From Ignavibacteriaceae bacterium (GTDB lineage Bacteria > Bacteroidota > Ignavibacteria > Ignavibacteriales > Ignavibacteriaceae): a DNA stretch of 50,841 bases. The position numbers and the translations under genes are program-made. The stretch is from assembly GCA_013360295.1 (NCBI GenBank), contig JABWCL010000032.1, forward strand, positions 1 to 50,841, read 5' to 3'. This document shows, in pieces, positions 1 to 50,841 of this stretch (positions are counted from its first letter, which is position 1; each line of letters starts with the position of its first letter). Under the pieces are notes generated by a model. The model made no database searches. It saw only the letters and a program-made list of their open reading frames with translations, and was not told the origin of the DNA.

Positions 1-1356
1 ATGCCCTTCAAGTGTTTTAAGACATTTGCCTCTTTCTATATCCCATACACGAAGTGTCATATCATCACTAGCCGCAACAATCTTTTTTCCATCCGGGGTG
101 ATGCTTACGTCATGGATTCGACCAGTATGCACATCAAGCATATGAAGACATTTGCTGTTTTCTAAATCCCATACATGGAGCGTCCCGTCCCAACTTCCCG
201 AAACAGCTCTATTTCCATTCGGGGTGACACTTACACTTGAAACAACGCCAGCATGCCTTTCAAGTGTTTTAAGACATTTTCCGCTCTCCAAATCCCATAC
301 CCAGAACCTATTATCATTGCTTGCAGAAAAAGCATTTTTCCCATCCACGGTAATACTTACGCTATTTACAGGACCAGTATGCTCAAGGATGTAAAGACAT
401 TTCCCTCTTTCTATATCCCATACTCTGAGTATCTTATCACCGTTTCCCGAAACAACTTTTTTCCCATCCGGAGTTATGTGCACACTTGAAAGAACGTGAC
501 TAGTCCCGTGAAGAGTATTAAGACATTTTCCGCTCTCCAAATCCCATACCCGAAAAGTTTTATCCGAACTTCCCGAAACTGCTCTCTTTCCATTTGGGGT
601 GATACCAACATTATAAACCTTGTCGGTATGACCTTGAAGCGTTTTAATGAGAGCATTATGTGGATTATATTTATCGAGTTCTTTCCATTGCCGAAGTATC
701 ATGGGAAAATTACTGATTGCAACAATATCTTTTGCAGATGAATGCACAGGGCCGGCAGGCGCAAAGTTATAAGCGTGTTGTATAACAAACCTGGGCATGT
801 AATTGTAATTATTTAATGGATAAGTCTCTGATGCAACAAAACCATCAAATGCTTTGAATTTATCAAGTCGTGTGGGGTTTTCAATTTTGCGTTTGGTATC
901 GGCTTCTATCTCTTCATCTGTCCAGATTCTAACTGTGGGAGGGGGTTCAGGCAAAACCGGTTCCGGTTCGGTTATTGCTTCGCCTCTTCTTTTTTTTGCG
1001 TGTCTGTCATTCCACTTGCTGGAGTATTCTATGATTTCTTTTGTCCATCTGTCAATTCTTTCCTGCCGCTTTTTTTCTTCTTCAATTTCAGGTTGAGCTT
1101 CGGGCAAACCCAGGTAAGCAAATTTGTAATCTTTCACCAAATCAAATGTTAAGCCTGTCCGGCATTTGGCTTCAATAAAAAGAAGATCGCAAAGAGTATC
1201 AACCACCTCGCCCCACATTTCAGCCCTGGTTTGCTGGTATGGCTGCTCTGCGGCTTTTCTTATTTGTGGTTTCTTTTCTTCTTTATCAAGATAAAGTGGC
1301 TTTGAGGCAAAGTACTTGGCCAATCCAATATTATACTTAATATGCCTTTTCTTCAT
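1..1356 (-). CDS. WD40-repeat protein, C-terminus cut by the window edge
   Basis: The frame is open without a stop from the ATG at 1354-1356 to position 1 (452 codons), so the C-terminus lies outside the window. After about 190 residues of non-repeat N-terminus come at least five WD40 repeats of about 42 residues, each with the signature SVxITPDGK, SGSxD, LRVWDLExGKCLKTLxGH. The N-terminus contains a helical stretch (EVVDTLCDLLFIEAKCRTGL) that resembles the linker preceding WD40 propellers in bacterial NACHT or NB-ARC proteins, but no P-loop NTPase domain precedes it here. WD40 propellers are protein-interaction scaffolds; no catalytic function is visible. It may be a truncated signalling or defence NTPase that kept only linker and propeller. 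The fold call is secure; the role is unknown. Confidence 0.85.
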   Translation of the reverse strand, partial: MKKRHIKYNIGLAKYFASKPLYLDKEEKKPQIRKAAEQPYQQTRAEMWGEVVDTLCDLLFIEAKCRTGLTFDLVKDYKFAYLGLPEAQPEIEEEKKRQERIDRWTKEIIEYSSKWNDRHAKKRRGEAITEPEPVLPEPPPTVRIWTDEEIEADTKRKIENPTRLDKFKAFDGFVASETYPLNNYNYMPRFVIQHAYNFAPAGPVHSSAKDIVAISNFPMILRQWKELDKYNPHNALIKTLQGHTDKVYNVGITPNGKRAVSGSSDKTFRVWDLESGKCLNTLHGTSHVLSSVHITPDGKKVVSGNGDKILRVWDIERGKCLYILEHTGPVNSVSITVDGKNAFSASNDNRFWVWDLESGKCLKTLERHAGVVSSVSVTPNGNRAVSGSWDGTLHVWDLENSKCLHMLDVHTGRIHDVSITPDGKKIVAASDDMTLRVWDIERGKCLKTLEGH

Positions 1357-1792
1357 AATAGATAATTTTAATTAGACAACAATAAACTGATGCCAAATTC
1401 GTTTTTCATTTATAACCTTTTATCAAAAGTGCTTATATAATATTCGCGTAGTTTTTACGTCACAGCAATAATCAAGTAAAATTACGAATGAAAACTACTA
1501 AAGTAATTCGACCTATAAAAATGCGCTGTTTTATGGCAATAATGCAATTTTCTTGCAGATTTAAAGTAAATGGATTTTTATGAGATGGGGGATTATGTGG
1601 GTCTATTGAAATATCCTATGCCCCGACTGAACTAAAATGTTTTCTTTAGGTCCATTATGGTTTACATGGAATAAAACCAAGGGGATTCTAAACAATCAAG
1701 ATCATGAGAAAGCGTTATGGTCACGTAGCGACTAAATAGAATAACAGTAAATGCTGCTAACTTGAGATGTGCTAAGTCCATTAGATGCCAAG
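1357..1792. other. gene-less AT-rich stretch
   Basis: About 436 bases between the start of the WD40 gene and the 3' end of the first AbiEii-like toxin, both on the minus strand. I see no convincing ORF, tRNA, strong hairpin or repeat. It should contain the promoter of the WD40 gene, but no box is clear enough to name. Confidence 0.5.
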
Positions 1793-2575
1793 TTATATTT
1801 TATCTATCATTTTACTTCTAACCGTAGTCCATGCTTGATTTACGTCAAACTCCGATTCTGAACGGAGCAAACCTTTAACATCCCGAATAAAATCCACATC
1901 ACGCAGCTTCTTTTCCACATTTAAGATAAATTCCTTTTTTCGAATGAGATTATTCTCATTAGTCAAATATTGCTTAAAGGAGAAAACAACTTTATCAAAA
2001 TCAATTGTTGCTTTTGATATCGCATACCATAAATCAAATAAGTCCCTCCCCTTCTTCCGTTGATACAAAGCTCTCAGTTTTGTGGCTAACAATTCCTCAA
2101 TTTGATAAGACCGGATAATGCAGTTACCCGAGAAATAGCCGCTGCGTAAACTGAAAGGGATTTTCGCGAATGGATAAGTTGAAAAATGTTCACGTGTATT
2201 TATTTCAAATTTTAGTTTCAGAGGAATATTTTCATACTCGGAATTGAACCGGTAATACAGTGTATTGTTATGCTCTTTTTTATGATATCCTGCCTCGCCC
2301 ATAAATGCTAATCTGTCTCGAATCCTGGTAAGAATATATCCAATATCACCGGTCGAGGTTTGAACCAGGTCGATATCTTCTGAGTATCTTACTTGCGGGG
2401 ATAGAAAGAGCTTGTGTAATGCTGTGCCGCCCCTGAATGCTAAGTTCTCTCTTAGTATGTCGTCGGAAAATATTTCTATCAGGCAACGTTCTATTACAAG
2501 ATCCTGTTCAACCTGATAATTGTTAATCCAAGGAGCTGTTTTACTCCATTCAATAATGAAACCTTTGGGAATCAT
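1793..2575 (-). CDS. AbiEii/AbiGii-family nucleotidyltransferase toxin (type IV TA)
   Basis: 260 residues, normal length for the AbiEii family. The nucleotidyltransferase core is visible as GGTALHKL (about residues 49-56), then RYSEDIDLV, the DxD metal-binding pair, and the later family block KGRDLFDLWYAI (about 178-189). Family knowledge: AbiEii-type enzymes transfer nucleotides, reported for relatives to act on tRNA acceptor ends, and cause growth arrest when the AbiEi antitoxin does not repress or counter them. The ATG overlaps the antitoxin stop by 4 bases (ATGA), typical of a translationally coupled TA operon. All key residues I can recognise are present, so it looks active. Confidence 0.88.
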   Translation of the reverse strand: MIPKGFIIEWSKTAPWINNYQVEQDLVIERCLIEIFSDDILRENLAFRGGTALHKLFLSPQVRYSEDIDLVQTSTGDIGYILTRIRDRLAFMGEAGYHKKEHNNTLYYRFNSEYENIPLKLKFEINTREHFSTYPFAKIPFSLRSGYFSGNCIIRSYQIEELLATKLRALYQRKKGRDLFDLWYAISKATIDFDKVVFSFKQYLTNENNLIRKKEFILNVEKKLRDVDFIRDVKGLLRSESEFDVNQAWTTVRSKMIDKI

Positions 2576-3420
2576 AATATTTCCAAATCAAATTTATGAT
2601 TAACCATCATCTTCCACTTTGAATTGGTTTTGGCGTTTTCTATCCCGGACTCATTATTCAGCCTTACTTTAAAATGCGGCCTTTCACTGATTATTTCAAG
2701 GATAGGATCAGTCAATTCCGTCCTCCCGATCACAAAATCCAGCAGATAGCCTAATCTCTGTAATATCGCTACAGGAAAGTTGCCGCTCAATAGTTGTTTC
2801 AGTTTATCGACATTCATTGAATCAGCTAGTTCCGCCAACACATCAGCGACACGATTGATTCCTCCCACGCGCTTTGAATACATCACAAGATCCGCTGCGG
2901 TCAACTCAGGACCGGAGATAATCATATATCCGTAATCGGTTTTTCTTTTTATTAAACCCTCGTTTGGGAAATTAGATTTCACTATATAGTTCACTTTTAA
3001 CCCTTCAGAATTGCTTCGCCGCATTGGCGGCTTATTTATATTAACGTATGCCTCCATCGGTTGCTGGTGGGATGACCCGTGATAAACCGCGGCACTTAAT
3101 AAGCTAACATAATATTCTCGGTTGAGGTAATTAAAAAACCGGTCAACAAATAATTCTAACGGGAGGATTTTCCTGTTTTTGTACTCGGGCGGAATAATCA
3201 GATAGTACCCTTTGTAAAATGAGATAATCTTCTGTTTACCTACCTGCCTGTATAGGGCTAACTTAACAGAATTTACTGATTGTCCGGGGAATCGGTTTAT
3301 CGCATCTTGTAACGAAAAGCTGATCTTCCCGGAACTCAGTACTTCCTCCACAAAGTGTTCAATATAATTGTAAGCTGGACTTTCCATAAAATTTAAGTGA
3401 TTGTTTGCGAAACATATCAA
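2572..3420 (-). CDS. AbiEi-family antitoxin / transcriptional regulator
   Basis: 282 residues located immediately upstream of and overlapping the AbiEii toxin by 4 bases. It has the AbiEi layout: an N-terminal winged-helix-like segment (SLQDAINRF, then LYRQVGKQKIISFYKGYYLI) followed by the longer C-terminal domain with LLSAAVYHGSSHQQP. Known role of the family: a DNA-binding antitoxin that represses the operon and limits toxin action without a direct protein complex (type IV). The start is uncertain: the long form begins at 3420, but an internal ATG at codon 12 (3387, MESPAYNYIEH) fits the usual start of these proteins better; neither has a clear Shine-Dalgarno. Confidence 0.82.
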   Translation of the reverse strand: MICFANNHLNFMESPAYNYIEHFVEEVLSSGKISFSLQDAINRFPGQSVNSVKLALYRQVGKQKIISFYKGYYLIIPPEYKNRKILPLELFVDRFFNYLNREYYVSLLSAAVYHGSSHQQPMEAYVNINKPPMRRSNSEGLKVNYIVKSNFPNEGLIKRKTDYGYMIISGPELTAADLVMYSKRVGGINRVADVLAELADSMNVDKLKQLLSGNFPVAILQRLGYLLDFVIGRTELTDPILEIISERPHFKVRLNNESGIENAKTNSKWKMMVNHKFDLEIL

Positions 3421-3711
3421 AAGGTGATATAAAACGCAAATGATTACTCCTGGAAAGATCCATACACTAAACTAATTTGCTTGCGGTATCTTTAGGCTGG
3501 CCAGGTGGACGAATAAAGACCACAGCCGAGTTTCTTGATAAAAGTATGCAGCCAGTATCAAAAATCCCATTATTCCCCAATTCCAGGGTTACGATATTCC
3601 CTACATAAAAGTTAGTTTGGCGATTCAAAAGAAAGTATAAAATGGCACGGCAGATACTTATTTCTTTTTACGGGAATTATGGTTAGATTTATTCCGATTT
3701 ATAGGTAAAAG
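3421..3711. other. intergenic region between diverging TA modules
   Basis: About 290 bases between the AbiEi start (minus strand) and the nucleotidyltransferase start (plus strand). It must hold both promoters. I see no clear operator palindrome or hairpin. A short stretch near 3490-3600 translates without strong support and may be an old gene remnant. Confidence 0.4.
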
Positions 3712-4182
3712 TTGAATAACCAAACAAAAAAATTTCTCGAGGTACTTGACGCTCTTCAGAAGGAAGCGGTTGATTACGTATTGATCGGCGGCTTCGCTGT
3801 TGTTTTACACGGCTATTTGAGATTTACAGAAGGGGTGGAGCTATTTATAAGAAACAATGACTCAAACCTTGAGAAATTGAGGGCTGCGCTTAAACAGGTT
3901 TTTAAGGATCAGAGTATTGATGAGATAACCGTCCCGGAAATTGAACAATACGCGGTCATACGATACGGAACGACAGATGATTTTTATATAGATATTATCG
4001 GTAATATCGGCGAGGCTTTTTCCCTTGATGATATTAAATCCGAAGAGATTGAGGTCCAAGGCACTAAGGTGAGAATTGCCACGCTTGAAAGTCTCTATAA
4101 GCTTAAAGAGAAAACTTATCGAGCTGTTGATCAAGCCGATCTGTTATTTCTGGCAGAACGTATACGAAATAAAACGATTTAG
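3712..4182 (+). CDS. small nucleotidyltransferase-fold protein (MNT/AbiEii-like) with altered DxD
   Basis: 156 residues with a minimal nucleotidyltransferase core: LIGGFAVVLHG (about 23-33), a strand that normally carries DxD, and DFYIDIIG with a third acidic residue. In related stand-alone nucleotidyltransferases the segment after the glycines reads like RxTxDIDLxI; here it is RFTEGVELFI, so the first Asp is Gly and the second is Glu. That suggests loss or change of catalysis (inference). The start is TTG at 3712, with no other good in-frame start nearby. A small gene follows one base after the stop, giving a two-gene module resembling a toxin-antitoxin pair. Family assignment is good; activity is doubtful. 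Confidence 0.75.
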   Translation: MNNQTKKFLEVLDALQKEAVDYVLIGGFAVVLHGYLRFTEGVELFIRNNDSNLEKLRAALKQVFKDQSIDEITVPEIEQYAVIRYGTTDDFYIDIIGNIGEAFSLDDIKSEEIEVQGTKVRIATLESLYKLKEKTYRAVDQADLLFLAERIRNKTI

Positions 4183-4183
4183 T

Positions 4184-4390
4184 ATGATTAAGAAATTCAA
4201 GACATTTGAAGAAGCACGGCGGGATCTATGGGTGATGAACCCTGACGATGCATATTATAATAGAGTTTTCCGTTTCTATGAGCTGGCGGCTTCACTGAGC
4301 AAGAGGAAAGTTCCTAAGGGCATAACTAAATTCAGAACATTCGAGGAAGCACAGAAACACAGAGAAAAGTATTATATTAGAGACAGTTGA
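4184..4390 (+). CDS. small TFEEA-repeat protein, partner of the nucleotidyltransferase
   Basis: 68 residues starting at ATG 4184, one base after the preceding stop. The protein contains two related segments: KFKTFEEARRDLW near the N-terminus and KFRTFEEAQKHRE near the C-terminus, separated by a helical NPDDAYYNRVFRFYELA stretch. No signal peptide or membrane segment. I do not know a characterised function; small proteins of this kind sit next to short nucleotidyltransferases, so an antitoxin or cofactor role is an inference from position. A longer in-frame start at 4076 exists but lies inside the upstream gene and adds residues that look unrelated. Confidence 0.7.
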   Translation: MIKKFKTFEEARRDLWVMNPDDAYYNRVFRFYELAASLSKRKVPKGITKFRTFEEAQKHREKYYIRDS

Positions 4391-4531
4391 TTTTGTTCTT
4401 TATTACCACCTGTGTACTCTCTGAAAATAGCCCGCACATATATTAGATAGTAATATAAAATGGGCACAAACCGGGCACAATTTTCAGTAACCCTTCGTTT
4501 ATAATCTAATTTCAGCTTTTTTAGAACGATT

Positions 4532-4607
4532 CGTTCTCTCCCTGACTCTCCGCCAGATAAATTAAGCCTCAATTACAGTAAACAAACACTGTTTTTGGGG
4601 CTTTTTT
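4532..4607 (+). repeat. tRNA-Ser-like 3' tail plus terminator, copy 1 of 3
   Basis: The bases ending at 4555 read CCCTGACTCTCCGCCA, which matches the 3' acceptor end of a bacterial tRNA-Ser including CCA. No 5' part of a tRNA lies upstream. Ten bases on, a hairpin (AGCCTCAA ... TTGGGGCT, one wobble) followed by six T forms an intrinsic terminator (4565-4607). The terminator part recurs almost identically at about 6841 and 12643. The combination looks like an attachment-site remnant left by integration at the 3' end of a tRNA-Ser gene. The hairpin is certain; the att interpretation is inferred. Confidence 0.55.
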
Positions 4608-4687
4608 GCGTTATGGCTTTCATTCCCCACCCCTTTTTGCCTTATGAATTCCGCAGCCTGCCAGTTTGGATCCTATCTTATTTATTC

Positions 4688-4728
4688 ATAAAAAAAAAAG
4701 CCGGATCAGGTTTTCAACCTGTCCGGCT
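4688..4728 (-). terminator. rho-independent terminator reading the minus strand
   Basis: AGCCGGATCAGGTT pairs with AACCTGTCCGGCT around a short loop with one bulged T. On the minus strand the hairpin is followed directly by a run of nine or more T. It can end transcription coming from the AbiE operon at 5324-6707, although it lies about 600 bases beyond that operon's stop codon. Confidence 0.75.
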
Positions 4729-5323
4729 ATAGAAGTTGTTATTTCAGAGGGGGGTGGCCTCGAAACGTTTTAAAATGGGTCCCATCATAATGGCTCCATC
4801 AGATACCAGGTGCCGTGCTGGCTGGACGGCTACCCGTGGCCCCGGAATTTCGTAAAGCTTTTGTGATTAATCGATGAGGTTAAATTTTATAAAAATATTT
4901 TTATTTCCGTAAATGCGGGTTTACACCAGAATAATTAGGGTTTGTTTGGTTACTGAAATTAAAATAAATACGGCAATTAGATTATGTCCATAAGAATGGT
5001 TACCTGCAGAAAATAATTTTAGAAGAATGTTACTTTTTTAGGTTATCGTATGCAAGCAATTTTTAGGAGAACTATAAGTGCTTGTTTTTAAAGGAAATGA
5101 AAAACGGAGGTGGTCTGCGGCGGATACTCTCTTATTTTGAAATCACTGTTTTCAAGTTCTTTTATCGGGAGAATTAACGGTTAAGTTAACTTTTATTGTC
5201 CTTAAAATAATCGCAGAAAGTAAAGGATTTAGCCTTAGTTAACTTTTTCACATTTTGCTAATCTAACCTCAAATTATAACGGCGGAATTTTTCAAATCGG
5301 GGAAGATTAGTTAGAACGATAAA

Positions 5324-6097
5324 TCATTTAAGATGCTTTACAAATTCTGGAAAAAGTTCAATCTTCTTAACATCATTTGGATCAATCATAAAGGAGGATA
5401 CATCCTTCACCAGCAACTTAATATCAACCGACTTTAGTTTTGCGATTAATGCTTCTATTAAATCATTCATATTACGAATCCCGGCTTTTTTTCCCAAGTA
5501 TTTGAAATCGGGCTTCACTATACTAAATAAAAACATCGTATCATAGAAGTCCCTTCCCTTTGAAGTCCTGCGGTTTAGGACTGCCCAAATCTTCTGTGAA
5601 AGCAGTATCTCTTTCGGTGTGTAAAATATCCTGGACAGGACATTAAACTTATTTAATATATAAGACATGGGCACATAATCAAATTTCTGTGCTTCTGTAT
5701 CTAGCTGAATAAGAATTTTCTCCTCCTGAAATCCCGATAAGTTATTATCAAAAAGAATTCCGGGGATTCTGATATAACAGCGGAATGCCCCTTTGTGTAC
5801 CGTCTTAATCTCAACTGTATATCCTTCCGCCTCCAATTGTCTGGCTACAGTCGATGACATTGAATCAAAGTCGCTCTCAGTTAACCCGAAGTTATCAAAA
5901 TCCAGATCCTCCGAAAACCGGTTGGTCCCCAATACGATCCGCAAACAAGTTCCCCCCATAAAAGAGAGCTTATCCGCGTAATCAGTATCATAAATTATTT
6001 GTAATATCTTATACTGCAAATATTCTCTTAAAATATTGCGCTTGAATGGTCGCTGATTTACTGGGTAAAATTTTTCTATTTCCGTTAAACTAAGCAT
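5324..6097 (-). CDS. AbiEii-family nucleotidyltransferase toxin, second type
   Basis: 257 residues, full length. The core motifs are SFMGGTCLRIVLGTNRFSED-type: GGTCLRI (about 48-54), then FSEDLDFDNF with the DxD pair, and RRTSKGRDFYDTMFLFS (about 178-194). It belongs to the same superfamily as the toxin at 1793-2575 but is clearly diverged from it, with DFDNF in place of DLVQT. It overlaps its antitoxin gene by 8 bases. A truncated paralogue lies at 11664-11900. Predicted role: growth-arresting nucleotidyltransferase of a type IV toxin-antitoxin or abortive-infection module. Confidence 0.87.
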   Translation of the reverse strand: MLSLTEIEKFYPVNQRPFKRNILREYLQYKILQIIYDTDYADKLSFMGGTCLRIVLGTNRFSEDLDFDNFGLTESDFDSMSSTVARQLEAEGYTVEIKTVHKGAFRCYIRIPGILFDNNLSGFQEEKILIQLDTEAQKFDYVPMSYILNKFNVLSRIFYTPKEILLSQKIWAVLNRRTSKGRDFYDTMFLFSIVKPDFKYLGKKAGIRNMNDLIEALIAKLKSVDIKLLVKDVSSFMIDPNDVKKIELFPEFVKHLK

Positions 6098-6707
6098 GCT
6101 CTGTCCATTCTTTCACTAAGTGCATTCTTTTGCGAAGATTCTTATTATCGTACAAGCCAAGATATCTACTCACCTTATCCCAGTCAATCAGTTCATTCAT
6201 AGTCATCACGTTAAAACGCATTTCATTAATATGATTATTCGTATTTATTTCGGGATTAAGGTAAAAATAATCTATTACAGCCTTCTCTGGTTCAGCAATC
6301 TTTACCGTTACGTTCTTCCAGTTAATTAAGTTGTACCCAAAATTAAACCTGCGATGAATTGTTCTGTAACTAAATACGATATCATCATATCTAAATTCCG
6401 AAGTCTTCTTTGTGCTGACCGATGTAATTCTGTAGACCGATTCAGGGATAAATCCGTAATAAGCAAAAGCTGATTCCAGTGAGATGTATGAGGGTTCATA
6501 AATTCTGTTGGCCAGGTAGAACAAGTGCATTTCATCCAGGTTTACATCTGCAAATACAAATATTCCGTTAGCGATCCTTCTTATATAACCCTTCTTCTGC
6601 CACTCGGCAAGCCTGTGATAATAAACTTTTCCACTCAGCTTGTTTATCTCCTTCAGGCTGAATGCAGGGAAGTTATTCAGTTCTCGTGCAAAAGTTATAA
6701 AATTCAT
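6090..6707 (-). CDS. AbiEi-like antitoxin (winged-helix), second type
   Basis: 205 residues directly upstream of its toxin, overlapping it by 8 bases. The N-terminal segment FSLKEINKLSGKVYYHRLAEWQKKGYIRRIANGIFVF is a winged-helix of the AbiEi_3/4 kind, followed by YEPSYISLESAFAYYG, a block common in AbiEi antitoxins, and KAVIDYFYLNP. The ATG at 6705-6707 (MNFITFAREL) is well placed. It probably represses its own operon and counters the toxin. Its paralogue at 11893-12483 is about 85 percent identical by eye but has lost this start codon's frame. Confidence 0.85.
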   Translation of the reverse strand: MNFITFARELNNFPAFSLKEINKLSGKVYYHRLAEWQKKGYIRRIANGIFVFADVNLDEMHLFYLANRIYEPSYISLESAFAYYGFIPESVYRITSVSTKKTSEFRYDDIVFSYRTIHRRFNFGYNLINWKNVTVKIAEPEKAVIDYFYLNPEINTNNHINEMRFNVMTMNELIDWDKVSRYLGLYDNKNLRKRMHLVKEWTEHA

Positions 6708-6815
6708 AAGTTTCTAATATATACTGATAATAATATAATAAAGAAATATATTGAGGTCAAGTGAAATTGTGCCGTTTTTAACATAAAATCAAAGGATTTA
6801 ATGACAGCCTATTAG

Positions 6816-6883
6816 CTCCTGAGTCCCCTCCACACATATTAAGCCTCAATTACAGTTAAATAACGCTGTTTTTGGGGCTTTTT
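6816..6883 (+). repeat. tRNA-tail-like sequence plus terminator, copy 2 of 3
   Basis: CTCCTGAGTCCCCTCCACA (from 6816) is a degraded version of the tRNA-Ser-like tail of copy 1, followed by the near-identical hairpin AGCCTCAATTACAG ... CTGTTTTTGGGGCT and five T (6841-6883). It sits just upstream of the minus-strand AbiEi gene at 6707, reading the opposite way. Confidence 0.5.
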
Positions 6884-7554
6884 ATTGCTATGGCTGACAA
6901 AAAGATCATTCCCGTTCTCGTCCCCGCAGCCTCAGAATTCATTGTCAGATGTAAAAAGGCGGCAAAATCCTACATTATATACCGGGTGGCAGAGGAAAAC
7001 GCGATCATCTATCGAAATTATTCAGATCATATCCGTTGTTCCTTTATCCGATACTCCACTTTTTTTGCATTTTACAAGCACTATATTGCTGGTGTTGATG
7101 AACTGAAGCCATCGCTTGAAGGTGTATTGCATTTCTATTCAGGGGGAAAGGGTAACATTACCCAACCCTGGCAGTTTATGGGATGTTTGAACTCTGCCAA
7201 CGCCATTAGCCCTGTTTTTCTGAGCCAAAAGAGACTAATAGCCTCAACCCCCAATAAATAATCCATTATTTAACGTATAATACTAAGGTGAATTTCTTTA
7301 CATCCCCTTCCTGTGGCATTCCATCAGATTATCTCTTTTTGGGAAGTCAATGTTGCATATTCGGATTACTCTTTTTTTTAGCGTTTAATTGCGTTGGGGC
7401 AGAGATCATACTACTCAGTTAGCTTCCTGATTAGTGCACAGTTCTAATATGGTTGCCTCATAATTCGGGTTAAAGTCCGAAAAATTTCCAAAGAGAGGGT
7501 GGGGGGACGGCAGAATAAATCTGCCGCCTCCTACCCGATTAAGTATTTCTTAAA
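6884..7554. other. gene-less stretch, doubtful ORF inside
   Basis: From the copy-2 terminator to the 3' end of the SGNH hydrolase gene. A 129-codon frame (6872-7261, plus strand) is open, but its translation has no family features, its start lies inside the terminator, and an alternative frame is open over the same bases; I do not call it. At 7508-7526 CGGCAGA-ATAAA-TCTGCCG forms a hairpin 29 bases beyond the hydrolase stop on the minus strand. It may act as its terminator, but no T-run follows. Confidence 0.4.
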
Positions 7555-9324
7555 TTATTTGATTAGTGTCATTTTCTTGGTAGCAGTAAAGTCTTCCGTA
7601 CGGATTGTGTAGAAGTAAATTCCGCTCGGCATACCGGATGCGTCAAACATTAATTTATGTGTTCCTGCGTCCGAGGTTCCTTCAAAGAGCGTTACTACTT
7701 CGCTGCCCATGATATTATAAACCTTCACGCTGACTGCTGATTTAACAGGCAGAGAGTACGAGATGCTCGTAGATGGATTAAATGGATTCGGGTAATTCTG
7801 ACTCAAACTGTACTCAGGTGTGGTAAACACATCTACCGATACAACGGCAGAATACTCAAAACTTCCATCAAAATCTATCTGCTTCAAGCGGTAAGAGTAT
7901 GTCCCGTTAACATCCGCATAGTCCGTAAAGTAATAAGTAATGCGTCTGTCGGTAGTACCGGCTCCCGGGAGAAAATCAACATACTGCCATTCCGAGTTAT
8001 TAATACTTCTCTCAATTACAAAGCCTTTGTTATTAAGCTCGTTCGTAGTTGACCACTGTAGCAAAACAGTTTTATTATCGTTTCTGGCGGTAAACGAAGC
8101 AAGCTCAACAGGGAGGATTCTTGGTAATACCGCGTCTCTCATACGTTCATAAAGAATGCGGTGACCTGCATCGTTCAGGTGAATTCCGTCGCCGGAGTTG
8201 TATGTTGAAACTATCCAACCGTTTGTATCGGCAAGCGTAGTCCAGAAGTCGACCGCATACTGACCATACCTGCTGTAGGTTGAATCACGCATAGCTTTAA
8301 GCAGGCTCGTCTGATTCGGATCGCTGAAATTCCTCGGCTGTGTTGTCGAGATCCAGGTGGAGATATTATTGTTCCTGAGAATCTTTACGAGAGTGTCATA
8401 ATTCGCGATCTGCTCCGTGATCGGATAAAGGTTTGTCGCGTCGTTCGAGGGCATATTGATCAGAACAGCAACAGGGGTATAGGTCAGTGCGAAAGTAATG
8501 TTGTTATTCACTGCCGGATTTGGCCTGCCTCCCGGAGGAGTGAAGCCTGTAGGCATGATATGATAGGTCGTATAGCCGCCTATGGCGAGATTAACCACTT
8601 TGTACGATGTATCCTGAGCGAGAAGATTCTTTCTGAACCTGTTAACCCAGGCACTGTCGGATGTGGAAGGGCCTATGCCCGCGGAAGTAGATGAACCAAG
8701 GACTACGATATTTTTATAATTACCCTGGTTATAGTTGCCGGTTATAGAGACCTCATCTATAAAGATGGTTCTCTGAATACCGTCATCAATGCTTTGACCG
8801 AGATAGATAACCTTGATCCTTGTCAGGTCGGCAGAGCCCGGATTTGTTTTGAAGACGCTCATTGGCACTTTGACAACAGTCCAGACTCCCGCGGTAAGAT
8901 CACCATGATAATTGGAAAGACTGATCTTAGCGGTTTTCTGATTTGACAGGTCCTCAAGGAACATTTTTGGCAATGCAGCCGACGGAATATTAGCAGTAGC
9001 ATAAACCCACAGTTTAACCGAATCCATAGACGTTACATCTCTTCCGGGCCAGCCGGGGGCGGCAATAGCCGCGCCCCAGTCACCGCCGGTCATCGGTTTC
9101 CACTGGAGTTTCAGAGAGTTGGTCGGGCTGTAGAACGTGTCGCTGTTCACCGGGAATTTAACGGAGTTCACGGCAAGAATAGTGCTCGGCGAGTTAGCGT
9201 ATAAATAGCTCGGATCATAATAAGAAGTATTATCGCTGTTAGTGAAGAACAGGTAATCCTGAGCAAACGCGCCCGTACTGATCAGAAGCGACAGTAACAG
9301 AGTCAGAATATTAATTTTTTGCAT
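7555..9324 (-). CDS. secreted SGNH/GDSL hydrolase with C-terminal sorting domain
   Basis: 589 residues. A signal peptide (MQKINILTLLLSLLISTGAFAQ) is followed by a beta-sandwich, carbohydrate-binding-like domain (about 25-195). The SGNH hydrolase domain follows, with VVLGSSTSAG carrying the probable catalytic Ser212 (GSS in place of GDS) and SGDGIHLNDAGH carrying Asp379 and His382. The last 170 residues hold an ELASFTA...LQWSTTNELNNKGF module and a sorting domain starting at NYPNPFNPST. Likely a surface or secreted esterase acting on acylated polysaccharide; the substrate is not visible. It lies 12 bases after the NHL gene and is probably co-transcribed with it under the operators at 11184 and 11278. 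Confidence 0.85.
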   Translation of the reverse strand: MQKINILTLLLSLLISTGAFAQDYLFFTNSDNTSYYDPSYLYANSPSTILAVNSVKFPVNSDTFYSPTNSLKLQWKPMTGGDWGAAIAAPGWPGRDVTSMDSVKLWVYATANIPSAALPKMFLEDLSNQKTAKISLSNYHGDLTAGVWTVVKVPMSVFKTNPGSADLTRIKVIYLGQSIDDGIQRTIFIDEVSITGNYNQGNYKNIVVLGSSTSAGIGPSTSDSAWVNRFRKNLLAQDTSYKVVNLAIGGYTTYHIMPTGFTPPGGRPNPAVNNNITFALTYTPVAVLINMPSNDATNLYPITEQIANYDTLVKILRNNNISTWISTTQPRNFSDPNQTSLLKAMRDSTYSRYGQYAVDFWTTLADTNGWIVSTYNSGDGIHLNDAGHRILYERMRDAVLPRILPVELASFTARNDNKTVLLQWSTTNELNNKGFVIERSINNSEWQYVDFLPGAGTTDRRITYYFTDYADVNGTYSYRLKQIDFDGSFEYSAVVSVDVFTTPEYSLSQNYPNPFNPSTSISYSLPVKSAVSVKVYNIMGSEVVTLFEGTSDAGTHKLMFDASGMPSGIYFYTIRTEDFTATKKMTLIK

Positions 9325-9336
9325 GGAAGATAATCC

Positions 9337-11076
9337 TTATTGCTGTAATACCATTTTAGAAGTAAGCATTTTACTTCCCATTCTTACGACGTAGAAATAA
9401 ATTCCCGAACCAGCATGTTTAGCGCTGTGGTCAGTTCCATTCCAGACAACTGTATTAATACCGCTTTTAGAAATACCATTGAAAACGCTCTTTACGGATT
9501 CACCGATTGAATTATAGATATCGATAGAAACGTGTTCCTCGGTCGGGGTATAGAATGAAATGTTGGTTGAAGGGTTGAACGGATTCGGATAATTTCCCAG
9601 TAAAGCAAAATCGTTGACTACTTCCGAGTTGTTAAGAACGATTATGCCTGAATACTCGTAAGCGCCGCTGAAATCAATCTGTTTCAGTCTGTATTTAACA
9701 ACGCCTGAATTTAAGGTATTGTCAGTAAAAGTATAATTGATTCTTCCTGTTGTAGTTCCGTTTCCTGAAACAGAACCGATTGTAACAAATCCGGATTCGT
9801 TAACATTTTTCTCAACTTCAAAGCTTCTGTTGTTAACTTCCGAAGCGGTTTCCCATTTAAGAACAATCCGGTTATTTACAACGTTAGCGGTGAAGGAAGC
9901 CAACTCAACCGGAACAATTGAATTCATTCTGTAACGTAATACACGGTTATTCGCCCAGTCGCCAACCCAAAGGTGTGAAGAATCGTTATCAAAGTAAAGG
10001 CCTCTTGGTGTTCTGAGGGAGGCCTGAGTTGGCGGATTAAGAGCGGTACTGGTTGTGAAATCGGGCTGACCCAAAACAAAATCAGCATCTGCGCCGTCTG
10101 CTTTCGCGGCGGCATTGAGGAATACGACAACTCTGTTATAACTTTCGTGCGGAACATAGATGTTTCCGGAGTTGTCGCCCCAGACAAATCTTGTTCCGTT
10201 TGAACCGGCAGCAGAAAGGACGGCGGTATTAGTTGTGAAGTTTGGCTGACCGAGAACACCGTTAGCGGCGGTGCCGTTAGTTATCATTGCGGCGTTATCG
10301 AAACGGATAACTCTTCTGTTGGTAAATTCGGAAACCCAAAGTCTGCCTTGGTTATCAACGAAGACGCTGTTAGGGTTGTTCATTTTGGAGCTTGTCAGTC
10401 CTGAAGTAACGGTTGTGAAGTCAGCCTGTCCGAGAACGATATCAGCCGGGGCGCCGTTAGGCTTGCTTGCAGCATTGTCGAAACGAAGTACTCTGTGCTG
10501 ATTGAAGAGAGCAACCCAGAGTCTTCCGCCGCTGTCAAGGAATACAGCAACAGGTCCGGACATTTTGTCGGCGGTAGCAGCGGTAGTATTGGTCACAAAG
10601 TCAGGCTGTCCGAGAACTGCGTCTGCATTGGCGCCGTTAGCGAGTGTTGAAGCGTTGTTGAATTTCAGAACGCGGTTATTGCTGAAGTCGGAAGCCCAAA
10701 GTGTGCCGTTTGCATCTACAAAAATACCGATTGGGGTATTGAATTTGTTCTGAGCGAGACCGGATGTGCTGGTGGTGAAATCAACCTGGCCAAGCACCGC
10801 TTCAGCGGAAGCTCCGGTAATATATGCATTTGCACTCGCGAATCTGAGCACTCTGTTATTCGCGCGGTCCGCGATGAACACTTTTCTGGTTAATGGGTCT
10901 ATGGCAATGCTGCTCGGACCGTTGAACTTAGCATCGGTTAAACCGCTGGTGGCTGTAATATAATCCGTCTGGCCCAGAAGACCATCGGCAAGCATTCCGT
11001 TCATCACCTGAGCATTAATATTGAGCGCAAGTGATATAAGAAGCACTATAAGCATGGGTAATGTATTTGTTTTCAT
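9337..11076 (-). CDS. secreted NHL-repeat beta-propeller protein with sorting domain
   Basis: 579 residues. An N-terminal signal peptide (MKTNTLPMLIVLLISLALNINAQ) is followed by six or so NHL repeats of about 55 residues with the pattern VLGQxDFTTxTSGL, MxxPxxVFVDxxGRLWVSDxxNNRVLRF (about 30-385). The C-terminal part carries a VELASFTANVVNN module and a sorting domain from NYPNPFNPSTNI. NHL propellers bind protein or polymer partners; no catalytic site is seen. It is the promoter-proximal gene of a two-gene unit with the SGNH hydrolase. Upstream lie two sites resembling the LacI-family operator found in front of the regulator at 13045, which ties this pair to the sugar locus. Confidence 0.88.
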   Translation of the reverse strand: MKTNTLPMLIVLLISLALNINAQVMNGMLADGLLGQTDYITATSGLTDAKFNGPSSIAIDPLTRKVFIADRANNRVLRFASANAYITGASAEAVLGQVDFTTSTSGLAQNKFNTPIGIFVDANGTLWASDFSNNRVLKFNNASTLANGANADAVLGQPDFVTNTTAATADKMSGPVAVFLDSGGRLWVALFNQHRVLRFDNAASKPNGAPADIVLGQADFTTVTSGLTSSKMNNPNSVFVDNQGRLWVSEFTNRRVIRFDNAAMITNGTAANGVLGQPNFTTNTAVLSAAGSNGTRFVWGDNSGNIYVPHESYNRVVVFLNAAAKADGADADFVLGQPDFTTSTALNPPTQASLRTPRGLYFDNDSSHLWVGDWANNRVLRYRMNSIVPVELASFTANVVNNRIVLKWETASEVNNRSFEVEKNVNESGFVTIGSVSGNGTTTGRINYTFTDNTLNSGVVKYRLKQIDFSGAYEYSGIIVLNNSEVVNDFALLGNYPNPFNPSTNISFYTPTEEHVSIDIYNSIGESVKSVFNGISKSGINTVVWNGTDHSAKHAGSGIYFYVVRMGSKMLTSKMVLQQ

Positions 11077-11183
11077 TACTACTCCGTTAATTATGTGGTT
11101 AAAGATTGGATTAAATAAATGAGTAAATCAGTAATTGCTGTTATTGCAGCGATAGTAAAACATCAAAAAACTATAAAAACATA

Positions 11184-11197
11184 TGTAAACGTTTATA
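11184..11197. promoter_or_regulatory. LacI-family operator-like palindrome (TGTAAACGTTTATA)
   Basis: One mismatch from the perfect palindrome TGTAAACGTTTACA at 13020 in front of the LacI-family regulator. It lies about 108 bases upstream of the NHL-protein start codon on the minus strand. Central CG and TGTAAA half-sites are typical of LacI-family operators. Confidence 0.65.
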
Positions 11198-11277
11198 TGA
11201 AAATTATCGCTTTTTTTATCTTAATTATAATTGTTTTCAACGGCTTTGTCAAGAAAAAAGCGTATCAGAATGCAAAA

Positions 11278-11292
11278 TGTAAAAAGTTTACA
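11278..11292. promoter_or_regulatory. second operator-like site, TGTAAA-N3-TTTACA
   Basis: TGTAAAAAGTTTACA has perfect TGTAAA/TTTACA half-sites with a 3-base centre. It is about 94 bases (nine helical turns) from the site at 11184, so the two could be bound together by a tetramer or through looping. Confidence 0.5.
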
Positions 11293-11663
11293 TTCTTTAA
11301 GCTGACTAGTCTTAGTTTTTAAAATTATGATGATTCTCTGATCTCCTTAAAAAAATATTTCTGTTTCACCAATCCTGATACGGCATGTAATCTAATATGG
11401 TATGACCGGTAAAAGTACTTTTTCCGATTATGTTAGACGGGTTGTAATTATAATTTGTGCGTGATGACAGATATCTGCCTCGGTGACATTTCTATCTAAT
11501 AATGTCCGAGAAGATAATTAATTGTGCTGATAACTCCGAATTTATTTGAGAGGTGTAAATAATTCTCCGAAATTAGTTAATGATAAAATATATTTTGCCA
11601 GAAAGACCGGGGGGATTTTTCCGCAGCCGCTGGTACTGCTCCACACCACCGGCCTTCGATACG

Positions 11664-11900
11664 TTACGGCTCGTTCCGCGCAGTAGTGCCGGCATTGTCA
11701 AAATCCAGATCTTCTGAAAATATATTAGTTCCAAAGACGATCCGCAAACAAGTTCCCCCCATAAAAGAGAGCTTATCTGCGTAATCAGCATGATAAATTA
11801 TTTGTATTATTTTATACTGTAAATCTTCTCTGAAAATGTTGCGTTTAAATAGGGGCTGATTTGCCGGATAAAACTTTTCTACTTCTGTTAGACTAAGCAT
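11664..11900 (-). pseudogene. truncated AbiEii-family toxin
   Basis: The first about 68 codons match the toxin at 5324-6097 closely: start MLSLTEVEKFYPANQ, GGTCLRI, FSEDLDFDN. Homology stops abruptly near 11696 and about ten unrelated codons lead to a stop at 11664. The whole C-terminal part, including the KGRDFYD block, is missing. The bases just past the break are GC-rich and unlike the surroundings, suggesting a deletion or insertion joint. Not expected to be active. Confidence 0.85.
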
Positions 11901-12683
11901 TTTTCAACCAATCTATTAATAGTTGTATCCTTTTACGGAGATTCACGTTGTTATATAATCCTGGACACCCTACCACTTTATTCCAATCGATCAATTCATT
12001 CATTGCTATCTGATTAAAGCGCATTTCTTCAATATGGACGGTCGTGTTTATTTCGGGATTAAGGTAAAAATAATCAATTACGGCCTTCTCTGGTTCAGCA
12101 ATCTTTACCGTTACGTTTTTCCAGTTAATTAAGTGGTATCCAAAATTAAGCCTGCGATGAATTGTCTTGTAATTAAATACGATATCATCACATTTAAATT
12201 CTGAAGTCTTCTTTGTGCTGACTGATGTAATTCTGTAGACCGCTTCAGGAATAAATCCGTAATAAGCAAAAGCTGACTCCAGAGATATATATGAGGGTTC
12301 ATAAATTCTGTTCGCCAGATAGAACAAGTGCAATTCATCCAGTTTTTCATCCGCAAATACAAATACTCCATTAGCGATCCTTCTTATATAACCCTTCTTC
12401 TGCCACGCAGCAAGCCTGTGATAGTAAACCTTGCTGCTCAGCTTATTTATCTCCTTCAGGCTGAAAGCAGGGAATTTCTTCAATTCCCGAGCAAAAGTTA
12501 TAAACTCATAAATTTCTAATATATATTGTTAATGATATATAAAAAAGATGTGATGAAATCGAGGGAAATTGTGTCCTTTTTTGCTAGAAATCAAAAGATT
12601 TAAAAACACTCTATTAGTTCCTGACTCCCCGTCATACATATTAAGCCTCAATTACAGTAAACAAACGCTGTTTTTGGGGCTTT
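11697..12683. repeat. segmental duplication, copy B (decayed)
   Basis: Direct-repeat partner of 5893-6885. It contains the 5' third of the toxin, the antitoxin with a broken start, and copy 3 of the tRNA-tail/terminator repeat. Confidence 0.75.
11893..12483 (-). pseudogene. AbiEi-like antitoxin paralogue with lost start codon
   Basis: 196 codons, about 85 percent identical by eye to the antitoxin at 6090-6707 and overlapping the truncated toxin by the same 8 bases. In the intact copy the gene starts ATGAATTTTATAACT; here the corresponding bases are ATGAGTTTATAACT. The one-base deletion makes the old ATG (12507-12509) run into a stop after three codons. The rest of the frame is intact, and the first remaining plausible start is TTG at 12481-12483 (a Leu codon in the intact copy), which would remove the first residues. 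It may still be weakly translated. Confidence 0.75.
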
Positions 12684-12684
12684 T
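12617..12684 (+). repeat. tRNA-tail-like sequence plus terminator, copy 3 of 3
   Basis: GTTCCTGACTCCCCGTCA (12617-12634) resembles the tRNA-Ser-like tail of copy 1 without an intact CCA. The AGCCTCAATTACAG ... CTGTTTTTGGGGCT hairpin and four T follow (12643-12684). It lies upstream of the decayed AbiEi gene. Confidence 0.5.
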
Positions 12685-12936
12685 GGGTTTGGGGTATCGT
12701 TCATTAATTCTTTCTCTCAATGTAGCAAGACTGATCGCCTGCTCGTGATATTTTTCGGCAATACCCCTTGTTGTACCGATGGCTTACCTCCGCAGAGAGG
12801 AATTACAGCATCCATTATATAGATAACGAAACATTCGCGGAAACCGGAATTGTGGGAGGTGAATGGCGATCGTGTGTGATGTGGGTTTTCTTAAAAATAT
12901 GTATGGGTTGCTGGTATGTAGGGGAAATAAAAGAAA

Positions 12937-12951
12937 TGTAAATATTTTACA
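12937..12951. promoter_or_regulatory. operator-like site, TGTAAA-N3-TTTACA
   Basis: TGTAAATATTTTACA has perfect half-sites with a 3-base centre, like the site at 11278. It lies about 82 bases upstream of the perfect operator at 13020. Confidence 0.5.
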
Positions 12952-12986
12952 TAAACGGTTTTTTGCAAATATTTTTAAAATTTAAC

Positions 12987-13015
12987 TTGACTATATTGCG
13001 TTAATTTGCAACATT
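12987..13015 (+). promoter_or_regulatory. possible promoter of the LacI-family regulator
   Basis: TTGACT at 12987-12992 is a good -35-like box. A weak AACATT lies 17 bases on, and a TAATTTG similar to the Bacteroidota -7 box lies at 13002. The operator at 13020 follows immediately, where bound repressor would block initiation or escape. Confidence 0.35.
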
Positions 13016-13019
13016 GTTA

Positions 13020-13033
13020 TGTAAACGTTTACA
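13020..13033. promoter_or_regulatory. LacI-family operator, perfect palindrome TGTAAACGTTTACA
   Basis: A perfect 14-base inverted repeat in the leader, 11 bases before the regulator's ATG, placed for autorepression. A one-mismatch copy occurs at 11184 upstream of the NHL/SGNH genes. Confidence 0.75.
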
Positions 13034-13044
13034 AAATTTTCATT

Positions 13045-14109
13045 ATGAATATCACCATAAAAGAAATAGCCAAAAGAGCCAACGTTTCTATAGCAACTGT
13101 TTCAAGAGCATTGAATAATCTTGACAATGTAAGGCCTGAAACAAAAGATTCTATTCTCTCCATAGCCGAGAAGCTTAATTACATTCCCAATGTCGGCGCA
13201 CGTAATCTTGTAATGCAAAAAACAAATATCATCGGTTTCGTTCTCCCTGAGATACAGGGTGAATTTTATACTGAGATCATCAGGGGAATAGATGAATACG
13301 TTTATAACGCAGGCTATCATATGATAGTCGCAAGTTCGCACAGCCAGCGCTCAATAGTTGAATCGCTCGTCAACTTTATGAAAAGAAGTTTTGTGGATGG
13401 TGTTATTCTTATGGCGCCCTCGATTAATGAACGCGTGAAAGAAATAATAACCGGAAGCACCGTGCCTGTTGTGGTGATAAGCGGAAAAAGTGAAGTAGAT
13501 ATAGTTGATACAGTGAGTATTGATAATTTCCAGGGCGCGTATTCGATCGTTAATTTCCTGATTAAGAATTACGGGCATACAAAGATCGCGATAATAAAAG
13601 GGCCGTCAACAAACAATGATTCGCTCGAACGTTATGAGGGCTATGCCGCGGCATTAACCGATAATAAAATAAAAATAAATGAAAACTGGGTTGTTGAAGG
13701 GGACTTTACGCTGCGAGGCGGCGAGATTGCCTGCAGCAGGCTAATGACCCTTCTCGAAAGGCCGGATGCCATTTTTGCGTCGAATGATATGATGGCGCTG
13801 GGATGTTATAAAGTAATAAACAGCCTCGGATATTCGGTACCGAAGGATATCGGTGTTGTCGGGTTTGACCATATTCTCTTTAGTGATGTGGTGCTTCCGC
13901 GACTTACAACGGTGCACGTCCCAAAATCTGAACTAGGCCAGGAAGCTGCCAGGCTTCTGTTAGAAAGATTAGACGGCGGCCGCGACAAAGAACCTGAACA
14001 CGTTAAAGTTTCAACCGGCATAATCATCGGTGAGTCCTGCAATAACCTTAATGACTATAATCACAAACCACGCTATCAACCAATTAACCAATCAATCAAT
14101 CAATTATGA
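13045..14109 (+). CDS. LacI-family transcriptional regulator
   Basis: 354 residues from the ATG at 13045 (MNITIKEIAKRANVS). An earlier in-frame ATG at 13006 would put the operator inside the coding region and add 13 residues that do not fit the family, so I reject it. The helix-turn-helix and hinge (ITIKEIAKRANVSIATVSRALNN, about 3-25) precede a periplasmic-binding-protein-like effector domain ending near the RLTTVHVPKSELGQEAARLLLERL block. It probably senses an oligosaccharide or glucose derivative and represses this locus. It is co-directional with the CBM9 gene 8 bases downstream, so it heads that operon and is likely autoregulated. Confidence 0.92.
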   Translation: MNITIKEIAKRANVSIATVSRALNNLDNVRPETKDSILSIAEKLNYIPNVGARNLVMQKTNIIGFVLPEIQGEFYTEIIRGIDEYVYNAGYHMIVASSHSQRSIVESLVNFMKRSFVDGVILMAPSINERVKEIITGSTVPVVVISGKSEVDIVDTVSIDNFQGAYSIVNFLIKNYGHTKIAIIKGPSTNNDSLERYEGYAAALTDNKIKINENWVVEGDFTLRGGEIACSRLMTLLERPDAIFASNDMMALGCYKVINSLGYSVPKDIGVVGFDHILFSDVVLPRLTTVHVPKSELGQEAARLLLERLDGGRDKEPEHVKVSTGIIIGESCNNLNDYNHKPRYQPINQSINQL

Positions 14110-14117
14110 GGAATCAT

Positions 14118-16112
14118 ATGAAAACGCTCTCTACTCTGCTTGTTGCCGGATTGTTTATTCTTGTGAATACAACATTCGCGCAATATAACAACCCACGCGG
14201 TTACGATGTTATAAATGCCACGGGAACCATCACCCTCGATGGCAATATGAATGAACCAGCCTGGAGCCAGGTTCCCAACATTCTCGTTTTCGGGCCGGGC
14301 GCGCCTGCCAACACCGTTAATGTTTCTGTTACCGGAGGCGTAATGGTAAAACTCGACTCTCTTAAGGGTTACGATACCACGCATACGATGATGAAGATCA
14401 TCAAACAGGGGATGAACCTGTATATCGGCTTCCAGAGCACAGACAAGCACGTTTGCAGATTCGGCGACAGCTGGGAAGGCGACGGATTGTTCATGAAGAT
14501 CAAAAACGCCGCGGGCGTTGATAAAGAATTTAAGCTTTACTTTAACGCCGCGGGTGTTAACCCCAATATCGTTTATGAAGCGACAGACCCTTCACACGGC
14601 GCTGGAGCCGCAATTAAAGGTTCCAATACAATCGTTAACGATACTACACAGATAGACAACGGATACTCCGCTGAATTACTGATCAAGCTTGATATGCTCG
14701 GATACACCGTAAACACAAAACGCGTTGACGTTATGATGAACATTTTTGATCCCGATTTTTATCATAATGGAATGGGCGCCTGGGGCCCGGGCGGAACTTT
14801 TCACAAAACCTGGTGGGGCAGCGAGTGGGGCCCGGCTATGAGAACACTTAACTTCCTTGATGATCCGCAGAGCCTTACTGTTCTTACCGCAACCACTCCG
14901 ATTACAGTTGACGGAAACCTTAATGAAATTGACTGGACAAGAAACTATGACCACCTGGTATTCGGACCTTTCGCTCCCGGAACGGCGTACGCGAAGACAG
15001 TAACAGGCGGAGTGCTTGTTAAAGGGAACGGATTTCAGGATACAACCTGGACTTACCTCCGCGCGATAAAATCAGGAACAAATTTATATATCGGCTTCTG
15101 GTCAACCGACAGATCTGTTTGTAAATTCGGTGACAGCTGGGAAGGTGACGGATTATTTATGAAGATTAAAAACTCAGCTAACGTTGATAAAGAATTTAAA
15201 CTCTACTGGAATGCCTCAGGCGCAAATCCGGATATCGTGTATGAAGCAACCGATCCATCACACGGCGCGGGAGCAGCAGTAAGGCGTCAGGGAACAATTG
15301 TAAATGATACTACACAGACAGACTATGGTTACCAGGCTGAATTGTTAATTAAGCTTGATATGCTTGGCTTTACTGCTAATACCCAGTCGGTTCAGGTTAT
15401 GATGAACATTTTTGATCCGGACGGATATCACGCCGGCGTTGGCGCCTGGGGTCCTTCGGGCGAATATCATAAAACCTGGTGGGGCAGTGAGTGGGGCTCA
15501 TCATTCAGGACACTTACACTCTCAGCAGTCACCACACCGGTTGAGTTAACCTCATTTAACGCGGCGACCGTTAACGGTAACGTAGTTCTTAAATGGACAA
15601 CCGCGACAGAAACAAATAACAGAGGCTTTGAAGTTCAGAGAAGCACCAACAATAAAGAATTCGTCAGTGTTGGCTTCATTAACGGCGCGGGAACAACCAC
15701 CGAAAGCCGCAGCTACGAATTTGTGGATTCAAGAGTCCAGGCCGGCAACGCTTACCAGTACAGGCTCCGTCAGCTGGATTTCGACGGCGCGGAATCATTC
15801 TCACAGGTAATTGAACTTAACGAAGTAGCTCCGCTCGATTATGATCTTGCTCAGAACTATCCGAATCCGTTCAATCCGTCAACCACGATCAAATTCGCGG
15901 TTCCGGTAAAATCAAGCGTTACCCTTACGCTTTATAACACACTCGGACAGGAGATCAGGAGCATTGCTACCGGACAGTTCGAAGCAGGCACACACACTTT
16001 CAATCTTGATGCATCCGAACTCTCAACAGGCGTTTATGTTTACACCATCAGCGCACAGGGTGCTGACGGCAGGCAGTTCTTCTCCGCGAAGAAGATGAAC
16101 CTGATGAAATAA
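14118..16112 (+). CDS. secreted protein with two tandem CBM9-like domains and sorting domain
   Basis: 664 residues from ATG 14118, preceded by GAGGA at 14109-14113; an ATG at 14106 is in frame but lacks a ribosome-binding site and spoils the signal peptide (MKTLSTLLVAGLFILVNTTFAQ). Two nearly identical CBM9/DOMON-like domains follow (about 35-235 and 250-455), both with FGDSWEGDGLFMKIKN, EFKLY, VYEATDPSHGAGAA and YHxTWWGSEWG blocks. Then come a VELTSFNAATVNGN module and a sorting domain from NYPNPFNPSTTI. Probable role: cell-surface carbohydrate binding. It begins 8 bases after the LacI-type regulator and ends in a strong terminator. Confidence 0.88.
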   Translation: MKTLSTLLVAGLFILVNTTFAQYNNPRGYDVINATGTITLDGNMNEPAWSQVPNILVFGPGAPANTVNVSVTGGVMVKLDSLKGYDTTHTMMKIIKQGMNLYIGFQSTDKHVCRFGDSWEGDGLFMKIKNAAGVDKEFKLYFNAAGVNPNIVYEATDPSHGAGAAIKGSNTIVNDTTQIDNGYSAELLIKLDMLGYTVNTKRVDVMMNIFDPDFYHNGMGAWGPGGTFHKTWWGSEWGPAMRTLNFLDDPQSLTVLTATTPITVDGNLNEIDWTRNYDHLVFGPFAPGTAYAKTVTGGVLVKGNGFQDTTWTYLRAIKSGTNLYIGFWSTDRSVCKFGDSWEGDGLFMKIKNSANVDKEFKLYWNASGANPDIVYEATDPSHGAGAAVRRQGTIVNDTTQTDYGYQAELLIKLDMLGFTANTQSVQVMMNIFDPDGYHAGVGAWGPSGEYHKTWWGSEWGSSFRTLTLSAVTTPVELTSFNAATVNGNVVLKWTTATETNNRGFEVQRSTNNKEFVSVGFINGAGTTTESRSYEFVDSRVQAGNAYQYRLRQLDFDGAESFSQVIELNEVAPLDYDLAQNYPNPFNPSTTIKFAVPVKSSVTLTLYNTLGQEIRSIATGQFEAGTHTFNLDASELSTGVYVYTISAQGADGRQFFSAKKMNLMK

Positions 16113-16141
16113 TCGCGGAAGATAAAATATCAGTTTACACT

Positions 16142-16179
16142 CTCCCCCGCGGCTTTATGCGCGGGGGAGGGGCTTTTTT
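16142..16179 (+). terminator. rho-independent terminator after the CBM9 gene
   Basis: CTCCCCCGCG pairs perfectly with CGCGGGGGAG around an 8-base loop, followed by GGGC and six T. It closes the regulator-CBM9 transcript before the GH94 gene. Confidence 0.9.
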
Positions 16180-16264
16180 CCGGCAATTATAATATTACCC
16201 CGCGCACGTGAAGAGATGCGGTGCCGGGCTTACGCTATACAAAATAGATTATCAACTACCATAG

Positions 16265-18637
16265 ATGAACAATTTTAATACACAATACGGCTCATTTTCC
16301 TCTGACGGAAAAGAATACATCATTAACAGGGTGATCACACCGAAGCCCTGGGTTAATATTATTACCAACGGCAGGTACGGTATGGTAATATCCCAGGCGG
16401 GCGGCGGGTTCAGCTGGCTGGACCATTCAGAATTTAACAGGCTCAACCGCTGGCACCAGGATCTGATTAAAGACGATTGGGGAAAGTATTTTTATTTCAG
16501 TAACAACAAGACCGGTGAAGTTTGGTCGCCAGTCTGGATGCCCGTGAAGAAAGATGTATCAGACTACCAGTGCAGGTTCGGCCACGGTTATGCTGTATTT
16601 TCTTCGGTTTATGGGGGGATTAAAGTTACACTTACGGTTTTTATTCCAACCGATGAAAATCTTGAAATATGGAAATTTAAAATTGAAAACGGTTCAAAGG
16701 AAGAACTGGACCTTTCGATTGTATCATATTTCGAGTGGTGCCTTGGTTCTTCATCGGATTTTCACCGGGAATTTCACAAAACATTTATAGAGACTGAATT
16801 CAGCAAAGCAATAAACTCTCTTGTTGCGACCAAGAAACTTTGGGAGATACCGCTGGGTGACAGGGGGCACTGGAATATCGAATACCCTTATTACGGTTTT
16901 ATCTCCTCAAACAAAACAATAAAAGATTTTGAAGCCGAAAAGGAAAACTTTATCGGCAAATACGGTTCTCTCGATAAACCCCGCTCAGTTACAGAAAACA
17001 GTTACTCCCGCGAAACAGGAAGGTGGGGTGATCCGATAGCCGCTGTAAAAGCAGATACAAAGATAACGGCCGGCGAGAATGATACAGTTGTTTTCTTTTT
17101 GGGTATCGGCGAAAATAAAGACGCGATCGGAAAAAGCCTTAATAAATATAAAAGCGAAGAGGCGATTAATGATGCCCTGGATAAAGTGAAGGCTAACTGG
17201 GAATCTTTACTTACGAAACTCGCGATAGATACGCCGGATGAAGCAATGAATCTTATGGTCAACCGGTGGCTTCGTTACCAGGCAATAGCCGGCAGGCTTT
17301 GGGCGCGCACGGCTTATTATCAGCAAAGCGGAGCGTTTGGTTTCAGGGATCAATTACAGGATAGTCTTGTGTTCCTTCCGCTTGATCCGTCTCTTACATT
17401 AAACCAGATAAGGCTTCACGCGCGTCATCAGTTTGAAGACGGCACGGTTTTACACTGGTGGCACCCGATAAGTGAAACGGGACTAGCAACACAGATGACT
17501 GACGACCTTCTATGGCTGCCCTATATAACATACCATTACATCATTGAAACGGGAGACTATTCAATCTTTGATATAAAAGAGCCTTACTATAACAGTGAAA
17601 AAGAAGATACCATACTTAATCATTGCTACGAGGCGATTGATAAGGTTCTTACAAGGATGAGTCCGCGCGGGCTGCCCCTTATCGGTGCCGGGGACTGGAA
17701 CGATGGTTTCAGCGCAGTCGGGCTTGAAATGAAGGGTGAATCAGTCTGGCTCGCGGAATTTCTTTATGATATTCTTAACAAATTCAAGATTGTATCTAAA
17801 AGAAAAGGCAATGAGCACATTGCTGTGAAATACGCGGAGAAAGCGGAATTACTAAAAAAAGCGTTTAACGAATACGCCTGGGACGGTGAGTACTATTGGG
17901 GCGCCACAAAAGACAGCGGCGAAAAGATCCTTAGTAAAGAAAGTCAGCAAAGCAAGATATACCTTAACGCGCAGACCTGGTCGGTGATTAGCAGCATTGC
18001 GCCTGAAGAAAAAAAGAAAGCCGCAATGGAGGCGGTCACAAAGAACCTGCTTAAGGACTATGGTACTTTGCTCCTTAATCCGGCGTATTCAATCCCCGAC
18101 AAATATATCGGGTACCTTACACGGTATGCACCCGGCAGAAGAGAGAACGGCGGAACATATACACACGCCGCGACATGGTCGGTATGGGCTTACGCGCTGA
18201 TGAAACAACCGGAACAGGCTTATGAATCATACAAGCGCATTAACCCGGTATTAAACGGAATGGATCCGGATAAATATTCCGCTGAACCTTATGTAACTCC
18301 GGGAAATATAGAAGGTCCCGACTCTCCGAAATACGGAATGGGCGGATGGACCTGGTACACAGGTTCGGCATCTTGGTATCAGAAAGTCATTGTCGATTTT
18401 ATTCTGGGTGTAAGGGCGGTGGAAGACGGCCTGCTTATTGATCCGTGCATACCAAAAGAGTGGAACAGTTACTCGGTAAAAAGAATATACCGCGATACGA
18501 CATACAATATAAAGTTTATAAACAGCTCTGGCAGTTCATTCGGAGTAAAAGAAATAAAATTAGACGGTGTTGCAATTGAAGGAAATGTAATAAAACCTCA
18601 GAGCAAGGCCGAATGTAATGTTGAAGTTTATTTATAA
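16265..18637 (+). CDS. GH94-family glycoside phosphorylase
   Basis: 790 residues, no signal peptide, so cytoplasmic. GH94 hallmarks are SGAFGFRDQLQD (about 354-365), TVLHWWHP, and GAGDWNDGF, where Asp480 is the expected general acid. Known chemistry: reversible phosphorolysis of a beta-glucoside to alpha-glucose 1-phosphate and a shortened sugar. By recall, the SGAFGFRDQLQD and HWWHP wording goes with the 1,2-beta-oligoglucan, cellobionic-acid and cyclic-glucan-synthase branch, not with classic cellobiose phosphorylases (GFRDTNQD). Characterised 1,2-beta-oligoglucan phosphorylases are about 1,100 residues, so specificity is open. No strong ribosome-binding site precedes the ATG. The next gene's leader overlaps this gene's end. 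Confidence 0.85.
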   Translation: MNNFNTQYGSFSSDGKEYIINRVITPKPWVNIITNGRYGMVISQAGGGFSWLDHSEFNRLNRWHQDLIKDDWGKYFYFSNNKTGEVWSPVWMPVKKDVSDYQCRFGHGYAVFSSVYGGIKVTLTVFIPTDENLEIWKFKIENGSKEELDLSIVSYFEWCLGSSSDFHREFHKTFIETEFSKAINSLVATKKLWEIPLGDRGHWNIEYPYYGFISSNKTIKDFEAEKENFIGKYGSLDKPRSVTENSYSRETGRWGDPIAAVKADTKITAGENDTVVFFLGIGENKDAIGKSLNKYKSEEAINDALDKVKANWESLLTKLAIDTPDEAMNLMVNRWLRYQAIAGRLWARTAYYQQSGAFGFRDQLQDSLVFLPLDPSLTLNQIRLHARHQFEDGTVLHWWHPISETGLATQMTDDLLWLPYITYHYIIETGDYSIFDIKEPYYNSEKEDTILNHCYEAIDKVLTRMSPRGLPLIGAGDWNDGFSAVGLEMKGESVWLAEFLYDILNKFKIVSKRKGNEHIAVKYAEKAELLKKAFNEYAWDGEYYWGATKDSGEKILSKESQQSKIYLNAQTWSVISSIAPEEKKKAAMEAVTKNLLKDYGTLLLNPAYSIPDKYIGYLTRYAPGRRENGGTYTHAATWSVWAYALMKQPEQAYESYKRINPVLNGMDPDKYSAEPYVTPGNIEGPDSPKYGMGGWTWYTGSASWYQKVIVDFILGVRAVEDGLLIDPCIPKEWNSYSVKRIYRDTTYNIKFINSSGSSFGVKEIKLDGVAIEGNVIKPQSKAECNVEVYL

Positions 18638-18665
18638 TCAACTAAATCTAACGAAAGGAAATCCT

Positions 18666-20564
18666 ATGAAAAAATCTTTTTCTTTTTTGCTTTTTGTGGT
18701 AATGTTCACCACGATAGTGAATGCCCAGTATCCTGTGCGCCAGGATGCGTTATGGGCAAGAACAGTACCTGCCGGTACTATCACAATGGATGGTGTGCTC
18801 AATGAACCCGCATGGGCACAGGCAGAACAAATCAGCCTTGTATACGGACAGAACGCAGGCTTGCCAACAAGCGGCTGGCGTCCGGAATTCCAGGCAGATG
18901 CCGTAACAGATCCCACCCATGCCACAATTAAATTTCTCGTTCAGGGGAATCAGTTATTCCTCGGATTTGACATCCCCGACTCATCGATCGGCGGAACCTC
19001 CGATTGGGCGCGCTGGGATGGTATCCTTATGTCTGTAAAAGACATGAAAAGCCGTGACGCGACGACAAAACTTGCCGGCGCCGCGGAATACTTCCTCACT
19101 TACTGGCTTGCAGGACTTCCGAACACCACACCGGTTGTAGGTGCAAAGCCCAGGTTCGTCGGTAAGTATGGTAACTTCAATGATACCACCAGAACGCAGG
19201 AACAGAGAGACGCCTGGGATGCCGGCATAGTAATTAAAGGAGTATCTAACGACTCCGGCCGCGATACCGGATGGGTTGTTGAAATGAAAATAGACCTGAC
19301 CGTTCTCGGTTACGACGTGACCAGGCCGCAGGGAGATGTTGTTCTTTTGAACTTCAGTATCTGGGACTGCGATTATCTTTTTGAAGGCGTACCCGGAAGA
19401 ATCAGTTCAACAAGGACCCACTGGCAGAGCCCGTGGGGTAACGCGAATGCAAACAACGTAGCACGAATTTTCGCCCGCCCGGATGTTACCGTGTCCACAT
19501 CTCCGCTTCCGTTCCTTAACCCGGAAGTAATAGTACCAAACGGTGCTTCGCTGCCTTCGCCGAATATTGACGGAAAGTTGTATGAAGAAGTATGGTCGAA
19601 AGCAGGAAGCTTCAGGATTGCCTGGGGTGACTCTGTTCTTCGCACCACCTATCCCGGCGCAGGAAACGGTTCAAGCGGACAATTCCAGCCTGAGCTGAAC
19701 GGTAATCCGCGTCCTCCAATACTTGACGGAAGTAACGGAACAATTAAATATTTCTTTAAGGACAATTTCCTTTACCTTGGCGCTGATGTAAAAGACCAGC
19801 TGGTACAGGGTACGGAAGTATATGATAAAGTGGACGGTGTCGGATTCATTATTGCGCACAGAGGCGAGAGGAATGAAGAAGACGCATTATCCTTTAAGCT
19901 TATCCGTGCTAACTATAATGTCCTTGGACAGATGTCGGCGTATGATTATCTCCCGGTTCTGGTTGATTCCAATGGCGCGGTTTTCGCGGGTGCGCTTAAA
20001 GGCAACACAACCATCAACAACAACTCGGACATTGACAGCGGATACTCGATTGAAATGAGACTTGACCTTACGAAGCTCGGATACCCTGTTAACCGCGGTG
20101 ACGGAATTCTTTTTATGGGCGTAGCTTTATATGATGGCGATTCATTTGATGATACGCTTAACAATTACGGCACCCGCACCTGGTGGTTCCGCGAGCACGG
20201 CGGCGGACCGGCCGCGGCCTGGATGTATATGGATCCGAACACTCCGGTTGGTATTGATGACAACGCCGCAGGCTTTGCACCGCAGTCATTCCAGCTGTAC
20301 GGAAACTATCCAAACCCGTTCAACCCTATAACAAACATCCGTTATTATGTTCCTTCGGCGGGTGATGTTCAGATATCTGTATATAACACTATGGGCGAAG
20401 AAGTAAAAGTGATTAAACAGGTTGTAGCTTCTTCAGGCACTTATGACCAGATGCTTAAAGTTGACGGACTTGCTTCCGGGGTATATTACTACAGTATCAG
20501 GTTTACTGATAATGTTGAACAAAAAGCGACTTATCTCAGCGGTAAGATGGTATATCTCAAATAA
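18666..20564 (+). CDS. secreted two-domain CBM9/DOMON-like protein with sorting domain
   Basis: 632 residues from ATG 18666, preceded by GAAAGGAAATC; a longer in-frame start at 18618 lies inside the GH94 gene. Signal peptide MKKSFSFLLFVVMFTTIVNAQ. Two diverged CBM9-like domains (about 25-270 and 290-530), each beginning with a TMDGVLNEPAW or NIDGKLYEEVW motif, are followed by a sorting domain from NYPNPFNPITNI. It has the same general plan as the protein at 14118 but the domains are far less alike. Probable surface sugar binding for this locus. Confidence 0.85.
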   Translation: MKKSFSFLLFVVMFTTIVNAQYPVRQDALWARTVPAGTITMDGVLNEPAWAQAEQISLVYGQNAGLPTSGWRPEFQADAVTDPTHATIKFLVQGNQLFLGFDIPDSSIGGTSDWARWDGILMSVKDMKSRDATTKLAGAAEYFLTYWLAGLPNTTPVVGAKPRFVGKYGNFNDTTRTQEQRDAWDAGIVIKGVSNDSGRDTGWVVEMKIDLTVLGYDVTRPQGDVVLLNFSIWDCDYLFEGVPGRISSTRTHWQSPWGNANANNVARIFARPDVTVSTSPLPFLNPEVIVPNGASLPSPNIDGKLYEEVWSKAGSFRIAWGDSVLRTTYPGAGNGSSGQFQPELNGNPRPPILDGSNGTIKYFFKDNFLYLGADVKDQLVQGTEVYDKVDGVGFIIAHRGERNEEDALSFKLIRANYNVLGQMSAYDYLPVLVDSNGAVFAGALKGNTTINNNSDIDSGYSIEMRLDLTKLGYPVNRGDGILFMGVALYDGDSFDDTLNNYGTRTWWFREHGGGPAAAWMYMDPNTPVGIDDNAAGFAPQSFQLYGNYPNPFNPITNIRYYVPSAGDVQISVYNTMGEEVKVIKQVVASSGTYDQMLKVDGLASGVYYYSIRFTDNVEQKATYLSGKMVYLK

Positions 20565-20570
20565 ATAATT

Positions 20571-20675
20571 AAAAAACCGGCCGGTAAACATATTGGTGAA
20601 TAAATAAGTTAATAATCCTCTTGGATTGTAAGGTACCGTAAGCTCTTTACAACCGGCCGGTTTTATTTATTCACC
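20571..20675 (+). promoter_or_regulatory. intergenic interleaved inverted repeats before the TonB receptor
   Basis: Two inverted-repeat pairs interlock. AAAACCGGCCGG (20573-20584) is complementary to CCGGCCGGTTTT (20653-20664). GGTGAATAAATAA (20595-20607) is complementary to TTATTTATTCACC (20663-20675). The order is A-B-A'-B', so the two stems cannot both form as simple nested hairpins. AACCGGCCGGT is also an 11-base near-palindrome present twice. It may act as terminator of the CBM9 gene, attenuator of the receptor operon, or paired regulator sites. Confidence 0.55.
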
Positions 20676-20726
20676 ATTTATTCCCAGGAAAACTAAAATT
20701 TAAATCCAACAGGACAGGAGTTTTGG

Positions 20727-23384
20727 ATGATTGATCTCTACTCTATCTTCTTGAAAAAAGTCAATAATAGATTATTAACTGTTATAATCTTATTCTTTAC
20801 GGTCAGCTGCACGTTCGGACAGTCCGCCGGAAAACTTGCCGGAAGAGTAACCGAAGCAGGCGGCGAAGGGCTGATCGGCGCGAATATAATTGTAATTGAA
20901 ACAAAGCAAGGCGCTGCAACCGACCCGGACGGTTACTACTCGATTATTAATATGAAGCCCGGAGTATATACGGTAAGAATCGGTTACATCGGTTACCAGA
21001 GCAAGGTTATCGAAAAAGTCCGGATTTCTTCCGATCAGACAAAAACCCTGAATGTGGAACTTATGCCCCAGACGATACAGGGGGATGAGGTGATCATTAC
21101 CGCAAAGAAACCCCTGGTTGAATTTAATCAGACGAGTTCCGTCTCTTCGATCAATAAAGATGAAATTAAAAACCTGCCGCTGCAAAGCCTGAATGATATT
21201 GTTAACCTGCAGGCAGGCGTTGTAGACGGCCACTTCAGGGGCGGGCGTATCGGCGAAGTTCAGTACCAGGTGGACGGTGTAACGGTTAATAATCCTTTTA
21301 ACAATTCATCTTCGCTGGAACTTGACCGCTCTGTGCTTGAAGAAGTTCAGGTTATCAGCGGAACATTCGATGCCAAGTACGGACAGGCGATGTCAGGAGT
21401 AGTAAACGCTGTGCTCAAATCAGGAAGCGATAAGTTTGAGTGGTCCGGCGAACTTTACTTCGGAGATTATTATTCAACTGATACAAAACGTTATCCGCAG
21501 AACAACAGTTTTAACCCGCTTACTATCCGGAATATACAGTTAACGCTCAGCGGCCCGACCGGACTGCCTCAGACGACATTCTTCGTTAGCGGAAGGCATT
21601 ACGGAAATGACGGATATTTATTCGGTGAAAGAAGGTTTAAGCCAACCGACAGAAGTGATTTTCAGAATAAAGTTTTTAACAACACCGGTGACGGAAAAAA
21701 CGTCCCGATGTCAACAACATTTGAATATAACGGGCAGGCAAAAGTTTCAAACCGCTCGTTCGAAAATCTGGAGTTCAGTTATCAGGCAACATACAACTGG
21801 GCAGAGCGCTATTATTATAATCACGGACTCAGGCTAAACCCTGACGGCGCCAGCCCGAAGCTAACTTCATCCCTCACGCACGGATTAACATTTACGCACA
21901 CAATAGACAAAGACCTTTTTTACAGGTTAAACCTGAGGCAAAACAGCTTCGCTTATAAAGACTACTATTATGAAAGCGTATACGACCCCCGCTACGCGGA
22001 AGCCGGCGAATTCAAGAGTGACGCGAATTATGAAAACGGCGCTATCGTGCAGGGCATTGACCTTGGAAGATACAAACAGGAAACCGATGCTTACATTGCT
22101 AAATTTGACTTGACCTGGCAATTAACCAGACGCGACTTCGTTGAAACCGGCGCTGAATTCCAGTACTCCAAAATATCATTTGGCGCTCCGGGATTTTTTG
22201 TATCTACATCAGTAGGCGGCAGCCAGGTGCTTCTGCCAAGAGAGAACTGGCCAAGAATTCCCGGTTATCAAAGCTACCATCCGAGGCAGTTTGCCGCGTA
22301 CCTGCAGGACAGGATTGAATTAGGCGACCTGGTTGTCAGAGGCGGAGTAAGGTATGAATTATTTGACGCAAAGAGTTTTGTTCCGGGCGATCTTCAGAAC
22401 CCGGCGAATACAATCACCGGTGCGCCCGTAAGCGAAGCAAAGAGTACATCTGTTAAATCAGCTTTCGCGCCCCGTTTAGGTTTAAGTTTCCCTATTACCG
22501 CGAGCGCCGCGGTCTATTTTTCATACGGACATTTTTACCAGTTGCCCGGGTTGGGACTGCTCTATGATAATGCAAACTATTCACTGCTCGATGAGTTGCA
22601 GGCCGGCGGGGTAAGCTACGGGGTAATGGGAAATCCTGACCTCAATCCGGAAAAAACAGTTCAGTATGAATTTGGTATTAAGCAGTCATTTGGTGAACTG
22701 ATAGGATCTGAACTGACGTTTTTCTACAAAGATATTCGCGACCTGCTTGGAGTTGAATTTGTCGGTACATACTCCGCCGCGGAATACGCGAGGTTCACAA
22801 ACGTAGACTTCGGAAGTGTTTACGGGGTCACACTTTCACTTTCACAAAGAGAATTCAGTAACTTCTCATCGTCTGTTGATTATACTCTTCAGTTCGCGAA
22901 AGGGAACTCAAGCGATCCCCGTGAATCCGCTTCACGCGCCGCTTCGGGTAAAGACCCGCGTCCGCGTTATATCCCGTTTGGATGGGATCAGAGGCACACG
23001 CTTAACGCGACACTTGTTTACTTTGTGGCAAACGATTTTTCAATCAGCGCCATATTCAGATTTGGCAGCGGTCAGCCATACACTCCCGAAATCGGTTACG
23101 GCTTCGGAGCTGATCTTGAAACCAATTCGGGGACAAAAAACTCCTACACGCTGCTTGACCTCAGAGGGGAAAAATATTTCGATTTCGGGCCGGTTAATTT
23201 CAGTGTCTTCCTCAGGGCGTTTAATGTACTCGGAACGCACTTCGTAAACGGATTTGTATTTAATAACACCGGCAGCCCTGATTATACACTTAATCCGGCT
23301 ATTGCGCTGGCAACACTGGGCGATCCTTCCAGGTTCTATGCACCCCGCAGGATTGAGCTCGGAATTTCATTCAGAAGTCTGTAA
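20727..23384 (+). CDS. TonB-dependent outer-membrane receptor
   Basis: 885 residues. A signal sequence ending near CTFGQ is followed by a carboxypeptidase-regulatory-like domain (GKLAGRVTEAGGEGLIGANIIV, about 32-110). A plug domain follows (VEFNQTSSVSSINKDEIKNLP ... VDGVTVNNPF, about 125-240), then a long beta-barrel rich in aromatic strands to the C-terminal ELGISFRSL. It imports substrate across the outer membrane with energy from TonB-ExbBD. No SusD gene is adjacent; instead a large surface protein and a PorV-like protein follow, giving a three-gene group with short spacers. Likely substrate: beta-glucan oligosaccharides, inferred from context. Confidence 0.9.
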   Translation: MIDLYSIFLKKVNNRLLTVIILFFTVSCTFGQSAGKLAGRVTEAGGEGLIGANIIVIETKQGAATDPDGYYSIINMKPGVYTVRIGYIGYQSKVIEKVRISSDQTKTLNVELMPQTIQGDEVIITAKKPLVEFNQTSSVSSINKDEIKNLPLQSLNDIVNLQAGVVDGHFRGGRIGEVQYQVDGVTVNNPFNNSSSLELDRSVLEEVQVISGTFDAKYGQAMSGVVNAVLKSGSDKFEWSGELYFGDYYSTDTKRYPQNNSFNPLTIRNIQLTLSGPTGLPQTTFFVSGRHYGNDGYLFGERRFKPTDRSDFQNKVFNNTGDGKNVPMSTTFEYNGQAKVSNRSFENLEFSYQATYNWAERYYYNHGLRLNPDGASPKLTSSLTHGLTFTHTIDKDLFYRLNLRQNSFAYKDYYYESVYDPRYAEAGEFKSDANYENGAIVQGIDLGRYKQETDAYIAKFDLTWQLTRRDFVETGAEFQYSKISFGAPGFFVSTSVGGSQVLLPRENWPRIPGYQSYHPRQFAAYLQDRIELGDLVVRGGVRYELFDAKSFVPGDLQNPANTITGAPVSEAKSTSVKSAFAPRLGLSFPITASAAVYFSYGHFYQLPGLGLLYDNANYSLLDELQAGGVSYGVMGNPDLNPEKTVQYEFGIKQSFGELIGSELTFFYKDIRDLLGVEFVGTYSAAEYARFTNVDFGSVYGVTLSLSQREFSNFSSSVDYTLQFAKGNSSDPRESASRAASGKDPRPRYIPFGWDQRHTLNATLVYFVANDFSISAIFRFGSGQPYTPEIGYGFGADLETNSGTKNSYTLLDLRGEKYFDFGPVNFSVFLRAFNVLGTHFVNGFVFNNTGSPDYTLNPAIALATLGDPSRFYAPRRIELGISFRSL

Positions 23385-23395
23385 GAGGTGATGAT

Positions 23396-26300
23396 ATGAC
23401 AGTAAGACAAAACATAAAGTATATAATAGTTATAATCATCGCCGTTTTGCTTTCGACCAGTAATATGATTAGAGCGCAGGTTGTACCGGATTCATTAAGA
23501 GGAAAGATTGACGCTGAAAGGCAGGGAATTCACGATGCCAATAAAATCCGTACCCTGTTCTATAATTTCGGAATGGTAGGCGATTATCCTCCCGACCCTC
23601 TTCGCGTGGACTACAGCATATTTCATTCGGTTGAGGTACCCAAAGGAAGCGGAGAGAATTACAGCGACGGAACTACGCCGTTTGTGCTTGCAAAAGTAAC
23701 CCAGACAACCGGAAGCCCGGCTTATATTATGGAAACAGGTTACAGGGAGCGCCAGGGGACAAGCCCTATTTCGAACAAAACAATGAGGTTCGAACCGCGC
23801 CCCGGGTATTTCCAGCCGGATCCGAACATAAACAAAGCAAGATCGGTAGCGCTGAGCAACGATCCCCGTACCTGGCCGGATAAGTGGATTGATAAGATAA
23901 ACGATCCTGACGATCCGGGCTGGAGCAACGCGTGGAACGGATATTTTGGTAAAGCGCCAAAAGCCGACCAGGAAAGTTTTGTTGTATATGATGATAATTT
24001 TTATGATGCCTGGAATTATTTCCCCGACTCGCGCGATAATACACGCCGCGGGCTTGGGTTAAGAATTGAGCAGCGCGGATTCCAGTGGGCAAATCCACAG
24101 GCGGGTTCTGTTATCTTTTTTCACTATGACATAACAAACGAATCCACAACCGATTATAACGATAATATTATATTTGGCCTGTATATGGACTCCGGCGTGG
24201 GCGGCTCCGGTGTCGGGCAGGATGGGATTGCCGAATCGGATGATGATAACGCTTTCTTTGATAAGTCAATAGGGCTGAACCTTGTATATACCTGGGATAA
24301 ATTCGGGCACGGTGTTCAGGGCAACACTGGCTACCTGGGATATTCATATCTTGAAACACCGGGCAATCCGTTTGACGCGAAAGACAATGACGATGACGGA
24401 ATTCTCAACGAAAAGCGTGACGGCGGTACAGGCATAATGATCGAAGGAAAAGAAAACATACGCAACTACGTTCTTGCAAACTATGATTACGCAAAGTTCC
24501 AGCAGTTCCACGGCACACTTGAAAACAGGCCTGCTTATATAGCGGGCGTATGGTGGACTGGCGATGAAGATCTTGACTGGATAGCGGAATTTGACGATAC
24601 AGGCGCTGATGGCGTTTTTGGCACTAACGATACAGGCGAAAAAGACGGTAAGCCAACCGACGGTGAAACCAACTTTGATAAAACGGATATAGATGAATCA
24701 GACCAGATAGGATTAACCGGATTCAAAATGAACAGGATTCGCGCGGGGGTCGGTTCACCAACAACCGCGGTAGACAACATTGTCTTCTTTGATGACGGAA
24801 AAGAGTGGCCCAAAAGATTGTACAACATCTTTACAACTCCGGACAGCTCTTTTGATGTTCCGCTGGTTTTAAACTATAATATAGGATTCCTTTTTGCTTC
24901 CGGGCCGTTCATACTTGAGGATGGTAAAAGGGAAAGGTTCAGCCTTGCGCTCAGTTTCGGACAGGATCTGAGAGAACTGAGAACAACCACGAAAGTTGTC
25001 CAGCAGATCTACAAGGCGAATTATCAGTTCGCGGTACCGCCGCCTATGCCTACGCTTCACGCGTTCGCGGGGGACGGCTATGTAACACTCACCTGGGATG
25101 ATGCAGCGGAACGGACTTATGATCCGATCACTCATAATAATGACTTTGAAGGATACAGGATATACAGAAGTACCGACCCGACATTCCTCGATCCGCAGAT
25201 AATAACCACCGGTACAGGTACACAGACACTCGGAAACGGGAAACCCCTCGCGCAGTTCGACCTTGTAAACGAACACGAAGGCTTTACAAGAACAACCGTT
25301 GAAGGAGTGGCATATTTTCTTGGGACAAACTCGGGACTCGTGCATACATACAAAGATACCACCGTTAAAAACGGGCAGAGATATTTTTACGCAATCTGCG
25401 CATATGACCACGGTGTGGACACGGTAGAGATATACCCGTCTGAAAATTCAATAACCGTAAGCCAGACGCTTCGCGGAGGAACTATACTCCCGATCAACGT
25501 CGTTGAAGTTTATCCGAATGCCGCTGTCCCCGGTTTTACTCCCGCTAATGTTTCAGCCGTACAGAAAGTGTCCGGAAACGGAACGGGTGAAGTTTCGGTA
25601 GGTGTTCTGAATTCAGCAATGGTTCCCGACAACCACACATTCAGAATTGAATTCTCGCACCTCTCCGACAGCGTTCGCGCGGAATACTACTCCCTGATTG
25701 ATCTTACAGCGGGCGATACGCTTTTCATCTACGGCAAGGATCTGGAAGGCTCAGGCTCCGGACCTGTTGGCAGCGGACTGCTTCCTGTAATAAACACGCC
25801 GCTTACGATTGCAATTGATTCCGCGAGGACGGGATTCACTGCCGGAGCAGCCACAAACATTAAATATAAAACACGGTATTCCCCCTCATTTCCGGTAACC
25901 CTTCGCCGGGTAGGATTCCCCGATGACATCGAGGTTGTATTTAGTAACAATATTGTTGATACCTCCACGGCATATTTCGGCGCTCCTCTTGCCGCGAAAC
26001 CTGTTAAGTTTTCTGTCATCGCGAAATCACAATCGGGCGACCGGAAACTGAAATTCCGTTTTTACAGTCCGACGGACCTTAACGCGGATAACTTCACGAA
26101 GAACGATCAGTATATAGAAATACTTACTGCGCAGGCAAGTAATCCGTCGAATCTCAGGGCAACCTGGAAAATTGAAGTTGATACCGCGGGTATGTCGGGA
26201 GTAACAGTCGTTCCCCCGGCTGCGGGCGATATTTACAGGCTTAAACTCACTCTTCCATTTTCATCGGATGATAAATTTGAATTCACTTCAGCCGGACAAA

Positions 26301-26647
26301 AAGTTGATGAATCGCTGGCGAGAGAGCAGTTCAAAGGAGACCCTTATGTGGTGCCAAACCCGTATGTGGGCGCGGCGAGTTTTGAGCCGCAGCGCTTCGC
26401 GGTTTCGGGGAGAGGAGAGAGGAAAATTGAATTCCGAAACCTCCCCGCGAACAGCACAGTAAGGATTTATACTCTGAGCGGCGAACTTGTAGAAACACTG
26501 CGCCACGACGGGAACATAACGGATGGCTCCGTTTCGTGGGATCTTCGCAACAGCGATAACCTGGAAGTAGCTCCCGGCTTATACATCTATCACGTAGATG
26601 GAATGAGCACGGGTGAATTTATCGGTAAATTCGCAATTATTAAGTAA
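23396..26647 (+). CDS. large secreted surface protein with FN3-like and C-terminal sorting-type domain
   Basis: 1083 residues. A signal peptide (residues about 10-28) is followed by a long N-terminal region of unknown fold containing Asp-rich, probably calcium-binding segments (DAKDNDDDGILNEKRDGG; about 325-345). A fibronectin-III-like segment with DFEGYRIYRSTDPTF lies near 585. The C-terminal domain starts VPNPYVGA and ends LYIYHVDGMSTGEFIGKFAIIK, like the sorting or FlgD-type module of this lineage. It begins 11 bases after the receptor stop behind AGAGGTGATG and is probably its surface partner, taking the place of SusD. I do not know a characterised homologue. Confidence 0.75.
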   Translation: MTVRQNIKYIIVIIIAVLLSTSNMIRAQVVPDSLRGKIDAERQGIHDANKIRTLFYNFGMVGDYPPDPLRVDYSIFHSVEVPKGSGENYSDGTTPFVLAKVTQTTGSPAYIMETGYRERQGTSPISNKTMRFEPRPGYFQPDPNINKARSVALSNDPRTWPDKWIDKINDPDDPGWSNAWNGYFGKAPKADQESFVVYDDNFYDAWNYFPDSRDNTRRGLGLRIEQRGFQWANPQAGSVIFFHYDITNESTTDYNDNIIFGLYMDSGVGGSGVGQDGIAESDDDNAFFDKSIGLNLVYTWDKFGHGVQGNTGYLGYSYLETPGNPFDAKDNDDDGILNEKRDGGTGIMIEGKENIRNYVLANYDYAKFQQFHGTLENRPAYIAGVWWTGDEDLDWIAEFDDTGADGVFGTNDTGEKDGKPTDGETNFDKTDIDESDQIGLTGFKMNRIRAGVGSPTTAVDNIVFFDDGKEWPKRLYNIFTTPDSSFDVPLVLNYNIGFLFASGPFILEDGKRERFSLALSFGQDLRELRTTTKVVQQIYKANYQFAVPPPMPTLHAFAGDGYVTLTWDDAAERTYDPITHNNDFEGYRIYRSTDPTFLDPQIITTGTGTQTLGNGKPLAQFDLVNEHEGFTRTTVEGVAYFLGTNSGLVHTYKDTTVKNGQRYFYAICAYDHGVDTVEIYPSENSITVSQTLRGGTILPINVVEVYPNAAVPGFTPANVSAVQKVSGNGTGEVSVGVLNSAMVPDNHTFRIEFSHLSDSVRAEYYSLIDLTAGDTLFIYGKDLEGSGSGPVGSGLLPVINTPLTIAIDSARTGFTAGAATNIKYKTRYSPSFPVTLRRVGFPDDIEVVFSNNIVDTSTAYFGAPLAAKPVKFSVIAKSQSGDRKLKFRFYSPTDLNADNFTKNDQYIEILTAQASNPSNLRATWKIEVDTAGMSGVTVVPPAAGDIYRLKLTLPFSSDDKFEFTSAGQKVDESLAREQFKGDPYVVPNPYVGAASFEPQRFAVSGRGERKIEFRNLPANSTVRIYTLSGELVETLRHDGNITDGSVSWDLRNSDNLEVAPGLYIYHVDGMSTGEFIGKFAIIK

Positions 26648-26657
26648 CGGTGGTAAA

Positions 26658-27671
26658 ATGAAAACATATATATATAAGATTATCACTTTAGTAATTTTAA
26701 CTGCCGGAATTTCTATCGCGCAGAATAAAACCGGAACAACAATCGGCCAGTTCCTTAAGATTGAACCGAGCGCAAGAATATCAGCGCTTGGTAATGCCGG
26801 TTCTTCAATGTCAGGTGAAGCAGCTGCTGTTTTCTTCAATCCGGCCGGTTTAGGCAGGATGAAGGGAATAGATATGCAGTTCACTTATAATCAGTGGCTC
26901 GCGGATATAATGTACAATTACGCGGTAGTGGCAGTTAACCTGACGGAGATTGGAACGATCGCGCTTCAGCTGACTTCTCTTAATTCCGGTGAAATTGATG
27001 TGACCACCGTTGAACAGCCGCGCGGAACGGGTGAAAGATACACAGTCACCAACTTCGCGCTTGGGTTAAGTTATGGTATGATGCTCACCGACAGGGTGAG
27101 TGTCGGGGCCACGCTTAATTATGTGAATGAAACTATCTGGCACAGCAGCCTCTCCACCTTTGGTTTGAATTTTGGTGTTCAGTATGAAGTCTATGAGAAT
27201 GGCCCCCGGTTCGGAGCCAGCGTTTCCAATTTCGGGCCTTCAGCCAAATACAACGGAAGGGACCTGTATATTGACTTTGACTTCGATCCGAAAAAGTACG
27301 GTGACAATGATAAACTTCCTTCCGAACTGCGGACTGAAGAATACTCTTTGCCGACTACGTTCCGCGCGGGCGTGATCTTCCCGTTCAATTTTGATGACCA
27401 GTATAAACTGCTGGTTAGCGCGGACGCGCTCCACCCGAACGACAATGAGGAGAGCATTAACCTCGGAGCCGAAATGCAGTTCCTCAAAACATTTGCCATA
27501 AGGGGAGGATACCGTAATCTGTTCCTTCCGGACCTGGAAGGCGGGCTTACACTAGGAGCAGGAATTGACCTCCGGGTGCTCAGCAGTTATTCGCTGCGCT
27601 TTGATTATGCGTGGTCGGATTACGGCAGGCTGAACAACGCGCACAGAGTTTCAGTTGCAGTTAACTTATAA
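26658..27671 (+). CDS. PorV/PorQ-family outer-membrane beta-barrel protein
   Basis: 337 residues from ATG 26658, preceded by GGTGG; an upstream in-frame ATG at 26613 lies in the previous gene and spoils the signal peptide (MKTYIYKIITLVILTAGISIAQ). The start of the mature protein, QFLKIEPSARISALGNAGSSMSGEAAAVFFNPAGL, is the typical PorV/UPF0164 beginning; the rest is a FadL-like barrel of the usual length. PorV shuttles type IX secretion substrates to the surface, but lineage paralogues often accompany TonB receptor operons. Here it probably helps place the 1083-residue surface protein (inference). Confidence 0.85.
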   Translation: MKTYIYKIITLVILTAGISIAQNKTGTTIGQFLKIEPSARISALGNAGSSMSGEAAAVFFNPAGLGRMKGIDMQFTYNQWLADIMYNYAVVAVNLTEIGTIALQLTSLNSGEIDVTTVEQPRGTGERYTVTNFALGLSYGMMLTDRVSVGATLNYVNETIWHSSLSTFGLNFGVQYEVYENGPRFGASVSNFGPSAKYNGRDLYIDFDFDPKKYGDNDKLPSELRTEEYSLPTTFRAGVIFPFNFDDQYKLLVSADALHPNDNEESINLGAEMQFLKTFAIRGGYRNLFLPDLEGGLTLGAGIDLRVLSSYSLRFDYAWSDYGRLNNAHRVSVAVNL

Positions 27672-27686
27672 AAAGGAGCCAGAATC

Positions 27687-29087
27687 TTGAAAGCTAAAAT
27701 TACTGCCGCGCTGTCATTAGTAATAATGATACTTTTATTGGTTGTGTTTTCATCCTGCGGGGTTAAGGAAGCACAAAGGGAATACATTCCCCTGCCGTCG
27801 GTAACGGAAGCGCAGTTTCTGGATACTCTTCAGTATTATTCGTTCCTTTATTTTGTAAATGAAATTAATGAAGAAACGGGACTGGTCAAAGACCGAAGCG
27901 CTGACTGGTCACCGTCTTCAATCGCCGCCACCGGATTTGGAGTTGCCGCGTGGATAGTCGGAGCGGAACGGGGGTGGATTCCGCGCGAACAGGCGGTCAG
28001 ATACGTCTCTAATCTTGTGCGTTTTCTTCTCGCTTCAGATCACCGGGGAGATACAAATTCTACGGGATACAAAGGTTTTTATTATCACTTCCTTAAAATG
28101 AATGACGGCAGAAGGGAATGGAAAAGCGAGCTCTCCTCGATTGATACAGGGCTGCTCCTCGCCGGACTGATTACCGCTTATGAATACTTCGACCGAAAAA
28201 CAGACGAAGAAAAATACATACGCGAATCGGTTATCGCGATAAAAGAGAGAATTGAGTGGGACTGGATGCTGATGCAGAAAGACTATACTCAATACCCTGA
28301 TCACGTTGGTTCATTATCAATGGGGTGGACTCCCGAAAGCGGTTTTCATAATATGGGATGGATCGGATATAACGAAGCAATGATCCTTTATGTTATGGCA
28401 GCAGGCGGTGACTTTAAAAATGCTGAAAGCGCTTATAAGATTTGGCTTAGTACCTATAAATGGCAGGAACCATATAAGGGGTTGCAACACTTTGTGTTTC
28501 CGCCCTTATTCGGGCATCACTATTCGCATATGTTCCTGGATACAAAGGGACTATACGACGCCCGGACATCTGAAATGAATATTGATTATTTTGAAAATAC
28601 AAGAAGGGCAACGCTTACACAGCGCCTCTACTGTATTGAGAATCCGCATAAATGGGAAGGATATGATTCCCTTACCTGGGGCATCACAGCCTGCGACGGG
28701 CCGGGCGAGACCTATAACAGAGACGGAAGAAAATACCTCGGTTACGCCGGCCGCGGCACAAGCGGACCTGAGTATAATTATTTTGACGACGGCACGATCG
28801 CCCCAACGGCGGCGGGAGGTTCCGTTCCCTACGCGCCTGAGATCTGCGTCCCCGCATTGTACAATATGTTCACTAAATACGGGCCGCAGGGGCTTTGGAG
28901 TAAGTACGGATTAAAAGACGCGTTCAACCTGACCGCCGGATGGATCGGTCCCGATTATATCGGGATTGACCAGGGGCCGATAGTAATACAGATCGAGAAC
29001 TACAAAAGCGGACTGATCTGGAAATACTTTATGAAAAACAAGTATGTAAGAGACGGATTGAAACGACTTGGTTTTGTTAAGAGGTAA
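27687..29087 (+). CDS. GH144-like glucoamylase-fold lipoprotein (probable endo-beta-1,2-glucanase)
   Basis: 466 residues. The start is TTG at 27687: AAAAGGAG at 27671-27678 lies 8 bases before it, and no ATG is available nearby. The lipobox VVFSSCG makes it a lipoprotein. The catalytic region (about 40-460) is the Glycoamylase (PF10091) fold: LDTLQYYSFLYFVNEIN, TGFGVAAWIVGAERGWI, FHNMGWIGYNEAMILYVM, WGITACDGPGETY, GTIAPTAAGGSVPYAPE and the terminal DQGPIVIQIENYKSGLIWK. GH144 members cleave beta-1,2-glucan internally. A second family member sits at 34452. Probably faces the periplasm or outer leaflet, making sophoro-oligosaccharides. Confidence 0.82.
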   Translation: MKAKITAALSLVIMILLLVVFSSCGVKEAQREYIPLPSVTEAQFLDTLQYYSFLYFVNEINEETGLVKDRSADWSPSSIAATGFGVAAWIVGAERGWIPREQAVRYVSNLVRFLLASDHRGDTNSTGYKGFYYHFLKMNDGRREWKSELSSIDTGLLLAGLITAYEYFDRKTDEEKYIRESVIAIKERIEWDWMLMQKDYTQYPDHVGSLSMGWTPESGFHNMGWIGYNEAMILYVMAAGGDFKNAESAYKIWLSTYKWQEPYKGLQHFVFPPLFGHHYSHMFLDTKGLYDARTSEMNIDYFENTRRATLTQRLYCIENPHKWEGYDSLTWGITACDGPGETYNRDGRKYLGYAGRGTSGPEYNYFDDGTIAPTAAGGSVPYAPEICVPALYNMFTKYGPQGLWSKYGLKDAFNLTAGWIGPDYIGIDQGPIVIQIENYKSGLIWKYFMKNKYVRDGLKRLGFVKR

Positions 29088-29092
29088 CAGGT

Positions 29093-32000
29093 ATGTTTTA
29101 CAGATTATCTTCGTTAATATTTCTTCTTACATTATTTCAATCATTCCTGTTCGCGCAGGAAAGGCTCCTTGATGGATTTGAGTCTCTTGACGGATGGAAA
29201 GTATTTAAATCCGATGGCGTTGAATTGAAGCTTTCAATAGCGGAGGGAGTTAAAGGGAAAGCGCTTAAGTTTGAATATGATTTTACAACGGGGGCGGGTT
29301 ATTGTGGAGTTCAGAAGCGGCTGCCTGTAGACCTGAGTGGAAGTTTTCGTTTCAGCTATTACCTGAAGGCGGAAAGCCCCTCAAATAACCTTGAATTTAA
29401 ATTGCTTGATAAACCAGGTGAAAATGTCTGGTGGGTAAATAAAAGAAACTACGAGTTCCCCGTAAACTGGCAGAGGAACAGTATAAAAAAGCGTAATGTT
29501 GAATTTGCCTGGGGCCCCATCCACGATAAAACATTGCGTGAAATTGACAAAATAGAGTTCACCGTTGCCTCGTTCGTTGGAGGCAAGGGTGTGCTTTATA
29601 TTGATGAACTTACATTCGAAGAGTTACCGGCCGTACAGAATCTGAATGCCATACCCTTAATAAATGCCACCGCGAACGAAAAAGACTTACAATATATTAT
29701 AGATAATAACTCGGCAACTTACTGGCAGCCTGCTGATCTTAACCCGGCGGAAATTACATTTGATTTTGGCGGCTTGAAAGAATATGGGGGTATCGCTTTT
29801 GAGTGGGGCGATTATCCCCCCGAAAAGATAGAAGTCAGCGTATCGGACAATAACAAGGAATACATTGATGCCTCCTCAGCAAAGGATCTTACGCTGCATC
29901 AAACTTACTTGTACCTCCCCGAGTCCGAATCAAGATATGTTAAACTGAAAATAACGCAGGCATTTGAGCGGCGCGTAAGCATTAAAGAAGTCCGTTTTCT
30001 TCCGGTTGAGTTCAGCCTGACCAAAAACAGTTTTATCTCGAACATTGCGGCGGGCTACGAGCGCGGATTATTTCCGAGATATTTTTATGATGAGAAATCA
30101 TACTGGACTATCATCGGAGTGGATTCCGATGAAAAGGAAGCTATGATCAGCGAAGACGGTATGATTGAAGTTGATAAACAGAGTTTTTCTCTCGAGCCGT
30201 TTATCGAGAACGGCGGGAAAATTTATCACTGGGCTAACTCACAAAACACACAGGGACTGGAAAAAGATTATTTGCCTATTCCCTATGTAAAGAGAGAATC
30301 GGGTGAAACCGAACTGACCGTACAGGCATTTGCCGCCGGTACCGCAAACAAGAACTCAGTTTTGTATGTAAAATATTCTTTAAAAAACGTTTCGGATAAA
30401 CAGATAAGCGGAAAGTTCCACATCGCTGTCCGTCCGTTCCAGGTAAACCCATCATACCAGTTCCTGAATATGAGCGGCGGTGCAAGCAAGGTGGGCAGCA
30501 TAGAGAAAATATCCTCAGGAATTAAAGTCGACAATAAAATAATTTATCCGGGCAAGAGTGATTATAAACTCAGCCTTAGCACGATAGCATCCGGAGAGAT
30601 TGTAACAAGGCTCGCGCATAAGAGGCTTGTTAAATATTATAAACTTAGCGATCCGGTTAACCTTGTTTCTGGGTTATTGAGCTACGAATTCACGCTGGCG
30701 CCGGGTGCTGTTACGGATTATTTATTTGCAGTTCCGTTCTACGGAGCCGACACAGATCATAACTCGCGGAATTTTATTAATAACGCCGGCGTGGTTTACC
30801 GCGAAAAGCTGGCGTCTGTGATTTCTGCCTGGGAAGGGAAGATAAACAGGGTTGGTTTTAAAGTGCCGGCCACGCTGCAACCGATTGTAAATACAATCCG
30901 CGCTAATATGGGCTATATCCTGATCAATAAAGATAATTACGGCATACAGCCCGGTTCCCGCTCTTATGAGCGCTCGTGGATAAGGGACGGCAGCCTCACA
31001 TCAACCGCGATGATGAAAATGGGGTATAAGGAAGAAATAAAAGACTACATAAGATGGTACGGCAGTTATCAGTTCCCGAATGGGAAGATTCCCTGCGTCG
31101 TGGATAAAAGAGGCCCGGATCCAGTGCCTGAACACGACAGTCACGGTGAGTTTATATTCCTGGTTAAAAATTATTTTAACTTCACAAAGGATACCGCTTT
31201 CTTAAAAGAGATGTTCCCCCGGGTTAAAGGCGCGGTGGAGTATATGAATTCTCTGATCGCGGAGAGGTCCACTGAACATTTCAGAAACGGTAATGACAGC
31301 GTGCGCGCTTATTACGGGATACTTACCGAATCAATTTCCCACGAAGGGTATTCCGACAAACCGAGGCACTCTTACTGGGATAATTTCTTCGCGATGAAAG
31401 GTTTTGAAGACGCGGTTAGTATAGCGGGAATCATAAACGCCGAAAGCGACCTCCCGTCTCTGATCAGGAACCGCGACGAGTTTAAAAAGAATCTGTACAA
31501 GTCGCTTGAACTGGCGATGAAAACCAGGAAGATAGACTACATACCGGGGTGTGTGGAGTTAGGTGATTTTGACGCTACATCAACCACGATTGCGCTATAT
31601 CCCTGTAATCAGACGGAAAACCTTCCGCAAGATAAACTTATCAACACTTTCGATAAATATTATGAGTATTTTAGCGGAAGAAAGAATAATAAAATAGACT
31701 GGACGGCTTATACTCCCTACGAAAACAGGATTATTGGCTCATACATACTTCTTGGTCAGACCGACCGCGCCTATGAACTTATAGATTATTTTATGAATGA
31801 CCGGAGGCCGCGGGGCTGGGACCACTGGGCTGAAGTTGTATGGCGTAACGAGAGGATCCCGCGTTTTATAGGAGATATGCCGCATACCTGGTGCGGCTCC
31901 GATTTTATTAATTCCGCCAGGATGCTGTTTGCTTATGAGGATGAAACACACAGCCGGCTTATTCTCGGCGCGGGAATTAAAGAAAGTATGCTGAGCGGCG

Positions 32001-32251
32001 AAGAACTGTTAATTGAAAATCTTCCTACTCATTACGGCGATATATCTTTTTCCGTAAAGAAATCGGGAAGCAAAATTAAATACAGCCTGTGGGGAGATGA
32101 TTTTACTCTGCCCGACGGTGGTATTAAAATCGCGCTTAAGTATGAAAGCGGTACGGGAAAAGTATTGCTCAGTGATAAAAAGGTGAAGTATGATAAAGGC
32201 GCTTTAATTATTAATCATTTCCCGGCGCAATTTGAAATTGATATAAAATAA
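29093..32251 (+). CDS. secreted discoidin-domain, six-hairpin glycosidase-like protein
   Basis: 1052 residues. A signal peptide ends at FLFAQ; a beta-sandwich carbohydrate-binding-like domain (about 22-180) and a discoidin/F5-8C (CBM32-like) domain (about 185-300, ATYWQPADLNPAEITFDFGG) follow. Then come a beta-rich region and an (alpha/alpha)6-barrel-like C-terminal half with YERSWIRDGSLTSTAMMKMG (about 625-644), EHDSHGEFIF, ELGDFDATSTTIALYP and PHTWCGSDFINSARML. This arrangement recalls GH15/GH63-like six-hairpin glycosidases but I cannot place it in a numbered family. It starts 5 bases after the GH144 gene, so it belongs to the same operon and should act on the same glucan. Confidence 0.7.
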   Translation: MFYRLSSLIFLLTLFQSFLFAQERLLDGFESLDGWKVFKSDGVELKLSIAEGVKGKALKFEYDFTTGAGYCGVQKRLPVDLSGSFRFSYYLKAESPSNNLEFKLLDKPGENVWWVNKRNYEFPVNWQRNSIKKRNVEFAWGPIHDKTLREIDKIEFTVASFVGGKGVLYIDELTFEELPAVQNLNAIPLINATANEKDLQYIIDNNSATYWQPADLNPAEITFDFGGLKEYGGIAFEWGDYPPEKIEVSVSDNNKEYIDASSAKDLTLHQTYLYLPESESRYVKLKITQAFERRVSIKEVRFLPVEFSLTKNSFISNIAAGYERGLFPRYFYDEKSYWTIIGVDSDEKEAMISEDGMIEVDKQSFSLEPFIENGGKIYHWANSQNTQGLEKDYLPIPYVKRESGETELTVQAFAAGTANKNSVLYVKYSLKNVSDKQISGKFHIAVRPFQVNPSYQFLNMSGGASKVGSIEKISSGIKVDNKIIYPGKSDYKLSLSTIASGEIVTRLAHKRLVKYYKLSDPVNLVSGLLSYEFTLAPGAVTDYLFAVPFYGADTDHNSRNFINNAGVVYREKLASVISAWEGKINRVGFKVPATLQPIVNTIRANMGYILINKDNYGIQPGSRSYERSWIRDGSLTSTAMMKMGYKEEIKDYIRWYGSYQFPNGKIPCVVDKRGPDPVPEHDSHGEFIFLVKNYFNFTKDTAFLKEMFPRVKGAVEYMNSLIAERSTEHFRNGNDSVRAYYGILTESISHEGYSDKPRHSYWDNFFAMKGFEDAVSIAGIINAESDLPSLIRNRDEFKKNLYKSLELAMKTRKIDYIPGCVELGDFDATSTTIALYPCNQTENLPQDKLINTFDKYYEYFSGRKNNKIDWTAYTPYENRIIGSYILLGQTDRAYELIDYFMNDRRPRGWDHWAEVVWRNERIPRFIGDMPHTWCGSDFINSARMLFAYEDETHSRLILGAGIKESMLSGEELLIENLPTHYGDISFSVKKSGSKIKYSLWGDDFTLPDGGIKIALKYESGTGKVLLSDKKVKYDKGALIINHFPAQFEIDIK

Positions 32252-32304
32252 TTACTTTACGGATTCGTAAATATTAAGATAAGAACCATATTTTTCAAAC
32301 ATCA

Positions 32305-34425
32305 ATGAAAGTCACTGCCGAACAAAAGTGCTTCCGTAAAGACGGTAAGCCATATTTCCTGATATCAGGAGAGATCCATTACTTCAGGGTTGAGCCGCGC
32401 AAGTGGAGAAAACACCTTGGACTGCTTAAAGCTTCAGGAGCGAACACAACTTCAACATATATCCCGTGGGACTGGCACGAATATGAAGAAGGCAAATTTG
32501 ATTTTACCGGTGAAACTCATCCCGCGAGAAACCTTAAGAAATATTTAAGCCTTTGCAAATCGGCCGGCCTTGATGTCATTGTTAAACCCGGTCCTTATAT
32601 TTTAGCCGAGTATGAAAACCAGGGGCTTCCGGCCTGGCTTCTCTCCAAACTCAGCAAAAACGCCTTCGCGCTCGATGAAAAGGGAAATGTGATCTCTCAC
32701 GACCTTGTATCATACCTTTCAGATGAATTTCTATCTTATGTTGATAAGTGGTACGATAAGGTAATGCCGGTAATCGCGCGGCATCAGATCAGTGCCGGCG
32801 GGCCGGTTACGATGATGCAGCTCTGTAATGAAGTAGGCGTCTTCCAGTGGCTTTCCGGGAGAGTGGATTATAATCCGAAGGTGACAGAACTTTTCCGTGG
32901 CTTTATAAAAGAGAAATACGGAACGATTGAAAAACTTAATTCCGTTTACGGATTAAACTGTCGTTCGTTTGATGACTACAAAGTGCCGTCCGGCAGGATA
33001 AAAACAAAACAGGAGTACTGCGCTTATTTTGATTTTCATCTTTTCTTCCGCTATTATTATAATTTATACATTACCCTGCTGAAGGAGAAGATCAAAGGGT
33101 ACGGAATAAGTACGCTGTTTACTCATAATATTCCCGGCTGGATATACGGACACGCGTCTGAACTCCCGATGCTTATAAGCACCTATTCTGAGATTTTCAA
33201 GAATCACCCTGATATTATCTTCGGGCTTGACCACATACCCGAATTTGTTTCTTTCCGGAACGCGCACTCTGACCTTGCGTGTAATAAAATACTCGAAGCC
33301 CTTCAGCCTGACGCGCCGGTGTGGGCGGCAGAGTTCCAGGCCGGTTCAAGGGAACACCACGTAAGGACATACGCCGACGATCTTGAAACATTTTATATTG
33401 CCTCACTCGCCCACGGTATGCGCGGATTTAATTATTATATGTTCTCGCAGGGGCAGAATCCCGAAGGGAAAGGTTTTTACGGTAAGACGTTTTACTATCA
33501 GACGGCGCTCGATCTTAAAGGGAGAAAGCTTCCTTTGTACGACAAAATAAAAAAAGTGAACGGCTATATCAATAACGAAGCGGCCAATCTCCTTTCGTCA
33601 GAGGCAAAAGCCGATATTTGCATCGGATTATATAAGCCCTACTTTTATACCGAGGTAATTTCGTCGCAGCTTCTGAAAGAGACAAAGCTTCACGTTGATG
33701 AGCTTGGGCTTTATATTGACCCGCGTTATCTCCGCGAGGAAATACTTTTTAACGGCGCGATGCGCGGACTCCAGGCGCTCAATTATGATTACGATGTAGC
33801 CGACCTCGAAGAAAGCCGCGTTAATGCACTTTTGTCTTATGGCAGCCTGTGGGTGATTACAACTGAATATATGGACGCGGCGACTCAGTCTCTCCTTGCG
33901 GAATACGTCCTTAAAGGCGGACACCTTGTTCTTTATCCCGCGGTACCCGTGAAAGACCTCTACCTGAATGACTGCACAATACTCAGAGACAGCCTTAACC
34001 TCAGTTTTGACGCTGAAGAGAGCGGCAATAAAGCTGATATCTTCGGTATAAAAGATGTTTATACAAACTTCAGGGTAAAGCAGGTTTTCCGGAAGGAAGA
34101 GAAACACGCGATTGCCTATACCGGCAGCGGCAAAGTGTGCGGTGTGAAAAAACCGGTTGGAGAAGGAGTAGCCACAGTCCTGGGATGCGCCATCGGCTAC
34201 ACAAGCAGCGAGCATCTCGAAGTATTTGAAATGCTCGCGGGGGGAAATAAGAAGAAAAAAGACCGGCGCACGGATGAAGAGATCAGTCTTGTTACCAGAA
34301 CAAACGGCAAGCACGAATATAAATTTTACATAAACTATCATAACGAAGAAAAAAGTCTCCGGTATAAAAAGAAAAAATATACCGTTTCCCCTTTCTCTTA
34401 TAAAGTATTCAGAGAAAAGAAGTGA
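32305..34425 (+). CDS. GH35-family enzyme, probable 1,2-beta-oligoglucan-acting glycosyltransferase/hydrolase
   Basis: 706 residues without signal peptide, so cytoplasmic. The GH35 TIM barrel is clear: FLISGEIHYFRVEPRKW near the N-terminus, QLCNEVG with acid/base Glu176, and WAAEFQAG with nucleophile Glu343. Most GH35 are beta-galactosidases, but an Ignavibacterium album GH35 encoded in a beta-1,2-glucanase cluster was reported to transfer glucose among beta-1,2-gluco-oligosaccharides (IALB_1185, IaSGT). The same kind of neighbourhood here (GH144 on both sides) makes that activity more likely than galactosidase. It follows the six-hairpin gene by about 50 bases. Confidence 0.82.
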   Translation: MKVTAEQKCFRKDGKPYFLISGEIHYFRVEPRKWRKHLGLLKASGANTTSTYIPWDWHEYEEGKFDFTGETHPARNLKKYLSLCKSAGLDVIVKPGPYILAEYENQGLPAWLLSKLSKNAFALDEKGNVISHDLVSYLSDEFLSYVDKWYDKVMPVIARHQISAGGPVTMMQLCNEVGVFQWLSGRVDYNPKVTELFRGFIKEKYGTIEKLNSVYGLNCRSFDDYKVPSGRIKTKQEYCAYFDFHLFFRYYYNLYITLLKEKIKGYGISTLFTHNIPGWIYGHASELPMLISTYSEIFKNHPDIIFGLDHIPEFVSFRNAHSDLACNKILEALQPDAPVWAAEFQAGSREHHVRTYADDLETFYIASLAHGMRGFNYYMFSQGQNPEGKGFYGKTFYYQTALDLKGRKLPLYDKIKKVNGYINNEAANLLSSEAKADICIGLYKPYFYTEVISSQLLKETKLHVDELGLYIDPRYLREEILFNGAMRGLQALNYDYDVADLEESRVNALLSYGSLWVITTEYMDAATQSLLAEYVLKGGHLVLYPAVPVKDLYLNDCTILRDSLNLSFDAEESGNKADIFGIKDVYTNFRVKQVFRKEEKHAIAYTGSGKVCGVKKPVGEGVATVLGCAIGYTSSEHLEVFEMLAGGNKKKKDRRTDEEISLVTRTNGKHEYKFYINYHNEEKSLRYKKKKYTVSPFSYKVFREKK

Positions 34426-34451
34426 CTTTAATCCCGCGGAGAGGTGAACAG

Positions 34452-36326
34452 ATGAAATCAAACTGTAAATATTCTATAATCCTGGCGATACTTTTTGTAA
34501 GCTTCGCCGCCGCGGATACAATTCCGCCGGCCAAACCGACGGGACTGAGCCAGATCTCGTATGAAAAGCATATTGATCTGACGTGGAACGCCAACACTGA
34601 ACCCGACCTCGGCGGATACAGGATATACAAACGCCAGGGAAATGAGTTTTTATTATATACAATTATAACCGGAACACAGCAGTGGTTTACAGAGTGGTAC
34701 GGATCGCTCGGAACCGGCAACTCTTATAAAATCTCCGCGTTTGACCAGTTTGGAAACGAATCCGAACTTACCGACAGTATCACCACGCTTACGAAGGAAA
34801 TGTCGGATGAGGAATTCCTCGATATGACGCAGCGCGCTACATTCAGGTACTTTTGGGATTACGCGCATCCTTACAGCGGACTCGCGCGGGAGCGCACAAA
34901 CAGCGGCAACACGGTAACGATCGGCGGAAGCGGTTTCGGGGTTATGGCGCTGCTGGTTGGAATTCACCGCGGATATATTACCCGCGAACAGGGGAGGGAC
35001 AGGCTGCTGAAGATCGTAAACTTCCTTACTAACAGGGCACAGCGTTACCACGGCGCTTTTTCTCACTGGCTTGACGGACAGACCGGAACCACAATCCCTT
35101 TCAGCACTTATGATAACGGCGGAGACCTTGTTGAAACATCGTTTATGATCCAGGGGCTGCTCGCGGCGCGGCAGTATTTTGACGGCGCTGATACCAATGA
35201 AGTAAAACTGAGGCAGGCGATCACTTCAATCTGGGAAGCGGTCGAGTGGACCTGGTACCGCCGCGCCTCTTTCAGTCCGCATCTTTACTGGCACTGGTCC
35301 CCTAACTACGGCTGGCAGATGAACTTTAAGCTAGTCGGGTGGAATGAGACTATGATATGTTACCTGCTCGGTATAGCATCGCCCACATATAAGATACTGG
35401 CAAGTTCATTCTCGCAGGGATTCGCAAGTTCATCAAATTACGTTAACGGAAATTATTTCTACGGATATAAGCTGTTTGTCGGGTCCAACTACGGAGGCCC
35501 TCTCTTCTTCGCTCATTATTCATTCCTCGGGTTTGATCCGCGTTTTAAAAAAGATCAGTACGCGAATTACTTTTTACATAACCAGAACCACGCTTTGATT
35601 CACAGGGCGTACTGCGCTCAGAATCCAAAAGGACACCAGGGATATAATGAAAACAGCTGGGGGCTGACCGCGTGTGATAATCCGTGGGGATACTCCGCGC
35701 ACGAACCGCATAATAACGATAACGGCACCATCGCTCCCACCGCGGCGCTTGCGTCAATGCCCTATACTCCCACGGAATCAGTCGGCGCGATTAAATATTT
35801 TTACCGCACGCACGGCAACAAACTATGGGGCTCATACGGGTTTAAGGATGCATTTAATATGAACCAAAGCTGGTTCGCCCCTTCATACCTCGCGATTGAC
35901 CAGGGCCCGATAATCGTTATGATCGAAAATCACCGTTCGGGACTTATCTGGAATAAGTTTATGGCGAACCCCGAAATCCAGATGATGGTGGATTCGCTTT
36001 TTACGCCCGACTCCGCAACCTCCGTTAAAGAACGGGAAAAAGATGAAGCCGGTTTCAGTCTGAACGGGAACTACCCAAATCCGTTTAAGAACATTACGAA
36101 CATTAATTTTTCACTCCCCGCCGAATCGGAAGTCAATATTATTATATACAACCTTCTTGGCAGGAGGGAGCGCGTGATCCGCGGAGGCAATTATTCCTCC
36201 GGGGCCCACAGCATAGCCTGGGACGGCAGGGACGACTCCGGCAAGCCGCTTCCGCAGGGCGCATATTTCTTTGCCATTGAAGCCGGCGCCGGAATTAAGA
36301 CGGGCAAGCTTACTCTCATCAGATGA
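34452..36326 (+). CDS. GH144-like endo-beta-1,2-glucanase with FN3-like and sorting domains
   Basis: 624 residues from ATG 34452, preceded by GAGGTGAACAG; an in-frame ATG 10 codons earlier overlaps the GH35 gene end region and lacks a site. A signal peptide is followed by a fibronectin-III-like domain (KPTGLSQISYEKHIDLTWNA, about 25-110). The Glycoamylase/GH144 domain follows (TFRYFWDYAHPYSGLARER, GGSGFGVMALLVGIHRGYI, WGLTACDNPWGYSAHEP, GTIAPTAALASMPYTP, DQGPIIVMIENHRSGLIWN; about 125-520), then a sorting domain from NYPNPFKNITNI. It is the secreted, surface-sorted counterpart of the lipoprotein at 27687. Its stop overlaps the next gene's ATG by 4 bases. Confidence 0.85.
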   Translation: MKSNCKYSIILAILFVSFAAADTIPPAKPTGLSQISYEKHIDLTWNANTEPDLGGYRIYKRQGNEFLLYTIITGTQQWFTEWYGSLGTGNSYKISAFDQFGNESELTDSITTLTKEMSDEEFLDMTQRATFRYFWDYAHPYSGLARERTNSGNTVTIGGSGFGVMALLVGIHRGYITREQGRDRLLKIVNFLTNRAQRYHGAFSHWLDGQTGTTIPFSTYDNGGDLVETSFMIQGLLAARQYFDGADTNEVKLRQAITSIWEAVEWTWYRRASFSPHLYWHWSPNYGWQMNFKLVGWNETMICYLLGIASPTYKILASSFSQGFASSSNYVNGNYFYGYKLFVGSNYGGPLFFAHYSFLGFDPRFKKDQYANYFLHNQNHALIHRAYCAQNPKGHQGYNENSWGLTACDNPWGYSAHEPHNNDNGTIAPTAALASMPYTPTESVGAIKYFYRTHGNKLWGSYGFKDAFNMNQSWFAPSYLAIDQGPIIVMIENHRSGLIWNKFMANPEIQMMVDSLFTPDSATSVKEREKDEAGFSLNGNYPNPFKNITNINFSLPAESEVNIIIYNLLGRRERVIRGGNYSSGAHSIAWDGRDDSGKPLPQGAYFFAIEAGAGIKTGKLTLIR

Positions 36327-37591
36327 AGATGGTCAGGCTTTTTCCTCTTCTCCTGTTCATACTCCTTTTATCCGGCTGCCGCGGCGGCGAAACGGATAAA
36401 ATGGTTATTACCTTCTGGGCAATAGGAGCGGAGGGGGAAAAAGTCGGCGCGCTTATCCCCGCGTTCGAGCGTGAAAATCCAGGAGTGAAAGTGAAAGTGC
36501 AGCAGATACCCTGGACTGCCGCGCACGAAAAACTTATCACTGCCTATGTGAGTGAGACCCTGCCTGATGTCTTCCAGCTGGGGAACACCTGGGTACCGGA
36601 GTTCCGCGCGCTGGGAGCAGTTGAACCGCTTACCGCTTATCTCGAAAAGGATTCCGTGGCAAATGAAAAGTTTTTTGACGGAATATGGGATTCAAACGTA
36701 ATTGACTCCGTCATTTACGCGCTCCCCTGGTATGTTGATACAAGGCTCCTCTTTTACAGGAAAGATATTCTTGCCGCTGCCGGTTATGAAAACCCGCCCC
36801 GGACGTGGAAAGAACTTTATGACGCTTCGGTTAAAATCAAGCAGATGAATCCCCGTTACTACTCACTCTTTCTCCCTACAAATGAATGGAGCCAGTATAT
36901 AATATTCGGTTTGCAGAGCGGATCGGGCATTCTTAAAGATAATAACTCTTACGGCGATTTTTCCGGACGCGAATTCCGCGAAGCCCTCGATTACGTTTCC
37001 GGTTATTTCAGGAATAAATTATCTCCCATTGATATGACCGCGGTGACGAATATCTACCAGGCGTTTGAGGAAGGATATTTTTCAATGCTCATCACCGGGC
37101 CGTGGAATATTAAGGAGATGCAGAACAGGCTCTCGCCGGCGATGCAGGATAAGTGGATGACCGCTCCGCTCCCCGCGCGCGGAGATGATTATCCGGGTGT
37201 TTCGCTCGCCGGAGGATCAAGCCTGGCAATAAACAAACTCTCACCAAGAAAAGAGCTTGCCTGGAAGTTTATCAGTTATCTCACCCGCGCGGAGGTGCAG
37301 GTGGAATTTTATAAACTTGTTTCATCTCTCCCTTCAGTTATGGAGGCGTGGGAATCGCCGGAATTAAAAAACGATAAATATCTTGCTGCTTTTTATACAC
37401 AGCTTCAGAATGTAAAACCGACGCCGAAAATACCTGAATGGGAACAGATAGTTGTATCTAAGATACAGCAGTATATTGAAAGGCTTGCCGCGCAGAAGCT
37501 TACAGTGGATGAAACTGCAAAAAAGCTTGACGAAGAAGCGAACCGGATCCTTGAAAAAAGGCGCTGGATGATCTCGCGGGAGGGAAGATAA
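36323..37591 (+). CDS. sugar ABC transporter substrate-binding lipoprotein
   Basis: 422 residues with signal and lipobox (LLLSGCRG), then an extracellular solute-binding protein family 1 fold: MVITFWAIGAEGEKVGALIPAFERENPGVKVKVQQIPW, LPDVFQLGNTW, GPWNIKEMQ and SLAGGSSLAINK. It starts within the stop of the GH144 gene (ATGA overlap) and is followed after 3 bases by the permease genes. It should bind gluco-oligosaccharides in the periplasm and deliver them to the permeases. Confidence 0.9.
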   Translation: MKMVRLFPLLLFILLLSGCRGGETDKMVITFWAIGAEGEKVGALIPAFERENPGVKVKVQQIPWTAAHEKLITAYVSETLPDVFQLGNTWVPEFRALGAVEPLTAYLEKDSVANEKFFDGIWDSNVIDSVIYALPWYVDTRLLFYRKDILAAAGYENPPRTWKELYDASVKIKQMNPRYYSLFLPTNEWSQYIIFGLQSGSGILKDNNSYGDFSGREFREALDYVSGYFRNKLSPIDMTAVTNIYQAFEEGYFSMLITGPWNIKEMQNRLSPAMQDKWMTAPLPARGDDYPGVSLAGGSSLAINKLSPRKELAWKFISYLTRAEVQVEFYKLVSSLPSVMEAWESPELKNDKYLAAFYTQLQNVKPTPKIPEWEQIVVSKIQQYIERLAAQKLTVDETAKKLDEEANRILEKRRWMISREGR

Positions 37592-37594
37592 AAA

Positions 37595-38473
37595 ATGTTC
37601 GGAAAAACAAAAATTAACGTGCTGCTGCTTTTTCTCGGGCCTTCGCTCCTGATCATCTTTTCTTTTTTCTTTCTCCCCGTGCTCGCGGCGCTGCTGCTCA
37701 GTTTTACCGATTACGATATTTACGCGCTGGGTAACGCCGATTATATAAGGTTCGTCGGGATAAACAACTACCTTAAACTGCTAGAAGACCCGATGTTCTG
37801 GACTTCGGTGAAGAATACGTTTTACTTCGTTCTTGTCGGCGGGCCACTTTCGGTGGCGGTATCGCTTGGCACCGCGCTGCTGCTGAACAGTAAACTTGTT
37901 AAACTGAAAGGGCTGTTCCGCGTTACGTATTTCCTTCCGGTGGTAACCACGCTGGTCGCGGTCGCGGTAATATGGAGGTTCATATATCACCCCCGCTTCG
38001 GGCTTATTAATTATGTGCTAAGCCTCTTTGGCATCGGTCAGATTGACTGGCTTGGAGACCCCCTCTACTCAATGCCCGCGCTTATACTGATGGCGGTCTG
38101 GAAGAACTTCGGTTATAATATGATAATTTTCATTGCCGGGCTTCAGAACATACCGGAAGACCTTTATGAAGCGGCAAGCATAGAAGGGGCATCGGAGTGG
38201 CAGCAGTTTATTTCCATCACGCTTCCGCAGCTTGCGCCTACAACTCTCTTCATCAGCGTGATAACGATGATCGGTTACTTCCAGCTTTTCGCCGAGCCGT
38301 ATGTAATGACCCAGGGAGGCCCTTTGAGCAGCACCCTCAGCGTTGTGCTTTATATGTACCAGGAAGGATTCCGCTGGTGGAATATCGGCTACTCAACGTC
38401 AATCGCGTTTATGCTGTTCCTGATAATACTCATCGGGACCATCATCCAGTTCCGCCTTCAGAAGGAGAGTTAA
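37595..38473 (+). CDS. carbohydrate ABC transporter permease (MalF/UgpA-type)
   Basis: 292 residues, about six membrane segments. The binding-protein-dependent permease loop EAASIEGASEWQQFISITLPQLAPT (EAA motif, about 190-214) is clear. It sits between the binding protein and the second permease; its stop shares one base with the next start (TAATG). Inner-membrane channel subunit for oligosaccharide import. Confidence 0.92.
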   Translation: MFGKTKINVLLLFLGPSLLIIFSFFFLPVLAALLLSFTDYDIYALGNADYIRFVGINNYLKLLEDPMFWTSVKNTFYFVLVGGPLSVAVSLGTALLLNSKLVKLKGLFRVTYFLPVVTTLVAVAVIWRFIYHPRFGLINYVLSLFGIGQIDWLGDPLYSMPALILMAVWKNFGYNMIIFIAGLQNIPEDLYEAASIEGASEWQQFISITLPQLAPTTLFISVITMIGYFQLFAEPYVMTQGGPLSSTLSVVLYMYQEGFRWWNIGYSTSIAFMLFLIILIGTIIQFRLQKES

Positions 38474-39291
38474 TGAAACCAGGCAGAAAAATTATACTTA
38501 ACATAATTGTTGTTCTGATCGCGGTCGCGACATTCCTTCCGTTCCTCTGGATGATCTCCGCTTCCTTTATGCAGGCGGGGGAATCGAATTCATATCCGCC
38601 GAAGTTAATCCCGGATAATTTCACCACGGAACATTACGAGAACCTCTTCGGCAGGCTCAACCTTACAACTTATATCATAAACAGCCTTTTAATTTCGCTC
38701 GGCGTTACGTTCTTCTCGCTGATACTGAACTCTATGTCTGGATACGCCTTTGCAAAGTACAGGTTCGCGGGAAAGAAAAAACTTTTCAGCCTTCTGCTCA
38801 GTTCAATGATAATACCGGGACAGGTTACGATGCTTCCGGTGTTTCTTACGCTGAAGAATATCGGGCTTATCAATACATATTGGGCGATAATAGTGCCTGG
38901 GATGGCGAGCATATTCGGAATATTCCTGATACGCCAGTTCGCGATGAGCATACCCGACAGCCTTATCGAATCCGCGAAGATAGACGGCGCCGGCGATGTG
39001 GAAGTGTACTTGAAAATAATTCTCCCCCTGTGCCGCCCCATCCTCCTCACCCTCGGCATATTCACGTTTATGGGGACGTGGAACGACTTCCTCTGGCCGC
39101 TCATCGTTATGACCGACTCTTCTATGTACACATTACCCGTTGCCCTTGCCAACCTGATGGGGGAACACGTGCAGGATACGGAACTTATGATGGCAGGCTC
39201 GGTGATAACCATCCTTCCCGTTGTAATTGTTTTCCTCCTCCTCCAGAAATATTACATTAAGGGGATAATGATGGGAAGCGTGAAAGGGTAA
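38473..39291 (+). CDS. carbohydrate ABC transporter permease (MalG/UgpE-type)
   Basis: 272 residues from ATG 38473, with AAGGAGAG just upstream. A much longer in-frame start at 38197 lies wholly inside the previous permease and is rejected. Six membrane segments and the EAA-type loop ESAKIDGAGDVEVYLKIILPL (about 172-192) mark it as the MalG-type partner. No ATPase gene follows, so the importer must borrow an ATPase encoded elsewhere, as is common for CUT1 sugar importers. Confidence 0.92.
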   Translation: MKPGRKIILNIIVVLIAVATFLPFLWMISASFMQAGESNSYPPKLIPDNFTTEHYENLFGRLNLTTYIINSLLISLGVTFFSLILNSMSGYAFAKYRFAGKKKLFSLLLSSMIIPGQVTMLPVFLTLKNIGLINTYWAIIVPGMASIFGIFLIRQFAMSIPDSLIESAKIDGAGDVEVYLKIILPLCRPILLTLGIFTFMGTWNDFLWPLIVMTDSSMYTLPVALANLMGEHVQDTELMMAGSVITILPVVIVFLLLQKYYIKGIMMGSVKG

Positions 39292-39934
39292 ACGTAAGAT
39301 TGCCGTGACGGCTTGATCGCCCCCAATATTGATATATTCATCGAAAATATTATCGTGAAATTGCGCGTGGCAAAGAGGAGATGCAGTAAGAGATCTGAAC
39401 CCTGCGATTACTTATCCCGAGAGGGAAGCCAAAGCAATACCAAACTAGCTTAAGAATACCACCGGTGATAAAACCAATACCACCGTTACCAAATAGTGCG
39501 CGGCTTACACTCTTCCCGAGATTTCCGAGCATAACCGCAAAACCCATAAACTGCTTATGCCGCTGTTCGAAGAGTTCATCTGTACGGGAAAGAATAACGG
39601 GGTTAAGAATGTATATGCGAAATTGGTTAGGACGGTACCCAAAGGCGAAATACGTTAATTGTTGGATGCACGTATCCCGCGATATCATTGAAAGAACAGC
39701 TAAAATCAAAAAAAGTCGTTCCTTTTAACTAATAGTATTATTATATTTGCGTAAAAGAATAATCGGATAGAAAATGATTAGCGAACGCACAACAGTGCAG
39801 AATTGCAAGCCCAGACAAGCGAGCCCCTATTTCAGGCAAATGCCACTGGCCCCATTTTCCCCTACATTCGTACAGAACTTTCAGACTGCGTTTCGGGAAT
39901 TTGCGTAATTTCACTATATGTAAATATAAAAAAA
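39292..39934. other. gene-less boundary between sugar locus and restriction operon
   Basis: About 640 bases. Frames on both strands at 39350-39730 are open in pieces and look protein-like, but stops interrupt every plus-strand reading; this is probably a decayed gene I cannot identify. Base composition changes here from the GC-richer sugar locus to the more AT-rich restriction operon. The stretch 39803-39934 is in frame with hsdR but does not resemble its N-terminus. No clear terminator follows the permease. Confidence 0.45.
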
Positions 39935-42724
39935 GTGAAAAACGAGAAACTGACAAGAAAGGAAATCATTGACAACCGTTTAAAACAAGCGGGATGGAAC
40001 GTGACCGACCGAACTCAGGTGATTGAAGAATTTGATATTCACTTGATGATTGTTGAAGAACCTACAACACCTTACGCCGGACACCAATACAGCGATTATG
40101 TTTTATTAGGTAAAGACGGTAAACCGCTTGCCGTTGTGGAAGCTAAAAAGACCTCAGTTGATGCCGCTCTGGGAAGGGAACAAGCCAAACAATACTGCTA
40201 TAACATCAAGCAGATTTTGGGCGTTGACTTACCATTCTGTTTTTATTCAAACGGTCATGACATTTACTTCTGGGATTTAGAAAATTATCCTCCAAAGAAA
40301 GTATTTGGTTTCCCTACCCGCGACGATCTTGAGCGCTACTCTTATATTCGCAAAGCAAGAAAGCAATTAGCGGGTGAACTCATCAACACAAAAATTGCAG
40401 GACGGGGTTATCAGATCGCATCAATACGCGCCGTGATGGAAGCACTTGAGAAGCGAAAACGAAAATTCCTATTGGTTATGGCGACCGGAACGGGTAAAAC
40501 AAGAACTTGCATTGCATTAGTTGACGCTCTAATGAGAGCGGGTTGGGCTGAGAGAGTTTTGTTTTTGGTAGACAGAATCGCCTTGCGTAACCAAACTCTG
40601 GAGGCATTCAAAGAGCATCTACCGAACGAACCACGCTGGCCGAAGCAAGGCGAAAAAGAGATTGCAACAGACAGAAGAATCTATATTTCTACTTATCCGG
40701 CAATGTTAAATATTATCCGAGACGAAGAAAAGCAATTGAGTCCGCACTTTTTTGACATTATTGTTGTGGACGAAAGCCACCGCAGCATTTACAATACATA
40801 CCAGGAGATCCTTGATTACTTCAACACTATTACACTTGGCTTAACTGCCACACCCACAGATGTTATTGACCACAATACTTTTCAATTGTTTGAATGCGAA
40901 GACGGCGTTCCGACTTTTGCCTATTCGTATGATGAAGCGGTAAACCACATTCCGCCGTTCCTGAGCAATTTTCAGGTTATGAAGATTAAAACTAAGTTTC
41001 AGGATGAAGGGATTAACCAGCGGACGATTTCTTTAGAAGATCAGCAGAAACTGATTTTAGAAGGAAAAGAAATTGACGAAATCAATTACGAAGGAACCGA
41101 GATAGAAAAGAAGGTGATCAATAGGGGAACTAATGCTTTGATCGTCCGCGAATTTATGGAGGAATGCATCAAGGATTCCAACGGTGTTTTACCCGGCAAA
41201 ACAATTTTCTTTTGTATAAGTATATCACACGCAAGACGAATTGAGGAAATATTTGATTCACTTTATCCCGAATATAAAGGAGAATTAGCCAAAGTGCTGG
41301 TAAGTGAAGATCCGCGGGTTTATGGTAAGGGTGGGCTGCTCGATCAGTTTGTTGGTAATGATCTGCCTCGCGTTGCTATTAGCGTGGATATGCTTGACAC
41401 AGGTATTGACGTTCGTGAATTAGTCAACCTGGTATTCGCAAAGCCTGTGTACAGTTACACTAAATTCTGGCAAATGATCGGCAGGGGAACCCGTTTGCTT
41501 GAACCTGAAAAAATTAAACCCTGGTGTACACAAAAAGATAATTTTCTGATTCTGGATTGCTGGGACAACTTTGAATACTTCAAACTCAATCCAAGAGGTA
41601 AAGAGTTTAAAGGTCAAATACCCTTGCCTGTCCGCTTGTTTGGTGTTCGCTTAGAAAAAATTGAAGAAGCCCTGGCACAGAACATCACTGAAATCGTGGA
41701 TAAAGAAGTTCAGAAAATAAAAGGACAGGTTGAATCGCTTCCTATAAATTCAGTGGTAATTATGGAAGCCCGAAATGAATTACAGCGGATGGAAGATGAA
41801 AATTTCTGGAACAACCTGACTGCTGATAAGTTGGAGTTTTTGGATGCCGTTGTGAAACCTTTGTTTCGTACAGTTTCAGATGTTGATTTCAAAGCGATGC
41901 GGTTTGAAAAGGATATCGTAGAAGTGTCACTGGCGCATCTGGCGGAAAAGACGGAGAAGTTTGAAATTCTGAAAGAAAGTATAATTGAAGAAATCGGCGA
42001 ACTGCCATTGAGTATTAATATTGTCGCGAGGGAACAAGAACTGATTCGACAGGCACAAAATAATCATTATTGGGCTACCATAAATGAAGATAAGTTTGAA
42101 GAGCTGATTCAGAAACTTGCACCTTTGATGAAATTCAGGGAGTCGGTGATTCCGTTGGCTCCGGCAAAGTTCAACCTTAAAGATTATGTTGCCGAAAAAG
42201 AATTAGTGGAGTTTGGCCCCCAGCACGAAGCGTTGAGCATAGCGAAATACCGTGAACTTGTAGAAAACAAAATCAATCAACTGGTTCTAAGCAGTCCGAT
42301 TTTACAAAAGCTAAAACAAGGCTTTGAGATTTCATCCGAAGAGGCTGAACAATTGGCGGAGGAACTTTACAATGAACACCCGCACATTACAGTCGACCTG
42401 CTTAGAAAGGTTTACAACCACCGGAAAGCGGCGCTGGTACAGTTCATCAAACATATTTTAGGCATTGAACAATTGGAAACCTTTGCCGTGACAGTTACAA
42501 AAGCCTTTGATGATTTTGTCGCCGGGCACAGCTACCTTGCCAGCAGGCAACTGCAATTCCTTGACCTGCTCAAGAATTTTGTATTGGAAAAGGGCGATGT
42601 GAGTAGACGTAACCTGATTGAATCCCCTTTTACGATGCTTCATCCCGAAGGCATCAGAGGTGTTTTTAATCAACGAGAGATTGACGAAATATTAATTTTA
42701 ACCGAAAAAGTATTGGCGGCTTAA
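39935..42724 (+). CDS. hsdR: type I restriction enzyme R subunit (HsdR)
   Basis: 929 residues from the GTG at 39935 (KNEKLTRKEIIDNRLKQAGW, the usual HsdR opening). An in-frame ATG at 39803 would add 44 residues with no family likeness. Domains: N-terminal PD-(D/E)xK nuclease with SDYVL and VVEAKK (about 54-70), DEAD-like translocase with MATGTGKT (about 182-189), DESH box near 279 and GLTATP, then motif V/VI region MLDTGIDV and IGRGTRL, and a C-terminal helical region binding the methylase. It cleaves DNA at a distance after ATP-driven translocation. The next gene starts on the base after the stop. Confidence 0.93.
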   Translation: MKNEKLTRKEIIDNRLKQAGWNVTDRTQVIEEFDIHLMIVEEPTTPYAGHQYSDYVLLGKDGKPLAVVEAKKTSVDAALGREQAKQYCYNIKQILGVDLPFCFYSNGHDIYFWDLENYPPKKVFGFPTRDDLERYSYIRKARKQLAGELINTKIAGRGYQIASIRAVMEALEKRKRKFLLVMATGTGKTRTCIALVDALMRAGWAERVLFLVDRIALRNQTLEAFKEHLPNEPRWPKQGEKEIATDRRIYISTYPAMLNIIRDEEKQLSPHFFDIIVVDESHRSIYNTYQEILDYFNTITLGLTATPTDVIDHNTFQLFECEDGVPTFAYSYDEAVNHIPPFLSNFQVMKIKTKFQDEGINQRTISLEDQQKLILEGKEIDEINYEGTEIEKKVINRGTNALIVREFMEECIKDSNGVLPGKTIFFCISISHARRIEEIFDSLYPEYKGELAKVLVSEDPRVYGKGGLLDQFVGNDLPRVAISVDMLDTGIDVRELVNLVFAKPVYSYTKFWQMIGRGTRLLEPEKIKPWCTQKDNFLILDCWDNFEYFKLNPRGKEFKGQIPLPVRLFGVRLEKIEEALAQNITEIVDKEVQKIKGQVESLPINSVVIMEARNELQRMEDENFWNNLTADKLEFLDAVVKPLFRTVSDVDFKAMRFEKDIVEVSLAHLAEKTEKFEILKESIIEEIGELPLSINIVAREQELIRQAQNNHYWATINEDKFEELIQKLAPLMKFRESVIPLAPAKFNLKDYVAEKELVEFGPQHEALSIAKYRELVENKINQLVLSSPILQKLKQGFEISSEEAEQLAEELYNEHPHITVDLLRKVYNHRKAALVQFIKHILGIEQLETFAVTVTKAFDDFVAGHSYLASRQLQFLDLLKNFVLEKGDVSRRNLIESPFTMLHPEGIRGVFNQREIDEILILTEKVLAA

Positions 42725-44230
42725 ATGGCAAAGAAAATACCGGAGAAGTTTGATCCTGAAAAATATATGAAAATGGCAATTGATGCCATGAATAATTCAA
42801 TCGAAGAACCAAGGACAGATGGCAAAGTTAGTCCGAAAGTGGGAGCGGTTCTGATTAAACCTGATGGAACAGTTGAATCTGCAAGCAGAGGAGAATTGCG
42901 GTATGGTGATCACGCCGAATTCACCTTATTGGAAAGAAAAAACCGTTCGGAGAAATTAGATGGCAGTATTTTGTTTGCCACACTTGAACCCTGCGCTCCC
43001 GGCGCACGACGCCACCCCAAATTGGGCTGTGCAGAAAGAATTGTTAATGCACGAATTATGGAGGTGTGGATAGGAATAGCAGACCCAGACCCCGATGTTG
43101 ACAGGAAAGGAATTAAGTATCTGGAGGATAACGGAATCAAAGTCCGGATGTTTTACCCGCAGTACCAAAAAACAATAAAAGAAGTCAATAAGGAGTTTTT
43201 ACAACAAGCTATAGAAAGAGCAAAAGATAAAAATAAAAAGGATAACGTAGTCCTTTCAAATTTTGAAAACCCGGTTCCATCTATGGACTTGAAACAATTT
43301 TCAGAGAAAGCTATTCAGTATTACATCAACCAATCAAAACTGCCTTTTGCTTTAAACTCAAAGGAATTGTGGCTTCATTTTGAACACGCGGGAATTGTTA
43401 AGCGTGAAAAACCAACAAATCAGGACGGGTATATCCCCACGGGATTTGGCATCCTCCTGTTTGGCGCCAATCCACGAGAAAAATATCAGCAAGCGGTTGT
43501 TAAAGCGAAAGTTAAATACGGAAACAATGACTCGATTCCCAAAGATTTTGAAGGCCCGCTGGTTTTGATTCCCAAAGAAATTGAATTATGGCTCGAACAA
43601 GTTTTACATTCGGAAGTCAGCCGCGAACAATTCCAACGGAAAACCAGCACACTCTTCCCCATCGCGCCTTTACGCGAAGCTATAATCAACGCCCTGGCTC
43701 ACCGTGATTATGAACAAGAAGGAGCAAAAACCTATCTTGAAATTAATGATGATAAAATTGTCGTAAAAAGCGCCGGCTTGCCTGTTTCGCCAATTTCACT
43801 TGAAGATGTTAAATCATTTAAAGCTTCTTCCTTAAGCCGAAATCCGAAAATAACTTACATTTTTAACAGAATGGGCTTAATGGAAGAATCAGAACTTGGG
43901 ATGGAAACCTTTAAGGGAATGCCGGCAAAATATAAATTACCCTTGCCATTTTACGAATACAAAGCCCCCTATTTGTCCTTAACATTTTCCAGAAGTCTTG
44001 AAGCCGTTAAATCCGTTTCAGGAATAGAAGAATTGGGTAATTTGAATGAGGATGAATTAAAAGCTTATGAGCTTTTCAGAAACAAATTATCTTTAACCAA
44101 AAGTGAGTTTGCTGAAAAATTAGGTTTACCCACCAGAACCGCAGAAAGGATGTTAAAGAAAATGGTTGATCTGAAACTTATCCTTAAAAAGGGTGCAGGT
44201 CCAAATACGAAATATGTTATTAATGCCTAA
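42725..44230 (+). CDS. RibD-like zinc deaminase fused to GHKL-type ATPase and winged helix
   Basis: 501 residues. Residues about 10-155 are a RibD/dCMP-deaminase-like domain: PKVGAVLIKPDG, His63-Ala-Glu65 as zinc ligand and catalytic Glu, then Cys90 and Cys102 in EPCAPGARRHPKLGC, and IADPDPDVDRKGIKYL. The Cys spacing (x11) is longer than in typical family members. Residues about 190-430 resemble the ATP-binding HATPase_c_4 region of Schlafen/AlbA_2-type proteins (LREAIINALAHRDYE, SSLSRNPKI). A winged helix (KSEFAEKLGLPTRTAERML) ends the protein. It is wedged between hsdR (no gap) and hsdM, so it belongs to the restriction operon. Substrate (nucleotide, DNA or RNA base) cannot be read from sequence; I know of no assigned function. 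Confidence 0.85.
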   Translation: MAKKIPEKFDPEKYMKMAIDAMNNSIEEPRTDGKVSPKVGAVLIKPDGTVESASRGELRYGDHAEFTLLERKNRSEKLDGSILFATLEPCAPGARRHPKLGCAERIVNARIMEVWIGIADPDPDVDRKGIKYLEDNGIKVRMFYPQYQKTIKEVNKEFLQQAIERAKDKNKKDNVVLSNFENPVPSMDLKQFSEKAIQYYINQSKLPFALNSKELWLHFEHAGIVKREKPTNQDGYIPTGFGILLFGANPREKYQQAVVKAKVKYGNNDSIPKDFEGPLVLIPKEIELWLEQVLHSEVSREQFQRKTSTLFPIAPLREAIINALAHRDYEQEGAKTYLEINDDKIVVKSAGLPVSPISLEDVKSFKASSLSRNPKITYIFNRMGLMEESELGMETFKGMPAKYKLPLPFYEYKAPYLSLTFSRSLEAVKSVSGIEELGNLNEDELKAYELFRNKLSLTKSEFAEKLGLPTRTAERMLKKMVDLKLILKKGAGPNTKYVINA

Positions 44231-44389
44231 GTTTCCCGCCAAATATTCGCCATACTGGCGAGATAATTCTGATTCTAACGGGAATTCCGCTGTATCTCGC
44301 CAATATCCCGCCAAACTGGCGAGATTCCCGAATCATAGCATAGACACAAGCATAGGCACTTTGTCTATGCTTAAAAATTTAAGGATAGA
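44231..44389 (+). repeat. inverted repeats between the deaminase gene and hsdM
   Basis: TGGCGAGATA (44256-44265) is the exact reverse complement of TATCTCGCCA (44293-44302), and TGGCGAGAT recurs at 44317-44325. A 10-base perfect stem AGCATAGACA / TGTCTATGCT (44337-44346, 44362-44371) ends 18 bases before hsdM. This is the only long gap in the operon apart from the one before the RT gene. Operator sites, an internal promoter or an mRNA-processing hairpin are all possible. Confidence 0.6.
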
Positions 44390-45958
44390 ATGTTACAAAA
44401 CAACGCACAATTAAAATCACTTATTGACAAGCTCTGGCAGAACTTTTGGGAGGGCGGCATAGCCAATCCCTTAACCGCCATAGAGCAAATTACCTATCTT
44501 ATTTTTATGAAACGCCTGGACGAACTGGAAGCAAAACGGGAACGTGACGCCGAATGGACCGGCGAAAAATATATTTCCCGTTTTAAGGGTAAGTTCAAAG
44601 TGCCGGGGAGCGGCGAAAGCATTGATAAAAACGAATTGCGCTGGAGTGTGTTCAAACATAAGCCCGCGGATGAAATGCTGATGCACGTGCAGATGAAAGT
44701 GTTTCCCTTTTTGAAAGATCTCAACGGAGAAACCTCCCCCTTCACCAAACACATGGCGAATGCCGTGTTCATTATGCCAAAAGCCGCTTTGCTGGTTTCC
44801 GCCATCAAAATAGTTGAAGACATTTTTAAGGAGATTGAAAAAGACGCCACCGAGGGCGGACAGGCTTTTCAGGATATACAGGGTGATGTATATGAGATGC
44901 TGTTGAGTGAAATTGCCACTTCCGGTAAAAACGGACAGTTCCGCACCCCACGGCACATTATTAAACTTATGGCTGAACTTGTTGCTCCGCAATTGGGTCA
45001 GCACATTGCCGATCCCGCCTGCGGTACAGGCGGTTTCCTTTTAGGGGCTTATCAATATATTCTCACCGATTTGGTACGGAAAAAAGACTCCGCCAGGCTG
45101 CAGAAAGATGAAGACGGTTTTGAGCGTGCAGCCATCAGCGCCGTGCTTACGCAAAAGGTAAAAAACATTCTCGACCAGAGCTTTACCGGATATGATATTG
45201 ATACTACGATGGTGCGGCTGGGACTGATGAATATGATGATGCACGGAATTGACGAACCCAAAATTGATTATAAAGACACGCTGAGTAAAAGTTATAACGA
45301 AGACAGCCGCTTCGATATTGTTATGGCTAACCCGCCGTTTACGGGCAATATTGACAAAGGCGATATTAACGAAGGGCTTAAACTTCCCACCACCAAAACC
45401 GAACTCCTTTTTGTTGAACGCATTTTTAATATGCTTAAAATGGGGGGAACGGCGGCGGTGATTGTACCGAGCGGTGTAATACAAAACAGCGGCAAGGCAT
45501 TTGAAGCGGCGCGGAAACTGATTATTGAAAAAGCCGAACTGAAAGCTGTAATAGCCGTGCCGAGCGGCGTATTCAAGCCTTATGCAGGAGTTAGCACAGC
45601 AATACTAATTTTTACCAAAGGGGGAGAAACCACTAATGTCTGGTTTTATAATATGCAAGCGGACGGCTACACATTAGACGATAAGCGAAATAAAATTGCC
45701 GAGAGCGATCTTCCCGATATTGTGCAACGCTATAAAGTCAGAGACGCGAAGAAAGATACCAACCGGAAACTGAAATACTTTATGGTGCCGAAAAAGGAAA
45801 TTGTAGAAAACAAATACGACCTGAATTTAAGTACCTACAAAGAAGAAGTTTATGAAGAAGTGGTGTATGAAAAACCGAATAAGATTTTAAAGAAGTTGTC
45901 TGATATTGAACAATCAATCAATAATGGCATTAATGAATTGACACAATTGACCAAATGA
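44390..45958 (+). CDS. hsdM: type I DNA methyltransferase subunit (HsdM)
   Basis: 522 residues. An N-terminal helical HsdM_N domain (LKSLIDKLWQNFWEGGIANPLTAIEQITYLIFMKRLDE) is followed by the N6-adenine methylase domain with SAM motif ADPACGTGGF (about 207-216) and catalytic NPPF (about 314-317). It methylates adenine in the target chosen by HsdS and protects self DNA. Its stop overlaps the hsdS start by 4 bases (ATGA). Full length, no damage seen. Confidence 0.95.
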   Translation: MLQNNAQLKSLIDKLWQNFWEGGIANPLTAIEQITYLIFMKRLDELEAKRERDAEWTGEKYISRFKGKFKVPGSGESIDKNELRWSVFKHKPADEMLMHVQMKVFPFLKDLNGETSPFTKHMANAVFIMPKAALLVSAIKIVEDIFKEIEKDATEGGQAFQDIQGDVYEMLLSEIATSGKNGQFRTPRHIIKLMAELVAPQLGQHIADPACGTGGFLLGAYQYILTDLVRKKDSARLQKDEDGFERAAISAVLTQKVKNILDQSFTGYDIDTTMVRLGLMNMMMHGIDEPKIDYKDTLSKSYNEDSRFDIVMANPPFTGNIDKGDINEGLKLPTTKTELLFVERIFNMLKMGGTAAVIVPSGVIQNSGKAFEAARKLIIEKAELKAVIAVPSGVFKPYAGVSTAILIFTKGGETTNVWFYNMQADGYTLDDKRNKIAESDLPDIVQRYKVRDAKKDTNRKLKYFMVPKKEIVENKYDLNLSTYKEEVYEEVVYEKPNKILKKLSDIEQSINNGINELTQLTK

Positions 45959-47118
45959 AGATGATGCGACTTACAGAAATTGCTCCATACTCTGGAAAGA
46001 GAGTTCAACCATTTGATGGTGCGAAGCGGTATATGTCAACCGGTGATTTGAAGGGAGATAATCTAAATTTTGAAGATGTAACTTATAAAACTAAACCATC
46101 AAGAGCAGATATACTGGTTAGCGAAGGAGATGTTTTGTTTGCTAAAATGACTAATACAAATAAGGCTTTAATTATCGATAAAGAACTTGATGGAATAATA
46201 GTTTCTACAGGATTTTCGGTTCATAGACCGATAGAGAAGCAGTTGTTTAGTGATTATTTCCTGCATTTCCTAAGACATGATAGTTTCCAAAGACAGAAAA
46301 ACAAACTGTGTACAGGAGCAATTCAATCTGCAATATCAAATAGTGGTATAGAGAAAATTCTAGTACCAATACCTCAATATTCCGAACAACTCCACATTGC
46401 CAAAATATTAAGCAAAGCCGAAAACCTGATAGCCCAGCGCAAAGAAAGCATCCGCCTGCTGGATGAATTTTTGAAAAGCACGTTTTTGGAGATGTTTGGG
46501 GATCCGGTGAGAAATGAGAAGGGGTGGGAAATTTGCAGTTTAAGCGAATTAGGGAGTTTAGATAGAGGCGTTTCAAAAGCAAGACCGAGGAACTCGCCTG
46601 ACTTATTAGGTGGAATTTATCCGCTGATACAAACAGGTGATGTTGCAAATTCGGGAGTTTACATAACCACTTATAAACAAACCTACTCTGAGTTTGGATT
46701 GAAACAGAGTAAACTATGGTCGAAAGGAACGATGTTAATTACTATTGCAGCCAATATTGGTCAAACAAGTATCCTTTCGTTTGATGCTTGTTTCCCTGAC
46801 AGTGTTGTTGGCTTAGTTACCGACAAAAAGAAATCAAGTGTCTTGTATGTGCATTTCCTATTTAAATTCTTGCAGGCATTATTGGAAAGTAAAGCCTCGC
46901 AAACTGCGCAAAAAAACATCAACTTAGAAATTCTAAGAAACTTAAGAGTCCCTTGTCCACCCCCAGAACTCCAAACACAATTCGCGGTAATCGTAGAAAA
47001 AACCGAAGCGCTAAAAATTAATTACCAAAACAGTATGCAGGAGTTGGAGAATTTGTATGCCAGTTTGAGCCAAAAGGCGTTTAGGGGGGAGTTGAGCATT
47101 AAATCAACAACGGTGTAA
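45955..47118 (+). CDS. hsdS: type I restriction specificity subunit (HsdS)
   Basis: 387 residues with the two-half layout: first target-recognition domain about 1-140, central conserved helix QLHIAKILSKAENLIAQRKESIRLLDEF, second recognition domain about 190-345 (WEICSLSELGSLDRGVSKA), and distal conserved region ELQTQFAVIVEKTEAL ending ASLSQKAFRGEL. It sets the bipartite DNA target. The first recognition domain is short at the N-terminus, but the frame starts in the hsdM stop and looks natural. The next gene starts directly after its stop. Confidence 0.92.
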   Translation: MKMMRLTEIAPYSGKRVQPFDGAKRYMSTGDLKGDNLNFEDVTYKTKPSRADILVSEGDVLFAKMTNTNKALIIDKELDGIIVSTGFSVHRPIEKQLFSDYFLHFLRHDSFQRQKNKLCTGAIQSAISNSGIEKILVPIPQYSEQLHIAKILSKAENLIAQRKESIRLLDEFLKSTFLEMFGDPVRNEKGWEICSLSELGSLDRGVSKARPRNSPDLLGGIYPLIQTGDVANSGVYITTYKQTYSEFGLKQSKLWSKGTMLITIAANIGQTSILSFDACFPDSVVGLVTDKKKSSVLYVHFLFKFLQALLESKASQTAQKNINLEILRNLRVPCPPPELQTQFAVIVEKTEALKINYQNSMQELENLYASLSQKAFRGELSIKSTTV

Positions 47119-48234
47119 ATGGAAGCTAATAATAGCCTTATATCATCCTTAAAAGCAGGTATTCTTAAAAAGAGGGTATCTTATCAAAAGAATACTTGGT
47201 CGCCTATATCAAAAGAAATGACCATCAGCGAAGTATTGCAGGAGATACATTCTGATAGCCATAAAACTCAAGTTGATAAACTTCGTGATCTTTTACGAAA
47301 CGATAAAAAAGATGAATACAATATTCACAAGAAGATTCTTCCGGCAGTAACATTTTGCGCGACATTTAACGGTGAGAGAAAAAAATCCAAAATTAAAGAT
47401 TACAACTCGTTAATTGTTTTGGACATAGACAAGATTGATGAACAAGAACTGAAGAGAATTAAAGAGTGCTTGAGCGCCGAGCCCATTGTTCTTTCATTTT
47501 GGGAGTCACCATCAAAAAATGGGCTCAAAGGCATTGTATCACTAAGCTATACTTTTGAATTAAATACCGATAACATAGACAGTGTCCATAAAGCCGCTTT
47601 TCAAAAACTCGCTTGCTATTTTAAAGAAAAACATAATATTGTATTAGACAATAGTGGAAGCGACACAACACGACTATGTTTCTTTTCGTATGACCCATTT
47701 ATTATTATAAAAGAAGAAGTTGTTCAGTATGAAATAACCGAATCAGATGTTTCGTCAATATCAGTAAGTGAAGAAACACCTAAAACCACAAATCTTATTT
47801 TTGCCAGCAACAGGGACGCATTATATAATCCCCACAAAAGAAATGCACCCGGCGACAGACACACCATTTCTGCGATTATCAGATATTTGAAGAAAAACAA
47901 ACTTTCAATCACCCATTCATATGAAGAGTGGTATAAAGTTGCTATGGCGATAGCGAACTCATTTACTTATGACATTGGAGAGAAATATTTTCTTTACCTT
48001 AGTTCATTAGATACAGCAAAATATAATGAGGTGGAGTGTAAAAACTTTTTAGTCAACTGCTACGAAACCAGAAGTGGGGCGATAAAATTTAAAACAATTG
48101 TATATTTTGCAACTCAAAAAGGTTATATAATAAAAAACCAGAGGGATAAGGGTTCTGAGGCGGTAGATGAAAATTTATCGCATGTTTCATCCTCAAAGAC
48201 GGTTATTCACTTGCCAGAGGACATAAAAGAGTGA
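47119..48234 (+). CDS. VirE N-terminal/BT4734-like protein with PriCT-2-like domain
   Basis: 371 residues beginning on the base after the hsdS stop. Residues about 70-205 match the BT4734/VirE_N domain: LPAVTFCATFNGERKKSKI, YNSLIVLDIDK (about 96-106), SPSKNGLKGIV, and DNSGSDTTRLCFFSYDP. Residues about 245-345 look like the PriCT-2 primase C-terminal domain (EEWYKVAMAIANSF, IKFKTIVYFATQKGY). Such domains usually precede a D5 or VirE helicase in mobile-element replication proteins; here the helicase is absent and a reverse transcriptase follows 82 bases later. A nucleic-acid priming or binding role with the RT is inferred, not shown. Confidence 0.8.
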   Translation: MEANNSLISSLKAGILKKRVSYQKNTWSPISKEMTISEVLQEIHSDSHKTQVDKLRDLLRNDKKDEYNIHKKILPAVTFCATFNGERKKSKIKDYNSLIVLDIDKIDEQELKRIKECLSAEPIVLSFWESPSKNGLKGIVSLSYTFELNTDNIDSVHKAAFQKLACYFKEKHNIVLDNSGSDTTRLCFFSYDPFIIIKEEVVQYEITESDVSSISVSEETPKTTNLIFASNRDALYNPHKRNAPGDRHTISAIIRYLKKNKLSITHSYEEWYKVAMAIANSFTYDIGEKYFLYLSSLDTAKYNEVECKNFLVNCYETRSGAIKFKTIVYFATQKGYIIKNQRDKGSEAVDENLSHVSSSKTVIHLPEDIKE

Positions 48235-48316
48235 AGCGACATATGTCAGTATCTTTGTCAGAATGTGGCTAAATGCCAATAACTGGAACCCTTTCCCTTT
48301 GTTTATTCTTTGAGCA

Positions 48317-50179
48317 ATGAAAGATTTTGAAACATACTTTTCCAGCGATGCTATCATTACATATTTATGTAGACTAAGGGCAAAAGTTGCGAATAATCGG
48401 AACAAAAAGCATCTGATTCATTTACTTACGAATTCGGATAAGTATAATTATCATGTAAGAGATTCGGTAAAACATTTGACTATTGAGATTATAAATGAAA
48501 ACGGGTATGCGAAATATGAAAGGGAGTTTCTGAACCAGTTACGTACTCTCTTGCCACCAAGAAAAAAATGGGTAAATCTTGGCGGCAATTCCCGAATTAA
48601 TAAGAGTACGAAACAACTGATATCTTCCAGCAAGAGAAATGAATATTCAATTATTAAAACAATAAAATCCTTCCGGAAGAAGTCTCCTGGCGAACCTTGG
48701 CTATTGGCTCTAGATGATTTTATAAAAGACATTAAGCAATCCGTAGCATCCGGTGAATATAAATTAACAGCGCCTACAATCTATCCAAAGCTAAAGAAGG
48801 AAAAGCAATTTAAGGGAGAAAATGACTGCCGCCCAATCTGCTTGTTCAATTTGAAAGACCGCATCATACTGAGTATTACAAACAAATACCTAACAAGGTT
48901 ATTTGACCCCCTTTTTGAAAGTTGTTCTTTTGCGTTTAGATCTAAGAAAAACAAAGCTGAAACGGCTATTCTTAATCATCATGATTGCATAAAAGAAATC
49001 CTGGAATACCGACAAAAGCATTTGAACAAGCCTTTGTGGGTTGCTGAATGTGATATAGAAAAGTTTTATGACACCGTGAATCATAAAATCGCTAAGGTGC
49101 TATATGATGAATTAATTCTCAAATGTAGAGATACATTTAAGAATTTGGACTTCAGTAAGCCGTCACATATATTTAATCAGTATCTTGAATGTTATTCATT
49201 CAATAAAAACGTTCTCTTATCAGAGAGCCCAGAATATTGGAAAAGCTATGATATTCCCAATGGACACTTCCCCTGGGTTTTAAAAGATTTTATTGAGCTT
49301 GACTATTACAATAATATCGCTAACGAAAGAATTGGCGTTCCTCAGGGAGGAGCTCTATCCGGCCTTATTGCCAATATAATGCTCAATGTTGCAGATAAAG
49401 TTGTATTGCAATCGGGGGCATTCTACATTAGATTTTGTGATGACATGATAATATTGCATCCGGAAAAAACAACATGTGAGGTTGCAAAGGACCTTTATGT
49501 TAATACTTTGAAGGGCTTAAAGTTAGTGCCACATAAATTTAAAAGTGATTCTGAACTTGTTGAGAAAAGGGAGAATAAGTGTAAAGAAAGAAGAAAATTG
49601 GGAGAATACTCCTATGAGGCATTCTGGAATGGAAAATCGAAAGGCCCGTTCAAATGGGCATCCATTAAAGATGAAGGTTTTCCGTGGGTGGGATTTGTGG
49701 GATATGAAATACATCATGAGGGGCATATTAGAGTGCGAAAAAAATCATTTCTTAAGGAGCTAAAGAAACAAAATGATGTCGTGAGCGATATTAAAAAAGC
49801 GGTGGAGTATGGTCGGAGAAAAAGTGAACGCTCGGTAACTGAATCCGCTATTCACAGACTTGTTGGAATGTCGGTTGGTCGTGTTAGCTTAAGGAACTAT
49901 AAAACCGTGTCAAATGATTTGTGTTGGAAAAATGGATTTAAGGAATTGAAACCCAATAAATATTCTGTTCAGCAAATAAAACATTTAGACAGAAATAGAA
50001 ATAAACTTTACTACGATCTTATAAGAGATTTAAAAAAATCCAAAAAAGAAGAAAATAACATCGTTGAATCAAAACCAAGACAAATAATTGACTTCAATAA
50101 ACCGTTTAGTTATTACTATCAGATTATTGTGAGAGCAAAAGATGATGAAAATGACGGTAGCAATAGCACTGTGGAATGA
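48317..50179 (+). CDS. reverse transcriptase (non-LTR/defence-type)
   Basis: 620 residues. RT motifs: NDCRPICLFNLKDRI (fingers), ECDIEKFYDTVNH with catalytic Asp246, IGVPQGGALSGLIANIML (about 340-357), and YIRFCDDMIILHP with Asp375-Asp376 in an FCDD box in place of the common YADD. Between the Asp246 motif and PQGG lies an unusually long insert (about 95 residues). After the palm comes VGFVGYEIHHEGHIRVRKKS and a basic helical C-terminus. No maturase or HNH domain is evident, and I see no group II intron RNA. Best reading: an RT of the unassigned/Abi/DRT-like group acting with the upstream primase-like protein; which class is not decidable here. Confidence 0.85.
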   Translation: MKDFETYFSSDAIITYLCRLRAKVANNRNKKHLIHLLTNSDKYNYHVRDSVKHLTIEIINENGYAKYEREFLNQLRTLLPPRKKWVNLGGNSRINKSTKQLISSSKRNEYSIIKTIKSFRKKSPGEPWLLALDDFIKDIKQSVASGEYKLTAPTIYPKLKKEKQFKGENDCRPICLFNLKDRIILSITNKYLTRLFDPLFESCSFAFRSKKNKAETAILNHHDCIKEILEYRQKHLNKPLWVAECDIEKFYDTVNHKIAKVLYDELILKCRDTFKNLDFSKPSHIFNQYLECYSFNKNVLLSESPEYWKSYDIPNGHFPWVLKDFIELDYYNNIANERIGVPQGGALSGLIANIMLNVADKVVLQSGAFYIRFCDDMIILHPEKTTCEVAKDLYVNTLKGLKLVPHKFKSDSELVEKRENKCKERRKLGEYSYEAFWNGKSKGPFKWASIKDEGFPWVGFVGYEIHHEGHIRVRKKSFLKELKKQNDVVSDIKKAVEYGRRKSERSVTESAIHRLVGMSVGRVSLRNYKTVSNDLCWKNGFKELKPNKYSVQQIKHLDRNRNKLYYDLIRDLKKSKKEENNIVESKPRQIIDFNKPFSYYYQIIVRAKDDENDGSNSTVE

Positions 50180-50778
50180 AACTTATCCAACTTAGCAAGC
50201 CCACTTAACTCGATAGAACAAATCTACTTCGATGAGGAATAATTATTTATAATGGCTAATCGTTGGGGCGTAACGCCAATTGTTGAAGATAGGGATATAC
50301 AAGTTTTTGTATCCTGAGATTCGCGGAGTCGGAAGGTTTATTAAGATAGGACTGCCGGCGCCGGAAAATACTCACCGGATAACTACCTTGGCGAGCGTAA
50401 GGCAAAGCAGAAATAAAACCACCCCGCCGCAGGAAAATACCTGTCCCCCCGGGGGATCCTGCGTTACATAAAAACTTTGATCATTGATCATTGGTATTTG
50501 ATCATTGCCCCTGGTCTCTGTTCTCTGATCCCTGCCCAAAACCGTCGCAGGAAAATACCTGTCCCCCCGGGGATCCTGCGTTACATAAGGCTCTGATCAT
50601 TGATCATTGGTATTTGATCATTGCCCCTGTTCCTTGCCCAAAACCGCAGTAAGCAATTGTTAATAGAAAGCGGATTTCCTATTTTAGCGGTGTAATTATT
50701 GAAAATCCGCCGGAGGCAGAAGGTTGTTTCCGTTCCGGTTCGCGGCCAGAGTACACAAACTAAGAAAAGGTTTATTGT
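50180..50778. other. noncoding, structured and repeat-rich stretch downstream of the RT
   Basis: About 600 bases. 50264-50350 contains several short hairpins, including GGATATACAAG / TTTTTGTATCC. At 50428-50646 a unit of about 100-118 bases is tandemly repeated (annotated separately). No ORF longer than about 60 codons looks real. A noncoding RNA partner of the RT or a dispersed repeat are both possible. Confidence 0.5.
50428..50646 (+). repeat. two tandem copies of a structured repeat
   Basis: Copy 1 runs 50428-50544 and copy 2 50546-50646. Both start CGCAGGAAAATACCTG, pass through a C-run/G-run palindrome, close with GATCCTGCG (inverted match to CGCAGGA), continue with TTACATAA, then three TGATCATTG units, and end CCCAAAACCG. 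The copies are nearly identical apart from an extra 15-20 bases in copy 1. Confidence 0.85.
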
Positions 50779-50841
50779 GTGATATTAGGTTTTCTGAGCG
50801 ACATTCACGAGGATATCCGTTCGCTTGAGCAGGCGCTGAAA
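50779..50841 (+). CDS. metallophosphoesterase, N-terminal fragment at the window edge
   Basis: Starts at GTG 50779 with AAGAAAAGG about 9 bases upstream. The 21 visible codons read VILGFLSDIHEDIRSLEQALK, the first metal-binding motif (DxH) of calcineurin-like phosphoesterases of the YfcE/diadenosine type. The rest lies outside the window. Confidence 0.75.
   Translation, partial: MILGFLSDIHEDIRSLEQALK

What the first reader, a model, noticed from the sequence alone, without database searches (positions are those of the whole stretch)
39935..50179. Possible undescribed composite defence operon: HsdR - deaminase/ATPase - HsdM - HsdS - primase-like - reverse transcriptase
Seen: six same-strand genes with coupled joints (0, ATGA, 0 and 82 base spacings; one 159-base gap with inverted repeats). 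A complete type I restriction system has two additions that are not part of the normal system: a RibD-like deaminase fused to a GHKL-like ATPase between R and M, and a VirE_N/PriCT-2 protein plus an RT after S. Known: RTs, nucleotide deaminases and restriction systems each act in anti-phage defence. Inference: the additions form one layered system, for example restriction with deaminase or RT backup triggered when restriction fails.
Basis: partly seen in the sequence, partly recalled or inferred. Interest (0 to 1): 0.85.

Follow-up and report, generated by a model that had tools for sequence, protein, structure and literature searches.

The report
Two adjacent defence modules, new RNA
What looked like one six-gene bacterial antiviral operon is most likely two neighbouring systems: a DNA-cutting system carrying an extra deaminase enzyme with its own swappable DNA-binding tail and matching repeat sites, and a separate primase and reverse transcriptase pair with a structured RNA hidden between its two genes.

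Summary
The six genes are as described, but relatives split them into two units. (A) hsdR–deaminase–hsdM–hsdS also occurs in a second species of the genus, without primase/RT. The deaminase protein is a RibD-fold deaminase on the GHKL–winged-helix body that carries Schlafen RNases in reported backup effectors. The 159-nt gap after it holds a repeat array that follows most such genes: strict 31-nt units downstream in 19 of 25 loci, upstream in 1 of 25. Winged helix and array letters are exchanged together: this protein is 84% identical to its sister over residues 1–437 but 25% over 438–501, and the proximal array units differ too. (B) The VirE_N/PriCT-2 primase-polymerase plus RT is a known candidate pair (PADLOC RTasVirE-PriCT2, RT_UG39); no hsd gene was found beside it in 7 other loci. 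A structured RNA lies at the gene junction (48142–48297): in four sequences 97% of cells pair and 10 pairs change on both sides. A model built from three found the fourth blindly, beside a primase gene and what looks like a cut RT start. A single layered system is not supported. Functions are inferred; nothing was tested at the bench.

The parts
39935..42724 (+). hsdR, type I restriction subunit (HSDR_N, ResIII, EcoEI_R_C)
42725..44230 (+). Deaminase-GHKL-wHTH protein: RibD-fold deaminase (about residues 8-165), middle domain and HATPase_c_4 (about 240-421), winged helix (about 438-501). H63-A-E65, P89-C90 and C102 (zinc site) and E318/N322 (GHKL N-box region) invariant in 23 of 23
   Evidence: motif roles recalled
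44234..44369 (+). Three-unit repeat array after the deaminase gene: 44234-44263 and 44295-44324 (TCTCGCCA type, 61 nt apart), 44339-44369 (CATAGACA type). Each unit: two direct copies of an 8-nt half-site, then its reverse complement; the copies are inexact
44390..45958 (+). hsdM, N6-adenine methyltransferase subunit
45955..47118 (+). hsdS, specificity subunit
47119..48234 (+). VirE_N (BT4734-like) / PriCT-2 primase-polymerase, PADLOC RTasVirE-PriCT2 E 6.6e-129; D102-x-D104, S-P-S-x-x-G-x-K137, D177, D182, R185 invariant in 6 of 6
48142..48297 (+). Candidate structured ncRNA across the VirE 3' end and the VirE-RT gap: closing stem AAGGGTTCTG/TGGAACCCTT plus internal hairpins
   Evidence: blind hit
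48317..50179 (+). Reverse transcriptase, PADLOC RT_UG39 E 3.1e-202; catalytic D246 and C374-D375-D376 conserved in 7 of 7

Best explanation
The locus is two independent antiviral modules placed end to end. Module A (39935-47118) is a type I restriction-modification operon with a built-in accessory gene. Shown: the accessory protein joins a RibD-fold deaminase with intact zinc-site residues to a GHKL ATPase and a winged helix; its gene is followed by an array of 30-31-nt sites, as in most relatives; the winged helix and the letters of the array are exchanged together between distantly related copies. Inferred: the winged helix binds the array DNA, which holds or counts the protein at its own gene, and a disturbance (anti-restriction attack, loss of Hsd function, foreign DNA) makes the ATPase part release the deaminase onto nucleotides or nucleic acid as a suicidal backup, as proposed for Schlafen-ATPase-wHTH proteins beside BREX and as reported for PrrC beside its type I enzyme. 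Module B (47119-50179) is a UG39 defence-associated reverse transcriptase system. Shown: a primase-polymerase gene, a structured RNA at the junction and an RT lie together. Inferred: the RNA binds the RT as template or scaffold, as in DRT2 and DRT9, the primase-polymerase primes or copies the cDNA, and the product blocks phage. The two modules may share a transcript here because hsdS and VirE abut, but they do not need each other.
For: Separability: G687 has R-deaminase-M-S (85.6/78.1/86.5/83.2% identity; hsdR cut by the contig end) without VirE/RT; 0 of 7 other VirE-type loci have hsd by tblastn; both additions together only in G000 (and 36/67). Array: strict unit downstream in 19 of 25 deaminase loci, upstream in 1 of 25, none inside 37.5 kb of deaminase gene; shuffles 0.125 loci on average, at most 1. 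Co-exchange: window vs G687 84% over residues 1-437 and 25% over 438-501; L016 vs L049 40% and 87% with the same half-site; label permutation 0 of 5000. Not riboflavin synthesis: the genome has a full RibD at G000:C12. ncRNA: 9 double-change pairs of 37 in three sequences, 0 of 500 shuffles, slid controls 0-1 (the structure was derived from these sequences); four sequences 10 pairs, slid controls 0-3; blind hit E 3e-19 among 97 genomes, which lies beside a VirE gene and what by eye is the start of an RT. RT model: first Foldseek row DRT9, DRT2 also listed.
Against: No functional data. About half of the 28 deaminase genomes show no restriction genes near it, so coupling to Hsd is not general. 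hsdS and VirE abut with 0 nt and all six genes run the same way, which allows co-expression. The array lies 3' of the gene in most cases, an odd place for a simple operator, and RNA folding of the array in four loci also gives low energies (z -2.2 to -6.2), so an RNA role is not excluded. L043 and L045 showed no unit near the gene and L033 has the TCGCGACA half-site with a rather different helix. The ncRNA model gave no significant match in L027, L028, L050 and L065. In the folding scan L027 and L028 had lower windows elsewhere, and L065 and L028 were weak before the RT (z -0.9 and -1.8).
Confidence: 0.6

Rival explanations
1. One composite system: restriction first, deaminase and RT as backups that depend on the Hsd complex.
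For: Same strand, 0-nt joints; a more distant UG39 RT (L095, OLD-type partner, no VirE found) lies inside an hsdM-hsdS...hsdR locus with a GmrSD gene, so RTs of this clade do enter hsd loci.
Against: G687 lacks the RT pair; 7 VirE-type loci without hsd found; the additions do not co-occur elsewhere in the two samples.
Confidence: 0.08
2. The deaminase protein is mainly a transcription regulator: its winged helix binds the array between deaminase and hsdM to time methylase against endonuclease expression, and the deaminase domain senses a nucleotide ligand.
For: Array lies just before hsdM here and in G687; winged helix and array co-vary; units are mostly 61-63 nt apart, near six DNA turns.
Against: The array follows the gene also where no restriction gene lies downstream (for example L030, L034, L035); zinc-site residues are invariant in 23 of 23, which speaks for catalysis.
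Confidence: 0.22
3. The 3' array acts as RNA: a repeat RNA that restrains the deaminase, like the AvcI RNA of the AvcID toxin-antitoxin system.
For: Outer half-sites stay complementary while their letters change; arrays of four loci fold better than shuffles; AvcD is a deaminase with an RNA antitoxin (PMC10511110, abstract in listing).
Against: The middle half-site repeats the first rather than pairing with it; letters track the DNA-binding-type winged helix; L036 has the array upstream of the gene.
Confidence: 0.15
4. The VirE-RT junction structure is only an mRNA feature (translation control or coding constraint), not a functional ncRNA.
For: It overlaps the VirE 3' end in the window, L097 and L100; Rfam has no match.
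Against: The VirE frame ends at four different places while nucleotides and pairs are kept; in L026 VirE stops about where the structure starts.
Confidence: 0.15

Closest known systems
PADLOC RT_UG39 with RTasVirE-PriCT2; UG28b RTs of Sharifi and Ye 2021
   Same: Both genes match the PADLOC models very strongly; [quoted passage not shown]
   Different: That UG28b equals UG39 is my guess. The main text of that paper has 0 occurrences of 'ncRNA'; here a covarying RNA is found at the junction.
DRT9 and DRT2 systems
   Same: RT model matches DRT9 (Foldseek 1.5e-12) and DRT2 (3.9e-10); both are solved with an RT-bound ncRNA by their PDB titles.
   Different: A VirE_N/PriCT-2 gene accompanies this RT; no endless reading frame shared by all four RNAs was found within the bounds tested, so a DRT2-type encoded effector is not indicated.
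Schlafen RNase - minimal histidine kinase - wHTH backup effectors of BREX and related systems
   Same: GHKL body (model matches 3lmm, Z 21.7, 231 residues, rmsd 3.0) and winged helix, also recruited beside restriction-type systems (PMC12839542, passages). That 3lmm is of the Schlafen-type architecture is recalled.
   Different: The N-terminal enzyme is a deaminase, not a Schlafen RNase; a 3' array goes with it (of 6 GHKL relatives without deaminase match that I examined, one had a similar unit, upstream).
PrrC anticodon nuclease with its type I system
   Same: A toxic enzyme silenced by a linked type I enzyme and activated by a phage anti-restriction factor (PMC2610378, abstract in listing): the model for a backup effector in an hsd operon.
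   Different: No sequence relation is claimed; control of the deaminase by Hsd is untested.
RibD
   Same: Deaminase domain fold (2b3z: Z 20.6, 142 residues, 2.0 A).
   Different: No reductase domain match; three more residues between the zinc cysteines in the alignment; the genome has its own RibD.

Membership tests
Type I restriction-modification | R, M and S subunits encoded together | tested here: met
Type I restriction-modification | Methylation-dependent restriction activity | not testable with these tools
   needs the bench
UG39 defence-associated RT (PADLOC DRT) | RT matches the UG39 model and keeps catalytic aspartates | tested here: met
   RT_UG39 3.1e-202; D246, D375, D376 in 7 of 7
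UG39 defence-associated RT (PADLOC DRT) | VirE-PriCT2 partner gene | tested here: met
   6.6e-129. Of 8 other loci found through the RT, 6 have a VirE gene beside it (L026, L027, L028, L050, L065, L097) and 2 gave no tblastn match (L066, L095); the locus found through the RNA, L100, has one
UG39 defence-associated RT (PADLOC DRT) | Anti-phage activity | not testable with these tools
   needs phage plating
ncRNA-dependent (Class 2) DRT | Structured RNA next to the RT | tested here: met
   blind hit. Class 2 as described in PMC12632851 (passages)
ncRNA-dependent (Class 2) DRT | RT uses the RNA as template | not testable with these tools
   needs cDNA sequencing
Archaeo-eukaryotic primase, BT4734-like family | Motif I hhhDhD/E and motif III acidic residue | tested here: met
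   D102-x-D104, D177/D182 in 6 of 6; motifs from a passage of PMC5862659; which aspartate is motif III, and the motif II assignment, are mine
Backup effector on a GHKL-wHTH body | GHKL and winged-helix domains C-terminal to an enzyme, near restriction-type genes | tested here: met
   near such genes in 15 of 28 genomes
Backup effector on a GHKL-wHTH body | Schlafen RNase domain at the N terminus | tested here: not met
   RibD-fold deaminase instead
RibD riboflavin enzyme | Deaminase plus reductase domain, match above the curated cut-off | tested here: not met
   60 bits against a cut-off of 156
Type III toxin-antitoxin (AvcID-like) | Repeat RNA that inhibits the adjacent deaminase | tested here: inconclusive
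   array present and foldable but letters track the winged helix

The most novel reading that the evidence does not exclude
The deaminase gene carries an exchangeable address: a winged-helix domain and the matching 3' site array travel as one cassette, much as specificity domains of hsdS are swapped. The enzyme would be parked on its own array and fired when array occupancy changes, for example when phage DNA replication or a phage factor pulls it off. This would be a new way of arming a defence enzyme, usable alone or inside restriction operons. Beside it, the UG39 system pairs a primase-polymerase with an RNA-guided RT.
Probability: 0.25. Interest if true: 0.87.

Novelty: new variant of a known kind. 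Interest (0 to 1): 0.72.

Why it matters
It corrects a tempting reading (one six-gene system) and gives two directly testable predictions. First, a specific 156-nt RNA for a reverse transcriptase group for which my searches found no described RNA, together with a primase-polymerase partner that could supply primer or second strand. Second, a domain-and-site cassette: the C-terminal winged helix of a deaminase and its repeat array are swapped together between proteins that are otherwise about 40% identical, which predicts its DNA target from comparison alone and suggests how a potentially lethal enzyme is kept at its own gene.

Tried and rejected
Viral contigs: the deaminase gave no relative, the RT alone none, the RT alignment 8 weak RTs at 22-27% identity, the winged-helix tail none. 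Phages: no RT match. Plasmids: one RT pair, its RT in two reading frames (L050); deaminase only partial matches; winged-helix tail none. First idea that the gap repeats are just an hsdM operator: weakened when the same element turned up after solo deaminase genes. A first gap pattern elsewhere in the genome: 5 matches with 3 mismatches, control 1; the pattern was badly spaced and did not match the window itself. DRT2-like endless reading frame in the ncRNA: none in all four, for starts in the first 80 columns and lengths of 70 columns or more. Promoter scan: 29 found, 28.8 expected; terminators 18 against 10.6; not used. A looser array definition is noise: 23 of 25 downstream but also 11 of 25 upstream and 23 of 25 inside genes. 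The generic unit scan gave 44 matches within 450 nt after deaminase genes (some on the other strand or chance) and 64 elsewhere in 688 kb, most of these N runs or AT-rich, a few real-looking (L036 upstream, L041 = L017, L048, L032). Folding with hand-cut ends gave mixed z-scores: window -2.6 and -1.8, L026 -0.9 and -2.6, L097 -6.7, L027, L028 and L050 near 0, against -0.8 to -4.8 for the 190 nt before each annotated RT start (nine loci, three starts set too early). The remote loci L066/L095 show a conserved stretch before the RT, not followed further.

Rows dropped before counts: of the deaminase loci, L029, L041 (same contig as L017) and L047 were not given to the hsdS count (28 genomes); the tree and A2 hold 23 sequences (L015, L029, L041, L043, L045-L048, L063, L064 left out); the array count uses 25 loci (A2 plus L029 and L063). 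Of those left out of it, L048 showed a unit just after the gene, L043, L045 and L064 none, L046 and L047 end in the gene. L018/L019, L020/L061 and L042/L049 are close and were kept. The permutation used 20 loci with a proximal unit (L062's is degenerate). The weak RT match G033 was dropped. Half-site labels were assigned by eye; some neighbour genes (DprA-like, RarA-like) were named by eye.
Full report
Observation.

Two units, not one. In the 296-genome phylum sample (own genome included) the deaminase protein was found in 7 genomes, one of them only over the ATPase half, and RT_UG39 in 5, one weak; only the own genome is in both lists. In the 164-genome order sample the deaminase was found in 7, one of them partial, RT_UG39 in 2; again only the own genome is in both. 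Two further samples gave RT_UG39 in 4 of 395 and 2 of 397 genomes (they overlap with the others). A second species of the same genus, G687, holds hsdR-deaminase-hsdM-hsdS at 78-87% protein identity, with no VirE or RT after hsdS and other genes there; its hsdR is cut by the contig end, and the window's left-flank transporter lies on another contig of G687, followed by other genes. The primase/RT pair lies without detectable hsd genes in 7 of 7 other VirE-type loci (L026, L027, L028, L050, L065, L097, L100; 6-22 kb each, some cut by contig ends). A more distant UG39 RT without a VirE match, L095, does lie inside an hsd locus with OLD-like and GmrSD genes, so such RTs can enter hsd loci.

The deaminase protein. 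AlphaFold model: mean pLDDT 86. Residues 10-165 match RibD (2b3z, Z 20.6, 2.0 A over 142 residues), residues 118-450 match 3lmm (Z 21.7, 3.0 A over 231). H63, E65, C90 and C102 and, in the GHKL part, E318 and N322 are invariant in 23 of 23. The genome has a separate full-length RibD, so this is not the riboflavin enzyme. hsdS lies within about 7 kb in 10 of 28 genomes (matched by hand: window, G687, G056, G217, G098, L031, L032, L033, L046, L048; 0.56 expected, P about 2e-11 if genomes were independent, which they are not fully); five more have another restriction-type gene or a piece of one beside it (L016, L037, L038, L061, L063). On the tree of 23 proteins the hsd-linked label needs at least 5 changes, with 27 of 500 shuffles as low: repeated recruitment or loss. 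Other loci are solo, for example inside a cell-wall gene cluster (L044) or a polysaccharide cluster (L030) (genes named by eye). The same kind of body with a Schlafen RNase in place of the deaminase is described as a backup effector of BREX and related systems (PMC12839542, passages). In six loci a DprA-like gene follows (L016, L037, L038, L042, L049, L063; by eye; Pfam 2e-6, just below cut-off, for L016, the only one searched).

The array. Right after the deaminase stop codon most loci carry one to four units of the form half-site, 4 nt, half-site, 3 nt, reverse-complemented half-site, mostly 61-63 nt apart. With that strict form 19 of 25 loci have a unit in 300 nt downstream, 1 of 25 upstream (L036), none within 37.5 kb of the genes; shuffled downstream sequences give 0.125 loci on average, at most 1. 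Without a strict unit downstream: L020 and L061 (one spacer longer), L029 and L040 (degenerate, by eye), L036 (upstream), L044 (unclear). The window's units have spacers 3+3, 3+3 and 4+3. Half-site letters differ among loci (CATAGACA, TCTCGCCA, CTTGGACA, TCGCGACA, TTCCGGCA and others), and distant loci share types.

Winged helix and array move together. Aligning the C-terminal residues beside the half-site type shows that proteins of different clades with one half-site type mostly share one winged-helix type. Pairs under 60% identical over residues 1-437: 13 pairs with the same half-site have mean C-terminal identity 61.6% (mean N 46.0%); 163 pairs with different half-sites 32.9% (mean N 43.0%); no permutation of 5000 reached the observed difference (relatedness is only partly controlled). 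L033 is an exception: TCGCGACA with a rather different helix. In the window itself residues 1-437 are 84% identical to G687 but 438-501 only 25%; G687's strict unit is of the CATAGACA type, the window's two proximal units are TCTCGCCA and only its distal one is CATAGACA. I read this as a domain-plus-array swap that left one old unit behind. That the helix binds the array is inference. An RNA role is not excluded.

The RNA of module B. DNA similarity to L026 runs through the VirE 3' end into the VirE-RT gap although the VirE frame ends earlier there. A scan of folding z-scores across VirE and RT puts the minimum at the junction in window (-5.2), L097 (-5.8), L026 (-4.0) and L050 (-2.7), not in L027 and L028 (six loci scanned). 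Three aligned sequences: 37 pairs, 97.3% of cells paired, 9 pairs changed on both sides, 0 of 500 shuffles as high, slid controls 36-52% and 0-1 (the structure comes from these sequences, which favours it). A covariance model from these three, searched over 97 genomes, hit the own locus and one more, G644, E 3.3e-19. That contig holds a VirE gene (54.7% identity) that overlaps the RNA's start and, after the RNA, a reading frame that by eye begins like the RT, cut by the contig end; the RT search had not reported this genome. With it: 97.2% paired, 10 pairs changed on both sides, slid controls 0-3 (this alignment is fitted to the model). In 20 sources the model found no significant match beyond its three founders. 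Rfam: no match. The primase-polymerase motifs are intact in 6 of 6; VirE_N domains are ascribed to primase-polymerases in CRISPR loci (PMC8211822, passages). The RT model's first Foldseek row is DRT9 at 1.5e-12, group II intron RTs and DRT2 close behind; by VIA-align 2 DGR, G2L4, group II and DRT9 RTs lead (Z 20.9-19.4), with mean pLDDT only 71.

Prior work. VirE_N with a UG RT class is published (PMC8934634, passages) and modelled in PADLOC. I found no paper on an RNA for it, nor on a deaminase-GHKL-wHTH protein, in searches; two likely key papers (Mestre 2022, Iyer 2011; recalled) are not held, so earlier mention is possible.

What is shown and what is inferred. Shown: gene content, separability, array and its co-exchange with the winged helix, a covarying RNA with a blind hit. 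Inferred: binding, backup-effector role, templating, priming, phage defence.

Noticed in passing
L095:1526-14362: A second arrangement of the UG39 RT clade: hsdM-hsdS-OLD ATPase-RT-PDDEXK-like-GmrSD-hsdR in one direction; L066 has an ATPase, the RT and by eye a similar next gene. A conserved stretch precedes the RT in both.
   Followed up: partly
L016:10737-11222; also L037, L038, L042, L049, L063: A small DprA-like gene follows the deaminase gene and array in six loci (named by eye; Pfam only for L016, below cut-off), a possible partner.
   Followed up: partly
L064:9070-10656: A 528-aa protein with a deaminase N-terminus but no recognised C-terminal Pfam domain: another deaminase architecture.
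   Followed up: no
L101:2333-2363: A GHKL relative on a Chloroflexota plasmid, matched only over the ATPase part, has a similar 31-nt unit about 25 nt before its gene, on the other strand.
   Followed up: no
window 50424-50516 and 50542-50632: Two copies of a 93-nt sequence, 92% identical, in the non-coding stretch after the RT.
   Followed up: no
window 16265-39291: Sugar-use cluster left of the locus: GH94, TonB-dependent receptor, GH35/42-like and glycoamylase-like proteins, then by eye a sugar ABC transporter, also found in relatives where other genes follow it.
   Followed up: partly
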